Assembly: GCF_007923295.1 (NCBI RefSeq)
Contig: NZ_VOIR01000013.1
Coordinates: 124,001 to 188,000, forward strand
Origin: Agrococcus sediminis
GTDB taxonomy: Bacteria > Actinomycetota > Actinomycetes > Actinomycetales > Microbacteriaceae
DNA length: 64,000 bases
Direction: 5' to 3'
The notes under the pieces were generated by a model. The model did no database searches. It had not been told where the DNA came from and was given only the letters and a program-made list of their open reading frames with translations. The translations under genes were made by a program, and so were the position numbers. This document shows positions 1 to 64,000 of this stretch, one piece after another (the first letter of the stretch is position 1; every line of letters begins with the position of its first letter).

Positions 1-801
1 CGCGTCGATGCGCACCACGAGCACGCCGAACAGCTCCGCGCGCCGGTTGGCGCGCATGAGCCGGCCGCCGAGCACCCGTGAGAACGACGGCGCGAGCAGC
101 ACGCCGTCGGGTGCGATCGCCATGAGCGTCGAATCCTCGGTGCCGCGCAGGCGCACCTGCTCGGCGCGGAGGACGGATGCGACGGTCACGGCGACGATCG
201 CCAGGCAGATCGTGGCCACCCCTGCCAGGCCGCTGCTCACCCACTCCTGGAACACCGGGTGCTCGGTGCCGAGCGTGACGGCGCTCACGAGCCGCACCGC
301 CTGGAACACCGACGCGAGCGCGAGCACGACGCCGAGGCCGAGCGCGGTGCGGGTGCGGCGCATCGCGCCCCGCCGGAAGGTCTCGAACGCGCCGAGCGCG
401 CCGAAGGCGGCGTTCGCGGCGAACATCACCCAGGCGCCCGACCAGGCGCCCTCGAGCGGCACGTCGATGAGCGCGGCGAGGAACACGAGCGCCACGGTCG
501 CGCCCAGCACGTAGGCGGGACGCCGCGCGGCCCGGCCGTTGAAGACCCGGCAGCCGAGCCACAGCAGCCCGAGGCACGCGACCCAGGCGGCGTTGCCGAT
601 CGCGAGCGGCCACCAGCTGCCCTCGCTCACGGTGTAGACGATGAAGGCCTCGGTCGCGATCATCCCGCCGATGAACCCGAGCGCCCAGACGCGGCCGGCG
701 CGGTCGTCCTTGCGGACCATCGTCTCGAGCACGAACAGGCCGCCCGCGACGTGCACGACGAGCGCGGTGATGAGGCGGACGGTGTCCGGGTCGAGGGTCA
801 T
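1..801 (-). CDS. Multi-pass membrane protein, possible degenerate GGDEF-type signalling protein (partial)
   Basis: The reading frame is open from an ATG at 801 down to the window edge, so 267 residues are visible and the C-terminus is missing. The visible part has about seven hydrophobic segments. It then continues into a soluble stretch (RANRRAELFGVLVVRID) that resembles the start of a GGDEF domain but lacks the usual DxLTGLxNR lead-in. Its ATG overlaps the stop of the upstream histidine kinase by 4 bp (ATGA), so the two are almost certainly co-translated. The protein may be a membrane sensor working with the kinase. The cyclase assignment is tentative because the signature motif lies outside the window. 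Confidence 0.6.
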   Translation of the reverse strand, partial: MTLDPDTVRLITALVVHVAGGLFVLETMVRKDDRAGRVWALGFIGGMIATEAFIVYTVSEGSWWPLAIGNAAWVACLGLLWLGCRVFNGRAARRPAYVLGATVALVFLAALIDVPLEGAWSGAWVMFAANAAFGALGAFETFRRGAMRRTRTALGLGVVLALASVFQAVRLVSAVTLGTEHPVFQEWVSSGLAGVATICLAIVAVTVASVLRAEQVRLRGTEDSTLMAIAPDGVLLAPSFSRVLGGRLMRANRRAELFGVLVVRIDA

Positions 802-2414
802 GCCTGCACTCCGCTCCTGCGCAGAGGCAGGCGCACCACGAAGGTCGCGCCGCTCCCCGGCTCGCTCTGGACGGTGATCTCCCCGCCGTGCGCACGCACG
901 AGGTCCCTGCTGATCGTGAGGCCGAGCCCGTTGCCCGGCGCCCGCGCCGTGGCGCCGCGGTAGCGGCGCTCGAACAGGTGCGGCAGCGCGTCCTCCGGGA
1001 TGCCGGGCCCGTCGTCGCGCACCACGAGCCACGCGTGCTTGTCGTCGGAGGTGACCCCGACCTCGATGAGCCCGTCGCCCGTGTGGTAGTTGACCGCGTT
1101 GCCGACGAGGTTGTCGACCACCTGGCGGATGCGGATGGGGTCGATGTCGGCGTGCACGGGCTCGATGCCCGACGTGTCGACGACGATGTTGCGCGCCGCG
1201 GCGCGCGGCTCGAGCGCCTCGACCGACGCCACCACGACGGCCGAGAGGTCCTCGCGCACCGGGCGCACGTCGAACCGTCCCGGCCCGTCGGCGGTCGCGG
1301 CGAGGATGTCGCCGATGATCACGAGGAGGCGCGAGGCGTTGCGCTCGGCGATCTCGAGGCTGCGGCGCGCCTGCGGGCCGACGTCGCCGCCGTCGAGCGC
1401 GAGGTCGAGGTGCCCGAGCACGCTCGTGAGCGGCGTGCGCAGCTCGTGCGAGACGGAGGCGACGAGCTCGTCGCGCATGTGCACCGCGGTCTGCTCGGCC
1501 GTGACGTCGCGCGTGACGAGGATCGCGCCCGCGTCGGCCCCGTCGACGTCGAGGAGCCGCCGGGCGGTCGACTGCAGCGCGCGACGGTTCTCCCCCGGCG
1601 GGCCGATCCACGACAGCTCGTTCTCGAACGTCTCCCCGCGGCGCGCTCGGGCCGCCGGCGTCATGCCGGGCTCGATGGGCGTCACGCCGTCGGGCCCGAA
1701 CATCTGCCCGCCCTCACCCACGGCCGTCAGGCGGGCGTTCGCATCGTTCTCGATCGAGATGGAGCCGTCCGCGCCGATGCGCACGACGCCGAAGTCGACC
1801 GCGTCGAGCAGCTCGCTCACCGCATCCTCCTGCCGCCGGGCGCGCTCGACCGCGTGGTCGAGGTACTCCGCCTGCTCGTCGAGCAGCGCGCGCTGCGCCG
1901 CGGCCCGACGCGCGCCGACGAAGGCGATGACGGCCGCGGTCACGATCGCGATCGGGCCGAGGTAGATGTGCACGCGGTTCGGCAGGTCGTCGGAGAACAG
2001 CAGCGCCGTCCAGAACAGCAGCGATGAGCCGCCGGCGCCGATCACGAGCCCCCGCCAGCCGCCGACCGTCGCGAGCCAGGTGGCCGGCACGAGCCAGAGC
2101 AGCCACAGCTCGGACGCGGGGTCGGCGATCTGCAGCATGTAGATGGCGACCAGATCGCCGATCGGGATGAGCGCGACCCACGCCGGGTGCACGCGGTTCC
2201 AGGGCACGACGAGCGCGGCGACCGTGAGCGCGAAGACGAGCAGCACGCCCGTGAAGAGCAGGTCGGCGTCGGAGACGCCGCCGCGCACGACCACCAGCCC
2301 GCACGCGACGAGCGTCGCGGCGGCCAGCAGCAGCTGGTTGACGGCGGTCGCGCGCTCGCGCGTGCGGTCGGGGCGCACCGTGCCGGTGCGCGCTGGGATG
2401 ACCGCCGCGATCAT
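798..2414 (-). CDS. Membrane-bound sensor histidine kinase
   Basis: This 538-residue protein has an N-terminal set of hydrophobic segments (about residues 25-170), a linker with a PAS-like region, a HisKA dimerisation/phosphoacceptor domain and a HATPase_c domain. The phosphoacceptor is the His of SHELRTP near residue 323. The ATP-binding boxes are visible as NLVGNAVNY (N box), DDGPGIP (G1) and GNGLGLTI (G2). It should autophosphorylate on His and pass the phosphate to a response regulator, but no regulator is adjacent. The downstream overlapping gene is a membrane protein instead. A TAGCGT box 6 nt before the ATG suggests a leaderless transcript. The ligand is unknown. Confidence 0.88.
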   Translation of the reverse strand: MIAAVIPARTGTVRPDRTRERATAVNQLLLAAATLVACGLVVVRGGVSDADLLFTGVLLVFALTVAALVVPWNRVHPAWVALIPIGDLVAIYMLQIADPASELWLLWLVPATWLATVGGWRGLVIGAGGSSLLFWTALLFSDDLPNRVHIYLGPIAIVTAAVIAFVGARRAAAQRALLDEQAEYLDHAVERARRQEDAVSELLDAVDFGVVRIGADGSISIENDANARLTAVGEGGQMFGPDGVTPIEPGMTPAARARRGETFENELSWIGPPGENRRALQSTARRLLDVDGADAGAILVTRDVTAEQTAVHMRDELVASVSHELRTPLTSVLGHLDLALDGGDVGPQARRSLEIAERNASRLLVIIGDILAATADGPGRFDVRPVREDLSAVVVASVEALEPRAAARNIVVDTSGIEPVHADIDPIRIRQVVDNLVGNAVNYHTGDGLIEVGVTSDDKHAWLVVRDDGPGIPEDALPHLFERRYRGATARAPGNGLGLTISRDLVRAHGGEITVQSEPGSGATFVVRLPLRRSGVQA

Positions 2415-2420
2415 GGGATG

Positions 2421-2426
2421 ACGCTA
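2421..2426 (-). promoter_or_regulatory. Putative -10 box for a leaderless histidine kinase mRNA
   Basis: On the minus strand TAGCGT ends 6 nt before the ATG at 2414. That spacing would place the transcription start at or next to the start codon. No clear -35 is visible. Confidence 0.45.
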
Positions 2427-2513
2427 CCGCGCCGCGGCTCGCTTCGGCGCACGCCCGGGCCCCGCCGCTACGATCGGCGCGAGCGGCCGACCGGGTCGCG
2501 GCGAGGAGGCATC

Positions 2514-3137
2514 GTGCTGGAGTTCCTGACGGGGTCCGGGCTGGCGGCTGCGGCCGGCATGAACGCCTACATCCCGCTGCTCGCGGTCGGGGTGGCGGGC
2601 CGCTTCTTCCCGGATGCGATGCAGCTGCCCGAGGGATGGGCGTGGCTGTCGAACGGCTGGGTGCTCGGCATCATCGCCGTGCTGCTCGTCGTCGAGGTCG
2701 TCGCCGACAAGATCCCCGCGGTCGACAGCGTCAACGACGTCATCCAGACGATCGTGCGGCCCACGGCCGGCGGGCTCGTCTTCGGCTCGTCGTCGACCGC
2801 CTCCACCGTCGCGGTCACCGACCCGGCGGAGTTCTTCTCGACCCACCAGTGGGTGCCGATCCTCGTCGGCGCCGTGATCGCGCTCACGGTGCACGCGGGG
2901 AAGACGGCGCTCCGGCCCGCCGCGAACATCGCGACCGCCGGTGCGGCCGCCCCTGTCGTGTCGACGATCGAGGACGTCGGCGCGGTCGGCATGTCGCTGC
3001 TCGCGATCGTCGCGCCGCTGCTCGTCGTGGTCGCGCTGCTGCTCCTCGGCCTCTTCGGCTGGTCGGTGTGGCGGAGCGCGCGGAGGCGGCGCAACGCCGA
3101 CCTGCGGCCGGCGACCGAGCGCATGGCCGACGGCTAG
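2514..3137 (+). CDS. DUF4126-family membrane protein
   Basis: This 207-residue protein begins at a GTG preceded by AGGAGG at 2504-2509, which decides the start. It has four to five hydrophobic segments, the N-terminal pattern GLAAAAGMNAYIPLL and a conserved middle part (KIPAVDSVND, then RPTAGGLVFG) typical of the DUF4126 family, followed by a basic C-terminal tail. The family has no established function. The gene is divergent from the histidine kinase and its stop overlaps the stop of the convergent serine hydrolase by a few bases. No terminator is visible between the two. Confidence 0.85.
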   Translation: MLEFLTGSGLAAAAGMNAYIPLLAVGVAGRFFPDAMQLPEGWAWLSNGWVLGIIAVLLVVEVVADKIPAVDSVNDVIQTIVRPTAGGLVFGSSSTASTVAVTDPAEFFSTHQWVPILVGAVIALTVHAGKTALRPAANIATAGAAAPVVSTIEDVGAVGMSLLAIVAPLLVVVALLLLGLFGWSVWRSARRRRNADLRPATERMADG

Positions 3138-4483
3138 GCCGGCACCGCCTCGACGGCGTCCATGCGCCAGGCGCCCTGCCACCGCGCGACGCGGCCGTCG
3201 GCGCCCCGCTCCGCGATCGCGGTCTCGTGGCCGGAGCCCATGCCCGTCGCGGCGCGGATGCGCACCCGGTCGTCGTCGAGCGGCTCGAGCTCGTCGACCG
3301 CCGCCATCGGGTCGGCGGCCGTCGGCGAGACGCCGAGCAGGCGCCCGCCGAGCTCGACGACGTCGACGCGGCCCCAGACGCTCGCGAACGACCCCTCGAA
3401 CGAGCGGGCGCGCTCGATCGGGGCGTCGGTGCCCTCGAGCGCCGCGTGCACGAGCCGCGCGAGCCCGACCGCGAGCTCCTCCGCCGGGCCGTCGATCGCG
3501 TTCGTCAGCACGCTCACCACCACGTCGCGCTCCGCGTCGACGAGCGTGCGCGTCGCCTGGCCCGTCCAGGCGCCGCCGTGGCCCGCCCAGGTGCGTCCGT
3601 CGACCTCGCGCAGCATGAGGCCGAGGCCATAGCCGCCCGCGCCCCCGTCGCGACCGGTCGTCGACCAGTGCTGCTGCCGCATGCGCCTGCGGGCGGCGGC
3701 GCTCAGCAGCCGGCCGTCGGCGTCGACGACCGTCCGCAGCGCATCCGTCAGCTCCGCCGCCGTCGACACCGCGCCGGTCGCGGCTGCGAGGGCTCGTGCC
3801 GCGGGGCTGCCGAGCGCCGTGCGCTCGGTCGCCGAGTGCAGCGCCGAGTGGCCGGTCACGAGCGGCGAGTCGCCGTCGTTGAGGTCGGCCGCGGTCGCGG
3901 CGAGGCCGAGCGGCTCGGCGAGCAGGCGCGCGAAGGCGTCGGCGTAGGGCACGCCGGTCGCGCCCTCGACGACGAGCCCGAGCAGCCCGAAGCCGACGTT
4001 GGAGTACTTGAACTCGACGGATGCGGGGATCCGCTCGACGCCGGACCTCGCGATCGCGAGCAGGCCGTCGTGGTCGGGGAACGGGCCCGCGAGGTGCCAG
4101 AAGCCCACGTCGTCGCCGTCGCGCACCGCACCGCCGCCGTGCGAGAGCAGCTCCCGCACGAGCAGCCTGCCGGCGTCGGTGCCGCGGAGCGCCGGCGCGT
4201 GCTGCTGCGCCTCGTCGTCGAGGCGCAGGCGGCCCTCGTCGACGAGCCGCATCGCGACGATCGCGGCGAGCGCCTTCGAGTGGGAGGCGATGCGGAAGCG
4301 GTGCGCGCTCGTGAGCGCCTCGCCCGTCGCCTCGTCGGCGACGCCGTGCGCCGTGTCGAGCACGAGCTCGCCCCCGATGCGCACCGCCGCCTGCACGCCC
4401 GGGATGCGCAGCCGCCAGCGGCGGTAGGCGAGCCAGCGGTCGGCGTACTCGAGGGCGTGCGGGATCGCGTCGTCGGCGGGCAT
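3134..4483 (-). CDS. Beta-lactamase-fold serine hydrolase (class C/esterase-like)
   Basis: This 449-residue protein contains the SxxK catalytic motif as SHSK at residues 67-70, a YxN motif (KYSNVGF) and a C-terminal GHGG that stands where the KTG/HxG box is expected. Members of this fold include class C beta-lactamases, D-aminopeptidases, DD-peptidases and esterases, and the sequence does not say which this is. There is no convincing signal peptide, so a cytoplasmic esterase or peptidase is more likely than a secreted beta-lactamase. The roughly 110 residues after the catalytic domain look like the small accessory domain common in this family. A CAGGAT box sits 7 nt before the ATG. Confidence 0.85.
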   Translation of the reverse strand: MPADDAIPHALEYADRWLAYRRWRLRIPGVQAAVRIGGELVLDTAHGVADEATGEALTSAHRFRIASHSKALAAIVAMRLVDEGRLRLDDEAQQHAPALRGTDAGRLLVRELLSHGGGAVRDGDDVGFWHLAGPFPDHDGLLAIARSGVERIPASVEFKYSNVGFGLLGLVVEGATGVPYADAFARLLAEPLGLAATAADLNDGDSPLVTGHSALHSATERTALGSPAARALAAATGAVSTAAELTDALRTVVDADGRLLSAAARRRMRQQHWSTTGRDGGAGGYGLGLMLREVDGRTWAGHGGAWTGQATRTLVDAERDVVVSVLTNAIDGPAEELAVGLARLVHAALEGTDAPIERARSFEGSFASVWGRVDVVELGGRLLGVSPTAADPMAAVDELEPLDDDRVRIRAATGMGSGHETAIAERGADGRVARWQGAWRMDAVEAVPA

Positions 4484-4513
4484 GCCTCCGATCCTGGCAT
4501 GCCCCGCAACGCG

Positions 4514-4546
4514 GAGCGGGCCGCATCCGGAGGATGCGGCCCGCTC
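4514..4546 (-). terminator. Rho-independent-type terminator of rpsA
   Basis: A perfect 15-bp inverted repeat with a 3-nt loop (arms GAGCGGGCCGCATCC and its complement) lies 14 bp beyond the rpsA stop. No U-tract follows, as is usual in high-GC actinobacteria. It separates rpsA from the downstream hydrolase gene. Confidence 0.8.
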
Positions 4547-4559
4547 GTGGTGCGATCGA

Positions 4560-6023
4560 CTACTCGCTCGAGCCCGTGAGCTTCTCGCGGAGTGCGGCGA
4601 GGGCCTCGTCGTCGGCGAGCGTGCCGGCGCTGGACGACTCCTCGGAGCTGCCGCCGAACGACTGGGCGCCCGAGGGCACGTCGTTCGAGAGCACGGAGGC
4701 GTCGCGAGCAGCGGCGACCTGCGCCTTGTGCGCCTCCCAGCGCGTCTGCGCTGCGGCGTACTCGGCCTCCCAGGCCTCGCGCTGCGACTCGAAGCCTTCC
4801 TTCCACTCGTTCGTCTCGGGGTCGAAGCCCTCCGGGAACTTGTAGTTGCCCTGCTCGTCGTACTCGGCGAGCATGCCGTAGAGCGCCGGGTCGAAGTCGG
4901 TGCCCTCGGGGTCGACGCCCTCGTTCGCCTGCTTCAGCGAGAGCGAGATGCGGCGGCGCTCGAGGTCGATGTCGATGATCTTCACGAAGACCTCGTCGCC
5001 GACCGCGACGACCTGGTCAGCCGTCTCGACGTGGCGGGCCGACAGCTCGGAGATGTGCACGAGGCCCTCGATGCCGTCCGCGACGCGCACGAACGCGCCG
5101 AACGTGACGAGCTTCGTGACCTTGCCCGGTGCGACCTGGCCGATGGCGTGGGTGCGGGCGAAGATCTGCCACGGGTCCTCCTGCGTCGCCTTGAGCGACA
5201 GCGAGACGCGCTCGCGGTCGAGCTCGACGGTGAGGATCTCGACGGTGACCTCCTGGCCCACCTCGACGACCTCCGACGCGTGCTCGATGTGCTTCCACGA
5301 GAGCTCGGAGACGTGCACGAGGCCGTCGACCCCGCCGAGGTCGACGAAGGCGCCGAAGTTGACGATCGACGAGACGACGCCCTTGCGGACCTGGCCCTTC
5401 TGCAGCGACTGGAGGAACTGGCCGCGCGATGCGGACTGCGTCTCCTCGAGCAGCGCCCGGCGCGACAGGACCACGTTGTTGCGGTTCTTGTCGAGCTCGA
5501 GGATCTTGGCCTCGATCTCCTGGCCCAGGTACGGGGTGAGGTCGCGCACGCGGCGGAGCTCGATGAGCGAGGCCGGCAGGAAGCCGCGCAGGCCGATGTC
5601 GACGATGAGACCGCCCTTGACCACCTCGATGACGGTGCCAGTGACGACGCCGTCCTCGTCCTTGATGCGCTCGACGTCGCCCCAGGCGCGCTCGTACTGC
5701 GCGCGCTTCTTCGAGAGGATCAGGCGACCCTCCTTGTCCTCCTTCTGGAGGACGAGCGCCTCGACGGTGTCGCCGACCTCGACGACCTCCGTCGGGTCGA
5801 CGTCGTGCTTGATGGAGAGCTCGCGCGAGGGGATGACACCCTCGGTCTTGTAGCCGACGTCGAGCAGGACCTCGTCGCGGTCGATCTTGACGACGGTGCC
5901 CTCGATGAGGTCGCCGTCGTTGAAGAACTTCAGGGTCTTCTCAACGGCGGCCATGAAGTCATCGGTCGAGCCGATGTCGTTCACAGCGACCTGCTTGGGA
6001 GCCTTGGTCGTTGCAGTGGTCAT
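4560..6023 (-). CDS. rpsA: 30S ribosomal protein S1
   Basis: This 487-residue protein has four S1 RNA-binding repeats, roughly at residues 35-105, 120-190, 205-280 and 290-365, followed by an acidic Ala/Glu-rich tail typical of the actinobacterial form. It binds mRNA and helps initiate translation on the 30S subunit. The start MTTATTKAPKQ matches the family. A TTG three codons upstream is in frame but much less likely. A sigma-70-like promoter lies about 100 bp upstream and a strong hairpin follows, so the gene is transcribed alone. It is divergent from the small membrane protein gene at 6188. Confidence 0.97.
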   Translation of the reverse strand: MTTATTKAPKQVAVNDIGSTDDFMAAVEKTLKFFNDGDLIEGTVVKIDRDEVLLDVGYKTEGVIPSRELSIKHDVDPTEVVEVGDTVEALVLQKEDKEGRLILSKKRAQYERAWGDVERIKDEDGVVTGTVIEVVKGGLIVDIGLRGFLPASLIELRRVRDLTPYLGQEIEAKILELDKNRNNVVLSRRALLEETQSASRGQFLQSLQKGQVRKGVVSSIVNFGAFVDLGGVDGLVHVSELSWKHIEHASEVVEVGQEVTVEILTVELDRERVSLSLKATQEDPWQIFARTHAIGQVAPGKVTKLVTFGAFVRVADGIEGLVHISELSARHVETADQVVAVGDEVFVKIIDIDLERRRISLSLKQANEGVDPEGTDFDPALYGMLAEYDEQGNYKFPEGFDPETNEWKEGFESQREAWEAEYAAAQTRWEAHKAQVAAARDASVLSNDVPSGAQSFGGSSEESSSAGTLADDEALAALREKLTGSSE

Positions 6024-6121
6024 AGAGTTCAAGGTGCCTTATTGGGGGATCTCGGGCCGACGGGCATGCGGATGCTCGGCGGCGGTTCGGATGGGTGATG
6101 CGTCACACGCGTGACCCAGCG

Positions 6122-6151
6122 ATCCTACACGGGCGCCGCCACCCCCGACAA
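6122..6151 (-). promoter_or_regulatory. Predicted rpsA promoter
   Basis: On the minus strand TTGTCG (6146-6151) and TAGGAT (6122-6127) are separated by 18 nt, a good vegetative-sigma arrangement. It would give a leader of about 90 nt before the rpsA ATG. Confidence 0.55.
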
Positions 6152-6175
6152 CCCGCTCCGCGGAGCCGGGATGGC

Positions 6176-6181
6176 TATCCT
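6176..6181 (+). promoter_or_regulatory. Putative -10 box for the leaderless gene at 6188
   Basis: TATCCT ends 6 nt before the GTG start at 6188. There is no Shine-Dalgarno sequence in this spacing, so a leaderless transcript is predicted. Confidence 0.45.
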
Positions 6182-6187
6182 CGGCGG

Positions 6188-6820
6188 GTGCTCATCGCAG
6201 ACGGCTCCTCGCTCCGCATCGTCGTCGACCCCGAGCGGCGCCGCCCGGTCGCGCGCGTCTACCGCGTGCTCGCGATCGGCGCCGGCGTCACGGCGGCCTG
6301 GGCCGCGCTCTGGTTCGGCGGCGCGCTCGTGGGCGGCCTGACGGGCGTCGATCCGCTGGGCCTCGGCCGCTTCGCGCTGCTCGCGCTCGGCGGTGTCGGC
6401 ATGGTCTGCGCAGCGCTGATCGCTGCGCTCGCCGTCTGGTCGGCGGGCGTCGTGCACCACGTCGAGCGCCGCTTCCCGCTCGGCGCCACGCTCCTCGCCG
6501 TCGGTCCCGCAGGCGTCGAGGGGCCGGCCGGCCTCGTGCCCTACGAGGCGCTGCAGCGCGTCGCGGTGCGCTGGCACGGCGTGCGGCTGCGACCCACGCT
6601 CACCCTCGGCGACGTCGCCGGCCGGGAGGTGGGCCGCGCCATCGGCCGCCGGACCGGGCTCGACGCGCACCGGTCGGTGCTGCTGCTGCCCCACGGCGCT
6701 CCCGAGGTCGCGCTGCACGCGGGCCCCTTCGCCGACGACCGGGAGTTCGCCCGCGTGGTCGACGCGCTCCGCTTCGAGCTCGGGCGGCGCGGCATGCGCC
6801 TCGACGCCGACAAGGGCTGA
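6188..6820 (+). CDS. Two-TM membrane protein of unknown function
   Basis: This 210-residue protein has a short N-terminal segment, two hydrophobic helices (about residues 25-50 and 60-85) and a soluble C-terminal part that resembles a PH-like fold seen in small actinobacterial membrane proteins. I do not recognise a named family. The GTG start is chosen because TATCCT lies 6 nt upstream and because the in-frame sequence further upstream looks non-coding. It is divergent from rpsA and convergent with the gene ending at 6828, from which it is separated by 7 bp. Confidence 0.7.
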   Translation: MLIADGSSLRIVVDPERRRPVARVYRVLAIGAGVTAAWAALWFGGALVGGLTGVDPLGLGRFALLALGGVGMVCAALIAALAVWSAGVVHHVERRFPLGATLLAVGPAGVEGPAGLVPYEALQRVAVRWHGVRLRPTLTLGDVAGREVGRAIGRRTGLDAHRSVLLLPHGAPEVALHAGPFADDREFARVVDALRFELGRRGMRLDADKG

Positions 6821-6831
6821 GCCCGGCTCAG
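6817..6831. terminator. Possible bidirectional hairpin between convergent genes
   Basis: The inverted repeat CTGAGCC-C-GGCTCAG spans the stop codons of the two convergent genes ending at 6820 and 6828. The stem is short, so a terminator role is uncertain. Confidence 0.3.
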
Positions 6832-7262
6832 TCGTGCGCGAGCGCCGACCGCACCATCATGGTGCCGATCGGCTCGGCGGCCGTGCCCGCCGCGAGCTCG
6901 GCGTCGAACAGCCCGCGGTCGGCGGTCGCCGCGGCCAGCAGCGCCGGGTCGGCGCTCGCGCGCCAGCGCGCCATCGCCGCCTCGGTCTCTGCCTCGAGGG
7001 CGTCGAGCGCCTCGTCCCAGGCGTCCATGCGCCGCTCGTGCTCGCGCTCGGCGCGGCCGCCGCCGAGCAGGCGGGCGAGCATGCCGCGCTCCGGGGCCGC
7101 AGGCTCCTCCGCCTGCAGCCGCAGCGAGGCGGCGCGGGCCGCCTCGCACACGCGCATCGGCTCACCCGCGTGCGGCCCGAGCGCGGCGCGCTCGAGCTGC
7201 GCGAGCTGGTCGAAGTGGTCGACCGGCTCGCGCAGCCCGGCCGCCGCGTCGCGTGCGCTCAT
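6828..7262 (-). CDS. Small charged protein coupled to the DUF885 gene
   Basis: This 144-residue, Ala/Arg/Glu-rich and probably helical protein has no membrane segment and no family I recognise. Its ATG overlaps the stop of the DUF885 gene by 4 bp (ATGA), so the two are co-translated. The central part (about residues 45-115) is strongly charged and could form a helical bundle or coiled coil. The frame stays open far upstream in this GC-rich DNA, but the overlap with the previous stop makes 7262 the natural start. The function is unknown. A partner role to the peptidase-like protein is only a guess. Confidence 0.65.
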   Translation of the reverse strand: MSARDAAAGLREPVDHFDQLAQLERAALGPHAGEPMRVCEAARAASLRLQAEEPAAPERGMLARLLGGGRAEREHERRMDAWDEALDALEAETEAAMARWRASADPALLAAATADRGLFDAELAAGTAAEPIGTMMVRSALAHD

Positions 7263-8953
7263 GCCCCGCGCAGCACGGCCTCGCGCAGCGTGTCGAGCCC
7301 GACGCCGCCGATGTTCAGCACGCGCATGTGGAAGCGCTTCAGGTCGAACGCGTCGCCCTCGGCGTCCTTCGCGGCATCGCGGATCTGCTCGAAGATGCGC
7401 TGGCCGATCTTGTACGACGGCGCCTGCCCGGGCCAGCCGAAGTAGCGGTTCACCTCGAACCGCACGAACGGCTCGTTCATGTTCACGTTCGAGCGCATGA
7501 ACTCGAAGGCGTAGTCGAAGTCCCACTCGCCCGTGCCGTCGAGGCGCGGCTTGCCGAGGTGCACGCCGATGTCGAGCACGACGCGGGCCGCGCGCATCCG
7601 CTGCCCGTCGAGCATGCCGAGGCGGTCGGCCGGGTCGTCGAGGTAGCCGAGCGACTCCATCAGCCGCTCGGCGTACAGCGCCCAGCCCTCGGCGTGGCCG
7701 GAGGTGCCGGCGAACGCGCGCCGCCAGAGGTTCAGCTGCTTGCGGTTGTAGGTCGCCTGCGCGATCTGCAGGTGGTGGCCCGGGACGCCCTCGTGGTAGA
7801 CGGTCGTCAGCTCGCGCCAGGTGTCGAACTCCGTGACGCCCTCGGGCACCGACCACCACATGCGGCCGGGGCGCGAGAAGTCGTCGGAGGGGCCCGTGTA
7901 GTAGATGCCGCCGGTCTGGGTCGGCGCGATCATGCACTCGAGCGCCGTGATGGGCTCGGCGATGTCGAAGTGGCTGCGCCCGAGCTCCTCGATCGCGCGG
8001 TCGCTCGTCGCCTGCATCCACGCCTTGAGCGCGTCGGTGCCGTGCAGCTTGCGGCTCGCATCCTGGTCGAGGAACGCGATCGCCTCCTGCACGGAGGCGC
8101 CCGGCTTGATCTCGTGCGCGATCGCCTCCTGCTCGGTGCGCATGCGCTCGAGCTCCTCGATGCCCCACGCGTAGGTCTCGTCGAGGTCGACCTCGGCGCC
8201 GAGGAAGCGGCGCGACATGAGCGAGTAGAACTCGCGGCCCACGGCGTCGACGGGGTTGGCGGATGCGGCGAGCTCGGAGCGCAGGAACTCGGCGAGCCGC
8301 GCGTGCGCCTCGGTCGCCTCGCCAGCCGCGGCCGCGAGGTCGCTGCGGAGCGACTCGGGCAGCTCCGCCTCCCCCGCCTTCGCGGACCCGGCGAACTCGT
8401 GGAAGAAGCCCTTCCCGGGCGCGTAGTCGGTGAACTGCTCGAGCACGTTGTCGATCTGGCGCGCGGCGGGCGTGTTGCCCGTCGCGATGCCGTTGCGCAG
8501 CGACGCGATGTAGCCGTCGATCGCGGCCGGCACGTTGCGCATGCGCTCGGCGATCGTCGACCAGTCGTCCTCGGTCGCGGTCGACATCAGGTCGAAGATG
8601 TCGCGGATGCCCGAGGCCGGGCTCGCGAGGTTGTTCAGGTCGCGGTCGCCCCAGCCGGAGGCCTCGACGTCGAGCTCCAGCTGCAGCTCGCGCGACAGGT
8701 CGGTCTTGGTCACCCAGTCGACGTCGTCGGCGGGCTCGGCGGCCTGGAGCGCGGCGAGCGTCTCGCGAGCGAGCTCGGCGTCGGCCCTGCGGCCCTCGGG
8801 CGAGTAGTCGCCGTAGCCGGCCTTGTCGCCCTCGAGGCCGACGTACACGTTGATCTCGGGGTTCAGCGCCGCCGCCCTGTGCACGTAGGCCTCGGCGATG
8901 CGGTCGATCTCGGTCTGCGGGCGCGACGGAGCGCCGGCGGTCTCGTCAGTCAT
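7259..8953 (-). CDS. DUF885-family protein, putative zinc-dependent peptidase
   Basis: This 564-residue protein carries YHEGVPGHH near residue 386, an HExxxGHH motif that is the hallmark of the DUF885 family and looks like a metal-binding gluzincin-type site. A downstream EGWALYAERL stretch probably supplies the third ligand. No signal peptide is present, so it is likely cytoplasmic. The DUF885 family is annotated as metallopeptidase-like, but its substrates are not established. TAGGCT ends 6 nt before the ATG, predicting a leaderless transcript that also covers the overlapping small gene at 6828-7262. Confidence 0.9.
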   Translation of the reverse strand: MTDETAGAPSRPQTEIDRIAEAYVHRAAALNPEINVYVGLEGDKAGYGDYSPEGRRADAELARETLAALQAAEPADDVDWVTKTDLSRELQLELDVEASGWGDRDLNNLASPASGIRDIFDLMSTATEDDWSTIAERMRNVPAAIDGYIASLRNGIATGNTPAARQIDNVLEQFTDYAPGKGFFHEFAGSAKAGEAELPESLRSDLAAAAGEATEAHARLAEFLRSELAASANPVDAVGREFYSLMSRRFLGAEVDLDETYAWGIEELERMRTEQEAIAHEIKPGASVQEAIAFLDQDASRKLHGTDALKAWMQATSDRAIEELGRSHFDIAEPITALECMIAPTQTGGIYYTGPSDDFSRPGRMWWSVPEGVTEFDTWRELTTVYHEGVPGHHLQIAQATYNRKQLNLWRRAFAGTSGHAEGWALYAERLMESLGYLDDPADRLGMLDGQRMRAARVVLDIGVHLGKPRLDGTGEWDFDYAFEFMRSNVNMNEPFVRFEVNRYFGWPGQAPSYKIGQRIFEQIRDAAKDAEGDAFDLKRFHMRVLNIGGVGLDTLREAVLRGA

Positions 8954-8959
8954 GGCGAC

Positions 8960-8965
8960 AGCCTA
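8960..8965 (-). promoter_or_regulatory. Putative -10 box for leaderless DUF885 gene mRNA
   Basis: On the minus strand TAGGCT ends 6 nt before the ATG at 8953. It lies just after the stop of the upstream oxidoreductase gene. Confidence 0.5.
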
Positions 8966-8966
8966 G

Positions 8967-9977
8967 TCAGACGAGGCGCCCCATCACCTCGCGCTCGAAC
9001 AGCTCGATGCCGTCCTGCTCGAACGCGACCTCCGGCATGTAGGCGATGAGCGTGCCGAGGCCCGCCTCGCGCAGCGCGCCCACGTGGTCGAGCACCTGCT
9101 GCGGCGTGCCGACGACCGCGCCCTTCGTCGAGAAGCCGGTGCCGGCGTGCTCGGCGGGCATCGCCGAGTCGGCGCGCGCGTTCACCTCGTCGACGACGCG
9201 TCGCGCCTCCGCCTCGGTCTCCCGGACGACGATGTTGAGGTTCGAGGTCAGGCGCACCTCGGCGGGGTCGCGCCCCTCGCGCTCGAGGTGCCCGAGCAGC
9301 ACGTCGCGCTTGCGGGCGAACTGCTCGGGGCTGCCGCCGAAGTTCGTCGCGTCGGCCCACTTCGCCGCGTAGCGCAGCGTGCGCTGCTCGCCGCCGCCGG
9401 CGATCCACGTGGGGATGCGCGGCCGGCCGTCGCGGCCGGTCTGCAGCGGCTGGGGGCGGCAGATCGCGCCGTCGACCGCGTACGTCTGCGACTCGATCGT
9501 CGCCTCGCCGTCGGCCCACAGGCGCTGGATGATCTGCACGCCGTCGCGGAGCGCCGAGATGCGGTCGCCGACGCCCGGGAAGCCGTAGCCGTACGCGCGC
9601 CACTCGTGCTCGTACCAGCCGGCGCCGATGCCGAACTCGAGCCGGCCGCCGGAGATGACGTCGACGGTCGCGGCGACCTTCGCGAGGTAGGCGGGGTTGC
9701 GGTAGCCCATGCACGTGCACATCTGGCCGAGCCGCACGCGGCTCGTCGTGGCGGCGAGCGCGGCCATGAGCGTCCAGGCCTCGTGCGTGGCCTCGCCGGT
9801 CGGCTGCGGCGTCGTGTGGAAGTGGTCGTAGACCCAGATCGAGTCCCACGCGCCGGCATCGGCGCGCTTCGCGACGTCGAGCATCCGCCCCCACTGGTCG
9901 GCGGGGTCGATGCCGACGAGGTCGAGCCGCCAGCCCTGCGGGACGAAGAGGCCGTACTGGAGTGCGTCGTGAGTCAT
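8967..9977 (-). CDS. LLM-class (luciferase-like, probably F420-dependent) oxidoreductase
   Basis: This 336-residue protein fits the bacterial luciferase-like TIM-barrel family. It has the N-terminal YGLFVPQGW, the WVYDHFH strand, the VRLGQMCTCMGYRNPAYLAK region and GGRLEFGIGAGW, which contribute to the flavin or F420 binding pocket. Such proteins oxidise or reduce diverse small molecules with FMN or F420. The closest-looking relatives are annotated as F420-dependent, but no substrate can be read from sequence or context. TAGGCT sits 6 nt before its ATG. It runs in the same direction as the DUF885 gene, 13 bp away, which has its own box. Confidence 0.9.
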   Translation of the reverse strand: MTHDALQYGLFVPQGWRLDLVGIDPADQWGRMLDVAKRADAGAWDSIWVYDHFHTTPQPTGEATHEAWTLMAALAATTSRVRLGQMCTCMGYRNPAYLAKVAATVDVISGGRLEFGIGAGWYEHEWRAYGYGFPGVGDRISALRDGVQIIQRLWADGEATIESQTYAVDGAICRPQPLQTGRDGRPRIPTWIAGGGEQRTLRYAAKWADATNFGGSPEQFARKRDVLLGHLEREGRDPAEVRLTSNLNIVVRETEAEARRVVDEVNARADSAMPAEHAGTGFSTKGAVVGTPQQVLDHVGALREAGLGTLIAYMPEVAFEQDGIELFEREVMGRLV

Positions 9978-9983
9978 GGCGCC

Positions 9984-9989
9984 AGCCTA
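9984..9989 (-). promoter_or_regulatory. Putative -10 box for leaderless LLM oxidoreductase mRNA
   Basis: On the minus strand TAGGCT ends 6 nt before the ATG at 9977, the same arrangement as at 8960-8965. Confidence 0.5.
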
Positions 9990-10032
9990 GGCGCGCCGGC
10001 TGGGCTCTTCAGGCGGCGTGGGACCGGCGGGA

Positions 10033-10061
10033 TTGACAGCGCGAGTCCGGCGGAGGATCGT
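10033..10061 (+). promoter_or_regulatory. Predicted promoter of the membrane protein gene at 10116
   Basis: A perfect TTGACA (10033-10038) is followed after 17 nt by GATCGT (10056-10061). The leader would be about 50 nt and ends in a GGGAG ribosome-binding site at 10106-10109. Confidence 0.4.
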
Positions 10062-10115
10062 GCGAGCCGCAGGAGCACGCGCTGCGGAGCGCCGCGCAGC
10101 CGTTGGGAGCCGCCC

Positions 10116-10742
10116 ATGCAGACGACCGATGGCGTCGACGCCTCGGCATCGACCGGGCGCAGGCGCTCGCACGGCGTCGCGCACCAGCTCGGCGCGACGG
10201 CGGTCGGCGCGCTCGTCGGGCTCACCTGGGCAGCCTCGCTCCGGGCCTACATGGTCGAGCTCGTCGGCACGACCTCCGTCTTCACGTGGTGGACAGTCGG
10301 CGCGATCCTGCTGCCGGGGGCGATCGCCGGCGCGTGCATCGGGCTCGCGCCTGCGCTCCACACCCGCAGTGCGGAGCGCGCGTGGCTGCTCGGGCTCGGG
10401 CCCCTCGCGTTCGCGGTGCTGCCCTTGCTCCGGCCCGGGGCGCTCGAGAGCCTGCTCACGCAGGGCCTGGGCGGCGGGGCGATCGGCGTCGCCGCCGCGC
10501 TCGTGCTCGGCGGCTTCGCGCTCGGCTCCATCGGCCCGCGGGCGGTGCGCGTCGCGTGCCTCGTGACCGCGCTGCTGCTCGTCGTCGGCGTCGCGGCCAC
10601 CGTGCCCCTCATCGGCGGCGGCAGCCACGCGCTCACGACGCCGCGCGGCGTGTGGACGACGGTGCTCGTCGCCGGCCTGCTGCTGTGCGGCATCATCGGC
10701 ACCGCGACCGCCCTCCGGCCGCGCGGCCGACCTCCGCGCTAG
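10116..10742 (+). CDS. Multi-pass membrane protein of unknown function
   Basis: This 208-residue protein has a polar N-terminus of about 25 residues followed by five to six hydrophobic segments and a basic C-terminal end. I do not recognise a named family. The ATG at 10116 is chosen because GGGAG lies about 6 nt upstream and a TTGACA promoter lies further upstream. It is divergent from the LLM oxidoreductase gene. Its stop overlaps the stop of the convergent polA gene by 4 bp. Confidence 0.75.
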   Translation: MQTTDGVDASASTGRRRSHGVAHQLGATAVGALVGLTWAASLRAYMVELVGTTSVFTWWTVGAILLPGAIAGACIGLAPALHTRSAERAWLLGLGPLAFAVLPLLRPGALESLLTQGLGGGAIGVAAALVLGGFALGSIGPRAVRVACLVTALLLVVGVAATVPLIGGGSHALTTPRGVWTTVLVAGLLLCGIIGTATALRPRGRPPR

Positions 10743-13384
10743 TGCGCGGCCGCGTCCCAGTTCGGCCCGACCCCGACCTGCACCTCGAGCGGCACCGACA
10801 GCTCAGCGGCACCGCCCATCTCGGCCCGCACGATGGCCTCGAGCGCCTCGCGCTCCCCCGTCGCCACCTCGAACACGAGCTCGTCGTGCACCTGCAGCAG
10901 CATGCGCGAGCCGAGCCCCTCGTCGATGATGCGCCGGTCGATCGCGATCATGGCCCGCTTGATGATGTCGGCGGCGGAGCCCTGGATCGGCGAGTTGAGC
11001 GCCTGCCGCTCGGCGTTCTCGCGCAGCACGCGGTTGGAGGAGGTGAGGTCGGGGAACGGTCGGCGGCGGCCGAAGATCGTCGTCGTATAGCCGTCGTCCT
11101 TCGCCTGCATGACCACGCCGCGCAGGTAGTCACGGATGCCGCCGAAGCGCTGGAAGTAGTCGAGCATCAGCTGCTTCGCCTCGGCCTGCGAGATGCGCAG
11201 CTGCTTCGACAGCCCGAAGGCGCTCAGCCCGTAGGCGAGGCCGTAGCTCATCGCCTTGACCTTCACGCGCTGCAGCGCGGTGACCTCGCTGGGGTCGACG
11301 CCGAAGATGCGGCTGCCGACGAAGCGGTGCAGGTCCTCGCCGGACAGGAACGCCTCGATGAGCCCCTCGTCGCCGGAGAGGTGCGCCATGATGCGCATCT
11401 CGATCTGCGAGTAGTCGGCGGTGAGCATCGTCTCGAACTCCGGCCCGTGTACGAAGGCCGAGCGGATCTCGCGGCTCACCTCGGTGCGCACCGGGATGTT
11501 CTGCAGGTTCGGGTCGTTCGAGGACAGGCGGCCGGATGCGGAGCCGGTCTGGTCGTACCGGGTGCGGATGCGCCCGTCGTCCTGGATCGCCCGCAGCAGC
11601 GTCTCGATGATCTGCGCGAGCTTCGTCGTCTCGCGGTGCTGCAGGAGGAGCCCCAGGAACGGGTGCGGGTTGGTCTCCTGCAGGTCGGCGAGCGCCTGCG
11701 CGTCGGTCGAGTAGCCCGTCTTCGTCGCGCGCGTCTTGGGCATGTCGAGCTCCTCGAAGAGCACGGCCTGCAGCTGCTTCGGGCTGCCGAGGTTGACCTC
11801 GTGGCCGATCTCGGCATAGGCGGCCTCGGCGTGGCCGGCCGCCTGCTCGCGCATGCTGTCGAGGATGCGCTGCAGCACCGCGCGGTCCATCTGCACGCCC
11901 TGCTGCTCCATGCGCACGAGGGCGGGCATGAGCGGCAGCTCGATGTCGTCGAGCACGCCGAGCGTGCCCGGGTCGAGCCGCGGCCGCTGCGCGCGCGCCA
12001 CCTCGCCCGTGAGCCACGCGACGGTGCCGAGCTCCTCCGGCTCGATCTCGGGCACCAGCTGGTTCGGGTCGGGCGCCGGGAGCGTCGCCCCGAGCAGCGC
12101 CTCGGTCTGCCAGTCGAGCTCGAAGGTCTTCGGCGGGGCGGTCGGCGTCGCGAGCCAGGCGGCCACGCGCGTGTCGTGCGCGGCGCCGCCGAGCGACAGC
12201 CCTGCGCGCTCGAGGAGCTTGATCGAGGCCTTCACGTCGTGGAGCGCCTTCGGGGCGTCCGACGCGAGCCAGGCCGCGAATCCGTCGTAGTCGGCCGTGC
12301 CCGCCTTGTACGGCACGTACGCGCTCGCGCCCTCGGTCGCGACGCCGAAGCCGGCGATGCCGCCCGCGCCGTCGCCGGCGATCGACACGGCGACCGTGCC
12401 GGCCGCGCGCGCGAGCCACAGGTCGAGCTCCTCGTCGACGAGCTTCTGCACCGCGGGCGCCTGCACCTGCGGCTCGAGCGCCGCGGCCGACTCGCCGCTG
12501 CCCTCCTGCTTGAGCACGCGGTCGAGCAGCGTGCGGAACTGCAGGCGCTGGAAGACGTCGCGGAGCTTCGCCTCGTCGACCTGCCCGCGCGTGAGCTCGT
12601 CGAGGCTGACGCCCAGCTCGACGTCGGTGAGCAGCTGGTTGAGGCGGCGGTTGCGCTCCGCGCGATCGCGCTGCTCGCGGAGGTTGTTGCCGACGACGCC
12701 CTTGATCTCGTCGGCGTGCGCGAGCAGGTTCTCGACCGTGCCGTACTGCGTAATCCACTTGACGGCCGTCTTCTCGCCGACCTTGTCGATCCCGATGAGG
12801 TTGTCGCTCGTCTCGCCCACGAGCGCCGCGATCTCGGGGTACTGCGCGGGCTCGATGCCGTAGCGCTCGCGCACCGACTCGGGCGTGTAGTGCTTCAGCT
12901 CGGAGACGCCGCGCACCGACGGGTAGAGCAGCGTCACGTCGTCGTCGACGAGCTGGATCGTGTCGCGGTCGCCCGAGACCACGAAGACGCGCATGCCGGC
13001 CTGCGCGCCCTGCACCGAGAGCGTCGCGAGGATGTCGTCGGCTTCGTAGTCCTCCTTCGAGAGGGTGCGCACGCCCATCGCGTGCAGCGCCTGCTCGAGC
13101 AGCGGCACCTGGCCCTTGAACTCCTTGGGCGTCTCGTCGCGCGTGCCCTTGTACTCGGCGTACTCGCGGGTGCGGAACGAGAAGCGCGAGATGTCGAACG
13201 CGACCGCGAGGTGCGTCGGCCTGTGGTCTTGCAGCAGCTTGAGCAGCATCGACAGGAACCCGTGGATGGCGTTGGTGTGCTGCCCCTCCGAGTTGACGAA
13301 GTTCTCGAGCGGGAGGGCGAAGAACGCCCGGAACGCGAGCGAGTGGCCGTCGATGACCATGAGGGTAGGCTTCGTGTCCGACAC
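10739..13384 (-). CDS. polA: DNA polymerase I
   Basis: This 881-residue enzyme has the three usual modules. Residues 1-300 are the 5'-3' exonuclease (VIDGHSLAFRAFF, YEADDILATL, VSGDRDTIQLVDD). Residues 310-490 resemble the 3'-5' exonuclease fold, but its first strand reads TVAVSIAGD without the catalytic DxE, so proofreading is probably lost as in other actinobacteria. The rest is the polymerase, with DPNLQNIP, motif A DYSQIEMR near residue 656 and motif C VHDELV near 832. It fills gaps in repair and removes Okazaki primers. The GTG start fits family length and lies 7 nt after TAGGCT. Confidence 0.97.
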   Translation of the reverse strand: MSDTKPTLMVIDGHSLAFRAFFALPLENFVNSEGQHTNAIHGFLSMLLKLLQDHRPTHLAVAFDISRFSFRTREYAEYKGTRDETPKEFKGQVPLLEQALHAMGVRTLSKEDYEADDILATLSVQGAQAGMRVFVVSGDRDTIQLVDDDVTLLYPSVRGVSELKHYTPESVRERYGIEPAQYPEIAALVGETSDNLIGIDKVGEKTAVKWITQYGTVENLLAHADEIKGVVGNNLREQRDRAERNRRLNQLLTDVELGVSLDELTRGQVDEAKLRDVFQRLQFRTLLDRVLKQEGSGESAAALEPQVQAPAVQKLVDEELDLWLARAAGTVAVSIAGDGAGGIAGFGVATEGASAYVPYKAGTADYDGFAAWLASDAPKALHDVKASIKLLERAGLSLGGAAHDTRVAAWLATPTAPPKTFELDWQTEALLGATLPAPDPNQLVPEIEPEELGTVAWLTGEVARAQRPRLDPGTLGVLDDIELPLMPALVRMEQQGVQMDRAVLQRILDSMREQAAGHAEAAYAEIGHEVNLGSPKQLQAVLFEELDMPKTRATKTGYSTDAQALADLQETNPHPFLGLLLQHRETTKLAQIIETLLRAIQDDGRIRTRYDQTGSASGRLSSNDPNLQNIPVRTEVSREIRSAFVHGPEFETMLTADYSQIEMRIMAHLSGDEGLIEAFLSGEDLHRFVGSRIFGVDPSEVTALQRVKVKAMSYGLAYGLSAFGLSKQLRISQAEAKQLMLDYFQRFGGIRDYLRGVVMQAKDDGYTTTIFGRRRPFPDLTSSNRVLRENAERQALNSPIQGSAADIIKRAMIAIDRRIIDEGLGSRMLLQVHDELVFEVATGEREALEAIVRAEMGGAAELSVPLEVQVGVGPNWDAAAH

Positions 13385-13391
13385 GGCAGTC

Positions 13392-13397
13392 AGCCTA
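13392..13397 (-). promoter_or_regulatory. Putative -10 box for leaderless polA mRNA
   Basis: On the minus strand TAGGCT ends 7 nt before the GTG start of polA at 13384, in the divergent spacer to the thioesterase gene. Confidence 0.5.
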
Positions 13398-13438
13398 GCC
13401 CGCGTCACCGACACGGCCGCCGAGCACAGGAGACCCGC

Positions 13439-13870
13439 GTGACCCAGCCCATCCAGCCCGACGAGGCCGCGCAGCGACTGCTGCAGGAGCGCGAGGGCAG
13501 GCCGGGCGGCGAGCTCGCGGAGCGCATGGGCATCGAGTTCCTCGAGCTGTCGGCCGAGCGCTCGGTCGCGCGGATGCCGGCCGAGGGCAACCGCCAGCCG
13601 GTCGGCTTCGTGCACGGCGGCGCCTACTGCGTGATCGCCGAGACGCTCGGCTCCGTGAGCGCCAACATCCACGCCGGCCCCGGCCGGTACGCCGTGGGCG
13701 TCGACCTCAACGCGACGCACACCCGCTCGATCACGAGCGGCTGGGTGACGGCGGAGTGCACCGCGCTGCACCTCGGCCGGTCGATGACCGTGCACGAGAT
13801 CGTCTGCCGCGACGACGAGGGCAGGCGCGCCTCGACGATCCGCATCACGAACTTCGTGAAGGACCGCTGA
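13439..13870 (+). CDS. PaaI-like hotdog-fold thioesterase
   Basis: This 143-residue protein matches the PaaI/4HBT hotdog family. It carries the HGG motif (GFVHGGAYCVIAETLGS) and, further on, GVDLNATHTRSI and VTAECTALHLGRS, which build the hotdog helix and sheet. Such enzymes hydrolyse acyl-CoA thioesters; the substrate cannot be inferred. The GTG start is supported by AGGAG at 13428-13432. The gene is divergent from polA. Its stop lies only 10 bp from the first repeat of the left 20-bp array. Confidence 0.88.
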   Translation: MTQPIQPDEAAQRLLQEREGRPGGELAERMGIEFLELSAERSVARMPAEGNRQPVGFVHGGAYCVIAETLGSVSANIHAGPGRYAVGVDLNATHTRSITSGWVTAECTALHLGRSMTVHEIVCRDDEGRRASTIRITNFVKDR

Positions 13871-13880
13871 CCGCGCCCGG

Positions 13881-14095
13881 CCCCTCGAGTGGCGCCTCCC
13901 GCGACTGAGTGGCGCCTCCCGCGCTCGAGTGGCGCCTCCCGCGCTCGAGTGGCGCCTCCCGCGATCGAGTGGCGACTCCCGCGATCGAGAGGCGCCTCCC
14001 GTCATCGAGTGCTCCGGCGATCGAGTGGCGGCTCCCGCGATCGAGTAGCGCCTCCCGCGATCGAGTGCCGGCTCGCCGCGATCAGGCCGCCTCCC
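13881..14095 (+). repeat. Left array of the 20-bp repeat (about 10 copies)
   Basis: The unit GCGATCGAGTGGCGCCTCCC repeats head to tail with a period of exactly 20 bp from 13881, apart from one shortened copy at 14001-14016. Copies differ at a few positions, and the last ones (14057-14095) are the most decayed. The shared 18-bp core is followed here by the dinucleotide CC. The array starts 10 bp after the thioesterase stop. Its last degenerate copy runs into the stop codon of the nuclease gene at 14082-14084. There are no unique spacers, so it is not a CRISPR array. Confidence 0.95.
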
Positions 14096-14963
14096 AGGAG
14101 GAGTACCGCCGGTGCGCAGCGACGATCGTGCGCAGCAGCGCCTCTCCGCCGTCGGCCAGGTCGTCGCGGGTGACCGTGATGATGCACCAGCCCTCCGCGC
14201 GCAGCCTCGCGAGCCGGACGGCATCGCGGGCTCGCTGCTCCGGATCCTCGTGGTGCTCCCCGTCGTACTCGACGCCGAGCCGCAGGTGCGGCCAGCTGAG
14301 GTCGAGGCGCGCCACGAAGCAGCCTGCAGCATCGAGGACCTCGTGCTGGAGCACCGGCTCCGGCAGCGCTCGGAGGATCAGCAGCCGCACCAGCGACTCC
14401 CGCGGCGACTCCGCGCCGACGCGCACGAGCGCGAGCGCGCGTCGTGCGCGGTTCAAGCCGCGCGCGCCGGCATATCTGCGCAGCGCCTCCGTGAGCTCCT
14501 CGAGCGCCATCGCCTCGCGCCGCTTCCGCGACACCAGCCAGTCGCCGACGGCGACGAGCTCTTCGACGGTCAGGAGCGTCGCGAGGTGGACGAAGGCATC
14601 GGCTCGAGCCTCCACGCGCATCCCGTCGACCTCCGTCGTCGCCGACTTCAGCCGATGGCCGACGACGCCGGGCCGGTGCATCCGGGCGCGTCCCGTGGGC
14701 GAGGCGAGGTGCACCCGCGCCTCCTGCTCGAAGCGACCTGGGAGCGGCATCCCGTGGATGCGTGCGGCGGTGGTGTGCGAGAAGAACTGGTCGTCCTGTG
14801 CGAGCGCGCGCACGGCCTCGAGCAGCGCGCGGCCCTCGTCGCCGATCGCCGCGGTGATGCGGACGCCGCGCGCGGGTGCGGTGAAGGCCATCGACCGGAG
14901 CTCCGCCGCGGAGTAGCCGCGCTCGAGGCCGGTACGGACGGTGAAGCCGTGAGGGGTGTCCAT
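14082..14963 (-). CDS. DUF559/Vsr-like PD-(D/E)XK endonuclease with N-terminal AbiEi-like domain
   Basis: This protein of about 293 residues has an N-terminal winged-helix-like region (residues 5-40), as in AbiEi-type antitoxin-domain proteins, and a C-terminal nuclease-like domain. Residues 185-293 carry the DUF559/Vsr-like pattern: E189 in SPRESLVR, D221 in RLDLSW, E232 in VEYDGEHH and the strand GWCIITVTRDD. It probably cuts or nicks DNA, but activity and target are unproven. ATGs at 14972 and 14990 are also possible, and none has a good ribosome-binding site. The frame stays open upstream through the right array, which I regard as chance. The gene stands alone between two inverted 20-bp repeat arrays. 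Confidence 0.8.
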   Translation of the reverse strand: MDTPHGFTVRTGLERGYSAAELRSMAFTAPARGVRITAAIGDEGRALLEAVRALAQDDQFFSHTTAARIHGMPLPGRFEQEARVHLASPTGRARMHRPGVVGHRLKSATTEVDGMRVEARADAFVHLATLLTVEELVAVGDWLVSRKRREAMALEELTEALRRYAGARGLNRARRALALVRVGAESPRESLVRLLILRALPEPVLQHEVLDAAGCFVARLDLSWPHLRLGVEYDGEHHEDPEQRARDAVRLARLRAEGWCIITVTRDDLADGGEALLRTIVAAHRRYSSWEAA

Positions 14964-15040
14964 GGCTCGCATGGTGACGCCGTCGAGCATCCGTTGCGGC
15001 CCCGGACGGTCCGGCTGTGGAGAACGGATGCGGTGGCGTC

Positions 15041-15275
15041 GGGGCGCCGCGCGATCGCAGGCGGCGCCACTCGATCTCGCAAGGCGCCACTCGATCTCGC
15101 AAGGCGCCACTCGATCGCGCAAGGCGCCACTCGATCGCGCGAGGCGCCACTCGATCGCGCGAGGCGCCACTCGATCGCGCGAGGCGCCACTCGATCGCGC
15201 GCGGCGCCACTCGATCACGCGGGGCGCCAATCGGTCGTGCGGGGCGCCACTCGATCGCGCGAGGCGCCACTCACA
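15041..15275 (-). repeat. Right array of the 20-bp repeat (about 11-12 copies), inverted relative to the left array
   Basis: On the plus strand the unit is GAGGCGCCACTCGATCGCGC. Ten full copies run from 15061 to 15260, a partial copy ends at 15275 and a degenerate copy lies at 15041-15058. Its complement shares the 18-bp core GCGATCGAGTGGCGCCTC with the left array but has GC instead of CC as the spacer. The core contains the palindromes GGCGCC and CGATCG. The array fills most of the 352-bp gap between the nuclease start and the ANTAR gene. In the rest I see only the small inverted repeat CCGGAC-G-GTCCGG at 15002-15014. Confidence 0.95.
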
Positions 15276-15315
15276 CGGGGGCGGGCGCCGCGGGGAGGGC
15301 GCCGGCGGCGGGCGG

Positions 15316-15957
15316 CTACTTCTTGGGGGTGCCGAGCTGCTCGATGACGGCCTGGGCGACCTCGGCCATCGTCAGGCGGCGGTCCATCGACGCCTTCTGG
15401 ATCCAGCGGAACGCCTCCGGCTCGGCCAGGCCCATGCGCTGGTTGAGCAGGCCCTTCGCGCGGTCGACGAGCTTGCGGGTCTCGAACCGGTCGGAGAGGT
15501 CGGTCACCTCGGCCTCGAGCGCGCGGATCTGGTCCCAGCGCGCGAGCGCGATCTCGATCGCCGGCAGCAGGTCGTTCTGCGTGAACGGCTTCACGACGTA
15601 GGCGAGCGCCCCGGCCTCGCCTGCGCGCTCGACGAGCTCCTTCTGGCTGAAGGCGGTGAGCAGCACGACGGGCGCGATCTTCGCGGCGCCGATGCGCTCG
15701 GCGGCGGTGATGCCGTCCATCTTCGGCATCTTCACGTCCATGACGACGAGGTCGGGCTCGAGCTCGGTGGCGAGCTCGACGGCGCGCTCGCCGTCGCCGG
15801 CCTCGCCGACGACCTCGAAGCCGGCGGCCTGCAGCGTCTCGACGATGTCGAGGCGGATGAGCGACTCGTCCTCGGCGACGAGCACCCGGCGTGCGGAGGA
15901 TGCGGTCGGTGCGGCAGCCGCGTCGATCTGGGGCTCGGCGAAGAGGTCGTCGGTCAT
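15316..15957 (-). CDS. ANTAR-domain response regulator
   Basis: This 213-residue protein has an N-terminal receiver domain (about residues 25-140) with the acidic pocket in LVAEDESLIR, the phosphoacceptor Asp in VVMDVKMPKMDG and the conserved Lys in VVKPF. It is followed by a coiled stretch and an ANTAR RNA-binding domain (FETRKLVDRAKGLLNQRMGLAEPEAFRWIQ). ANTAR regulators bind paired hairpins in mRNA leaders and prevent termination. No cognate kinase is adjacent and no target hairpin pair was identified. TAGGCT lies 7 nt before the ATG, inside a palindrome shared with the divergent tRNA gene. Confidence 0.95.
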   Translation of the reverse strand: MTDDLFAEPQIDAAAAPTASSARRVLVAEDESLIRLDIVETLQAAGFEVVGEAGDGERAVELATELEPDLVVMDVKMPKMDGITAAERIGAAKIAPVVLLTAFSQKELVERAGEAGALAYVVKPFTQNDLLPAIEIALARWDQIRALEAEVTDLSDRFETRKLVDRAKGLLNQRMGLAEPEAFRWIQKASMDRRLTMAEVAQAVIEQLGTPKK

Positions 15958-15961
15958 GAGC

Positions 15962-15974
15962 ACTAGCCTAGTGT
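15962..15974. promoter_or_regulatory. Palindromic divergent promoter box between the ANTAR gene and tRNA-Leu
   Basis: ACTAGCCTAGT forms the core of the palindrome CACTAG-C-CTAGTG at 15961-15973. It places TAGGCT (15965-15970, minus strand) 7 nt before the ANTAR gene start. On the plus strand it places TAGTGT at 15969-15974, about 30 nt before the tRNA. The two promoters would overlap. Confidence 0.4.
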
Positions 15975-16004
15975 TCGGCCGACCGGGCAGATGCCCCGGC
16001 TCTC

Positions 16005-16086
16005 GCCGGTGTGGCGGAACAGGCAGACGCGGCGCACTCAAACTGCGCTTCCGCGAGGAGTGTGGGTTCGAGTCCCACCACCGGCA
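16005..16086 (+). tRNA. tRNA-Leu (anticodon CAA)
   Basis: The 82-nt sequence folds with the acceptor stem GCCGGTG/CACCGGC, the anticodon stem GCGCA/TGCGC around the loop CTCAAAC (anticodon CAA, reading UUG), a long variable arm typical of class II tRNA-Leu, and the T-arm with GGTTCGAGTCC. CCA is not encoded. It is the only plus-strand gene between 15.3 and 64 kb. Confidence 0.95.
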
Positions 16087-16087
16087 C

Positions 16088-16122
16088 GAAGCCCGGCAGG
16101 TCCACTGGACCGGCCGGGCTTC
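16088..16122. terminator. Terminator between tRNA-Leu and pyk
   Basis: A 10-bp inverted repeat (GAAGCCCGGC and its complement) encloses a second 5-bp inverted repeat (GGTCC/GGACC) with a 3-nt loop. The arms are separated by a single A/G mismatch. It begins just past the tRNA 3' end and lies 15 bp beyond the pyk stop, so it can serve both convergent units. Confidence 0.75.
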
Positions 16123-16137
16123 GCGAGGTGCAGGCGG

Positions 16138-17631
16138 CTATGCCTCCGCGGGGTGCGGCACCGACTGGTGCACGACCTCGATGCGGCGCTTGCCGTGGTA
16201 CGCCGGCACGGCGTCGGCGTGCACGTCGCCGACCCGGTGGATGCGCAGGTCGTTCGTCGAGCCGGAGGTGCCGGGCGGCATGCCCGAGATCACCACGACC
16301 TTGTCGCCGACCTGCGCGAGGCGCTTGCCGATGAGCACGTCGTCGACCTGCGCGATCATCTCGTCGGTGTGCGTCACGCGGTCGACCAGGTGCGTCTGCA
16401 TGCCCCAGATCATCTGCATGCGCGACTCGATCTCGGGGTCGGGCGTGAAGCCGAACATCGGGATCGAGGTGCGCAGGCGCGACATGCGGCGCGCCGAGTC
16501 GCCCGACTCGGTGAAGACGACGATCGCCTTCGCCTCGACGAACTCCGCGACCTCGAGCGCGGCGAGCGTGATCGCGCCGCCCTGCGTGCGCGGCTTCGTG
16601 CCGAGCGGGGGGATGCGGCCGAGGCCGTCCTCCTCGGTCGCCTCGATGATGCGCGCCATCGTCTTGATCGTGACGATCGGGTGCTTGCCCACGCTCGTCT
16701 CGCCCGACAGCATCACCGCATCCGCGCCGTCGAGGATCGCGTTGGCGCAGTCGCTCGCCTCGGCGCGCGTCGGGCGGGGGCTCTCGATCATCGACTCGAG
16801 CACCTGGGTGGCGACGATGACCGGCTTCGCCCAGCGGCGGGCCAGCTCGACCGCGCGCTTCTGCACGAGCGGCACCTGCTCGAGCGGCAGCTCGACGCCG
16901 AGGTCGCCGCGGGCGACCATGATCGCGTCGAACGCGTCGATGATGTCGGCGAGGTTCTCGACCGCCTGCGGCTTCTCGATCTTCGCGACGACGGGCAGCT
17001 TCCTGCCCTCCTCCGCCATGATCTCGTGCACGCGCTCGATGTCCTTCGCGTCGCGCACGAAGGAGAGGGCGATGATGTCGGCGCCCAGCTGCAGCGCCCA
17101 GCGCAGGTCGTCCTCGTCCTTCTCGCTCAGCGCCGGCACGTTGACCGCGACGCCGGGCAGGTTGATGCCCTTGTTCGAGCTCACCGGCCCGCCGACGACG
17201 ACCTCGGTGACGACGTCGTTGTCGGTGACCTCGACCGCGCGCAGCACGATGCGGCCGTCGTCGATCAGCAGCGGGTCGCCCGGCTGCACGTCGGCCGGAA
17301 GGCCCGTGAACGTGGTGCCGGCGCGCTGGCCGTCGCCCTCGACCTCGTCGGTGGTGATCGTGAACCGGTCGCCCTCGGCGAGGTCGTACGGGCCGCCGGG
17401 GATCTTGCCGAGGCGGATCTTCGGCCCCTGCAGGTCGACGAGGATGCCGACCGGGATCCCCAGCTCGTCGCTCGCCCTGCGGATGTCGGCGTACACCCCC
17501 TCGTGGACGGTGTGGTCTCCGTGGCTCAGGTTCATGCGCGCGACGTTGACGCCGGCCGCGATCGCGGCCTTCGTCTGCTCATAGCCGGCCAGTGCCGGGC
17601 CGAACGTCGCGACGATCTTGGCTCTTCTCAT
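16138..17631 (-). CDS. pyk: Pyruvate kinase
   Basis: This 497-residue enzyme catalyses phosphoenolpyruvate + ADP to pyruvate + ATP, the last step of glycolysis. It begins MRRAKIVATFGPAL and shows the active-site lysine region VVAKIEKPQA, the metal-binding MVARGDLGVE, the effector-side helix VIVATQVLESMI and DAVMLSGETSVGKHP. The C-terminal domain runs to the end with the expected layout, and the protein is slightly longer than many family members. An upstream frame extension is open but does not look like kinase sequence. It lies 111 bp downstream of gltD and ends at a hairpin shared with the tRNA gene. Confidence 0.96.
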   Translation of the reverse strand: MRRAKIVATFGPALAGYEQTKAAIAAGVNVARMNLSHGDHTVHEGVYADIRRASDELGIPVGILVDLQGPKIRLGKIPGGPYDLAEGDRFTITTDEVEGDGQRAGTTFTGLPADVQPGDPLLIDDGRIVLRAVEVTDNDVVTEVVVGGPVSSNKGINLPGVAVNVPALSEKDEDDLRWALQLGADIIALSFVRDAKDIERVHEIMAEEGRKLPVVAKIEKPQAVENLADIIDAFDAIMVARGDLGVELPLEQVPLVQKRAVELARRWAKPVIVATQVLESMIESPRPTRAEASDCANAILDGADAVMLSGETSVGKHPIVTIKTMARIIEATEEDGLGRIPPLGTKPRTQGGAITLAALEVAEFVEAKAIVVFTESGDSARRMSRLRTSIPMFGFTPDPEIESRMQMIWGMQTHLVDRVTHTDEMIAQVDDVLIGKRLAQVGDKVVVISGMPPGTSGSTNDLRIHRVGDVHADAVPAYHGKRRIEVVHQSVPHPAEA

Positions 17632-17742
17632 CGTCAGCTCGCTTTCATCGGCGCGCCGCCTGGGTGGGATCGGCGCGGACGTCTCCATACTCCCAGGTCG
17701 CCGCGCCGAGCGCGCCACACGGGCGGCTCGGCACGGCGCGGG

Positions 17743-19197
17743 TCACACTGCCGCGAAGGGGCGGTCGGTCGCGCGCACGGGCGACGGCAGCGCCGTCTCG
17801 CCCTCGAGGTAGGCGTCGACCGAGGCGGCGGCGGCGCGGCCCTCGGCGATCGCCCACACGATGAGCGAGGCGCCGCGGCCGGCGTCGCCGGCGACGAAGA
17901 CGCCCGGCGTGCCGGTCGCGAAGTCGGCGCCGCGCTGCGGCACGCCGCGCTCGAACGGGACCTCGAGCGCCTCGCCGATCGACGCATCCGCCCCCGTGAA
18001 GCCGAGCGCGAGCAGCACGAGGTCAGCGGGGATCTCGCGCTCGGTGCCGGCCTTCGGGCGGCGCGTGCCGTCGACGATCTCGGTGTCTGCGACCTTGAGG
18101 GCGCGCACCTCGCCCGCGGCGTTCGCGAGGAACTCGACGGTCGAGACGAGGTAGCTGCGCTCGCCGCCCTCCTCGTGGCTCGACTGCTCCTCGAAGAGCG
18201 TCGGATGCACGGGCCACGGCTGGTGCTCGGGGCGCTCGCTCGGCGGCTGCACGCCGATCGCGAGGTTCGTCACCGACAGCGCGCCCTGCCGGTGCGCGGT
18301 GCCGATGCAGTCGGCGCCGGTGTCGCCGCCGCCGAGGACGACGACGTGCTTGGCCGTCGCGGTGATCTGGTTGGCGGGGACGGTGCCGGCGACCGCGCGG
18401 TTCTGGTGCACCAGGTAGTCCATCGCGAGGTGCACGCCGTCGAGCTCGCGCCCGGGGATGGGCAGCTCGCGGGCGACGGGGGCGCCCGTGGCGACGACGA
18501 TCGCGTCGAAGCGGTCGCGCAGCTGCTCCCACGTGATGTCGCGGCCGATCTCGACGCCCGCGCGGAAGCGCGTGCCCTCGGCCTGCATCTGGGCGAGCCG
18601 CGCCTCGAGCGTGCGCTTCTCGAGCTTGAAGTCGGGGATGCCGTAGCGCAGCAGGCCGCCGATGCGGTCGTCGCGCTCGTACACGGCGACCGTGTGGCCG
18701 GCGCGCGTGAGCTGCTGCGCCGCCGCGAGGCCCGCGGGGCCGGAGCCGACCACGGCGACCGTCTTGCCCGTGAGGCGCGCGGGCGGGTGCGGCTCGGTCC
18801 AGCCGTTCGCGAACGCCTCGTCGGCGATCGTCTGCTCGATCGACTTGATCGTCACCGCGGGCTGGTTGATGCCGAGCACGCACGACGACTCGCAGGGCGC
18901 CGGGCACAGGCGCCCGGTGAGCTCGGGGAAGTTGTTCGTCGCGTGGAGCCGGTCGCTCGCGGCGCGCCCCTCGCCGCGCCACGTGAGGTCGTTCCACTCG
19001 GGGATGAGGTTGCCGAGCGGGCAGCCCTGGTGGCAGAACGGCACGCCGCAGTCCATGCAGCGGCTCGCCTGGCGCCGCAGCACCGCCTTGTCGCCGGGCT
19101 CGCCGATCTCGCGCCAGTCGAGGATGCGCACGGGCACGGGCCGCTTCTTCGGGAGCTCGCGCTCCGTCACCTTCAGGAAGCCACGAGGGTCAGCCAC
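17743..19197 (-). CDS. gltD: Glutamate synthase small (beta) subunit
   Basis: This 484-residue NADPH-oxidising subunit has the N-terminal cysteine cluster for low-potential 4Fe-4S centres ([17 protein letters not shown], then CPAPCESSC). An FAD-binding [11 protein letters not shown] and an NADPH-binding GGGDTGADC follow. It passes electrons to GltB so that glutamine and 2-oxoglutarate become two glutamates. The GTG start overlaps the gltB stop by 8 nt, which implies coupled translation. Confidence 0.97.
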
Positions 19198-22100
19198 CGG
19201 TCACCTCCAGGATCCGCCGCCAGATGTTGTCCGAGTCGGGGTCGACCCCCTGCGCCTGCGCGTCGAGGCGGATGGACTGCACCATCGCCCAGTCGCGCGG
19301 CACGATCTTCGAGATGCCGGCGAGGCCGGAGTCGAGCACCGCCTGCGCCACCGTCGAGCCGGTCAGCTCGACGTGCCGGGCGAGGATCGCGCGCAGCTCG
19401 ATCTCGTCCTCCTCGCCCGGCTGCTCGACGCGCAGCTCGCCCTGGTGGAACGAGTCCTGGTTGAGCAGCCGCTCGTCGAGGTCGAGCACGTAGGCGACGC
19501 CGCCCGACATGCCGGCACCGACGTTGCGGCCGGTGGAGCCCAGGATGACCGCGGTGCCGCCGGTCATGTACTCGAGCGCGTGGTCGCCCGCGCCCTCGCA
19601 GACGGCGGTGGCACCGGAGTTGCGCACGAGGAACCGCTCGCCGACGATGCCGCGGAGGTAGAGCTCGCCGCTCGTGGCGCCGTACCCGATGACGTTGCCG
19701 GCGATCACGTTCTCCTCGGCGACGAGCGCCGCGTCCTCGGGCGGGCGCACGGTGATGAGGCCGCCGGAGAGGCCCTTGCCGACGTAGTCGTTCGCGTCGC
19801 CGACGAGGCGCAGCGCGATGCCGCGCGGCACGAAGGCGCCGAGCGACTGGCCGGCGGAGCCGCGGAGCGTCAGGTCGACGGTGCCGGGCTCGAGGCCCCG
19901 CGCGCCGGCCCGCAGCGTGACGGCGTTGCCGAGCATCGTGCCGACCGCGCGGTCGGTGTTGGCGATCTCGAGGTCGAGCTCGAGCCGCTCCCCCGCGTCG
20001 ATCGCGCGCTCGAGCTGCGCGAGCAGCCGGCTGTCGAGCTGCTCGTCGAGCTCGTGGTCCTGCGCGGTCGTGCGCCGGGGCGCGCCGTGCGCGCCGTCGG
20101 GCTGCGCGAGCACGGGCGCGAGGTCGAGCCCGTCGGCCTTCCAGTGCGCCACCGCCCGGTCGACCTGCAGCAGGTCGCCGCGGCCGATCGCCTCGTCGAG
20201 GGTGCGCAGGCCCAGCGACGCGAGGATCTCTCGCACCTCCTGCGCGATGAACTCGAAGAACTGCACCACGAACTCCGGCTTGCCCGTGAAGCGCTGCCGC
20301 AGCACGGGGTTCTGCGTCGCGACCCCCACCGGGCACGTGTCGAGGTGACAGACCCGCATCATGATGCAGCCCGAGACCACGAGCGGGGCGGTGGCGAAGC
20401 CGAACTCCTCTGCGCCGAGCAGCGCGCCGATGATGACATCGCGGCCGGTCTTCAGCTGGCCGTCGACCTGCACGCTGACGCGCTCCCGCAGGCCGTTGAC
20501 CATGAGCGTGTGCTGCGTCTCGGCGAGGCCGATCTCCCACGGGGTGCCCGCGTGCTTCAGCGAGTTGAGCGGGCTCGCGCCCGTGCCGCCGTCGTGGCCG
20601 GAGACGAGCACGACATCCGCCTTCGCCTTCGCCACGCCCGCCGCGACCGCGCCGATGCCCGACTGCGACACGAGCTTGACGTGCACGCGCGAGCGCGGGT
20701 TGGAGCGCTTCAGGTCGAAGATGAGCTGCTTGAGGTCCTCGATCGAGTAGATGTCGTGGTGCGGCGGGGGCGAGATGAGGCCCACGCCCGGCGTCGCGTG
20801 CCGGGTCGAGGCGACCCACGGGTACACCTTGCCCGGCGGCAGCTGGCCGCCCTCGCCGGGCTTCGCGCCCTGCGCCATCTTGATCTGGATGTCGTCGGCG
20901 TGCGTGAGGTACATGCTCGTCACGCCGAAGCGGCCGGAGGCGACCTGCTTGATGGCGCTCCGCCGCTCGGGGTCGAGCAGTCGCTCCTCGGTCTCGCCGC
21001 CCTCGCCGGTGTTCGACTTCGCGCCGAGCCGGTTCATCGCGATCGCGAGCGTCTCGTGCGCCTCCTGCGAGATGGAGCCGTAGCTCATCGCGCCGGTCGA
21101 GAAGCGCTTCACGATCTCGGAGACCGGCTCGACCTCGTCGATCGGGATGGGCTGGGCCGCGTCGGTGCGGAGGCCGATGAGGCCGCGCAGCGTCTTGAGC
21201 TCTGTCGCCTGGTCGTCGACCATCCGCGTGTACTCGCGGAACACGTCGTAGCGGCCCGTGCGCGTCGAGTGCTGCAGCTTGAAGACCGTCTCGGGGTTGA
21301 ACAGGTGCGGCGCGCCGTCGCGGCGCCACTGGTACTCGCCGCCGGTCGCGAGGCGCTCGTGGGCGAGCGGCGCGCGCTCGTCCGGGTAGGCGGAGCGGTG
21401 CCGCAGCCGGTTCTCCTCGGCGATGACGTCGAGGTCGACGCCGCCGAGCGGCGAGTGGGTGCCGGTGAAGTAGCGGTCGACGAGCTGCTGCGAGAGGCCG
21501 ATCGCCTCGAACGCCTGCGCGCCGCCGTAGGAGCCGACGGTCGAGATGCCCATCTTCGACATGATCTTCGTGACGCCCTTGCCGAGCGCCTTGATGAGGT
21601 TGCGCACCGCGGTGTCGACGTCGGCGCCGAGCTGGCCGGTGAGGGCGAGCTGCTCGGCGGTCTCCATCGCGAGGTACGGGTTGACGGCGCTCGCGCCGTA
21701 GCCGATGAGCAGCGCCACGTGGTGCACCTCGCGCACGTCGCCGGCCTCGACGACGATGCCGGCCCGCATGCGGGTGGATGCGCGGATGAGGTGGTGGTGC
21801 ACGGCGCTCGTCATGAGGAGCGTCGGGATGGGCGCGAGCTGGTCGGTCGAGTCGCGGTCGGAGAGCACGATGAACTGCGCGCCCTCGGCGATCGCCTCGT
21901 CGACCTCTCGGCACATCGCCTCGAGCCGCCGCTCCATCGCCTCGGGCCCGTCGTCGACGCGGTAGAGCCCCTTCACGACGACCGTGCGGCGGGAGCCCGG
22001 CGTGCGGTCGATCGAGCGGATCTTCGCCAGCTGGTCGTTGTCGATCACGGGGAAGTCGAGGATGATCTGGCTCGCGTGCGAGGGCGTGGCCGTGAGCAGG

Positions 22101-23755
22101 TTGCGCACGGGGCCGAGCCCCATCGACATGCTCGTCACGATCGACTCGCGCAGCGAGTCGAGCGGCGGGTTGGTCACCTGCGCGAACGCCTGCTTGAAGT
22201 AGTCGAACAGCAGCCGCGGTCGCTCGGCGAGCACGGCGATCGGGGTGTCGGAGCCCATCGCGCCGAGCGGCTCGGCGCCGGTCTTCGCCATCGGCGCGAT
22301 GAGGATCCGCACCTCCTCCTCGGTGTAGCCGAAGGTGCGCTGGCGGCGGGTGACGGATGCGGCGGTGTGCGCGACGTGCTCGCGGTCGGGCAGGTCGGCG
22401 AGGTGGATGCGGCTCGATTCGAGCCACTCGCCCCACGGCTCCATCGCGGCGAGCTGCTGCTTGACCTCCTCGTCGGGCACGAAGCGGCCCGCCTCGGTGT
22501 CGATGAGGAACAGCCGGCCCGGCTGCAGGCGCCCGCGGCGCACGACGCGGCTCGGCTCGATCGGCAGCACGCCGGTCTCCGAGGCGAGCACGAACAGCCC
22601 GTCGGAGGTCTCGAGCCAGCGCCCGGGGCGCAGGCCGTTGCGGTCGAGGGTCGCACCGACGAGGCTGCCGTCGGTGAAGCTGATCGCCGCCGGCCCGTCC
22701 CACGGCTCCATGAGCAGCGAGTGGTACTCGGCGAAGTCGCGCAGCTCCTGCGGCATGTCGGGCTGGTTCTCCCACGCCTGCGGGACCATCATCATGATCG
22801 CGTGCGGGAGCGAGCGGCCGGCGAGCGTGAGCAGCTCGAGCACCTCGTCGAACGAGGCGGAGTCGCTCATGCCGGGCGTGACGATCGGCTTCAGCGGCCG
22901 CAGGTCGCCGAGCAGCTCGCTCGCGAGCTGCGACTCGCGCGCGCGCATCCAGTTGCGGTTGCCCTCGACCGTGTTGATCTCGCCGTTGTGCGCGATCATC
23001 CGCAGCGGCTGCGCGAGCGGCCACGACGGGAACGTGTTGGTCGAGTAGCGGGAGTGGACGATCGCGAGCTTCGTCTCGAAGCGCTCGTCGGACAGGTCGG
23101 GGTAGAACGGCTCCAGCTGGAGCGTCGTCACCATGCCCTTGTACGTGATGGTGCGGCTCGACAGCGACGGCAGGTACTCCCCCACCTCGCGCTCGACGCG
23201 CTTGCGCAGCCGCCACGCGAGCCGGTCGAGCTCGATGCCCGACACGGGCGAGCCGGCAGACGCGACGAAGACCTGCTCGATCGCGGGCATCGCGCTGCGC
23301 GCGAGCTTGCCGAGCGCGTCGGGCACGGTCGGCACCTCGCGCCAGCCGAGCACCCGCAGGCGCTCCTGGCCGGCGATCTCCTGCAGCTGCTCCTTCACGC
23401 GCGCGCGGTGGGCGTCGTCGAGCGGCAGGAAGGCGAGCCCGGCGGCGTACGCCCCCGCCTCGGGCAGCGGGAACGGCACCGAGGCCCGCAGGAACGCATC
23501 CGGCATCTGCGTCAGGATGCCGGCGCCGTCGCCGGTGCCCGCGTCGGAGCCGACCGCGCCGCGGTGCTCGAGGTTGCGCAGCGCGTCGAGCGCGAGCGCG
23601 ACGATGTCGTGCCCGGCGGTGCCGCGGGTGGTCGCGACCATGGCGAGGCCGCACGAGTCGCGCTCATGGCGCGGGTCGTACATGCCCGTCGCCGCGGGCG
23701 CGCCCATCCCCTGGAACCGGTCTCCCCCGAACGGGGGCTCGCTGGGTGCTCGCAT
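19190..23755 (-). CDS. gltB: Glutamate synthase large (alpha) subunit
   Basis: This 1521-residue protein has an N-terminal glutamine amidotransferase domain whose nucleophile is the Cys of [10 protein letters not shown] pro-peptide of about 35 residues precedes it and must be removed. The central domain follows, then the FMN-binding synthase domain ([23 protein letters not shown]), the 3Fe-4S cysteines in [15 protein letters not shown] and the C-terminal GXGXG beta-helix. The ATG is preceded by AAGGAG. The gene lies 72 bp downstream of lgt and is followed at once by gltD. The enzyme assimilates ammonia through glutamine. Confidence 0.98.
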
Positions 23756-23827
23756 GGTGCTCCTTCAGCTGCTGCTGCGGTGGGAGCGGGACGCCGTCGG
23801 CCCGCGGCGCGCGAGGAGCGCGCAGGA

Positions 23828-24823
23828 CTACCTGGTGACGACCGCGGGATCTGCGGCGGGCTCGGCCTCGTCCTGGGTGCGGGACTCGGGGAGCTCGGTG
23901 TAGACATCCGAGTCTACGCCCTCCTGCGTGCCCGGCTCGCGCCCTGGCTGCCACGGCGAGGGCTCGAGGCCCGGGTGGCGTCGCGTCTGCACGATCCAGA
24001 CGACGAGTCCGACCGCGATCGCGAGGAACGCCATCCACACGTTGGTGCGGATGCCGAGGATGAGCTCGGACGGGTCGACGCGGATCGTCTCGAACATCGA
24101 GCGGCCCACGCCGTACCAGATGAGGTAGAGCGCCACGAGGCGGCCCCACTGCACGTCGCGCCTGCGGTCGATCCACAGCAGCAGCGCCGCGCCGAGCACG
24201 TTCCAGACGATCTCGTAGGCGAACGTCGGGTGGAAGAGCGTGCCCTCGGGCAGGCCCACGGGGAACGCGGGGTTGGTCGCCTCGATCTCGAGGCCCCACG
24301 GCAGCGCGGTGGGCTGGCCGAAGAGCTCGTGGTTGAACCAGTTGCCGAGCCGGCCGAAGGCCTGCGCGAGCAGCAGCCCGGGCGCGAGCGCGTCGACGAA
24401 CGTCGTGAACCGCAGGCCGGTCTGGCGGCAGCCGATCCAGATGCCGATGGCGCCGCCGATGAGCGAGCCGAAGATCGCGATGCCGCCCTCCCAGATGTAG
24501 AGGGCGCTCAGCGGGTCGCGGCCGGGGCCGAAGTAGTCGTCGGGGTGCGAGACGACGTGGAAGACGCGCGCGGCGACGATGCCGAGCAGCACGGCCCAGA
24601 CGGCGATGTCGATGACGTACCCGGCCTCGACGCCCCGCTGGCGCAGGCGCCAGCCGGTGAGCACCGCGGCGACGACGATGCCCGCGAGGATGCACAGCGC
24701 GTAGGTCTGGATGCCCCAGCCGGCCGGCACGAACGTCAGGCCGATGCTGTACAGCCACTGCCCGATCGGCACCTGCTGCCACTCGGGCGGCGGGCTCGGG
24801 ATGCTCTGGAGGAGAGGTGTCAC
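23828..24823 (-). CDS. lgt: Prolipoprotein diacylglyceryl transferase
   Basis: This 331-residue membrane enzyme has seven hydrophobic segments, the family signature GRLGNWFNHELFG, the motif YIWEGGIAIFGSLIGG and a late YGVGRSMFETIR. It transfers diacylglycerol from phosphatidylglycerol to the lipobox Cys of preprolipoproteins. The last 45 residues are an acidic, Pro/Glu-rich cytoplasmic tail. The GTG overlaps the trpA stop by 4 bp, continuing the his/trp operon; a GAAGGG ribosome-binding site precedes it. Confidence 0.97.
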   Translation of the reverse strand: MTPLLQSIPSPPPEWQQVPIGQWLYSIGLTFVPAGWGIQTYALCILAGIVVAAVLTGWRLRQRGVEAGYVIDIAVWAVLLGIVAARVFHVVSHPDDYFGPGRDPLSALYIWEGGIAIFGSLIGGAIGIWIGCRQTGLRFTTFVDALAPGLLLAQAFGRLGNWFNHELFGQPTALPWGLEIEATNPAFPVGLPEGTLFHPTFAYEIVWNVLGAALLLWIDRRRDVQWGRLVALYLIWYGVGRSMFETIRVDPSELILGIRTNVWMAFLAIAVGLVVWIVQTRRHPGLEPSPWQPGREPGTQEGVDSDVYTELPESRTQDEAEPAADPAVVTR

Positions 24824-25731
24824 GCGGAAGCGCCCTTCTCTGTGCTGTGGGTCGACCCTGTGCTGGGGGCCGGCGTGCTGGGGGCCGGCGCGCCGGCGGC
24901 CGGCGCTGCGTCGGCGGCCTGAGTGCCTGCGAAGGCCGGGCCGTCGTCGAGTGTACCGGCGGCGAGGGAGGCGGCGAGCTCGCGGACGGCGGGCACGCCG
25001 CCGGCGCCGAGCGCCCGCACGAGCGCCGAGCCGACGATCGCGCCGTCGGCGTAGGTGAGCACGTCGCGCACCTGCTCGGCGGTCGAGATGCCCAGGCCGA
25101 CGCACCGCAGCGCCTCGGTGCCGGCGGATGCGGCGCGGGCGGCGATGCGGTCGGCGAGCGCCCGCGCGGCGAGGTCGACGTCGTTCCGCGCACCGGTCGT
25201 GCCCATGGTCGAGACGGTGTAGACGAAGCCGCGCGAGCCAGCGACGGCCGCGTCGATGCGCGCGTCGGAGGAGGACGGCGCCGCGAGGAACACTCGGTCG
25301 AGGTCGTGCCGCTCGGCGGCCTCGAGCCAGTCGCGGCCGTTCTCGGGCGTGAGGTCGGGCGTGATGAGGCCCGCGCCGCCCGCGGCGGCGAGCCGCTCGG
25401 CGAAGCGGTCGACGCCGTAGCGCAGCACCGGGTTCCAGTAGGTCATCACGAGCACCGGCGCGCTCGTGCGGGCGGTGATCGCCGCGACGGCCTCGAAGAG
25501 CTCCTCGAGGCGGAAGCCGCGCTCGAGGGTCGACTGGGTCGCGGCCTGGATGACCGGGCCGTCCATGCCGGGGTCGGAGTAGGGCACGCCCAGCTCGATC
25601 GCCGTGCAGCCGGCCTCGGCGATCGCGACGGCCGCCTCGATGCTCGTGGCGAGGTCGGGGAAGCCGACCGGCAGGTAGCCGATCAGCGCGCGGCTGCCGC
25701 TCGCGCGGATGGCGTCCTCGGTGCGGCTCAC
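24820..25731 (-). CDS. trpA: Tryptophan synthase alpha chain
   Basis: This 303-residue TIM-barrel subunit cleaves indole-3-glycerol phosphate to indole and glyceraldehyde 3-phosphate. The catalytic Glu lies in [16 protein letters not shown], and the second acid region is [11 protein letters not shown]. The phosphate-binding GLGISTAEQ and [10 protein letters not shown] are in place. The last 35 or so residues form a low-complexity Ala/Pro/Ser/Thr tail that the family normally lacks. The GTG overlaps the trpB stop by 4 bp, so alpha and beta subunits are made in coupled fashion. Confidence 0.97.
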
Positions 25732-26954
25732 AGCTGCTGCGCCCCTTCGTCGAGCAGGTGGAACCAGCGCCCGGCGGTCGCGACGTCCTTGTCGCCGCGG
25801 CCCGACAGCGACACCAGCAGCGTCGAGCCCGGCTGCTCCTTCGCGAGCCGCAGCGCGCCCGCGATGGCGTGCGCCGACTCGATGGCGGGGATGATGCCCT
25901 CGGCGCGCGTGAGCGCGAGGAACGCATCCATCGCCTCGGTGTCGCTCACCGGCTGGTACTCGGCGCGGCCGAGGTCGTGCAGCCACGCGTGCTCCGGGCC
26001 GACGCCCGGGTAGTCGAGGCCGGCCGAGATCGAGTGCGACTCGAGCGTCTGGCCCTCGTCGTCCTGCAGCAGGTACGTGCGCATGCCGTGCAGCAGCCCC
26101 GGCGCGCCGCGCTCGATCGAGAGCGCGTGGCGGGCGGTCTCGGCGCCGTCGCCGGCCGCCTCGAGGCCGATGAGGCGCACGTCGGCGTCGTCGAGGAAGG
26201 CGTGGAAGATGCCCATCGCGTTCGAGCCGCCGCCCACGCACGCGAGCACCGCATCCGGGAGCCCGCCGGTGAGGGCGATCGTCTGCTCGCGCGCCTCGTC
26301 GCCGATGGCGCGGTGGAAGTCGCGCACCATCTCGGGGAACGGGTGCGGGCCGGCGACGGTGCCCATGAGGTAGTGGGTGCTGTCGACGTTCGCGACCCAG
26401 TCGCGCAGGCCCTCGTTGATCGCGTCCTTCAGCGTGCGGGAGCCGCTCTTCACCGGCACCACCTCGGCGCCGAGCAGCCGCATGCGGGCGACGTTGAGCG
26501 CCTGGCGCTCCGTGTCGACCTCGCCCATGTAGACGACGCACTCCATGCCGAACAGCGCGGCCGCCGTCGCGGTCGCGACGCCGTGCTGGCCGGCGCCGGT
26601 CTCGGCGATCAGGCGCGTCTTGCCGAGCCGCTGCGCGACGAGCGCCTGCCCGAGCACGTTGTTGATCTTGTGGCTGCCGGTGTGGTTGAGGTCCTCGCGC
26701 TTGAGGAGGATGCGGGCGCCGGCCTGCTCGCTGAGCCGCGTCGCGTCGGTGAGCAGCGACGGGCGGCCGGTGTAGTCGCGCGACAGGCGCGCGAACTCGG
26801 CCTGGAAGGCGGGGTCGGCCTTGCACTCGGCGTAGCACTCGGCCAGCTCGTCGATCGCCGCCATGAGCGGCTCCGGCATGAAGACGCCGCCGTAGGCGCC
26901 GAACCACGGCCCGTGCTGCTCCCGCAGCGACGGGGACTGCTGCGATGCGCTCAT
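25728..26954 (-). CDS. trpB: Tryptophan synthase beta chain
   Basis: This 408-residue PLP enzyme condenses indole with serine. The cofactor lysine is K96 in HTGSHKINN, the glutamate of AETGAGQHG stabilises the substrate, and GGGSNAMG binds the PLP phosphate. The length and domain layout are those of the standard TrpB1 type that pairs with TrpA. The ATG overlaps the trpC stop by 4 bp. Confidence 0.98.
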
Positions 26955-27739
26955 GCTGCCCTCCCGAACTCCGCGACGCGCGACTCGGGGTCGCCGTCGG
27001 TGACCAGTGCCTCGCCGACGAGCACGGCGTCGGCGCCGTCCTGCCGGTAGCGCGCGACGTCGGCAGCGGTGCGCACGCCCGACTCGGCGACCGCGACGGT
27101 GCCCGCGGGGATGCGCGCGCGCAGCTCCGCGAAGCGCTCGGGGTGCATCGCGAACGTCTTGAGGTCGCGGGTGTTGACGCCGAGGATGCGCGCCTCGGCA
27201 CCGAGGGCCGCGTCGATCTCGCGCTCGTCGTGCACCTCGACGAGCACCGACAGGCCGAGGCCCTCGGCCTCGCGGTGCAGCTGCCGCAGCCGCGCGGGCT
27301 CGAGCGACGCGGCGATGAGCAGCACGAGGTCGGCGCCGAACGCGCGCGCCTCGAGCAGCTGGTACTCGTCGGCGATGAAGTCCTTGCGCAGCACCGGCAC
27401 CGAGACCGCGGCGCGCACGGCGCGGAGGTCGTCGAGGGAGCCGAGGAAGCGGCGCTCCTCGGTGAGCACGCTGATGGCGCTCGCGCCGCCGGCGGCGTAG
27501 CGCGCGGCGAGCGATGCGGGCTCGGGGATGTCGGCGAGCGGGCCCTTCGAGGGGCTCGCCCGCTTCACCTCGGCGATGATGTGGGGACCCGGCGAGTCGG
27601 CCTTCGGCGTGCCGAGGATCCGGGCGGCGTCGAGGGGCGCGGGCGTGCGCTCGGCGATCGCCTGCAGCCGCTCGAGCGGCAGGCTCTCGCGGCGTCGCGC
27701 CGCGTCCTCGAGCGCGCCCGCGGTGAGCGCGTCGAGCAC
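26951..27739 (-). CDS. trpC: Indole-3-glycerol phosphate synthase
   Basis: This 262-residue TIM-barrel enzyme converts carboxyphenylaminodeoxyribulose phosphate to indole-3-glycerol phosphate. Key residues are visible in [13 protein letters not shown] (catalytic Lys), [21 protein letters not shown] and AESGV. The GTG start is two nucleotides after the stop of the HGxxPAAW gene. No trpD or trpF is present in this window, so those steps must be encoded elsewhere (actinobacteria often use PriA/HisA for the TrpF step). Confidence 0.97.
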
Positions 27740-27741
27740 GC

Positions 27742-28008
27742 TCAGTGGGCCGTCGGCCCGTGGCCGGCCCGCGTCAGGATCGGCCACAGCACCGCGCCGA
27801 TCACGAGCAGGCCCGCGCTCGCCCACACGAGCATCGGCATGTCGAGGAAGAAGAACAGCGTGCCGAGGGTGATCGCGACGAGCATGACGATGACGCTGAT
27901 CCACGCGGCGCGCGAGTTGCCGTGGCCGGGGTCGACGAACGCGGGGTCGTAGTCGGCGATGTGCAGCTCGGCTGCGTGGTCGTCGGTGATGCCGGTGCGT
28001 GCGCTCAC
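27742..28008 (-). CDS. HGxxPAAW-type small membrane protein
   Basis: This 88-residue protein has a soluble N-terminus, the signature region HGNSRAAW and two transmembrane helices. It corresponds to the small actinobacterial proteins found next to trpC. The Pro of the name-giving motif is replaced by Arg here. The function is unknown. The conserved place in the trp operon suggests a link to tryptophan synthesis or transport. Confidence 0.85.
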
Positions 28009-28059
28009 GGTGCTCCTCAGGTCGATCTGCTCGGCGCGCGCCGCGCGCCTGCCTCGAGT

Positions 28060-28635
28060 CTACCGAGTCGGGTCCTCGCCGTCGTCCATGGCGTCCCACG
28101 CGAGCCCGGAGCCGGTGCGCTCGTAGCGGGCGGTGCGGGGGGCCCGCGCGGGCCACCGGTGCGCGGTGAGCAGCACCCAGACGCCGGCGAGCGCGGCGAG
28201 TGCGCCGCCCGCGATGGCGGCGCTCGACCAGCCGGTCGTCGCGAGCTCGGCGACCTCCGCCTGCTGCGCCGTGCCGGCGAGGCCCGTCGCCTCGGCGACG
28301 AGCGCCTCGAGCGCGGGCCCGACCCCGGCGACCGCGCCCGCGGCGTGCACGGCCATCAGTACGCCGAGCGCGAGCGCGAGCGCTCCGAGCACCAGGCGCC
28401 AGACGCGACCCGCGAGCGGCAGCACGAGCGCGAGCGCCACGGTCGCGAGCGACAGGATCGTCAGGCCGCCGGCGATCTCCTGCCCCGCGGTCGCGAGCAT
28501 CCGCCCGTCGACGAGCGCGACGGTCGCCCACGGCTGCGTGGCGCCGAGCAGGCCGAGCGCGCCGGCCACGAGCAGCGCGAGCACCGCGACGACGCGGCCG
28601 CTCGGCCCGCGCCGGGCGCCCGCCGCCTCGCTCAC
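28060..28635 (-). CDS. Trp biosynthesis-associated membrane protein
   Basis: This 191-residue protein has four hydrophobic segments, with the first extracellular loop starting at TQPWATVALVDG. It matches the actinobacterial family named for its position between trpE and trpC (TIGR02234-type). Its biochemical role is not known. The GTG overlaps the trpE stop by 4 bp, and the HGxxPAAW gene follows 51 bp later. Confidence 0.85.
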   Translation of the reverse strand: MSEAAGARRGPSGRVVAVLALLVAGALGLLGATQPWATVALVDGRMLATAGQEIAGGLTILSLATVALALVLPLAGRVWRLVLGALALALGVLMAVHAAGAVAGVGPALEALVAEATGLAGTAQQAEVAELATTGWSSAAIAGGALAALAGVWVLLTAHRWPARAPRTARYERTGSGLAWDAMDDGEDPTR

Positions 28636-30149
28636 GGCCGGTGCCGCATGGTGGAGGCGACCGCCACCGCGCGCAGGGGCGCCGCGGCCTTCGCCCGCAC
28701 CTCCTGCAGCTCGGCGTCGGGGTCGCTGTCGGCGACGAGCCCCGCGCCCGACTGCACGTGCGCGACGCCGTCGCGCATCGTGACCGTGCGGATCGCGATC
28801 GCGAGGTCGGCGTCGCCCGCGAGGTCGAGCCAGCCGACCACGCCGCCGTAGACGCCGCGCTGCGCGGGCTCGAGCTCGTCGATCAGCTCGAGCGCCCGCG
28901 GCTTTGGCGCGCCCGACAGCGTGCCGGCCGGGAACGTCGCGCGGAAGGCGTCGACCGCGGTCGCGTCCTCGCGCATCCGGCCCTCGACGGTCGAGACGAT
29001 GTGCATGATGTGGCTGAAGCGCTCGATCGCCATGAGCTCGGTCACCGCGACGGTGCCCGGCGCGCAGACCTTCGCGAGGTCGTTGCGGGCGAGGTCGACG
29101 AGCATCACGTGCTCGCTGCGCTCCTTCGGGTCGGCGAGCAGCTCGTCGGCGAGCGCGCGGTCGGCGACCGCGTCGTCGCCGCGCGGACGGCTGCCGGCGA
29201 TCGGATGCATCGTGGCGCTGCCGTCGTGCACGGTCACGAGCGCCTCGGGGCTCGACCCGACGACGGCGTAGGCGCCGCCGTCGGCGTCCTCGAGCGAGAG
29301 CAGGTACAGGTACGGCGATGGGTTCAGCATGCGCAGCACGCGGTACACCTCGAGCGGCTCGGCGTCGGTCTCGAGGTCGAAGCGCGCCGAGAGCACCACC
29401 TGGAAGACGTCGCCGTCGACGATGTGCCGCTTCGACGTCTCGACCATGGCGCGGAACGCGTCGGCTGCGACCCGTGCCCGCGCGTCGGGGGCGGCGCCGC
29501 GGTCGAGGGCCGCGACCGAACCGGGTGCGTCGCGCTGCAGGCCGGCCTCGAGCGCGTCGAGCCGGTCCTGCGCGTCGCGCCACAGCGCATCCGCGCCCTC
29601 GTGCCCGTCGTTCAGCACGTTCGCGACGAGGTGCGCGGCGCCCGTGCGGTGGTCGAGCACCACGAGCGAGGCGGCGAGCGACATCGCGATCGCCGGCACG
29701 TCGACCTCGCGCGCGGGCGGCTGCGGCAGGCGCTCGAGCTCGCGCACCGCCTCCCAGCCGATGTGGCCGATGAGGCCGCTCGTGAGCCGCGGGAGGCCGT
29801 CGATGCGCGGCGTCGCCCAGCGGCGCAGCACGTGCTCGACGGTCTCGAGGCCGGTGCGCGGCGCGTCGTCGCCGAGCAGGCGCTCGCGGCTGACGCGGTC
29901 GGAGCGCCACTCGACGCGGTCGCCGTCGGCCGTGAGCGTGCCGAAGGACTCGACGCCCACGAACGAGTAGCGGTTCCAGACGCCCTGCTGCGCCGACTCG
30001 AGCAGGAACGTGCCCGGTCGACCGGCGGCGAGCCGGCGGTAGACGCCGACGGGCGTCTCGGCGTCGAGGAAGACCTCGCGCACGACCGGCACGACCCGGT
30101 GCCCCTCGAGCAGCGCCTCGAAGCCGGCCCGGTCGGTGGAGCCGGTCAC
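28632..30149 (-). CDS. trpE: Anthranilate synthase component I
   Basis: This 505-residue enzyme makes anthranilate from chorismate and ammonia or glutamine. The N-terminal Trp-binding domain includes the LLES element of feedback inhibition (residues about 45-50). The C-terminal chorismate-binding domain has PSPYLYLL, IAGSRPRG, EHVMLVDLARNDL, FPAGTLSGAPK and YGGVVGW. No trpG subunit is encoded in the window. The GTG overlaps the hisI stop by 4 bp, tying the tryptophan genes to the histidine genes. No leader peptide or attenuator is visible because there is no intergenic space. Confidence 0.97.
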   Translation of the reverse strand: MTGSTDRAGFEALLEGHRVVPVVREVFLDAETPVGVYRRLAAGRPGTFLLESAQQGVWNRYSFVGVESFGTLTADGDRVEWRSDRVSRERLLGDDAPRTGLETVEHVLRRWATPRIDGLPRLTSGLIGHIGWEAVRELERLPQPPAREVDVPAIAMSLAASLVVLDHRTGAAHLVANVLNDGHEGADALWRDAQDRLDALEAGLQRDAPGSVAALDRGAAPDARARVAADAFRAMVETSKRHIVDGDVFQVVLSARFDLETDAEPLEVYRVLRMLNPSPYLYLLSLEDADGGAYAVVGSSPEALVTVHDGSATMHPIAGSRPRGDDAVADRALADELLADPKERSEHVMLVDLARNDLAKVCAPGTVAVTELMAIERFSHIMHIVSTVEGRMREDATAVDAFRATFPAGTLSGAPKPRALELIDELEPAQRGVYGGVVGWLDLAGDADLAIAIRTVTMRDGVAHVQSGAGLVADSDPDAELQEVRAKAAAPLRAVAVASTMRHRP

Positions 30150-30505
30150 GGCCGCTCCCCCAGCTCGATCGGCGTGAAGAAGCACGAGCGGGCGCCGGTG
30201 TGGCACGCGGGCCCCGTCTGGTCGACCCGGATGAGCAGGGCGTCGCCGTCGCAGTCGAGCGCGATCGAGCGCGGCACCTGGATGTTGCCGGAGGTGTCGC
30301 CCTTGCGCCAGTACTCCTGGCGCGAGCGCGACCAGAAGGTCACGCGGCCCTCGGTCGCCGTGCGGCGCAGCGCCTCGTCGTCCATGTAGCCGACCATCAG
30401 GACGTCGCCGGTGGCGTCGTCCTGGATGACCGCGGCCACCAGCCCGTCGGCGTCCTTCTTCAACGGCGGGATGCGCTTCCCGTCGTCCGTAGGCGTCGCC
30501 GTCAT
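30146..30505 (-). CDS. hisI: Phosphoribosyl-AMP cyclohydrolase
   Basis: This 119-residue monofunctional enzyme hydrolyses phosphoribosyl-AMP in histidine synthesis. The zinc-ligand cysteines are in [15 protein letters not shown] and SCFF, and [11 protein letters not shown] is the conserved substrate loop. The ATG is chosen because it overlaps the hisF stop by 4 bp. The HisE function is a separate gene at 32162. Confidence 0.96.
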
Positions 30506-31260
30506 CGCACCGTCACCCCCGCCGCGCGCATCGCGTCCTTGACCTCGCCGATCGTGCACTGGCCGCTGTGGAAGATGCTCGCGGCGAGCACCGCGTCGGC
30601 GCCCGCCCCGACCGCGGGCGCGAAGTGCGCCGGCTCCCCCGCGCCGCCCGAGGCGATCACCGGGGTCGTCGCCACCGCGCGCACCGCGCGCAGCAGCTCG
30701 AGGTCGAAGCCCTGCTTCGTGCCGTCGGCGTCGATCGAGTTCACGAGCAGCTCGCCGACGCCGCGCTCGACGCCCTCGCGCGCCCAGGCGAGCGCGTCGA
30801 GCCCCGCGCCGCGAGAGCCGCCGTGCGTCGTCACCTCGAAGCCCGAGGGCTGGTCGGCGGCGCGCCGCACGTCGAGCGACAGCACGAGCACCTGCGAGCC
30901 GAAGTCGGCAACGATGCGGTCGATGAGCCCCGGGTCGCGGATCGCCGCGGAGTTGACGCCCACCTTGTCGGCGCCGTGCGCGAGCAGGCGCGCGACGTCG
31001 TCGCGGCTGCGCACGCCGCCGCCGACGGTGAGGGGGATGAAGATCTGCTCGGCGCAGCGCTCGACGACCTCGAGCATCGTGCCGGCGTCCTCGACGGTCG
31101 CCTTCACATCGAGGAAGGTCAGCTCGTCGGCGCCCTGCTCGGCGTAGCGCGCCGCGAGCTCGACCGGGTCGCCCTGGTCGGTGAGGCCCTGGAACTGCAC
31201 GCCTTTGACCACCCGGCCGTGCGCGACGTCCAGGCAGGGGATGACGCGGGTCGCGAGCAC
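30502..31260 (-). CDS. hisF: Imidazole glycerol phosphate synthase cyclase subunit
   Basis: This 252-residue TIM-barrel protein uses ammonia from HisH to form imidazole glycerol phosphate and AICAR. The first catalytic Asp is in [15 protein letters not shown] and the second lies near LVLSLDV. Phosphate-binding glycines follow in VGGGVRS and IASGGAGE. The GTG start is 4 bp after the hisG stop. hisH, hisA, hisB, hisC and hisD are not in this window. Confidence 0.97.
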
Positions 31261-31264
31261 GGCG

Positions 31265-32113
31265 TCAGATCCGAGCCGCGTGGATGCGCGTCACGATGAT
31301 CGCGCGCGCCCCGACGTCGGCGAGCGCGTCCATGATGTGGTTGGTCTCGTCGCGGCGGACCATGACGCGCACGGCCGCCCACTCGGGGTCGTGCAGCGGG
31401 CTCACGGTCGCGCTCTCGAAGCCCGAGGCGACGCCGATGGCCGCGTCGAGGCGCGAGCGCTCGATGTCGTAGTCGACGAGCACGTAGTCGCGTGCCACGA
31501 TGACGCCGTCGAGGCGCCGCTTGAGGGTCGCCATGCCCGGCTTCTCGGCGCCGCCGGCGCCGTTCGAGATGAGCACGGCCTCGCTCGAGAGGATCGGCTC
31601 GCCGAAGACCTCGAGGCCCTGGGCGCGCAGCGTCGCGCCCGTCTCGACGACGTCGGCCACGGCATCCGCCACCCCGAGCCGCACGGCTGACTCGACGGCG
31701 CCGTCGAGGCGCACGAGCTCGGCGCGCACCCCGTGCCCGGCGAGGTGCTGCTCGACGAGCCCGGTGTAGGAGGAGGCGATGCGCACGCCGGCGAGGTCGG
31801 CCGCCGAGCCGAAGCGGCCCGCGGGGCCCGCGAAGCGGAACGTCGAGTGCGCGAAGCCGAGGCCCTGCACCTCGACGGCGTCGGAGCCGGAGTCGAGCAG
31901 CAGGTCGCGGCCGGTGATGCCGACGTCGAGCGCGCCCGAGCCGACGTAGGTGGCGATGTCGCGCGGCCGGAGGTAGAAGAACTCCACCTCGTTGCGCGCG
32001 TCGACGACGATGAGCTCCTTGCCGTCGCGGCGGCCGCGGTAGCCGGCCTCCGCGAGCATCCAGGCGGCCGTCTCGGCCAGCGAGCCCTTGTTGGGCACGG
32101 CGATCTTGAGCAT
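31265..32113 (-). CDS. hisG: ATP phosphoribosyltransferase (long form)
   Basis: This 282-residue enzyme catalyses the first committed step of histidine synthesis, PRPP + ATP to PR-ATP. It begins [12 protein letters not shown] and has [10 protein letters not shown] and the PRPP loop around [13 protein letters not shown]. The length includes the C-terminal regulatory domain that binds histidine, so it should be feedback-inhibited without HisZ. The ATG at 32113 is preceded by AAGGA. A second ATG four codons upstream lacks that support. Confidence 0.97.
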
Positions 32114-32161
32114 GGGTTCCTTCACGACTGACGTGTGCTGCTGCGAACGGGGTGCGACGCG

Positions 32162-32425
32162 TCAGAGATGTCGGTAGACGTCCTGGAGCGTGATGCCCTT
32201 CGCGAGCATGAGCACCTGCAGGTGGTACAGCAGCTGCGAGATCTCGATGGCGGCGTCCTCGTCGGTCTCGTGCTCCGCGGCCATCCAGACCTCGGCCGCC
32301 TCCTCGACGATCTTCTTGCCGATCGTGTGCACGCCCGCGTCGACGGCGGCGACGGTGCCGGAGCCCTCGCGGCGCTCGGCGAGCGTCTGCTCCAGCTCGG
32401 CGTACAGCTCGTCGAAGGTCTTCAC
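32162..32425 (-). CDS. hisE: Phosphoribosyl-ATP pyrophosphatase
   Basis: This 87-residue all-helical protein of the MazG-like superfamily removes pyrophosphate from PR-ATP. The metal-binding pattern is seen in [10 protein letters not shown] and [13 protein letters not shown]. The GTG start overlaps the rpe stop by 4 bp, yet TAGCCT lies 6 nt upstream, so it may also be transcribed from its own start. hisG follows 48 bp downstream. Confidence 0.94.
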
Positions 32426-33093
32426 CGGTCCAGGCTACCGGGCTGCGGGGCCGCGGCCAGGCGGAGGGCGTGGGTGCGCTCGGCCGGGTCGGCGTGCCCG
32501 TAGACGGCGGAGCCGGCCACGAAGACGTCGGCGCCGGCGGCCGCGGCGATCGGCAGGGTGTCGGCGGTGATGCCGCCGTCGACCTGCAGCGCGAGCTCGA
32601 TGCCGAGCTCGTCGGCGCGCCCGCGGAGCTCCTGGAGCTTCGGCATCATCTCGGGCATGAACGACTGCCCGCCGAAGCCGGGCTCGACCGTCATGACGAG
32701 CACCATGTCGAACTCGCGCAGGTGCTCGAGCACGTCGTCGACGGCGGTGCCGGGCTTCAGCGCGATGGCCGCCCGCGCGCCGCGCGCCCGCAGCTCCCGC
32801 GCGAGCGCGACCGCGTCGCGCGTGGCCTCGGCGTGGAAGGTGACCGAGTCGACGCCGTCGATCGCGTACTGCAGCGCCCACGTGTCGGGGTCGTCGATCA
32901 TGAGGTGCACGTCGATGGGGAGGCTCGTCACCTCGGCGATGCGCTGCACCATGGGCAGGCCGAACGTCAGGTTGGGCACGAAGTGCGCGTCCATGACGTC
33001 GAGGTGCACGCCGTCGGCGCTCGCGATGCGCTCGAGGTCGCGCTCGAGGTTGACGAAGTCGGCCGAGAGGATGCTGGGGTGGATCCTGACCAT
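32422..33093 (-). CDS. rpe: Ribulose-phosphate 3-epimerase
   Basis: This 223-residue TIM barrel interconverts ribulose 5-phosphate and xylulose 5-phosphate. The family motifs [36 protein letters not shown] and VDGGI supply the metal ligands and catalytic aspartates. It feeds the pentose phosphates used by the histidine and tryptophan genes downstream. TAGGCT lies 7 nt before the ATG, and its TAG is also the stop codon of rsmB. Confidence 0.97.
32432..32437 (-). promoter_or_regulatory. Putative -10 box upstream of hisE
   Basis: On the minus strand TAGCCT ends 6 nt before the hisE GTG. It lies inside the 3' end of rpe, so it would be an internal operon start. Confidence 0.35.
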
Positions 33094-33100
33094 GGGCTCC

Positions 33101-33106
33101 AGCCTA
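33101..33106 (-). promoter_or_regulatory. Putative -10 box for leaderless rpe mRNA
   Basis: On the minus strand TAGGCT ends 7 nt before the rpe ATG. The first three bases double as the rsmB stop codon. Confidence 0.5.
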
Positions 33107-34498
33107 TCGACCGGCCGGTGCCGCCTCGGCCACGGCCGCGTCGGGGGCGGTCGTCAGCAGCTGCACGAACATGGCGTCGGTGCCGTTGCGGTGCGGCCAC
33201 AGCTGCACCGCGTCGCCCGTCTCGCCCAGCTCGATGCCCGGCGAGAGCTCGCGCACCACGGCGCGGGTGTCGACGGGCACGAGCCCGAGCGCCGCGGCCC
33301 GGTCGACGACCGCGCGCGTCTCGGCGAGGTGCGGCGAGCAGGTCACGTAGGCGATGAGGCCGCCGGGCGCGACGGCGCGCGCGGCCGCCTCGAGCAGCTC
33401 GCCCTGCAGCGCCGCGAGGCCGGGCACGTCGGAGGGCTGCTTGCGCCAGCGCGCCTCGGGCCGCCGGCGGAGCGCCCCGAGGCCCGTGCACGGCGCGTCG
33501 AGCAGGATCCGGTCGAAGGCGCCCTCGGTCTCGCCCCGGCCGTAGCGGCGGCCGTCGCCCGTGACGACCTGCGGCCGCGGCTCGATCGCGCGCACGGCCT
33601 CGCGGACGAGCCTCGCGCGGTGCGGCCCGACCTCGTTGGCCTCGAGGCGCGCGCCCGACGCCGCCGCCTCGGCGGCGAGGAGCGCCGCCTTGCCGCCGGG
33701 GCCCGCGCACAGGTCGAGCCACCGCTCCCCCGCCGCGACGGGGCGGGCGCGGCTGAGCGCGAGCGCCGCGAGCTGTGAGCCGGAGTCCTGCACCCGCCAG
33801 CTGCCGCCGGCGATCTGCGGCAGGCGCGCGGGGTCGCCCGGAGGCGCGACGCGGCCGATCGGGCTCGCGGTCGCCGGCAGGTCGAGGTCGGCGGGATCGG
33901 CGAGCCCCGGCAGCGCGACGAGCTGCACGGCGGGCGGGTCGTTGTCGGCGGCGAGCAGCGCGCCGAGCTCGTCGGCGGCGCCCTCGCGGTCGAGCGAGCG
34001 CCGGAGCGCCCGCAGCACCCAGGCGGGGTGGCCGGTCTCGAGCGCGAGCCGCTCGTCGTCGGCGAGCCCTGCCGTCAGCCGCGCGAGGCGCTCCTCGGCG
34101 GGCACCTCCGCGAGCCGGCGCAGCACCGCGTTCGCGAAGCCGGCCCTGCCGCGGTGGCGGCCGAGCAGCGCGACCGTCTCGTGCACGGCGGCGTGCGCCG
34201 GGGTGCGCATGCGGCTGAGCTGGTGCGACCCGATCCTGAGCGTCGCGAGCGTCGTCGGGTCGATCTGGTCGATCGGCCGGCCCGCCGCGTCGGCGATGAG
34301 CGCGTCGTGCTGCCCCTGCCAGCGGAGCGTGCCGTAGGCGAGCTCGGTCGCGAACGCCGCGTCGGCGGGCGTGAGCCGCGTTTCGCGGATGCGGGCGGGC
34401 AGCAGCAGGTTGGCGTAGGCGTCGTCCTGGTCGACCGCGAGCACCACGTCGCGCGCCACCTCGCGGGCGCCGGGCGCGTGCTGCCGCTCCTGGCTCAC
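33104..34498 (-). CDS. rsmB: 16S rRNA m5C967 methyltransferase-type protein
   Basis: This 464-residue protein has an N-terminal NusB-like RNA-binding domain (residues about 10-140) and a C-terminal SAM methyltransferase with LDLCAGPGGKAALLA. The two family cysteines are in LDAPCTGLGALRRRPE and YVTCSPHLAET. It is expected to make m5C in 16S rRNA, though the exact position is inferred from family. The GTG overlaps the fmt stop by 4 bp. Confidence 0.93.
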   Translation of the reverse strand: MSQERQHAPGAREVARDVVLAVDQDDAYANLLLPARIRETRLTPADAAFATELAYGTLRWQGQHDALIADAAGRPIDQIDPTTLATLRIGSHQLSRMRTPAHAAVHETVALLGRHRGRAGFANAVLRRLAEVPAEERLARLTAGLADDERLALETGHPAWVLRALRRSLDREGAADELGALLAADNDPPAVQLVALPGLADPADLDLPATASPIGRVAPPGDPARLPQIAGGSWRVQDSGSQLAALALSRARPVAAGERWLDLCAGPGGKAALLAAEAAASGARLEANEVGPHRARLVREAVRAIEPRPQVVTGDGRRYGRGETEGAFDRILLDAPCTGLGALRRRPEARWRKQPSDVPGLAALQGELLEAAARAVAPGGLIAYVTCSPHLAETRAVVDRAAALGLVPVDTRAVVRELSPGIELGETGDAVQLWPHRNGTDAMFVQLLTTAPDAAVAEAAPAGR

Positions 34499-35412
34499 GA
34501 CGCCACCTCGAAGTCGGCGCTGCCGCCGCGGCCGCGCAGCCAGTCGGCACCCGGCATCGGCCGCCGCCCGGCAGGCTGCACCTCGCGCAGCTCGAGCGGG
34601 GCGCTGCCGGTGCCGACGATCGCGGCGCGGCCCGCGAGCACCGCCCGGCCCGGCGGCATGGGCTCCGCGCCTGAGCGGGCGAGCGCCAGCAGCTTCACGC
34701 GCTCGCCGTCGACGACCGCGTGCGCGCCGGGCTCGGGCGTCACGCCGCGCCAGCGCGCGAGCACGGCGGGCGCGGTGGCGGCGAGGTCGAGCGCGCCGTC
34801 GGCGAGCGTGAGCTTCGGCGCGAAGCTCGGCGCCCCCGTCTGCTCCTCGAAGACGGCGGTGCCGGCCTCGATCGCGTCGACGGCCTCGACGAGCTCGTGG
34901 GCGCCGAGCTCGGCGAGCTGCTCGAGCAGGGCGCCCGCGGTCGCGCCCTCCGGGATCCCGGCCTCGCGCATCCGCACCACCGGTCCCGCGTCGAGCGCCT
35001 CGACGAGCCGGAAGACGCTCACGCCCGTGACGCTGCGGCCGTCGATGAGCGCGCGCTGCACGGGCGCGGCGCCGCGGTAGTCGGGCAGCAGCGAGAAGTG
35101 CAGGTTGATCCAGCCGTGCGCCGGCGCCGACAGCAGCGGCTCGCGCACGAGCCCGCCGTACGCCACGATCACGCCGAGCTCGGCACCGAGCGCCTCGATC
35201 GCGGTCGTCGCCGCGGCGTCGAGGAGGTCGGCCTCGATCACCGGCAGCCCGAGCTCGGCGGCACGTGCAGCGACCGGCGTCGGCGTCAGCACGCGCCTGC
35301 GGCCCTGCGGCGAGGCGGCGCGCGTGACGACGGCGGCCACCTCGTGGGCGCGCGCGAGCGCCTCGAGGCTGGGGACTGCGGCGGCGGGGCTGCCGGCGAA
35401 GACGATGCGCAT
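34495..35412 (-). CDS. fmt: Methionyl-tRNA formyltransferase
   Basis: This 305-residue enzyme formylates initiator Met-tRNA with 10-formyl-THF. The N-terminal domain has MRIVFAGSPAAAVPSL and the catalytic signature INLHFSLLPDYRGAAPVQRA. The C-terminal OB-like tRNA-binding domain follows from about residue 205. It sits between priA and rsmB, a common bacterial arrangement. Confidence 0.97.
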   Translation of the reverse strand: MRIVFAGSPAAAVPSLEALARAHEVAAVVTRAASPQGRRRVLTPTPVAARAAELGLPVIEADLLDAAATTAIEALGAELGVIVAYGGLVREPLLSAPAHGWINLHFSLLPDYRGAAPVQRALIDGRSVTGVSVFRLVEALDAGPVVRMREAGIPEGATAGALLEQLAELGAHELVEAVDAIEAGTAVFEEQTGAPSFAPKLTLADGALDLAATAPAVLARWRGVTPEPGAHAVVDGERVKLLALARSGAEPMPPGRAVLAGRAAIVGTGSAPLELREVQPAGRRPMPGADWLRGRGGSADFEVAS

Positions 35413-35432
35413 GGGTTCCGTTCGCGTGGGGG

Positions 35433-37460
35433 TCAGAGGCCGTCGAAGGGCTCGGGATCATCCAACCGGATGCGGAGCCGGGGCGGCGCCCCGGGCTTCC
35501 TGGGCCGGGCGGCCGCGGCGAGCACCCGCCCGCGCGCGACGCCCGCGACGTGCGCGCCGTCGGCGTACGCGAAGCGCACGATGGCGCGCTCGAGCCGGTC
35601 GCCCGGCGCGCCCTCGGCCGGCACGGGCCCGAGCACGTCGAGGTGCTCGATGCCGGCCAGCGCCTCGAGCGCCTCGGCGACGGCGTCCGGGTGGCCCACG
35701 ACGGATGCGGTGCGCACGGCGGGCGGGAACCGGAGGCTCCGGCGCTCGGCGAGCTCGGCCTTCGCGAACGGCACCGTCGTGTCGCCGGTCAGCGCGCCGA
35801 CGGTCGGGCCGATGACGCCGGCGAGCACGACCGTCGCGCCCTCGGCGGCGAGCGCGCGCGCCGTCGCCCACTGGCGCACCGCCTCCTCGGCGACCCGGAG
35901 GCCCTCGCGGGCGAGCAGCGAGTCGCCGTCGAGCAGCAGCACGGCGCCGTAGCCGCCGTCGGCGACCGGCTCGGCGCCGCGCGTCGCCACGACGATGCGC
36001 GGCCGGGCGTCGAGCGTGAGCCGCTCGTGCTCGCCGTCGGCGACGACGACGGGCACGCCGGGGATCGCGCGGCCGAGCTCCTCGGCGATGCGCGTCGAGC
36101 CGCGGCCGACCTCGACGAGCCGGATGCCGTGGCAGGACGGGCATCGCCAGGCCGCCGCGAGGCGGCCGCAGAGCCGGCAGCCGGGCTGGCCGCCGCGCGT
36201 GCGCTGGCCGAGCGGGCCGCCGCACGCAGCGCAGCGCGCCCGGGTGCCGCAGTCGCCGCAGCGCAGGCCCGGCGCGTGGCCGGGCCGGGCGACCTGCACG
36301 AGCACGGGGCGCGAGGCGAGCGCCTCCCTCGCGGCGTGGAAGGCCGCCGCGGGCACCCGCCTGCCGTCGTCGGCGAGCGCGGTCGGCAGCACGCGCACGC
36401 GGTGCGCGCCGACCCGCTCGTGCTCGAGGAACCCGACCTCGACGAGCCGCTCGGCGTCGGTCGAGCGCGCGTGCCCGGCGATCACGAGCGCGCAGCCCGT
36501 CTGCCCCTGCCGCACGAGTGCCGCGTCGCGCGCGTGCACCCACGGCGAGAGCGGCTCGGCGAGCAGCGGGTCGCCGTCCTCCCAGACGACGAGCAGGCCG
36601 AGGTCGGCGGCCGGCGCGTAGACGGCCGAGCGCGGCCCGATGATCGCGAGGCCGCCCCCGTCGACGCAGCGCAGGAAGCCCGCGTAGCGCTCGGGGTTGC
36701 GCTGCCGCGCATCGAGCTCGACGACGCGCTCCTCGCCGACCGCCGCCTCGAGCGCGAGCCGCAGCTGCCGCTGCTCGCGGTGGTCGGGCACGACGAGGAT
36801 CGCCTGCTCGCCGCGCTCGACGGCCTGCCGGGCGAGCCCGGCGAGCGCGACCGCCCAGCGGCCCACCCACGCCGTGCCGCCGCCGGCGACCGGCACCTCG
36901 GCGACGCCCCCGGCGCACTCGAGCGCCACCTTGCGGCGCGCCTCGACGAGGCCCGGCAGCAGCGGGGCGGATGCGTCGTCCGGCTCGAGCGGTGCGGGCG
37001 ATTCGGGCGGCGCGTCCGGCTCGGGCGATGCGTCCGTCTCGGTCAGCTCGGCGCCCTCGGTCGCGGCCGGCTCGGCAGCCTCCGCCGCGGCGCCCTCCGC
37101 CGCACGTGCGAGCCACGCCTTCTCGACCCTGGCCTGGCGGCCGGGGATCGCGACGCGCAGCACGTCGGCGGCGCCGCCCGCGGCGCGGTCGGCCACGGCG
37201 CGCGCGAGCGCCCAGACCTCGGGCCGCAGCACGGGGACGGGCGACACCACCGCCTCGATGTCGGCGACCTCGCCCTCCCAGGCACGCGCATCCGCCACCT
37301 CGACGACGTAGCCGGCGGCCGTGCGGTCGCCGCGCAGCGGCACGCGCACTCGGACGCCGGGCGCGACGCCCTCGAGCGCGGGCGGGATGCGGTATTCGAA
37401 CAGCCGGTCGAGCTGCGGCAGCCGCGAGTCGACGACGACCCGCGCGTACCGCGCCGTCAC
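35433..37460 (-). CDS. priA: Helicase-dead PriA-like primosomal protein N'
   Basis: This 675-residue protein keeps the N-terminal DNA-binding domain (YARVVVDSRLPQLDRLFEY) and eight cysteines of the zinc region (CGDCGTRARCAACGG, then CRLCG and CPSCHG). The helicase core is degraded. The Walker A GxGKT is absent where GGGTAWVGRW stands, and the DEEH box is replaced by LLVVWEDGDPLL. It therefore cannot be an ATP-driven helicase. Actinobacteria commonly have this form, and it may still act in primosome loading by binding forks. An acidic, Pro/Glu-rich insert lies at about residues 120-165. The GTG follows the metK stop by 5 bp. Confidence 0.9.
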   Translation of the reverse strand: MTARYARVVVDSRLPQLDRLFEYRIPPALEGVAPGVRVRVPLRGDRTAAGYVVEVADARAWEGEVADIEAVVSPVPVLRPEVWALARAVADRAAGGAADVLRVAIPGRQARVEKAWLARAAEGAAAEAAEPAATEGAELTETDASPEPDAPPESPAPLEPDDASAPLLPGLVEARRKVALECAGGVAEVPVAGGGTAWVGRWAVALAGLARQAVERGEQAILVVPDHREQRQLRLALEAAVGEERVVELDARQRNPERYAGFLRCVDGGGLAIIGPRSAVYAPAADLGLLVVWEDGDPLLAEPLSPWVHARDAALVRQGQTGCALVIAGHARSTDAERLVEVGFLEHERVGAHRVRVLPTALADDGRRVPAAAFHAAREALASRPVLVQVARPGHAPGLRCGDCGTRARCAACGGPLGQRTRGGQPGCRLCGRLAAAWRCPSCHGIRLVEVGRGSTRIAEELGRAIPGVPVVVADGEHERLTLDARPRIVVATRGAEPVADGGYGAVLLLDGDSLLAREGLRVAEEAVRQWATARALAAEGATVVLAGVIGPTVGALTGDTTVPFAKAELAERRSLRFPPAVRTASVVGHPDAVAEALEALAGIEHLDVLGPVPAEGAPGDRLERAIVRFAYADGAHVAGVARGRVLAAAARPRKPGAPPRLRIRLDDPEPFDGL

Positions 37461-37465
37461 GGGAG

Positions 37466-38653
37466 TCAGAGCCCTGCGGCGGCGCGCAGGTCGTCGACGC
37501 GGTCGAGCCGCTCCCAGGTGAAGTCCGGCAGGTCGCGGCCGAAGTGGCCGTAGGCCGCCGTCTGGCGGTACTTGGGCTTGCGCAGGTCGAGGTCGCGCAC
37601 GATCGCGCCCGGCCGCAGGTCGAAGACCTGCTGGATGGCCTCGCCGATCGCCGCGTCGTCGAGCACGCCGGTGCCGAACGACTCGACGTAGAGGCCGACG
37701 GGCTGCGCCATGCCGATCGCGTAGGCCGCCTGCACCTCGAGCCGCTTCGCGAGGCCTGCGGCGACGGCGTTCTTCGCCACCCAGCGCAGCGCGTAGGCGG
37801 CCGAGCGGTCGACCTTCGACGGGTCCTTGCCGCTGAACGCGCCGCCGCCGTGGCGAGCGGCGCCGCCGTAGGTGTCGACGATGATCTTGCGGCCCGTGAG
37901 CCCCGCGTCGCCCTTCGGGCCGCCGGTCAGGAACGAGCCCGAGGGGTTGACGATCGCGCGCATCGCGCTCGTGTCGAGGCCGAGCTCGCCCACGACGGGG
38001 TCGATGATGTGCTCGACCACGGCGGCGCGGATGTCGTCGTTCGTGACCCCGGGCGCGTGCTGCGTCGAGACGAGCACGGTGTCGACGCTGACCGGCCGGA
38101 AGCCGTCGTAGCCGATCATGACCTGCGTCTTGCCGTCGGGCCGCAGGAAGTCGATCTCGCCCGAGCGCCGCACGGCGGCGAGGCGCTCGGCGAGCCGGTG
38201 CGCGGCCCACGCGGTCGCGGGCATGAACGAGGGCGTCTCGTCGGTGGCGAAGCCGAACATGATGCCCTGGTCGCCGGCGCCGTCGCGGTCGAGCGGGTCG
38301 ACGGAGCCGTCGCGCGCCTCGACTGCGGTGTCGACGCCGGTCGCGATCTCGGGCGACTGCTCGCCGATGGACACGGTGACGCCGCACGAGTTGCCGTCGA
38401 ACGACACCTCGCTCGAGTCGTAGCCGATGTCGACGATGACGCGCCGCGCGACCGAGGCGATGTCGACGTAGCCGGTCGTGCGCACCTCGCCGGCGACGTG
38501 CACGAGGCCGGTCGTGACGAGCGTCTCGACCGCGACGCGCGCCTCGGTGTCCTGCGCGAGCATCGCGTCGAGGACGGCGTCGGAGATCTGGTCGGAGATC
38601 TTGTCGGGGTGACCCTCGGTCACCGACTCCGACGTGAACAGCCTGAGGCTCAC
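37466..38653 (-). CDS. metK: S-adenosylmethionine synthase
   Basis: This 395-residue enzyme makes SAM from ATP and methionine. It shows [21 protein letters not shown], the [13 protein letters not shown] motif and the phosphate loop [19 protein letters not shown]. The length is typical. The GTG overlaps the coaBC stop by 4 bp. It supplies the methyl donor used by the rsmB product nearby. Confidence 0.98.
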
Positions 38654-39882
38654 TGGGGCTCCTGTGCGGTGTCTGCGGCGCTCGGCGCGGGAAGGCGCTC
38701 GGCGATCGTCTCGATGATGGCGCGGGCCACCGACGCCTTGCTGCCGGAGGCGTCGGCGACGACGCCGGAGGCGTCGAGGACGCGGATGCGCGTCTCGACG
38801 TCGCCGAAGCCCGCGTCGTGGCCGACGCGGTTGACGACGAGGAGGTCGGCGCCCTTCCGGGCGAGCTTCTCGCGGCCGCGGCGCAGCAGCGCCTCGTCGT
38901 CGGGCTCGGTCTCGGCGCCGAAGCCGACGACGAGCCCGTCCCTGGGCGCACGGGCGAGCTCGGCGAGGATGTCGGGGTTGAGCGACAGCACGATCGTGGG
39001 CGCGTCGCCCCACGACTCCTTCGACCGCTTCTCGTCGGCGACGCCGTCGACGCGGTAGTCGGCGACCGCGGCGGCCATCACGACCACGTCGGCGTCGGCA
39101 CGGGCGAGCATCGCGTCGCGCAGCTGGGCGGTCGTCTCGACGGCCACGACCTCGACGCCCGCAGGCGGCGCGACGTCGAGGTTGGCCCCGATGAGCACCA
39201 CGTCGGCGCCGGCGGCGTGCGCGGCTGCGGCGAGGGCGACGCCCATCGCGCCGCTCGAGCGGTTGCCGAGGAAGCGCACGGGGTCGATGGGTTCGCGGGT
39301 GCCGCCCGCCGAGATGACGACGCTGCGGCCCGCGAGCGGGCGCGGCTCGGCTGCCGCGGCTCGGGCGACCTCGAGGGCCGCGGCGACGACGTCGGCCGGC
39401 TCGGCCATGCGGCCGAGGCCGCGGTCGCCGCCGGTGAGCTCTCCCGCGACGGGTCCGACGACCGTCACGCCGCGCCCGGCGAGCGTGCGCACGTTGGCCT
39501 GCGTCGCCGGGTGCTCCCACATCTCGGTGTGCATCGCCGGGGCGATCACGAGCGGCGCGCGGGAGGCGAGCACCGTGGTGCCGAGCAGGTCGTCGGCGAG
39601 GCCGGTCGCGAGCTTCGCGATCGTGTTGGCGGTCGCCGGCAGCACCATGATGAGGTCGGCCGACTGGCCGAGCGCGACGTGCCGCACGGCGGCGACGTCG
39701 TCGAAGACCTCGTCGGAGACGGGGTTGCGGCTGAGCGCCTCGAGCGTCGGCCGCCCGATGAAGCGCAGCGCCGACGCGGTCGGCACGACGTGCACGTCGT
39801 GGCCCGCCTGCACGAGCTCGCGGATGGCGAGTGCGGCCTTGTACGCGGCGATCCCGCCGGAGACGCCGACGACGACGCGCAT
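38650..39882 (-). CDS. coaBC: Bifunctional phosphopantothenoylcysteine decarboxylase / phosphopantothenate-cysteine ligase
   Basis: This 410-residue fusion catalyses two steps of coenzyme A synthesis. The N-terminal CoaC flavoprotein (residues 1-180) has [31 protein letters not shown] and APAMHTEMW. The C-terminal CoaB part has [21 protein letters not shown] and the KRSKE and NPDIL motifs. The ATG overlaps the rpoZ stop by one base. Confidence 0.97.
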
Positions 39883-40142
39883 CAGGCCGAGGCCACCTCG
39901 TCCTTGGTCAGGACGAGCTTGTCCCGGTGGATCTCGTGCAGGGCGATCGAGAGCGGCTTGTCCTCGATCGTCGCGTCGACGAGCGGGCCGACGTTGTCGA
40001 ACATCGAGCCCTCGTGGATGTCGGTGTAGTAGTCGTTGATCTGGCGCGCGCGCTTCGACGCGAAGATGACCAGCTGGTACTTCGAGTCGACCTTGTCGAG
40101 CAGCTCGTCGATCGGCGGGTTGATGATGCCCTTGGTGCGCAT
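39882..40142 (-). CDS. rpoZ: RNA polymerase omega subunit
   Basis: This 86-residue protein matches the actinobacterial omega subunit, with [16 protein letters not shown], the [10 protein letters not shown] motif that clamps the beta' subunit and a charged C-terminal helix. The ATG is fixed by AGGAGG six bases upstream. It starts a new transcription unit after two terminator-like hairpins behind gmk and leads coaBC-metK-priA-fmt-rsmB. Confidence 0.96.
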
Positions 40143-40215
40143 GGGTGCCTCCTGCGACTCGTGGTGGTGCGGGCGCCGCCCGCGAAGATCGTGCGCCGAC
40201 ACGGCGCAATCCACC

Positions 40216-40221
40216 ATCCTA
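40216..40221 (-). promoter_or_regulatory. Putative -10 box of the rpoZ operon
   Basis: TAGGAT on the minus strand, within GATAGGAT, lies about 75 bp upstream of the rpoZ ATG and just after the gmk terminators. No good -35 is visible. The 165-bp gap holds only this box, the two hairpins and the ribosome-binding site. Confidence 0.4.
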
Positions 40222-40240
40222 TCGCGCGCCGGAGCTGGGA

Positions 40241-40264
40241 GCGACGGTCCTTTCGGACCGTCGC
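40241..40264 (-). terminator. Second hairpin downstream of the pyr-gmk operon
   Basis: A 10-bp perfect stem GCGACGGTCC with the 4-nt loop TTTC lies 44 bp beyond the gmk stop. It stands right after another 10-bp hairpin, forming a tandem terminator. Confidence 0.7.
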
Positions 40265-40277
40265 CGCGACGCCAGCG

Positions 40278-40300
40278 CCGGGGCCCGTCCCGGGCCCCGG
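40278..40300 (-). terminator. First hairpin downstream of the pyr-gmk operon
   Basis: A 10-bp perfect, all-GC stem (arms CCGGGGCCCG and its complement) with a 3-nt loop begins 7 bp beyond the gmk stop codon. Confidence 0.75.
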
Positions 40301-40307
40301 GATCGCC

Positions 40308-41195
40308 TCACGCTCCGCTGTCCGCCTCCGCGGTGAGGATGCGCTCCACGACCTCGCGGGCGGCCTCGGCGACGTCGGTGTTCACGATGGTCGCGTCGAA
40401 CTCCGGCTGGCTCGCGAGCTCGACCTTCGCGGTCTCGAGCCGGCGCTCGCGCTCCGACTCCGTCTCGGTGCCGCGTCCGACGAGACGGCGCACGAGCTCG
40501 TCCCACGACGGCGGCGCGAGGAACAGCAGCACCGCGTCCGGGAACGACTCGCGCACCTGGCGCGCGCCCTGCAGGTCGATCTCGAGCAGCACCGAGTCGC
40601 CGGCGTCGAGCGCCGCCTGCACGCTCGAGCGCGGCGTGCCGTAGCGCGACTGGTTGTGCACCGTCGCCCACTCCAGGAACTCCCGCTCGTCGACCATCCG
40701 GTCGAACTCGGCGTCGGAGACGAACGAGTAGTGCACGCCGTCGATCTCGCCGGGGCGCGGTGCGCGCGTCGTGGCGCTCACCGAGTGGCGGATCTGCGGG
40801 AAGTGCTCGCGCACGTACTGCGCGACCGTGCCCTTGCCGACCGCGGTCGGACCGGCGAGCACGATGAGACGGGGGCGACGCGAGGGATCCACGTCGGCAA
40901 GCCAACCGCGAACGCGCTCGCGCTGCAAACCGCCGAGCCCGCCGAGCCGCTTGCCCTCGGCGATCCCGAGCGTCGCGAGCAGCTGCTCGACGCGCTTCGG
41001 ACCCATGCCGCGGAGCGCCCCGAGGTACTCCGGCACGCGCAGCCGGCCCTCGGGGCTCTCCGGCTCCTGCCACGCGCGCTCGGCGACGTCGCGCGGCCCG
41101 CGCTGGCCGGCGCGCAGCGCGCGCTTCACGGCCGCGCGGGCGCGCCGCGCCTCGACCGCCGCCCTGCCCGCTGCGGCGGGATCGGGCAGCGTCAC
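40308..41195 (-). CDS. gmk: Fusion of actinobacterial integration host factor (MihF) and guanylate kinase
   Basis: This 295-residue protein joins two units that are usually separate neighbours. Residues 1-100 match MihF-type IHF, with [17 protein letters not shown] and the helix-turn-helix-like [18 protein letters not shown]. Residues 107-295 are guanylate kinase, with the P-loop [11 protein letters not shown] at 113-123, [11 protein letters not shown] and [10 protein letters not shown]. The kinase phosphorylates GMP to GDP; the IHF part should bind DNA. No stop or internal start with a ribosome-binding site separates them. The GTG overlaps the pyrF stop by 4 bp. Confidence 0.93.
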
Positions 41196-41988
41196 CGCGG
41201 CAGCTCGGCGCGCGCCGCGTCGATCGCCCGGGCGATGCCGTCGGGGCCTGCGGCGAGGATGCTGCGGCTGGCGCTCGCGAGCACGAGCGCGTCTGGCGGG
41301 AAGAGGGCGTCGAGGTCGGCGAGCCGCGCGCCCTGCGCCCCGAAGCCGGGTGCGAGCACCGGCGTCGCGGCGATCGCGGCGTCGGCGAGCCCGAAGGCAG
41401 CGCGGTCGACGGTGGCGCCGATCACGAGGCCGTGGCCCGCGCCGCGGGCGGCGACCTCCTCGGCGACCGCCTGCGCGACCGTGCGGCCGTCCTCGAGCCG
41501 GGCGCGCTGCAGCGCCGCGCCCTCGGGGTTGGAGGTCGCCGCGAGCACGATGAGCCCCTTGCCGGCGCGCTCCGCCGCCTCGAACGCGCCCGTCAGGGCG
41601 CCGACGCCGAGGTAGGGGCTCACGGTGAGCGCGTCGGCCTCGAGCGGCGAGCCGGGCTCGAGCCAGGCCGCGGCGTAGCCGAGGTTCGTCGAGCCGATGT
41701 CGCCGCGCTTCGCGTCGGCGATCGTGAGCAGCCCCGCCGCGCGCGCGTCGGCGAGCACGCGCTCGAGCGCCGCGAGCCCTGCGGCCCCGTGCGCCTCGAA
41801 GAGCGCCACCTGGGGCTTGACCACGCCCGCGCGCCCTGCCGCCGCCTCGACGACCGCGCGGCCCATCCGCTCGGCCCCCGACGCATCCGTCGGCAGGCCC
41901 CACGACGACAGCAGCGCCGGGTGCGGGTCGATGCCGACGCACAGCGCGCCGTGCCGGGCGACCGCCGCCCGCAGGCGCGCGGCGAACG

Positions 41989-41992
<4 letters not shown>
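41192..41992 (-). CDS. pyrF: Orotidine 5'-phosphate decarboxylase
   Basis: This 266-residue enzyme converts OMP to UMP. It is the long actinobacterial type, with [23 protein letters not shown] and the catalytic [23 protein letters not shown] and the phosphate region [13 protein letters not shown] follow. It is the last pyrimidine gene of the operon, overlapping both carB and mihF-gmk by 4 bp. Confidence 0.97.
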
Positions 41993-45260
<3,268 letters not shown>

Positions 45261-45261
<1 letters not shown>

Positions 45262-46424
45262 CAGGCGTCCTTCTGCTCGGAGTGGGTGGCGGTCGCGGCG
45301 CGGTGCTCGAGCACGAGCTCGCGGAACCGGGAGAAGAGGTGGCGGGCGTCGTTCGGGCCCGCGGCCGACTCGGGGTGGTACTGCACGCTGAAGGCGGGGA
45401 TGTCGAGCGCGCGCAGGCCCTCGACCACTTCGTCGTTGAGCGACCAGTGGCTCACCTCGACGCGACCGAAGCCCGCCGGGCTCGCGAGCTCCTCGTGGAG
45501 CGGCGCGTCGACCGCGAAGCCGTGGTTCTGGCTCGTGATCTCGACGCGGCCGGTGGCCTTGTCGAGCACCGGCTGGTTGATGCCGCGGTGGCCGAAGGGC
45601 AGCTTGTAGGTGCCGAAGCCGAGGGCGCGCCCGAGCAGCTGGTTGCCGAAGCAGATGCCGAAGAACGGCAGGTCCTCCCGCAGCAGCCCCTGCAGCAGCT
45701 CGACCTGGCTGTCGCTCGCGGCGGGGTCGCCGGGGCCGTTCGAGTAGAACGCGGCGATCGGCTCGTGGGCGAGCACCTCCTCGAGCGTGGCGCTCTGCGG
45801 CAGCACGACGAGGTCGAAGCCCTGCTCCTGCAGGAAGCGGAGGGTGGATGCCTTGACGCCGAGGTCGAGCACGGCGAGCGTGCCGATCGGCTCGCCCGTC
45901 GCGGGCAGCCGGTAGGCCTCCGGCGTCGTCACGACGTCGGCGAGGCTGCGGCCGGCCATCTGCGGGCTCTCGCGCACGGCCGCGAGCATCGTGGCGTCGT
46001 CGGCGAGCGCGTCGCCCGAGAAGACGCCCGCGCGCATCGAGCCGGCGTCGCGGAGGCGGCGGGTGATCGCGCGGGTGTCGACGCCGGCGATGCCGACGAT
46101 GCCGTCGCGCTCGAGCTGCGCGTCGAGGCTGCCCTCGGCGCGCCAGTTCGAGACGGTGCGGCTCGCGGCGCGCACGGCGTAGCCGGCGGGCCACATGCGG
46201 CGCGACTCGGCGTCCTCGGCGTTCACGCCGGTGTTGCCGATGTGCGGCGCGGTCTGCACGACGATCTGGCCCGCGTACGACGGGTCGGTGAGCGTCTCCT
46301 GGTAGCCGGTCATGCCGGTCGCGAAGACGGCCTCGCCGAGCGCGACGCCGGTCGCGCCGTAGGCGGTGCCGCGGTGGATCGTGCCGTCCTCGAGGACGAG
46401 GGCCGCGGGAGCGGGTGCGGTCAT
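45261..46424 (-). CDS. carA: Carbamoyl phosphate synthase small subunit
   Basis: This 387-residue glutamine amidotransferase subunit has the N-terminal CarA domain and a class I GATase domain. The nucleophile Cys lies in [12 protein letters not shown] and the His/Glu pair in [13 protein letters not shown]. It delivers ammonia to CarB. It overlaps the membrane-protein gene upstream by 4 bp. Confidence 0.98.
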
Positions 46425-46963
46425 GGGGTGGCTCCTTCCCCGGTTGCCTGCTGGGTGGACTGGGTCTGCTGCGCGCTCGTCGTCGTCGGCGCGGCCGGGG
46501 CGGCGAGCGCGTGCAGCGCCGCGAAGGCAGCGCTGTCGTCGCCGATCACGCGGAGGTAGGTGTCGACGTCGGCGCCGAGCGCGTGGGCGATGACGATGAT
46601 GCCGCCGGGCTCGACGACGCGGTCGATGGTCCAGGTGGCGCGCTCGACGGCGCGGATGCGGCCGGCGGGGATGCGCATCTCGGTGCGGTCGGCGAGCAGC
46701 TGCACGCCGACCGCGTCGATCGCGAGGCGCGTGCGGCCGCGGAAGCCGAGGCCGTGGGCGAAGATGCGCTGGTACGGCTCGCCGGCGCGGGTCGTGGCCA
46801 CGTAGAGCGCGTCGACGACGAGCTGCGGCGCGACGTCGATCCAGCCGGCCGGCGCCTCGATGTCGCGCTGGCGGCGCCGGTGGGCGAGCACGCCGAGCAC
46901 GGCGGCGATCGCGAGCACGGCGACGAACGCGGCGCTCAGCAGCGCGAAGAGCTCCTTGGTCAT
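46421..46963 (-). CDS. PH-like membrane protein of the pyr operon
   Basis: This 180-residue protein has one N-terminal transmembrane helix (about residues 5-27), a basic RRRQR stop-transfer segment, a soluble beta-rich domain resembling a PH-like fold and a Gln/Thr-rich tail. It occupies the slot between pyrC and carA where other actinobacteria (for example M. tuberculosis Rv1382) also have a small membrane protein. No biochemical role is established. The position suggests a link to pyrimidine metabolism. Confidence 0.8.
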
Positions 46964-48251
46964 GCGGCCCCGCCCGTCACGACCTCGCCGTCGGCGACCG
47001 TGCGGCGGCCGCCGTGCCACACGTGCAGCACGCGGCCGGGCAGCTCGACGCCGAGGAACGGCGAGTTCGCCGACCGGCCCTTGAGGCTCGACGCCTCGAC
47101 GACGGCGCGGGCGCCGGGGTCGACGAGCACGACGTGCGCGGGCGAGCCGATCGCGAGCGGCGCGTCGTAGCCGGGCTCCCGCCCGATCGCGGCGGGCGCG
47201 GTCGACATGACGCGGGCGACGCCGGCCCAGTCGAGCAGGCCGGTCTCGACCATCGACTGCTGCACCACCCCGAGCGCCGTCTCGAGCCCGACCATGCCGA
47301 AGGCGGCATCCGCGAACGCCGTCTGCTTGGCCTCGGGCGCGTGCGGCGCGTGGTCGGTGGCGACGATGTCGATCGTGCCGTCGGCGAGCGCCTCGCGCAG
47401 CGCCTGCACGTCGCGGTCGGCGCGCAGCGGCGGGTTGACCTTGAAGCGGCCGTCGTAGCCGCGCACGAGCTCCTCGGTCAGCAGCAGGTGGTGCGGCGTG
47501 ACCTCGGCGGTGATGGCGATGCCGCGCGCCTTCGCCTGGCGCACGACCTCGACCGTCTCGACGGTGGAGACGTGGCAGACGTGGAGGCGGGCGCCCGCGG
47601 CCTCGGCGAGCATCGCGTCGCGCGCGACGATCGACGCCTCGGCGGCCGAGGGCCAGCCGGTGAGCCCGAGCTCGGCGGCGAGCGGGCTCTCGTGCATGAC
47701 GGCACCGCGGGTGAGCGCGGGGTCCTGCGCGTGCTGGGCGATCACCGCGTCGAGCGCGGCGGCGTGCTCGAGCGCGCGCCGCATGAGCTCGGCGTCGGCG
47801 ACGCAGTGGCCGTCGTCGCTGAAGACCGTGACGCGCGCGGCGCTGCCGGCGAGCATGCCGAGGTCGGCGAGCCGCTCCCCCGCGAGGCCGACCGAGACGG
47901 CGCCGATCGGCCGCACCGTGGCGAGGCCCGCCTCGAGCCCGAGGCGGTGCACCTGCTCGACGACCGCGGGCGTGTCGGCGACCGGGCTCGTGTTCGCCAT
48001 CGCGAACACGCACGTGTAGCCGCCCGCGGCCGCGGCGCGCACGCCGGTGGCGACGGTCTCGGCCTGCTCGCCGCCGGGCTGGCGCAGGTGGGTGTGCAGG
48101 TCGACGAGCCCCGGCAGGGCGACGAGGCCGGATGCGTCGACCGTCTCGGCCGCGTCGCGGTCGACGGTCGCTGGGTCGACGAGCGCGCCGCCCTCGATGG
48201 CGAGGTCGCGGACCTCGCCGCCGAGCACTCGGGCGCCGGTGAGCAGCGTGG

Positions 48252-48255
<4 letters not shown>
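46960..48255 (-). CDS. pyrC: Dihydroorotase
   Basis: This 431-residue class I dihydroorotase cyclises carbamoyl aspartate. The zinc ligands are in [12 protein letters not shown], and further metal or substrate residues are in [14 protein letters not shown] and the catalytic Asp of VATDHAPH. The carboxylated-lysine position is filled differently, as is known for some class I enzymes. It overlaps pyrB and the following membrane-protein gene by 4 bp each. Confidence 0.96.
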
Positions 48256-49801
<1,546 letters not shown>

Positions 49802-49851
49802 TTGTCTGATGCCTCCACCCTACCGGGTCGGCGATGCGCGCCGGGCTCCCC

Positions 49852-52152
49852 TCACACGCAGGGCGCCCATTCGAGCACCGCACCGCGCAGCGACGGGAAG
49901 CCGCCGAGCAGCACGACCGGCGGCGCTCCCAGCCGCACGTGCTCCGCCTGCACCTCGGGCACGACGCACGACGCGCCGGTGAGGTAGAGCGGCACCCGCT
50001 GGGCGCCCGCGACGGCGCTCGCGGCGAGCGCATCCGGGAACCGCTCGCCGCTCGCGAGGTACATCCGGCTGGGCGTGGCGCCGAACGCGGCGTTCACGAG
50101 GGCGGCCGTCTGGTAGCGGTTGGCGCCGGCGATCCGCTCGACGGTGCGGGTGGCGCGCAGCGAGTCGACGAGCGCCTCCGAGACCGACGGCTCGCCGCCG
50201 ATCACCGTCACGCGCCGGACGCCGAGCCGCTGCATGACCGCGAGGCCGGAGGCGTGCACGGATCCGCTCGTGCCGTCGACGAGCAGCACGGGCGCGCCGC
50301 GGAGCGCCGCGACCGGTCCCGCCGAGAGCGCGTCGGGGAAGTTGCGGCCGGTGGCGATGAACGCGTTGGACGTGGAGCCCGCCGGGAAGGCGAACTGCGC
50401 GATCATCGCGCTCGTCTCGAAGCGGTTGGCGCCGCCGAGCCGGGTGACCGGCGCGATGTCGGCGAGCTGCCGCTCGACCGCGGCCGAGACCGACGGGGTC
50501 GACCCGACGACGACGATCTGGGTCGGGCGCAGCCGCACGAGCTCGGCCCGCACGGGCGTCGGCAGCGCGTCGCGCTGCGTCAGCAGCAGCGGAGCGCGCA
50601 GCCGCGCGGCCGCGGCGCCGGCGCTCAGCGCGTCGGCGAAGCCCTCGCCGCCGGCGATGAAGACGCGGCCCGCGCCGTTCGGGTAGCCGGCGCGCGCGAT
50701 CTCGGCGGAGGTCGCGTAGCGGTCGTCGCCGGCGATGCGGCTCGTGTCGGCGACCGTGCTCGGCGTGCGGGTCATCATCGACGCGCCGGTGGCCCAGAGG
50801 GCGGTCGCGACGTCGGTGTAGCTGCAGCGGTTGATGCCGATGGGTGCGCCGGTGGCGGTGATGAGGCCGACCGCGCGCACGGTGCCGTCACCGCGGTGCT
50901 GGAAGACGGGGCCGCCGCTGTCGCCGGGCTCGCACACGTAGTCGGGGCTCGCCGACATGGAGCGGTAGACGGCGCAGGCCAGGAAGCCGAAGTCGTAGCA
51001 GCCGACCGGCTCGTTCGTGCGGGTCGCGTAGCGCTCGCCGTGGCGCACGCCCGAGAAGCCGACCGAGCCGCTGCCGGCGATGACGCCGATGCCCTCGACG
51101 GCGACCTCGCGCGAGCCGGTGCAGCCGGCGCCGAGCCACATCGTGGGCGTCGCGAACTGCGTGCGCACGACCATCGAGTCGACGTAGCTCCACTGCAGCT
51201 GGTTGTGCGAGATGGTGCCGATGCGGGCGCCGTTGCCGGCGTAGCCGCCGCAGAGCGACGCGGCGAAGCCGTGCGTGACCGACTGGCCGTTGGCGCCGTC
51301 GGGCGCGGCGCAGTGGCCGGCGCTCATGATCGCGGGGCTGCCGTCGTCGAGCCGCACGCCGAAGCCGCTCGAGCACGCGACGGTGCCGCCCACGAGGATG
51401 CCGATGCCGCCGCCGTGGCCGTCGCGGTCGTCGAGGCGCGATGCGGCAGCCTCGTCGGCGACGTCGGCGACCACGTCGACGGGCACGCCGAGGTCGGCGA
51501 GGCCCATGGTCTCGAGCAGGGTCTCGGCCCGTGCCGGCTCGTCGCCGGACGCCGCCGTGGGCAGGCCGTCGAGCTCGCGCGCGGCGGTCGGCGCGATCGC
51601 GGATGCGTCGAGGCGGTCGACGCCGAGCCGCAGCGCGGCGCGCTCGTGGTCGATCGCCGCCGACACGATGGCGTCGCCCGAGCCGGTCGCGGCGGCGAGC
51701 GCGCGGTCGAAGCCCTCGCACAGGGCGCGGAGGCTGCGGTCCACGGTGCCGACGGCGGTCACGTCGGCGCTCGACACGAGCGCCTGGGCCTCGGCCGGCA
51801 GCCCGGCGATCACGGCGGGCACGAGGGCGGCAGCGCTGCCGGCGACCGCCTCGAGCACGTCGATGCCGACGACGTCGCCCTCGGCGTCCTGGCGCAGCTG
51901 CGCCGAGGCGAGCGCGTCGGGGTCGGCGGCGAGCAGGGCCTGCTGCAGGCTGCGGAGCGCCGCGGTGCGACCGACCTCCGGCGTGGTCTCGGGCTCGACC
52001 GCGACGGGCACGATCGCCGAGCGCGCGAGGCACTGGACGACGGATGCGTCGGGTGCGGCCGCGGGGGCGGCCGAGGCCGTGGTGGGTGCGACGAGGAGGC
52101 CGCCGACGAGCGCGAGCGCGCCGACGATCGAGGCGAGGGGACGGAAGGGCAC
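49852..52152 (-). CDS. Secreted chymotrypsin-like serine protease with cell-wall-binding repeats (copy 2)
   Basis: This 766-residue protein has a signal peptide (residues 1-28, ending ASA), a region of about 210 residues that may be a pro-domain and an S1 protease domain. The triad is visible as MSAGHC (His), DSMVVR (Asp) and GDSGGP (Ser). Three cell-wall-binding type 2 repeats follow from about residue 455, each starting like RIAGDDRY or RIAGANRY and containing FADALSAG or FPDALAA. It should be exported and held at the envelope. The GTG start has AGAGGA upstream. It is a tandem paralogue of the gene at 52225. Confidence 0.9.
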   Translation of the reverse strand: MPFRPLASIVGALALVGGLLVAPTTASAAPAAAPDASVVQCLARSAIVPVAVEPETTPEVGRTAALRSLQQALLAADPDALASAQLRQDAEGDVVGIDVLEAVAGSAAALVPAVIAGLPAEAQALVSSADVTAVGTVDRSLRALCEGFDRALAAATGSGDAIVSAAIDHERAALRLGVDRLDASAIAPTAARELDGLPTAASGDEPARAETLLETMGLADLGVPVDVVADVADEAAASRLDDRDGHGGGIGILVGGTVACSSGFGVRLDDGSPAIMSAGHCAAPDGANGQSVTHGFAASLCGGYAGNGARIGTISHNQLQWSYVDSMVVRTQFATPTMWLGAGCTGSREVAVEGIGVIAGSGSVGFSGVRHGERYATRTNEPVGCYDFGFLACAVYRSMSASPDYVCEPGDSGGPVFQHRGDGTVRAVGLITATGAPIGINRCSYTDVATALWATGASMMTRTPSTVADTSRIAGDDRYATSAEIARAGYPNGAGRVFIAGGEGFADALSAGAAAARLRAPLLLTQRDALPTPVRAELVRLRPTQIVVVGSTPSVSAAVERQLADIAPVTRLGGANRFETSAMIAQFAFPAGSTSNAFIATGRNFPDALSAGPVAALRGAPVLLVDGTSGSVHASGLAVMQRLGVRRVTVIGGEPSVSEALVDSLRATRTVERIAGANRYQTAALVNAAFGATPSRMYLASGERFPDALAASAVAGAQRVPLYLTGASCVVPEVQAEHVRLGAPPVVLLGGFPSLRGAVLEWAPCV

Positions 52153-52192
52153 GAGGATCCTCTCGAGGTGCTGGGGGCCTCCAGTCTGACAC

Positions 52193-52209
52193 GCAGATGC
52201 AGGATCTGC
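52193..52209. promoter_or_regulatory. Inverted repeat between the two protease genes
   Basis: GCAGAT and ATCTGC are separated by 5 bp in an unusually AT-rich pocket, about 40 bp upstream of the GTG at 52152 and just beyond the stop of the upstream paralogue. It could be an operator; this is speculative. Confidence 0.3.
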
Positions 52210-52224
52210 AATCTTGCCGTTTCG

Positions 52225-54528
52225 TCAGCCGCAGAGCTCGTATCGGGAGACGTCGAGGGCGAGCGTGGGCGTGCCGCCGAGCAGCACGACCCCGGGCCGG
52301 CCGAGCCTGGTGTGCTCCGCGGGGAGTCCGGCGTGGAGGCACGAGCCCGGCGTGAGGTAGAGCGGAGCCCCGCGCGCTCCGGCCACCGCAGCCGCCGCGA
52401 GGGCGTCCGGGAACCGCTCGCCGCTCGCGACGTACATCGCGGGCGGGCGGGCGCCGAACCCGGCGTTCACGCGGATCGCCGTCTGATAGCGGCCGGCGCC
52501 GGCGATGCGGCTCACCGTCCGACCGTCCCGCAGCGACGCGGCGACGGCGTCGCTCACCGATGGCGTGCCGCCCACGACGATCACCTCCGTCGTGCCCAGG
52601 GTCGAGAGCGCATCGAGCGTGCCCGCTCCCGCGGTGGGCGTCCGGCCGTCGACGAGCAGCACGGGCGCGTGGCTGCGGGCGGCAGCGGGCCCCGCCGCCA
52701 GTGCGTCCGGGAAGGATCGGCCCGTGGCGACGAACGCGTGGTCCGCTCCCTCGGGGAACGCATGCGCAGCCAGCAGGGCGCTCGTCTCGTAGCGGTCAGC
52801 GCCGCCGATCCGCGTGACGGGCGCGATCGCCGCGAGCTCGGCCTCGACCTCGGCAGACACCGACGGCTCGCCTCCGATCAGCACGATCGCATTCGGCGCG
52901 AGCCTGGCGAGCTCTCGCCGCACGGAGGACGGCAGCAGGTCTCGCGCGGTGAGCAGCAGCGGCGCGCGCACGTGGGCCGCGGCCGCCCCGGCGCTCAGCG
53001 CATCGGCGAAGCGCGATCCGCTGGCGATGTAGACCTGCGCGGCGCCGTCCGGGTAGCCGTGCTGCGCGATGAGCGCTGCGGTCTGGTAGCGGTCGGCGCC
53101 TGCGATGCGGGCCGGCGGCGCCATGGTGAGCGAGGCGTGCGTCATGATCGCCGCGCCGCTGAGGTGCAGCGCCGTGCCCATGTCGACCCAGCTGCACCGG
53201 TTGATGCCGAGGTCGTAGCCGGAGGCGGTGATGAGACCGAGCGCGATGACGCCGCCGCCGGCGCGGTGACGGAACGCGGGCCCGCCGGAGTCGCCGGGCA
53301 GGCAGGCGTAGGTCGAGCGCGACGACATCGCGCGCTGCACCGAGCACGCCCAGTAGCCGAAGTCGTAGCAGCCGGTCGGCTCGGAGGTGCGGGTCGCGTA
53401 CTGCTCGCCCTGCCGCGCGCCCGAGAAGCCGACCTGCTGGCCCGCACCCACCTGGCCGGCCCCGTGGACCGCCGTCTCGCCGGACCCGGCGCACGCGCTC
53501 CCGAGCCACATGGTGGGCCTCGCCGATCCCGTGCGGACCACCATCGAGTCGACCTTGGAGCCGGTCGACAGCAGGTTCTGCGAGACCCGGCCGATGCCTG
53601 CACCGCTCCCCCACCCGCACAGCTGGCTCGCGTGGCCGCTGACGACGGATGCGCCGTTCGAGCCGATCGGGGACGGGCAGTGGCCCGCGCTCATCACCGC
53701 GGGGGCGCCGTCGGCCGTCCGCACCGCGAAGCCGGTCGTGCAGGCGAGCCCGCCGACGCGGATCGCGTTGCCGCCGCCGTAGCCGTCCGAGTCGTGCAGC
53801 CGGCTGACCGGCTCGTCGGCGACGTCCGCGACCATCTCGACCGGCACCCCGAGCCCCCAGAGCCCGAGGGCCGAGAGCAGGTCGGCTCCCGCGGGCTCCG
53901 CGCCCTCGCCCGCCGACGCATCCGGAAGCGCCTCGATCGCGCCCGCGCGCGCCGGGGCGGCGCGGAGCGCCCCGGACCGGTCGACGCCGAGGCGCAGCAC
54001 GGCGCTCCGGTGGTCGACCGCTGCCGAGACGAGGGCGTCGGCAGTCGCCCCGTCCGCACCGACGGCGCGGTCGAGCGCGCCGCACAGCGCGCGGAGCGGC
54101 TGGGCTGCGACGCCGATGACGTCGACGTCGTCGTCGGTGACGGCCGAGCGCAGGTGCGACGGCAGGGCGGCGATCTCCTCGGCGACGAGCTCGCCGGCGA
54201 AGGGAGTCGCCGCGAGCAGCGCGATGCCCGCGCCCTCGCCGTCGGGTGCGCGGAGCAGGTCGGCTGCGCCGAGCGCATCGGGGTGGCGCGACAGCAGCGC
54301 GTGCTGCAGCGTGCGCAGCGCCGCCTCGCGCACCTGCGCGGGCTGCTCCGAGGGCTCGGCGTCGACCGGCACGATGGCCGAGCGCACCAGGCATTCCTCG
54401 ATGCTGCCGGGCGCCGGCGCACCCGGGTCGACGGCGACGGCAGGCGAGGAGGGCACGACCAGCAGCGCGGACGCGAGCGCCAGGACGCCGACGACCGGTG
54501 TCAGCACGCGGAACGGTGAGCGGCGCAT
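52225..54528 (-). CDS. Secreted chymotrypsin-like serine protease with cell-wall-binding repeats (copy 1)
   Basis: This 767-residue protein has the same layout as its downstream neighbour. A signal peptide (about residues 1-32, ending AVA) precedes a pro-region and an S1 domain with MSAGHC, DSMVVR and GDSGGP. Three CWB2 repeats follow (RIAGADRY, RIGGADRY, RIAGAGRY, each followed by a DALxAG box). The two copies align along their whole length but differ at many positions, so the duplication is not recent. An ATG eight codons upstream is possible, but the chosen one gives the better signal peptide. Substrate unknown. Confidence 0.9.
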   Translation of the reverse strand: MRRSPFRVLTPVVGVLALASALLVVPSSPAVAVDPGAPAPGSIEECLVRSAIVPVDAEPSEQPAQVREAALRTLQHALLSRHPDALGAADLLRAPDGEGAGIALLAATPFAGELVAEEIAALPSHLRSAVTDDDVDVIGVAAQPLRALCGALDRAVGADGATADALVSAAVDHRSAVLRLGVDRSGALRAAPARAGAIEALPDASAGEGAEPAGADLLSALGLWGLGVPVEMVADVADEPVSRLHDSDGYGGGNAIRVGGLACTTGFAVRTADGAPAVMSAGHCPSPIGSNGASVVSGHASQLCGWGSGAGIGRVSQNLLSTGSKVDSMVVRTGSARPTMWLGSACAGSGETAVHGAGQVGAGQQVGFSGARQGEQYATRTSEPTGCYDFGYWACSVQRAMSSRSTYACLPGDSGGPAFRHRAGGGVIALGLITASGYDLGINRCSWVDMGTALHLSGAAIMTHASLTMAPPARIAGADRYQTAALIAQHGYPDGAAQVYIASGSRFADALSAGAAAAHVRAPLLLTARDLLPSSVRRELARLAPNAIVLIGGEPSVSAEVEAELAAIAPVTRIGGADRYETSALLAAHAFPEGADHAFVATGRSFPDALAAGPAAARSHAPVLLVDGRTPTAGAGTLDALSTLGTTEVIVVGGTPSVSDAVAASLRDGRTVSRIAGAGRYQTAIRVNAGFGARPPAMYVASGERFPDALAAAAVAGARGAPLYLTPGSCLHAGLPAEHTRLGRPGVVLLGGTPTLALDVSRYELCG

Positions 54529-54602
54529 GGGATGCTCTCGACGGCCCGACATGTCCGCCGGCCGCCCGAGGTCACCCTACGACGGCGCCCGGCCGCCCCC
54601 GC

Positions 54603-55022
54603 TCAGCCGCGCTGCGCCGCGATCCGCCCCAGCACGCCGTTGATGAACGCGCCCGAGCGCTCTGTCGAGAGCTCGTTCGCCAGGTGCACCGCCTCCGAGA
54701 CGACGACGCTCGCGGGCGCCGTCTCGTGCTCGAGCTCCCATGCGCCGACGCGCAGGATCGCGAGGTCGGTGCGCGGCATGCGGTCGATCGGCCAGTGCTC
54801 GCTCGAGGAGGCGATCAGCTCGTCGATGCCCGCCTGCTCGTCGGCGACGCCCGCGACGATCTCGCGCGCGAACGCGAACCACGGGTGCTTCGCCCAGCCG
54901 AGCCGGGCCGCGGTGTCGCGCAGCACGGCCTCCGGCGACTCGTCGCGCGCCTGCGCCGAGTAGAGCACCTCGACCGCGTGCTTGCGGGCCTTGCGGCGGG
55001 AGGGGTAGGTCTCGTCGCCCAC
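54603..55022 (-). CDS. nusB: Transcription antitermination factor NusB
   Basis: This 139-residue all-helical protein begins with the basic SRRKARKHAVEVLYSAQ helix and carries PRTDLAILRVGAWEL and AVHLANEL, typical of NusB. With NusE it binds boxA RNA to support rRNA antitermination. The GTG is one base after the efp stop. In many actinobacteria nusB is followed directly by pyrR; here two protease genes lie between. Confidence 0.96.
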   Translation of the reverse strand: MGDETYPSRRKARKHAVEVLYSAQARDESPEAVLRDTAARLGWAKHPWFAFAREIVAGVADEQAGIDELIASSSEHWPIDRMPRTDLAILRVGAWELEHETAPASVVVSEAVHLANELSTERSGAFINGVLGRIAAQRG

Positions 55023-55023
55023 G

Positions 55024-55587
55024 TCAGTCGGTGACGCGGCCGAGGTAGCTGCCGTCGCGGGTGTCGACCTTGACGCGGGTGCCCTGCTCGACGAAGAGCG
55101 GCACCTGGATCTCGGCGCCCGTCTCGACCGTCGCGGGCTTCGTGCCCGCGCTCGAGCGGTCGCCCTGCAGGCCGGGCTCCGTGTACGTGATCTCGAGCAC
55201 GACCGACGCGGGCAGCTCGACCTGCAGCGCCTCGCCCTCGTGCATCGAGATGGCGGCGGTGCCGTTCTCGAGCAGGTACTTCGCGGCGTCGCCGACGGTC
55301 GCGGCCGGGATGGGCAGCTGCTCGTACGTGTCGTTGTCCATGAACACGAAGTCCTGGCCGTCGTTGTACAGGAACTGGTAGTCGCGGCGGTCGACGGTCG
55401 CGAACTCCATCTTCGTGCCGGCGTTGAAGGTCTTGTCGACGACCTTCTGGCTGCGCACGTTGCGCAGCTTGGTGCGCACGAACGCGCCGCCCTTGCCGGG
55501 CTTCACGTGCTGGAACTCGATGACGCTCCAGAGCTGGCCGTCGAGGTTCAGCACCGCGCCGTTCTTGATGTCGTTCGTGGTTGCCAT
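55024..55587 (-). CDS. efp: Elongation factor P
   Basis: This 187-residue protein has the three-domain EF-P layout, with the modification loop [12 protein letters not shown] whose Lys reaches the peptidyl-transfer centre. It relieves ribosome stalling at polyproline. GGAAC elements precede the ATG. A TAGAAT box at 55638-55643, overlapping the aroQ stop, could give it a separate start with a leader of about 45 nt. Confidence 0.97.
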
Positions 55588-55637
55588 GGGGTTCCGTTCC
55601 GTGGGGGTGAGTGGGGCCCTCAGCGGACCGACAGACG

Positions 55638-55643
55638 ATTCTA
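55638..55643 (-). promoter_or_regulatory. Putative -10 box upstream of efp
   Basis: TAGAAT on the minus strand overlaps the last codon and stop of aroQ, about 50 bp before the efp ATG. No clear -35 is visible. Confidence 0.35.
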
Positions 55644-56075
55644 GCGGGCGGCGATCGCGAGGGCGGCCAGGCGGTAGCCGTCGAGGCCGAAGCCGGCGAT
55701 GACGCCCGTCGCGACGGCCGACACGACCGACGTGTGGCGGAACGTCTCGCGCGCGTGCGGGTTCGAGATGTGCACCTCGACGAGCGGCGCGACGCCCTGC
55801 AGCTGCGCGCACGCGTCGCGGAGCGCGTAGGAGTAGTGCGTGAACGCGGCGGGATTCAGGATCACGGGCGTCGCGGTGTCGACGGCCTCATGGATCCACC
55901 CGACGAGCTCGGCCTCGTCGTCCGTCTGGCGCACCTCCGCCTCGACCGGTCGCTCGGGGTTGCCGGCGGCCTCGACGAGCGGCGCGACGTCGGCGAGCGT
56001 GGCCGTGCCGTAGACGTCGGGCTCGCGGGTGCCGAGCCGGCCGAGGTTCGGCCCGTTCAGGACGAGGATGCGCAT
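55641..56075 (-). CDS. aroQ: 3-dehydroquinate dehydratase, type II
   Basis: This 144-residue type II enzyme dehydrates 3-dehydroquinate in the shikimate pathway. It has [20 protein letters not shown] with the catalytic Tyr, [15 protein letters not shown] and the His of [12 protein letters not shown]. It stands 19 bp downstream of aroB, next to the other shikimate genes. The ATG at 56075 fits family length. Confidence 0.97.
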
Positions 56076-56094
56076 GCGGCCAGTCTGCCGCACG

Positions 56095-57156
56095 TCAGTC
56101 GGCGAGCGACTGGTAGGCCATGAACAGCAGGCTGTCGTCGGGGCCCTCGAGGATCCGCGGCTTCGCGACGTCGTCGAGCACGACGAACCGCAGCATCGAC
56201 CCGCGCGTCTTCTTGTCCTTGCGCATCGTGCCGAGCAGCGTCTGCCAGCGCCCGACCGGGTAGGTGGTCGGGAGCGCGAGGGACTCGAGGATGGCCCGGT
56301 GCCGGTCGACGACGGACTCGGGCAGGCGCCCGGCGAGCCGCGAGAGCTCCGCCGCGAACACCATGCCGATGGAGACCGCCGCCCCGTGCCGCCAACGGTA
56401 GCGCTCGGTGTGCTCGATCGCGTGCCCGAGCGTGTGCCCGTAGTTCAGGAACTCGCGCTCGCCGTGCTCGCGGAAGTCGTTCGCCACGACCCGCGCCTTC
56501 ACCGCGATCGAGCGCGCCACGACCTCCTGGAACTCCGGGGCGGCGGGGTCGGTCGCGGCCGCGAGCGAGCCCTCGAGCAGCTCGAGGATGCGCGGGTCGG
56601 CGATGAAGCCGGCCTTCACGATCTCGGCGAAGCCGGTGAGCAGCTCGTTGCGCGGGAGCGAGTCGACCAGCTCGAGGTCGGCGACGACGGCCGCCGGGTG
56701 GTGGAACGCGCCGACGAGGTTCTTGCCCTGCTCGGTGTTGATGCCGGTCTTGCCGCCGACGGCGGCGTCGACGATGCCGAGCACGCTCGTCGGCGCCTGG
56801 AGGACCCGCACGCCGCGCAGCCACGTCGCGGCGACGAAGCCGGCCAGGTCGGTGACGGCGCCGCCCCCGAGGCCCAGCACCGCATCCGTCCTGGTGAACT
56901 CGGCCTGGCCGAGGATCTGCCACAGGAACTGCGCGACCTCGATGCGCTTGGCGGCCTCGGCGTCGGGCACCTCCGCGAGCAGCACCTCGATGCCGAGCTC
57001 CGACTTCAGGTGGTCGGCGATGCGGCTCATGGCCGGCTGGTGCACGACGAGCAGCCGCTGCGCGTCGCCGAGCGACGCGCGCACCTGCTCGACGAGGATG
57101 CCCCGCCCGACGTGCACGTCGTACGGCGCCTCGGTCTCGACGCGGATGGTGGTCAT
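56095..57156 (-). CDS. aroB: 3-dehydroquinate synthase
   Basis: This 353-residue NAD-dependent enzyme cyclises DAHP to 3-dehydroquinate. It shows [40 protein letters not shown] and the metal-binding [12 protein letters not shown]. The ATG at 57156 has a GAGGGGGA ribosome-binding site. An upstream ATG at 57171 is in frame but less likely. It lies 20 bp downstream of aroK. Confidence 0.97.
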
Positions 57157-57176
57157 CGGCTCCCCCTCATGTGCGT

Positions 57177-57716
57177 TCACAGCCCGCGCTCGGCGAGCCA
57201 GGCCTCGAGCCGGTCGACGAGCTTGGCCATCGGTGTCCTGGATGTGTCGAGCTCGACGTCGGCGAGCTCGCGGTAGAGCGGCGCGCGCTCCTCGGCGATG
57301 CGCCGCCACGCCGCCATGCCGTCGGCGAGCAGCGGCCGGCCGCCGCCGCCGATGCGCCGCTCGGCGGCGCGCTCGTCGACGGTGACGAGCACGACCGTCG
57401 CGTGCTCGAGCAGCGCGCGGGTGCCCGCGTCGAGCACGGCGCCGCCGCCGAGCGCCACCACGGCGCCGGGCGTGAGCGCGTGCCGCACGGCGTCGGCCTC
57501 CCACCGGCGGAAGGCGGGCTCGCCGTGCTCGGCGAAGATCCCCGGGATCGGGCCGTGCTCGAGCGCGACCAGCCGGTCGGTGTCGACGAAGGTGCGCCCG
57601 ATCCGGGTGGCGAGCTTGCGCCCGAGCGACGACTTGCCGGCGGCCATCGGCCCGATGAGCGCGACCGGCGGCGTCGTGCCGGCCTCGTCGCCCGGCCGCG
57701 GCCCGTCGGCCGTCAC
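57177..57716 (-). CDS. aroK: Shikimate kinase
   Basis: This 179-residue enzyme phosphorylates shikimate. The P-loop is [11 protein letters not shown], the substrate residues are in VDTDRLV and FRRWEADAV, and [11 protein letters not shown] is the conserved loop. The lid contains RPLLAD. The GTG overlaps the aroC stop by 4 bp. Confidence 0.96.
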
Positions 57717-58900
57717 GGCGTCGTGCGCAGCTGCTCGGGGATGGCGGCGAGGTAGGCGTCGAGGTTGCGGCGCGTCTCGGCGACCGAGTCGCCGCCGAAC
57801 TTCTCGACGACCGCGTCGGCGAGCACGAGCGCGACCATCGCCTCGGCGACGACGCCCGCGGCCGGCACCGCGCAGACGTCGCTGCGCTGGTGGTGCGCCT
57901 GCGCCGCCTCGCCGGTCGCGACGTCGACGGTGCGGAGCGCCCGAGGCACGGTGGCGATGGGCTTCATGCCCGCGCGCACGCGCAGCACGCCGCCGGTGGA
58001 CATGCCGCCCTCGATCCCGCCGGCGCGCACGGTCTCGCGCGTGACGCCGCCGTCGCCGACGAGCAGCTCGTCGTGCGCGACGCTCCCGCGCCGCCGCGTG
58101 GTCTCGAAGCCGTCGCCGACCTCGACGCCCTTGATGGCCTGGATGCTCATGAGCGCCTGTGCGAGCCGTCCGTCGAGGCGGCGGTCCCAGTGCACGTAGG
58201 AGCCGAGGCCCGGCGGCAGGCCGTACGCGAGCACCTCGACGATGCCGCCGAGCGTGTCGCCCGAGCGCCGGGCGTCCTCGACCTCGGCGAGCATCGCCGC
58301 GCTCGTGGCCGGGTGCAGGCAGCGCAGCTCGTCGCCGTCGAGCCGGTCGACGTCGTCGGCGGTCGGCAGCGGCGCGTCGTCCGGCACGCGCACGGGCCCG
58401 ATCGAGAGCGTGTGGCTGACGAGCCGCACGCCGAGCTCGCCGAGGAACGCGCGCGCGACGGCACCGAGCGCGACGCGAGCGGCGGTCTCGCGGGCGCTCG
58501 CCCGCTCGAGCACGGGGCGCGCCTCGTCGAAGCCGTGCTTCTGCATGCCCACGAGGTCGGCGTGGCCGGGCCGCGGCCGGGTCAGCTTCGCGGCGCGCGC
58601 GCCCGTGAGCTCGCCCTCGAGCGGCGCGGCGCCCATGACCTCGGTCCACTTCGGCCACTCGGTGTTGCCGATGCGGAGCGCCACGGGGCCGCCCTGCGAG
58701 CGACCGTGGCGGATGCCGCCCGAGATCGACAGCTCGTCCTGCTCGAACTTCATGCGCGCGCCGCGGCCCGCGCCGAGCTTGCGCCGCTGCAGGTCGGCCT
58801 GGATCTGCTCGGCGGTGATCGGCACCCCGGCGGGGAGCCCCTCGAGGAGGGCGATGAGTTCGGGGCCGTGGGATTCCCCGGCGGTGAGCCAGCGCAGCAT
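57713..58900 (-). CDS. aroC: Chorismate synthase
   Basis: This 395-residue FMN-dependent enzyme makes chorismate, the precursor of the tryptophan made by trpE downstream. It shows [19 protein letters not shown], the FMN-site [26 protein letters not shown] and the late [17 protein letters not shown]. The ATG is two bases after the aroE stop. Confidence 0.98.
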
Positions 58901-58902
58901 GG

Positions 58903-59754
58903 TCACGATTCTTCCAGACCCGCGGATGCCTCCAGTGCCGCGCGCATGGCCGTCACGACGCGCGCCTCCTCGGGCAGGGGCGCCTCCACCTCGCCGAGCG
59001 CGAAGATGCGGGCCTGCAGCACCGCCTGCTGGAGCAGCATCTCGCGGCCGTCGAGCAGCTGCCCGGCGGGGACCGCGCCGCGGTAGCGCGAGCCGTCGGC
59101 GCGGGCGTAGTCGGCGTCGAGCAGCACTGCAGGCGGCGCGTCGAAGTCCGGCGCGGCCGGCGCCGCCGCGGGCAGCGTCGAGACGGCGGCGTCGACGGCG
59201 GGCAGGGGCTCCTCGAGGCCCTGGGGCGCGACGAGCACGCCGAGCCGCTCCCCCAGCGCCACGAGCGCCTCGGCCTTGTGCGGGCTCCGCAGGGCCACGA
59301 CCACGCGCTCGGCGCCGAGCTCGGCGAGCGCGACGAGCGCCGACTGGGCCGTAGCGCCCGCGCCCACGATCCCGCCCGTCCGCACGGAGCCGAGCCCCGC
59401 ATCCGCGAACGCCCGGACGATGCCGCCGACGTCGGTGTTCCAGCCCCGCACGCGCGCGCCGAGCAGCAGCGTGTTCGCGGCTCCCGTGAGCGTCGCGCGC
59501 TCGTCGAGCGCCGATGCGAGCGCCGCCGCCTCGCCCTTCAGCGGCGCGGTGACCGAGAGCCCGAGCCACGCGGCATCCAGCCCGGCGACGAAGCCCGCGA
59601 GCGCGCCGGGCGCGACCTCGCGCCGCTCGTACGCCCAGTCGAGGCCGAGCGCCCGCGCGGCCGCGCCCTGCAGCACCGGCGAGAGCGAGTGCGCGACCGG
59701 CTGTCCGACGACGGCGAGGCGGCGGGTGCCGCCCGCGCCGCCGACGGCCGCCAC
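58903..59754 (-). CDS. aroE: Shikimate dehydrogenase
   Basis: This 283-residue NADP(H) enzyme reduces 3-dehydroshikimate. The substrate-binding part has the SHSLSP-type motif AHSLSP, the catalytic Lys in VTAPLKGEA and GAANTLL. The cofactor-binding GAGATAQSA lies in the C-terminal Rossmann domain. It is somewhat divergent, as usual in actinobacteria. The GTG is one base after the mltG stop. Confidence 0.94.
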
Positions 59755-59755
59755 G

Positions 59756-60832
59756 TCAGCCGCCCCAGCCCGGGTTGTCGCGCAGGAACTGCTGGAACTG
59801 CTCGACGGCGGCCAGGTGCTCGCCGTAGGTCTCCGAGAAGACCGTCTCGCCCGTCTCCGGGTTGACCGTGACGAAGTAGAGCCAGTCCCCCTCGGTCGGC
59901 GCGAGCGCCGCCTGGAGCGCGGTGTCGCCGGGGGCGCCGATCGGGCCGACCGGCAGCCCGGGGCGCGCGTACGTGTTGTACGGGTTCTCGGTGTCGGCCC
60001 GCTCCTCGGCGGTCGTCGTCACGACGTGCAGGTTGCCCGTGCCGTAGGCGACGGTCGCGTCGGACTGCAGCGGCATGTTGATGTCGAGCCGGTTCTGGAA
60101 GACGCGGGCCACGCGGCCGAAGTCGTCGGGCAGCCGCGCCTCGCGCTGCACGAGCGACGCGAAGGTCAGCACCCGCTGGCGGTCGGCCTCGGCGACGCCG
60201 GCGGCGTCGAGGGCCTGCGTCTGGCGCGCGATCATCGCCTGCAGCACGGCCGGCGCGGTGACGCCGTCGTCGAAGGTGTACGTGGCCGGGAACAGCCAGC
60301 CCTCGAGCGTCGTCGCGTCGTCGGGCAGGTCGAACTGCGCGAGGTCGCCGCTCGCCTGCACGAACTCGGCCTGCGGGATCCCGAGGTCGCGCTCCAGCCG
60401 CTCGAAGACCTGCGGCAGCGTGTAGCCCTCGGGCACGGTGACGCGCAGCTCGACCTTGTTCGCGGGGTCGAGGATCGCGTCGAGCGCGCCCTGCGCCGAC
60501 ATCTGCTGCTGCACGCGGTACGCGCCCGGGTGCAGCTGGATCGAGGGGTGGGCGACGAGGATGTCGGTGAACGCCTCCGCGCTCGCGATGACGTCCTGCT
60601 CGGCGAGCTCAGCCGCGACGTCGTAGCCGTTCTGGCCCGACTGCACCTGCACGATCACCTCGCCGGTGCCGGGGCCTGCGTAGTCCTCGGGGCCGCTGAA
60701 GCGGTCGACCAGGCGCGGCACCACGACCACTGCGGCGATGATCGCGCCGACGACCACCACGAGCGCGATGCTCCAGCCGATGAGCCTGCGGCGGCCTCGG
60801 GCCCTGCGCTCCCGCGCGCGACGTCCAGCCAT
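59756..60832 (-). CDS. mltG: Endolytic murein transglycosylase MltG
   Basis: This 358-residue protein has a short basic cytoplasmic tail, one transmembrane helix (about residues 18-40) and an extracellular YceG-like domain. The catalytic Glu is the last acid of ASLVQREA. LEGWLFPATYTF and NTYARPGLPVGPIG are family landmarks. It is expected to cut nascent peptidoglycan strands and set glycan chain length. The gene is sandwiched between ruvX and aroE, a common actinobacterial order. Confidence 0.95.
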   Translation of the reverse strand: MAGRRARERRARGRRRLIGWSIALVVVVGAIIAAVVVVPRLVDRFSGPEDYAGPGTGEVIVQVQSGQNGYDVAAELAEQDVIASAEAFTDILVAHPSIQLHPGAYRVQQQMSAQGALDAILDPANKVELRVTVPEGYTLPQVFERLERDLGIPQAEFVQASGDLAQFDLPDDATTLEGWLFPATYTFDDGVTAPAVLQAMIARQTQALDAAGVAEADRQRVLTFASLVQREARLPDDFGRVARVFQNRLDINMPLQSDATVAYGTGNLHVVTTTAEERADTENPYNTYARPGLPVGPIGAPGDTALQAALAPTEGDWLYFVTVNPETGETVFSETYGEHLAAVEQFQQFLRDNPGWGG

Positions 60833-60833
60833 C

Positions 60834-61307
60834 TCAGTCCTCCATGGGGGCGGCTGCGCCGCCGTCGGTGAGCACCTCGCCGGGCGCCCGCCCGGCGGTG
60901 CGCTCGCTGTCGAGTGCGTGCTGCAGGATGACCACGGCCGCGGCCTGGTCGATGCTCTGGCGCTGCTGGCGCGACGACCTGCCGGCCGCGCGCATGCCCG
61001 CCGAGGCGGTGACGGTCGAGAGCCGCTCGTCCACGAGCCGCACGGGCAGCGAGCGCGCGAGCGCGGAGGCCATGTCGCGCGCGTCCTGGGTGCTCGGGGT
61101 GTCGGCGCCGGAGAGCGAGATCGGCAGCCCCACGACCGCCTCGATCGCGCCGAGCTCCTCGGCGATCGCGGCGAGGCGTGCGACGGGGTCGACGTCGGCG
61201 CGCTGGATGGTCTCCACCGGCGTCGCGAGCAGCCCGTCGAGGTCGCACCTGGCGACCCCGACCCGGGCGCGGCCCACGTCGACGCCGATCCTGACGCCCC
61301 GGCGCAT
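60834..61307 (-). CDS. ruvX: Holliday junction resolvase-like / pre-16S rRNA nuclease (YqgF family)
   Basis: This 157-residue RNase H-fold protein has GVDVGRARVGVARCD with the first catalytic Asp, GLPISLSG, VRLVDERLST and a late SIDQAAAVVILQ with the last Asp. The family is linked to 16S rRNA 5'-end maturation in E. coli. The resolvase name is historical. It lies 14 bp downstream of alaS and one base from mltG. Confidence 0.95.
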   Translation of the reverse strand: MRRGVRIGVDVGRARVGVARCDLDGLLATPVETIQRADVDPVARLAAIAEELGAIEAVVGLPISLSGADTPSTQDARDMASALARSLPVRLVDERLSTVTASAGMRAAGRSSRQQRQSIDQAAAVVILQHALDSERTAGRAPGEVLTDGGAAAPMED

Positions 61308-61321
61308 CGCCGTCGCCGCGC

Positions 61322-63979
61322 TCAGCGGCGGAGCCCCTCGCGCACGGCGGCGATCGCCGCGGGCATCGCGGCCGCATCCTGCCCGCCGCCCTGCGCCATG
61401 TCGGGCTTGCCGCCGCCGCCGCCGCCGAGCGCGCCCGCGGCCGCCTTGGCGAGCGGGCCCGCGACGACGCCCGCATCGCGCGCGGCCTGGTTGGTGGCGA
61501 CCACGATCGCCGGGCGGCCGTCGACCGCGCCGCCGATCGCGACGACCGCGGGGTCGGCGCCGAGGCGCTCGCGCACCTGCGACGCGACCGAGCGGAGGTC
61601 GTCGGCGGAGCCGATCCGGCCCAGGTCGACCGAGGCGAAGCGCAGCGCGCCGACCGCCTCGGCGGCCTCGGCGATCGGTCCGACGCGGCCGGCCAGCTGC
61701 TGCGACTCGAACTCGGCGATGCGCTTCTCGGCCGCCTTGAGCGAGGTCACGAGCTCCTGGATGCGGCCGGGCAGCTGCTCCTTCGGCGTCTTCAGCATGC
61801 CGGTGAGCTCGCTCACGAGCGTGCGCTCCGCGACCAGCTGGCGGAACGCATCCGGGCCCACGGCGGCCTCGACGCGCCGGTTGGTCGAGCCGACGCTCGA
61901 CTCGCTCGTGATCGAGATGAGCCCGATCTGGCTGGAGGCGCCCACGTGGGTGCCGCCGCACAGCTCCCGCGACCAGGGGCCGCCGATGTCGACCATGCGC
62001 ACGGTGTCGCCGTACTTCTCGCCGAACAGCGCCATGGCGCCGAGCGACTTCGCCTCGTCGATCGGCATGACGCGCGTCTCGACCGGCAGGTCGTCGCGGA
62101 TCGCCGAGTTCGCGATGCCCTCGAGCTCCTGGCGCATGTCGCTCGAGAGGGCGCTCGACCAGGAGAAGTCGAGGCGCATGTAGCCGGCCTTGTTGTACGA
62201 GCCCGACTGGGCCGCGTCGGGGCCGAGCAGCTGGCGCAGCGCCGCGTGCACGACGTGCGTCGCGGAGTGCGCCTGGTTGGCCGCGCGCCGGTAGAGCGGG
62301 TCGACGGCCGCGTGCGCGAGGTCGCCGACGGCGAGCTCGCCCGACGTCACCCGCACCGTGTGGCTGATGAGGCCCTGCACCGGGCGCTGCACGTCGAGCA
62401 CGTCGGCCTCGAAGCCGGAGCCGACGAGCGTGCCCTGGTCGCTGTCCTGGCCGCCCGACTCCGCGTAGAGCGACGTGGCGGTGAGGACGACCTCGACCTC
62501 GTCGCCGACGCCCGCGCGCTGCACCTGGGCGCCGTCGGCGATGATGCCGATGACCTCGCCGTCGGCCTGCAGCTCGTCGTAGCCGAGGAAGGCCGTCTCG
62601 CCCTTCGCGCGCAGCTCCGAGTAGACCGACAGGTCGGCGAGCTGCCGCCGGCGCGACTTCGCGTCGGCCTTCGCCCGCGTGCGCTGCTCGCTCATGAGCG
62701 TCTCGAACGTCGAGCGGTCGACCTCGAGGCCCGCCTCCTCGGCGATCTCCATCGTCAGGTCGATCGGGAACCCGTAGGTGTCGTGCAGCAGGAACGCCGT
62801 CTTGCCCGGCACGACGTGGCCGGAGTCGCGGCGCACGTCGGACATCGCGAGGTCGAGCACCGTCGAGCCCGACTCGAGGGTGCGGAGGAACGTCTCCTCC
62901 TCGTTCACCGCGAGCCGCGCGATGCGGGGGTAGGCGGCCTCGAGCTCGGGGTACGCGGTCACCATGGCGCGGTAGCTCGCCTCGAACAGCGCCGGGAACG
63001 TCGCCTCGTGCACGCCGAGCAGGCGCATCGAGCGCACCGAGCGGCGCATGAGGCGGCGCAGGATGTAGCCGCGGCCGTCGTTGCCGGGCGTCACCCCGTC
63101 GCCCATGAGCATGAGCGACGAGCGCACGTGGTCGGCGACCACGCGCATCCGCACGTCGTCCTCGGTGGCGGCGCCGTAGCGGCGGCCGGAGAGCTCGCCC
63201 GCGACGTCGAGCACGGGGCGCACCTGGTCGATCTCGTAGATGTTCTGCACGCCCTGCTTGAGGAACGCGACGCGCTCGAGCCCCATGCCGGTGTCGATGT
63301 TCTTGTTCGGCAGCTCGCGCACGATCGTGAAGTCGGTCTTCGAGCGCACGTCGGCGATCTCGTCCTGCATGAAGACGAGGTTCCAGATCTCGACGTACCG
63401 GTCGCTGCCGGTCGCGGGGCCGCCGTCGGGGCCGTGCTCGGGGCCGAGGTCGAAGAAGATCTCGGAGTCGGGGCCGGCGGGGCCGGGCTGCCCGGTCATC
63501 CAGTAGTTGTCCTCGAGGCCGAGGCGCTGGATGCGCGACGCGTCGACGTCGGTGACCTCGAGCCAGAGGCGCTCGGCCTCGTCGTCGGTCTCGAAGACGG
63601 TGACCCAGAGGTCCTTGGGGTCGAAGCCGAACTTGCCGTCGGCCTCGGAGCCGGTGAGCAGCTCCCACGCGTAGGCGATCGCCTCGCGCTTGAAGTAGTC
63701 GCCGAACGACCAGTTGCCGGCCATCTGGAAGAAGGTGCCGTGGCGGGGCGTGCGGCCGACCTCCTCGATGTCGAGGGTGCGGATGCACTTCTGCACGTCG
63801 GCGACGCGCGGCCAGGGGGCGGGCACCCGGCCGGAGAGGTAGGGGATGAACGGCACCATGCCGGCGATCGTGAACATGATCGCGGGGTCGTCGCTGACGA
63901 GCGACGCCGAGGGGACGATGGTGTGGTCCTTGGCCTCGAAGTGCTTCAGGAAGCGGCTGTGGATCTCTGCGGTCTGCAT
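61322..63979 (-). CDS. alaS: Alanyl-tRNA synthetase
   Basis: This 885-residue class II synthetase charges tRNA-Ala. It has the N-terminal catalytic domain (RTPRHGTFFQMAGNWSFGDYF), the tRNA-recognition domain and the editing domain with zinc ligands in AHSATHVVHAAL and ELCGGTHVG. The Gly-rich C-Ala domain ends the protein. The ATG is 21 bp from the window edge, so no promoter can be judged. It leads the co-oriented alaS-ruvX-mltG-aro stretch. Confidence 0.98.
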   Translation of the reverse strand: MQTAEIHSRFLKHFEAKDHTIVPSASLVSDDPAIMFTIAGMVPFIPYLSGRVPAPWPRVADVQKCIRTLDIEEVGRTPRHGTFFQMAGNWSFGDYFKREAIAYAWELLTGSEADGKFGFDPKDLWVTVFETDDEAERLWLEVTDVDASRIQRLGLEDNYWMTGQPGPAGPDSEIFFDLGPEHGPDGGPATGSDRYVEIWNLVFMQDEIADVRSKTDFTIVRELPNKNIDTGMGLERVAFLKQGVQNIYEIDQVRPVLDVAGELSGRRYGAATEDDVRMRVVADHVRSSLMLMGDGVTPGNDGRGYILRRLMRRSVRSMRLLGVHEATFPALFEASYRAMVTAYPELEAAYPRIARLAVNEEETFLRTLESGSTVLDLAMSDVRRDSGHVVPGKTAFLLHDTYGFPIDLTMEIAEEAGLEVDRSTFETLMSEQRTRAKADAKSRRRQLADLSVYSELRAKGETAFLGYDELQADGEVIGIIADGAQVQRAGVGDEVEVVLTATSLYAESGGQDSDQGTLVGSGFEADVLDVQRPVQGLISHTVRVTSGELAVGDLAHAAVDPLYRRAANQAHSATHVVHAALRQLLGPDAAQSGSYNKAGYMRLDFSWSSALSSDMRQELEGIANSAIRDDLPVETRVMPIDEAKSLGAMALFGEKYGDTVRMVDIGGPWSRELCGGTHVGASSQIGLISITSESSVGSTNRRVEAAVGPDAFRQLVAERTLVSELTGMLKTPKEQLPGRIQELVTSLKAAEKRIAEFESQQLAGRVGPIAEAAEAVGALRFASVDLGRIGSADDLRSVASQVRERLGADPAVVAIGGAVDGRPAIVVATNQAARDAGVVAGPLAKAAAGALGGGGGGKPDMAQGGGQDAAAMPAAIAAVREGLRR

Positions 63980-64000
63980 GGGGTCAGGTCTTTCCAGCCC

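Follow-up and report, generated by a model that had tools for sequence, protein, structure and literature searches.

A nuclease gene (NUC1) lying between two inverted arrays of a 20-bp unit in Agrococcus sediminis is probably the enzyme site of a replicator that resembles REP/RAYT systems but depends on an unrelated enzyme, a hydrolytic nuclease. The locus is within a stretch of 64,000 nucleotides that was analysed as a whole and is referred to below as the window. The linkage of gene and repeats, matching arms, scattered copies, changes in presence and absence, an inversion at a sister locus and conserved active-site residues were all observed.

The features of the locus are given in Table 1. 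The two inverted arrays of the original prediction, with about 10 and 11-12 copies of the 20-bp unit, were confirmed, as were the convergent neighbours, a 4HBT thioesterase gene with its stop at 13870 and an ANTAR response regulator gene with its stop at 15316. Beyond these two genes lie polA and pyruvate kinase. The left array has a 20-bp period with one shortened unit near 14000-14015, and the arms of the two arrays are complementary over up to 127 nt at 87%. The core GATCGAGTGGCGCC, with up to 2 mismatches allowed, occurred 21 times in the window and 20 of these occurrences were within the two arrays, while 100 shuffles gave a mean of 4.2 and a maximum of 9, with none reaching 21. The arrays are far beyond chance. 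The arm units also differed between the two sides as predicted, with the consensus GCTCGAGTGGCGCCTCCCGC on the left and GATCGAGTGGCGCCTCGCGC on the right. CRISPR-type unique spacers are absent from the window arrays, where the units run head-to-tail, no cas genes were found among the immediate neighbours of NUC1, and no AbiEii toxin gene was found beside it, its neighbours being the thioesterase and the ANTAR regulator. An Rfam search of positions 13400-16200 at E <=1 matched the neighbouring tRNA alone, and the idea that the array region is a known RNA family was rejected on that result.

Table 1. Features of the NUC1 locus, in window positions
Feature	Positions	Strand	Basis
4HBT thioesterase gene, left neighbour	13439..13870	+	Pfam match
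Left array, ~10 units of 20 bp, GAGTGGCGCC pointing at the nuclease	13885..14076	+	
NUC1 nuclease gene, with a Vsr-type MTES_1575/DUF559 domain at the C-terminal end and a probably AbiEi-like N-terminal part	14082..14963	-	
Right array, 11-12 copies of the 20-bp unit, opposite in orientation to the left array	15043..15272	-	
Response regulator gene with ANTAR domain, right neighbour	15316..15957	-	

The NUC1 protein has a length of 293 residues. Its C-terminal end matched the Pfam families MTES_1575 (E 2e-5, 24.9 bits) and DUF559 (E 6e-4, 20.1 bits), both below the curated cut-offs of 38.2 and 20.6 bits, respectively, and no HUH-Y1 transposase family was among these Pfam matches. MTES_1575 was matched in 26 of 34 aligned family sequences (E <=0.1). 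Residues E189, D221, E232, H238 and D247 were invariant in all 34 aligned sequences including NUC1, down to approximately 32% identity. Four of them (E189, D221, H238 and D247) may correspond to the similar conserved E, D, H and D of the EDxHD homing endonucleases, and we take the EDxHD enzyme I-Bth0305I to be kin of Vsr. The front of NUC1 is probably AbiEi-like, as suggested by weak profile matches in some members of the family. The PADLOC AbiEi models gave matches in at most 4 of 15 members of the family (best match 2.6e-5, the matched part of the protein not being given in the output) and did not match NUC1 itself, and weak mREase_II matches were found in 7 of the 15. With a dN/dS of 0.13-0.27 in ten pairs, NUC1 is under purifying selection. 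The protein had no match in a phage collection of 50,697 records and three matches in a plasmid collection of 72,556 records.

The ANTAR gene was found in all 24 Agrococcus genomes and a NUC1 orthologue was located at the thioesterase-ANTAR junction in 19 of them. It adjoins the ANTAR gene in 18 genomes; in the other one, G014, the assembly is interrupted next to the nuclease and both contigs carry arrays. Contigs end at the right array of G014, so such repeats may fragment assemblies. A transposase-like fragment, IS3-like by eye, is also located beside this array (L136, G014:C5:105000-109453). Repeats matched on both sides of the gene in 19/19 genomes with NUC1, 18 by the flank-repeat census and the split gene of G006 by an arm score of 71, and 20-bp arrays were present at none of the five junctions lacking NUC1. 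Gene and inverted repeats therefore belong together, as originally proposed, and the pairing recurs across the family; a NUC1 gene at this site with unrelated flanks, which would have argued against a single unit, was not seen in any of the 19 genomes.

Tandem Repeats Finder returned 20-bp-period repeats on both sides of the gene and on one contig in 14 of the 19 genomes, and the flanking repeats of G008, G017, G023 and G009 were shorter, decayed or of another period. The unit sequence varies among species (GAGTGGCGCC, GAGYGGTCAC, GASYGGCCAC and others) and the period and orientation of the arrays were constant in the 13 genomes compared. In G006 (L119, G006:C1:214700-218600) NUC1 is split by a stop or a frame change and the arrays are retained. 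The nuclease-free junctions of G010 and G002 (L124, L129) carry a different hairpin by eye, possibly repeats of other nucleases. NUC1 identity correlated with ANTAR identity (Mantel r 0.83, 17 genomes, without G006 and G014), and NUC1 is an old, mostly vertically inherited resident of this junction. The original prediction of a lone insertion in a neutral spot was not sustained, as a gene that is found in most of the genus, tracks the ANTAR gene and is kept by purifying selection acts like a resident, and it is the repeats that spread.

Similarity between arms was 76.3 within a genome and 28.7 across genomes, with 0 of 10000 permutations as good, and the best-matching partner arm was that of the same genome in 11 of 18 cases. 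With species genes held constant, array content was correlated with nuclease identity (partial r 0.52, 2 of 5000 permutations), while the partial r with species genes was -0.33 (12 of the 19 genomes in both cases); the raw correlations in the 12 genomes were 0.43 and -0.02, respectively. Where the nuclease and the species genes disagree, the arrays side with the nuclease. Such displacement was seen in the nuclease gene tree (75 of 78 genes) relative to a three-gene tree; for example, G012 groups with G004, G007 and G019, and G001 joins the group of G020, G016, G022 and G014. A gradient of repeat similarity with nuclease identity was weak, with no clear trend below 65% identity (58 of the 78 genes), and was not upheld.

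The repeat is not confined to the junction. At least ten further array sites were identified in the source genome of the window, away from its four nuclease genes. Eight of ten scattered sites were two-armed with units pointing inward, except for one stray weak match in L048, and at four scattered sites the arms join to form a palindrome that is perfect or almost so. All 18 array sites examined in two genomes were intergenic, nine of them between convergent, eight between codirectional and one between divergent genes; this count was made with our own gene caller and leaves aside a weak in-gene cluster (L046 4190-4344) and four sites in three other genomes. The original prediction had regarded wide occurrence of the repeats without any nuclease as evidence against a functional unit, and taken literally just that was found. 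Scattered copies around one resident enzyme nevertheless have the look of a non-autonomous repeat, and the literal reading was thus not taken as decisive.

Of the 19 genomes with NUC1, 13 had at least 10 more repeat-pattern matches than the control, as did none of the five without it (three patterns, counts including the arrays at the nuclease itself). The other six NUC1 genomes had no clear excess for these three patterns, and small excesses occurred in two genomes without NUC1 (G015, 6 vs 1; G013, 4 vs 0). Genome G002 lies inside the NUC1-bearing clade (branch support 89, unstarred) and has neither NUC1 nor a repeat excess, while G004, next to it on the tree, had 48 matches against 0 in the control. 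At a scattered-array site downstream of a gene that we take to be coaA, the element was found in 6 of 20 genomes and was missing from the other 14. On the tree this distribution requires three or more changes, possibly a single gain and two losses. By eye this site held approximately 2, 5 and 9 units in G016, G014 and G022, respectively, and the unit type switches inside one array in G022.

Scattered units did not always follow the type at the local nuclease. G016, G014 and G022 have GGTCAC-type scattered units but GGCGCC-type nuclease flanks, and the reverse mismatch was seen at one site in G020, so a strict match of scattered unit type to nuclease flanks was not upheld. The two arms of an element in G011 (L148, G011:C6:42600-45800) were of different types, TGGCCA on the left and TGGCGCC or TGGCTCC on the right, and therefore cannot pair well. 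By eye, the scattered hairpins of G021 and the hairpin at the paralogue of that genome have the same asymmetric centre, as would be expected from copying.

One to six family matches per genome were found in the 24 Agrococcus genomes (E <=1e-15, split-gene fragments counted). A repeat shared by both sides was detected at 41 of 59 Agrococcus paralogues (score >=20; null 3/783) with the remaining 18 below the cut-off, and 18 of 19 main-locus genes passed the same census, which covered 78 of 83 genes. These 83 correspond to 85 matches, as two of the genes are each in two fragments. The repeat sequence differs between groups of paralogue genes. A hairpin was found in 56 of 130 flanks and 20 of 129 control windows. 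The hairpin span had a median of 57 bp, which the control windows gave as well, and a fixed span representing a protein footprint was therefore discarded.

The pairing was also found in other actinobacteria. A scan of named genomes, using the best 80 of 407 relatives, gave 79 loci of which 59 had cognate palindromes on both sides and 20 were below the cut-off. The null rates were 6/2158 for swapped pairs, which were drawn from different groups avoiding near-identical loci, and 4/297 for shifted ones. Fourteen of the 79 loci were from Agrococcus, some shared with the paralogue census, and 47 of the 65 outside the genus passed. Passing loci included 6/10 in Curtobacterium, 4/4 in Arthrobacter, Sinomonas and Specibacter, and 27/39 in Mycobacteriaceae with Nocardia, Rhodococcus and Williamsia.

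Scattered doublets of other nucleases, counted on top of the doublets at each nuclease, were also identified; hairpins here, as at the paralogues, the putative coaA site and the empty junctions, were judged by eye for the third nuclease of the source genome and for Arthrobacter and Mycobacterium. Arthrobacter cupressi had four scattered doublets with a 47-bp offset (27 motif matches vs 0 in the control) and a Mycobacterium sp. had two with a 30-bp offset (13 vs 0). In the source genome, the second nuclease had one complete doublet with a 42-bp offset that the pattern detected, plus another hairpin seen by eye, and the third had two scattered doublets with a 46-bp offset. The motif of the third nuclease, with 2 mismatches allowed, gave 12 matches against 24 in the control, so its case rests on doublet geometry. 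The flank score of the fourth nuclease was 16.5, below the cut-off. A family member was encoded at 12 of the 43 loci L304-L346, only at the nuclease's own flanks, and no nuclease was found between two Arthrobacter copies 1.25 kb apart. Hairpin subtypes in Arthrobacter cupressi (L317-L333) included GGATCG, GACTCG, AGCTCG and others, of which only GGATCG fits the nuclease examined; the others may point to a second enzyme or to replacement of one type by another. Recent copying of the gene itself was not seen among the 78 genes compared, as no within-genome nuclease pair exceeded 63% identity over at least 200 residues, and the junction has no nuclease in five genomes.

Inversion of the gene between its repeats, which formed part of the original prediction, was observed at a paralogue locus and not at the main one. 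The nuclease segment between the hairpins at this locus (L041 3103-4275 compared with L188, L189 and L184) is inverted among close relatives, with one orientation in G000 and G021 and the opposite in G009 and G023. The flanking genes, presumably TypA and a flavin monooxygenase, are collinear, and the flanks of G021 share 90-94% identity with those of its two close relatives. The main NUC1 locus has a single orientation throughout Agrococcus.

We infer binding, cutting and copying of the repeat by NUC1 from these observations. The replicator would consist of a resident, mostly vertical Vsr/EDxHD-type endonuclease that has a DNA-binding front, probably AbiEi-like, and recognises its own palindromic site, copies of which would be kept on both sides of the gene and as a scattered, gene-free intergenic population. 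A nuclease dimer would bind inverted half-sites and nick or cut there, and repair would copy repeat DNA from another site to the cut. A hydrolytic nuclease cannot rejoin DNA, so the copying would have to rely on host repair. Such repair copying would keep the two arms alike, expand or shrink tandem arrays and occasionally seed a new copy, and it would also let the gene invert between its repeats. A simple hairpin of approximately 60 bp would, in the NUC1 lineage, have been amplified into the 20-bp tandem arrays.

A dimer on an inverted doublet fits the EDxHD and AbiEi precedents: I-Bth0305I is reported to form a dimer on a target almost 60 bp long (PMC3943268), and AbiEi to bind an inverted repeat of 11 bp whose halves are separated by 27 bp (PMC3985639). 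The EDxHD enzymes described in PMC3943268 are from mobile introns, are mostly phage-encoded and copy their own gene, whereas in the present system copying appears to be limited to the binding site. AbiEi, a type IV antitoxin, likewise binds spaced inverted repeats (PMC3985639), but here there is no AbiEii neighbour, the front is joined to a nuclease and the repeats are on both sides of the gene and scattered. A DUF559 domain is shared with VsrA of Caulobacter, which a methylase mutant is reported to need for mounting its SOS response, so that such proteins can damage DNA in the cell, and which is proposed there to be a mismatch-repair enzyme (PMC12907096). The closest likeness is to REPIN/RAYT systems (REPtron, TnpA-REP), in which a resident, mostly vertical enzyme gene is described as lying between inverted palindromes, with inverted doublets that have no gene dispersed through extragenic DNA (PMC2817692, PMC3116915, PMC6006769); in the present case intergenic position was checked for arrays only. 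RAYT genes are stated to be always flanked by two inverted REPs, often very close or immediately downstream (PMC2817692). The enzymes here are also distinct single copies and vertical, with some displacement relative to species genes. REPIN/RAYT systems, known from proteobacteria and others, use an HUH-Y1 transposase, in contrast to the Vsr/PD-(D/E)XK-type nuclease of the actinobacterial system and the amplification of the NUC1 repeats to 20-bp tandem arrays. As its enzyme is unrelated to RAYT, the present system is not a member of REP/RAYT. The CGTC-tagged REPs are similarly palindromes scattered between genes, but apparently without a dedicated transposase in the account of PMC3733652.

The main rival to the replicator reading is a regulator with operators, where the front end would repress its own gene and a scattered regulon through the palindromes, the nuclease domain would act elsewhere and the repeats would be immobile. 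AbiEi is reported to repress its own promoter through an inverted repeat of similar layout (PMC3985639), AbiEi models match up to 4/15 family members, and one palindrome or array is located upstream of the start codon. This reading is nonetheless unlikely given the second cognate copy behind the stop codon, the location of array sites mostly at gene 3' ends (n=18, two genomes) and the change in repeat presence between species. It is distinctly unlikely that the repeats are transposon ends moved by another enzyme, either a Y1/RAYT or an IS transposase elsewhere, with the nuclease a passenger between two copies. The scattered copies do resemble non-autonomous elements, but a repeat sequence particular to each nuclease, arrays that follow the nuclease and recurrence of the pairing outside the genus are not predicted by one foreign transposase.

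Two further readings were considered very improbable. Host-kept bidirectional terminators or 3' mRNA hairpins, with an incidental nuclease, would agree with arms able to pair and with the nine of 18 array sites (two genomes) between convergent genes, yet would leave unexplained the different repeats of different nucleases, the matching copies on both sides of 41/59 paralogues, the gene-free junctions without arrays and the G011 element with its unmatched arms. Least probable of all is a role in defence or addiction, by which a restriction-like or toxin-like nuclease would have the arrays as decoys or protective sites. The neighbours of NUC1 (thioesterase and ANTAR regulator, then polA and pyruvate kinase) and the near absence of matches in the phage and plasmid collections are against it, despite the weak PADLOC matches to mREase_II and AbiEi and the naming of the MTES_1575 REase domain in a survey of conflict systems (PMC3710099).

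The replicator run by a hydrolytic nuclease is therefore the preferred explanation of the locus. Among the matches listed in the open-licence literature, none tied DUF559/MTES_1575 nucleases to flanking or scattered palindromes, although prior work may exist. Actinobacteria may well contain a large, unnamed class of replicators with many Vsr/EDxHD-type nucleases, each with its own palindrome, representing a second origin of a REPIN/RAYT-like system through cutting and repair. Each nuclease would then be predicted to bind and cut the palindrome beside its own gene, which can be read from the genome. If true, this would provide a function for a common family of unexplained nuclease genes and point to an enzyme for palindromic repeats of actinobacterial genomes, and the REP way of life would have arisen at least twice with unrelated enzymes.
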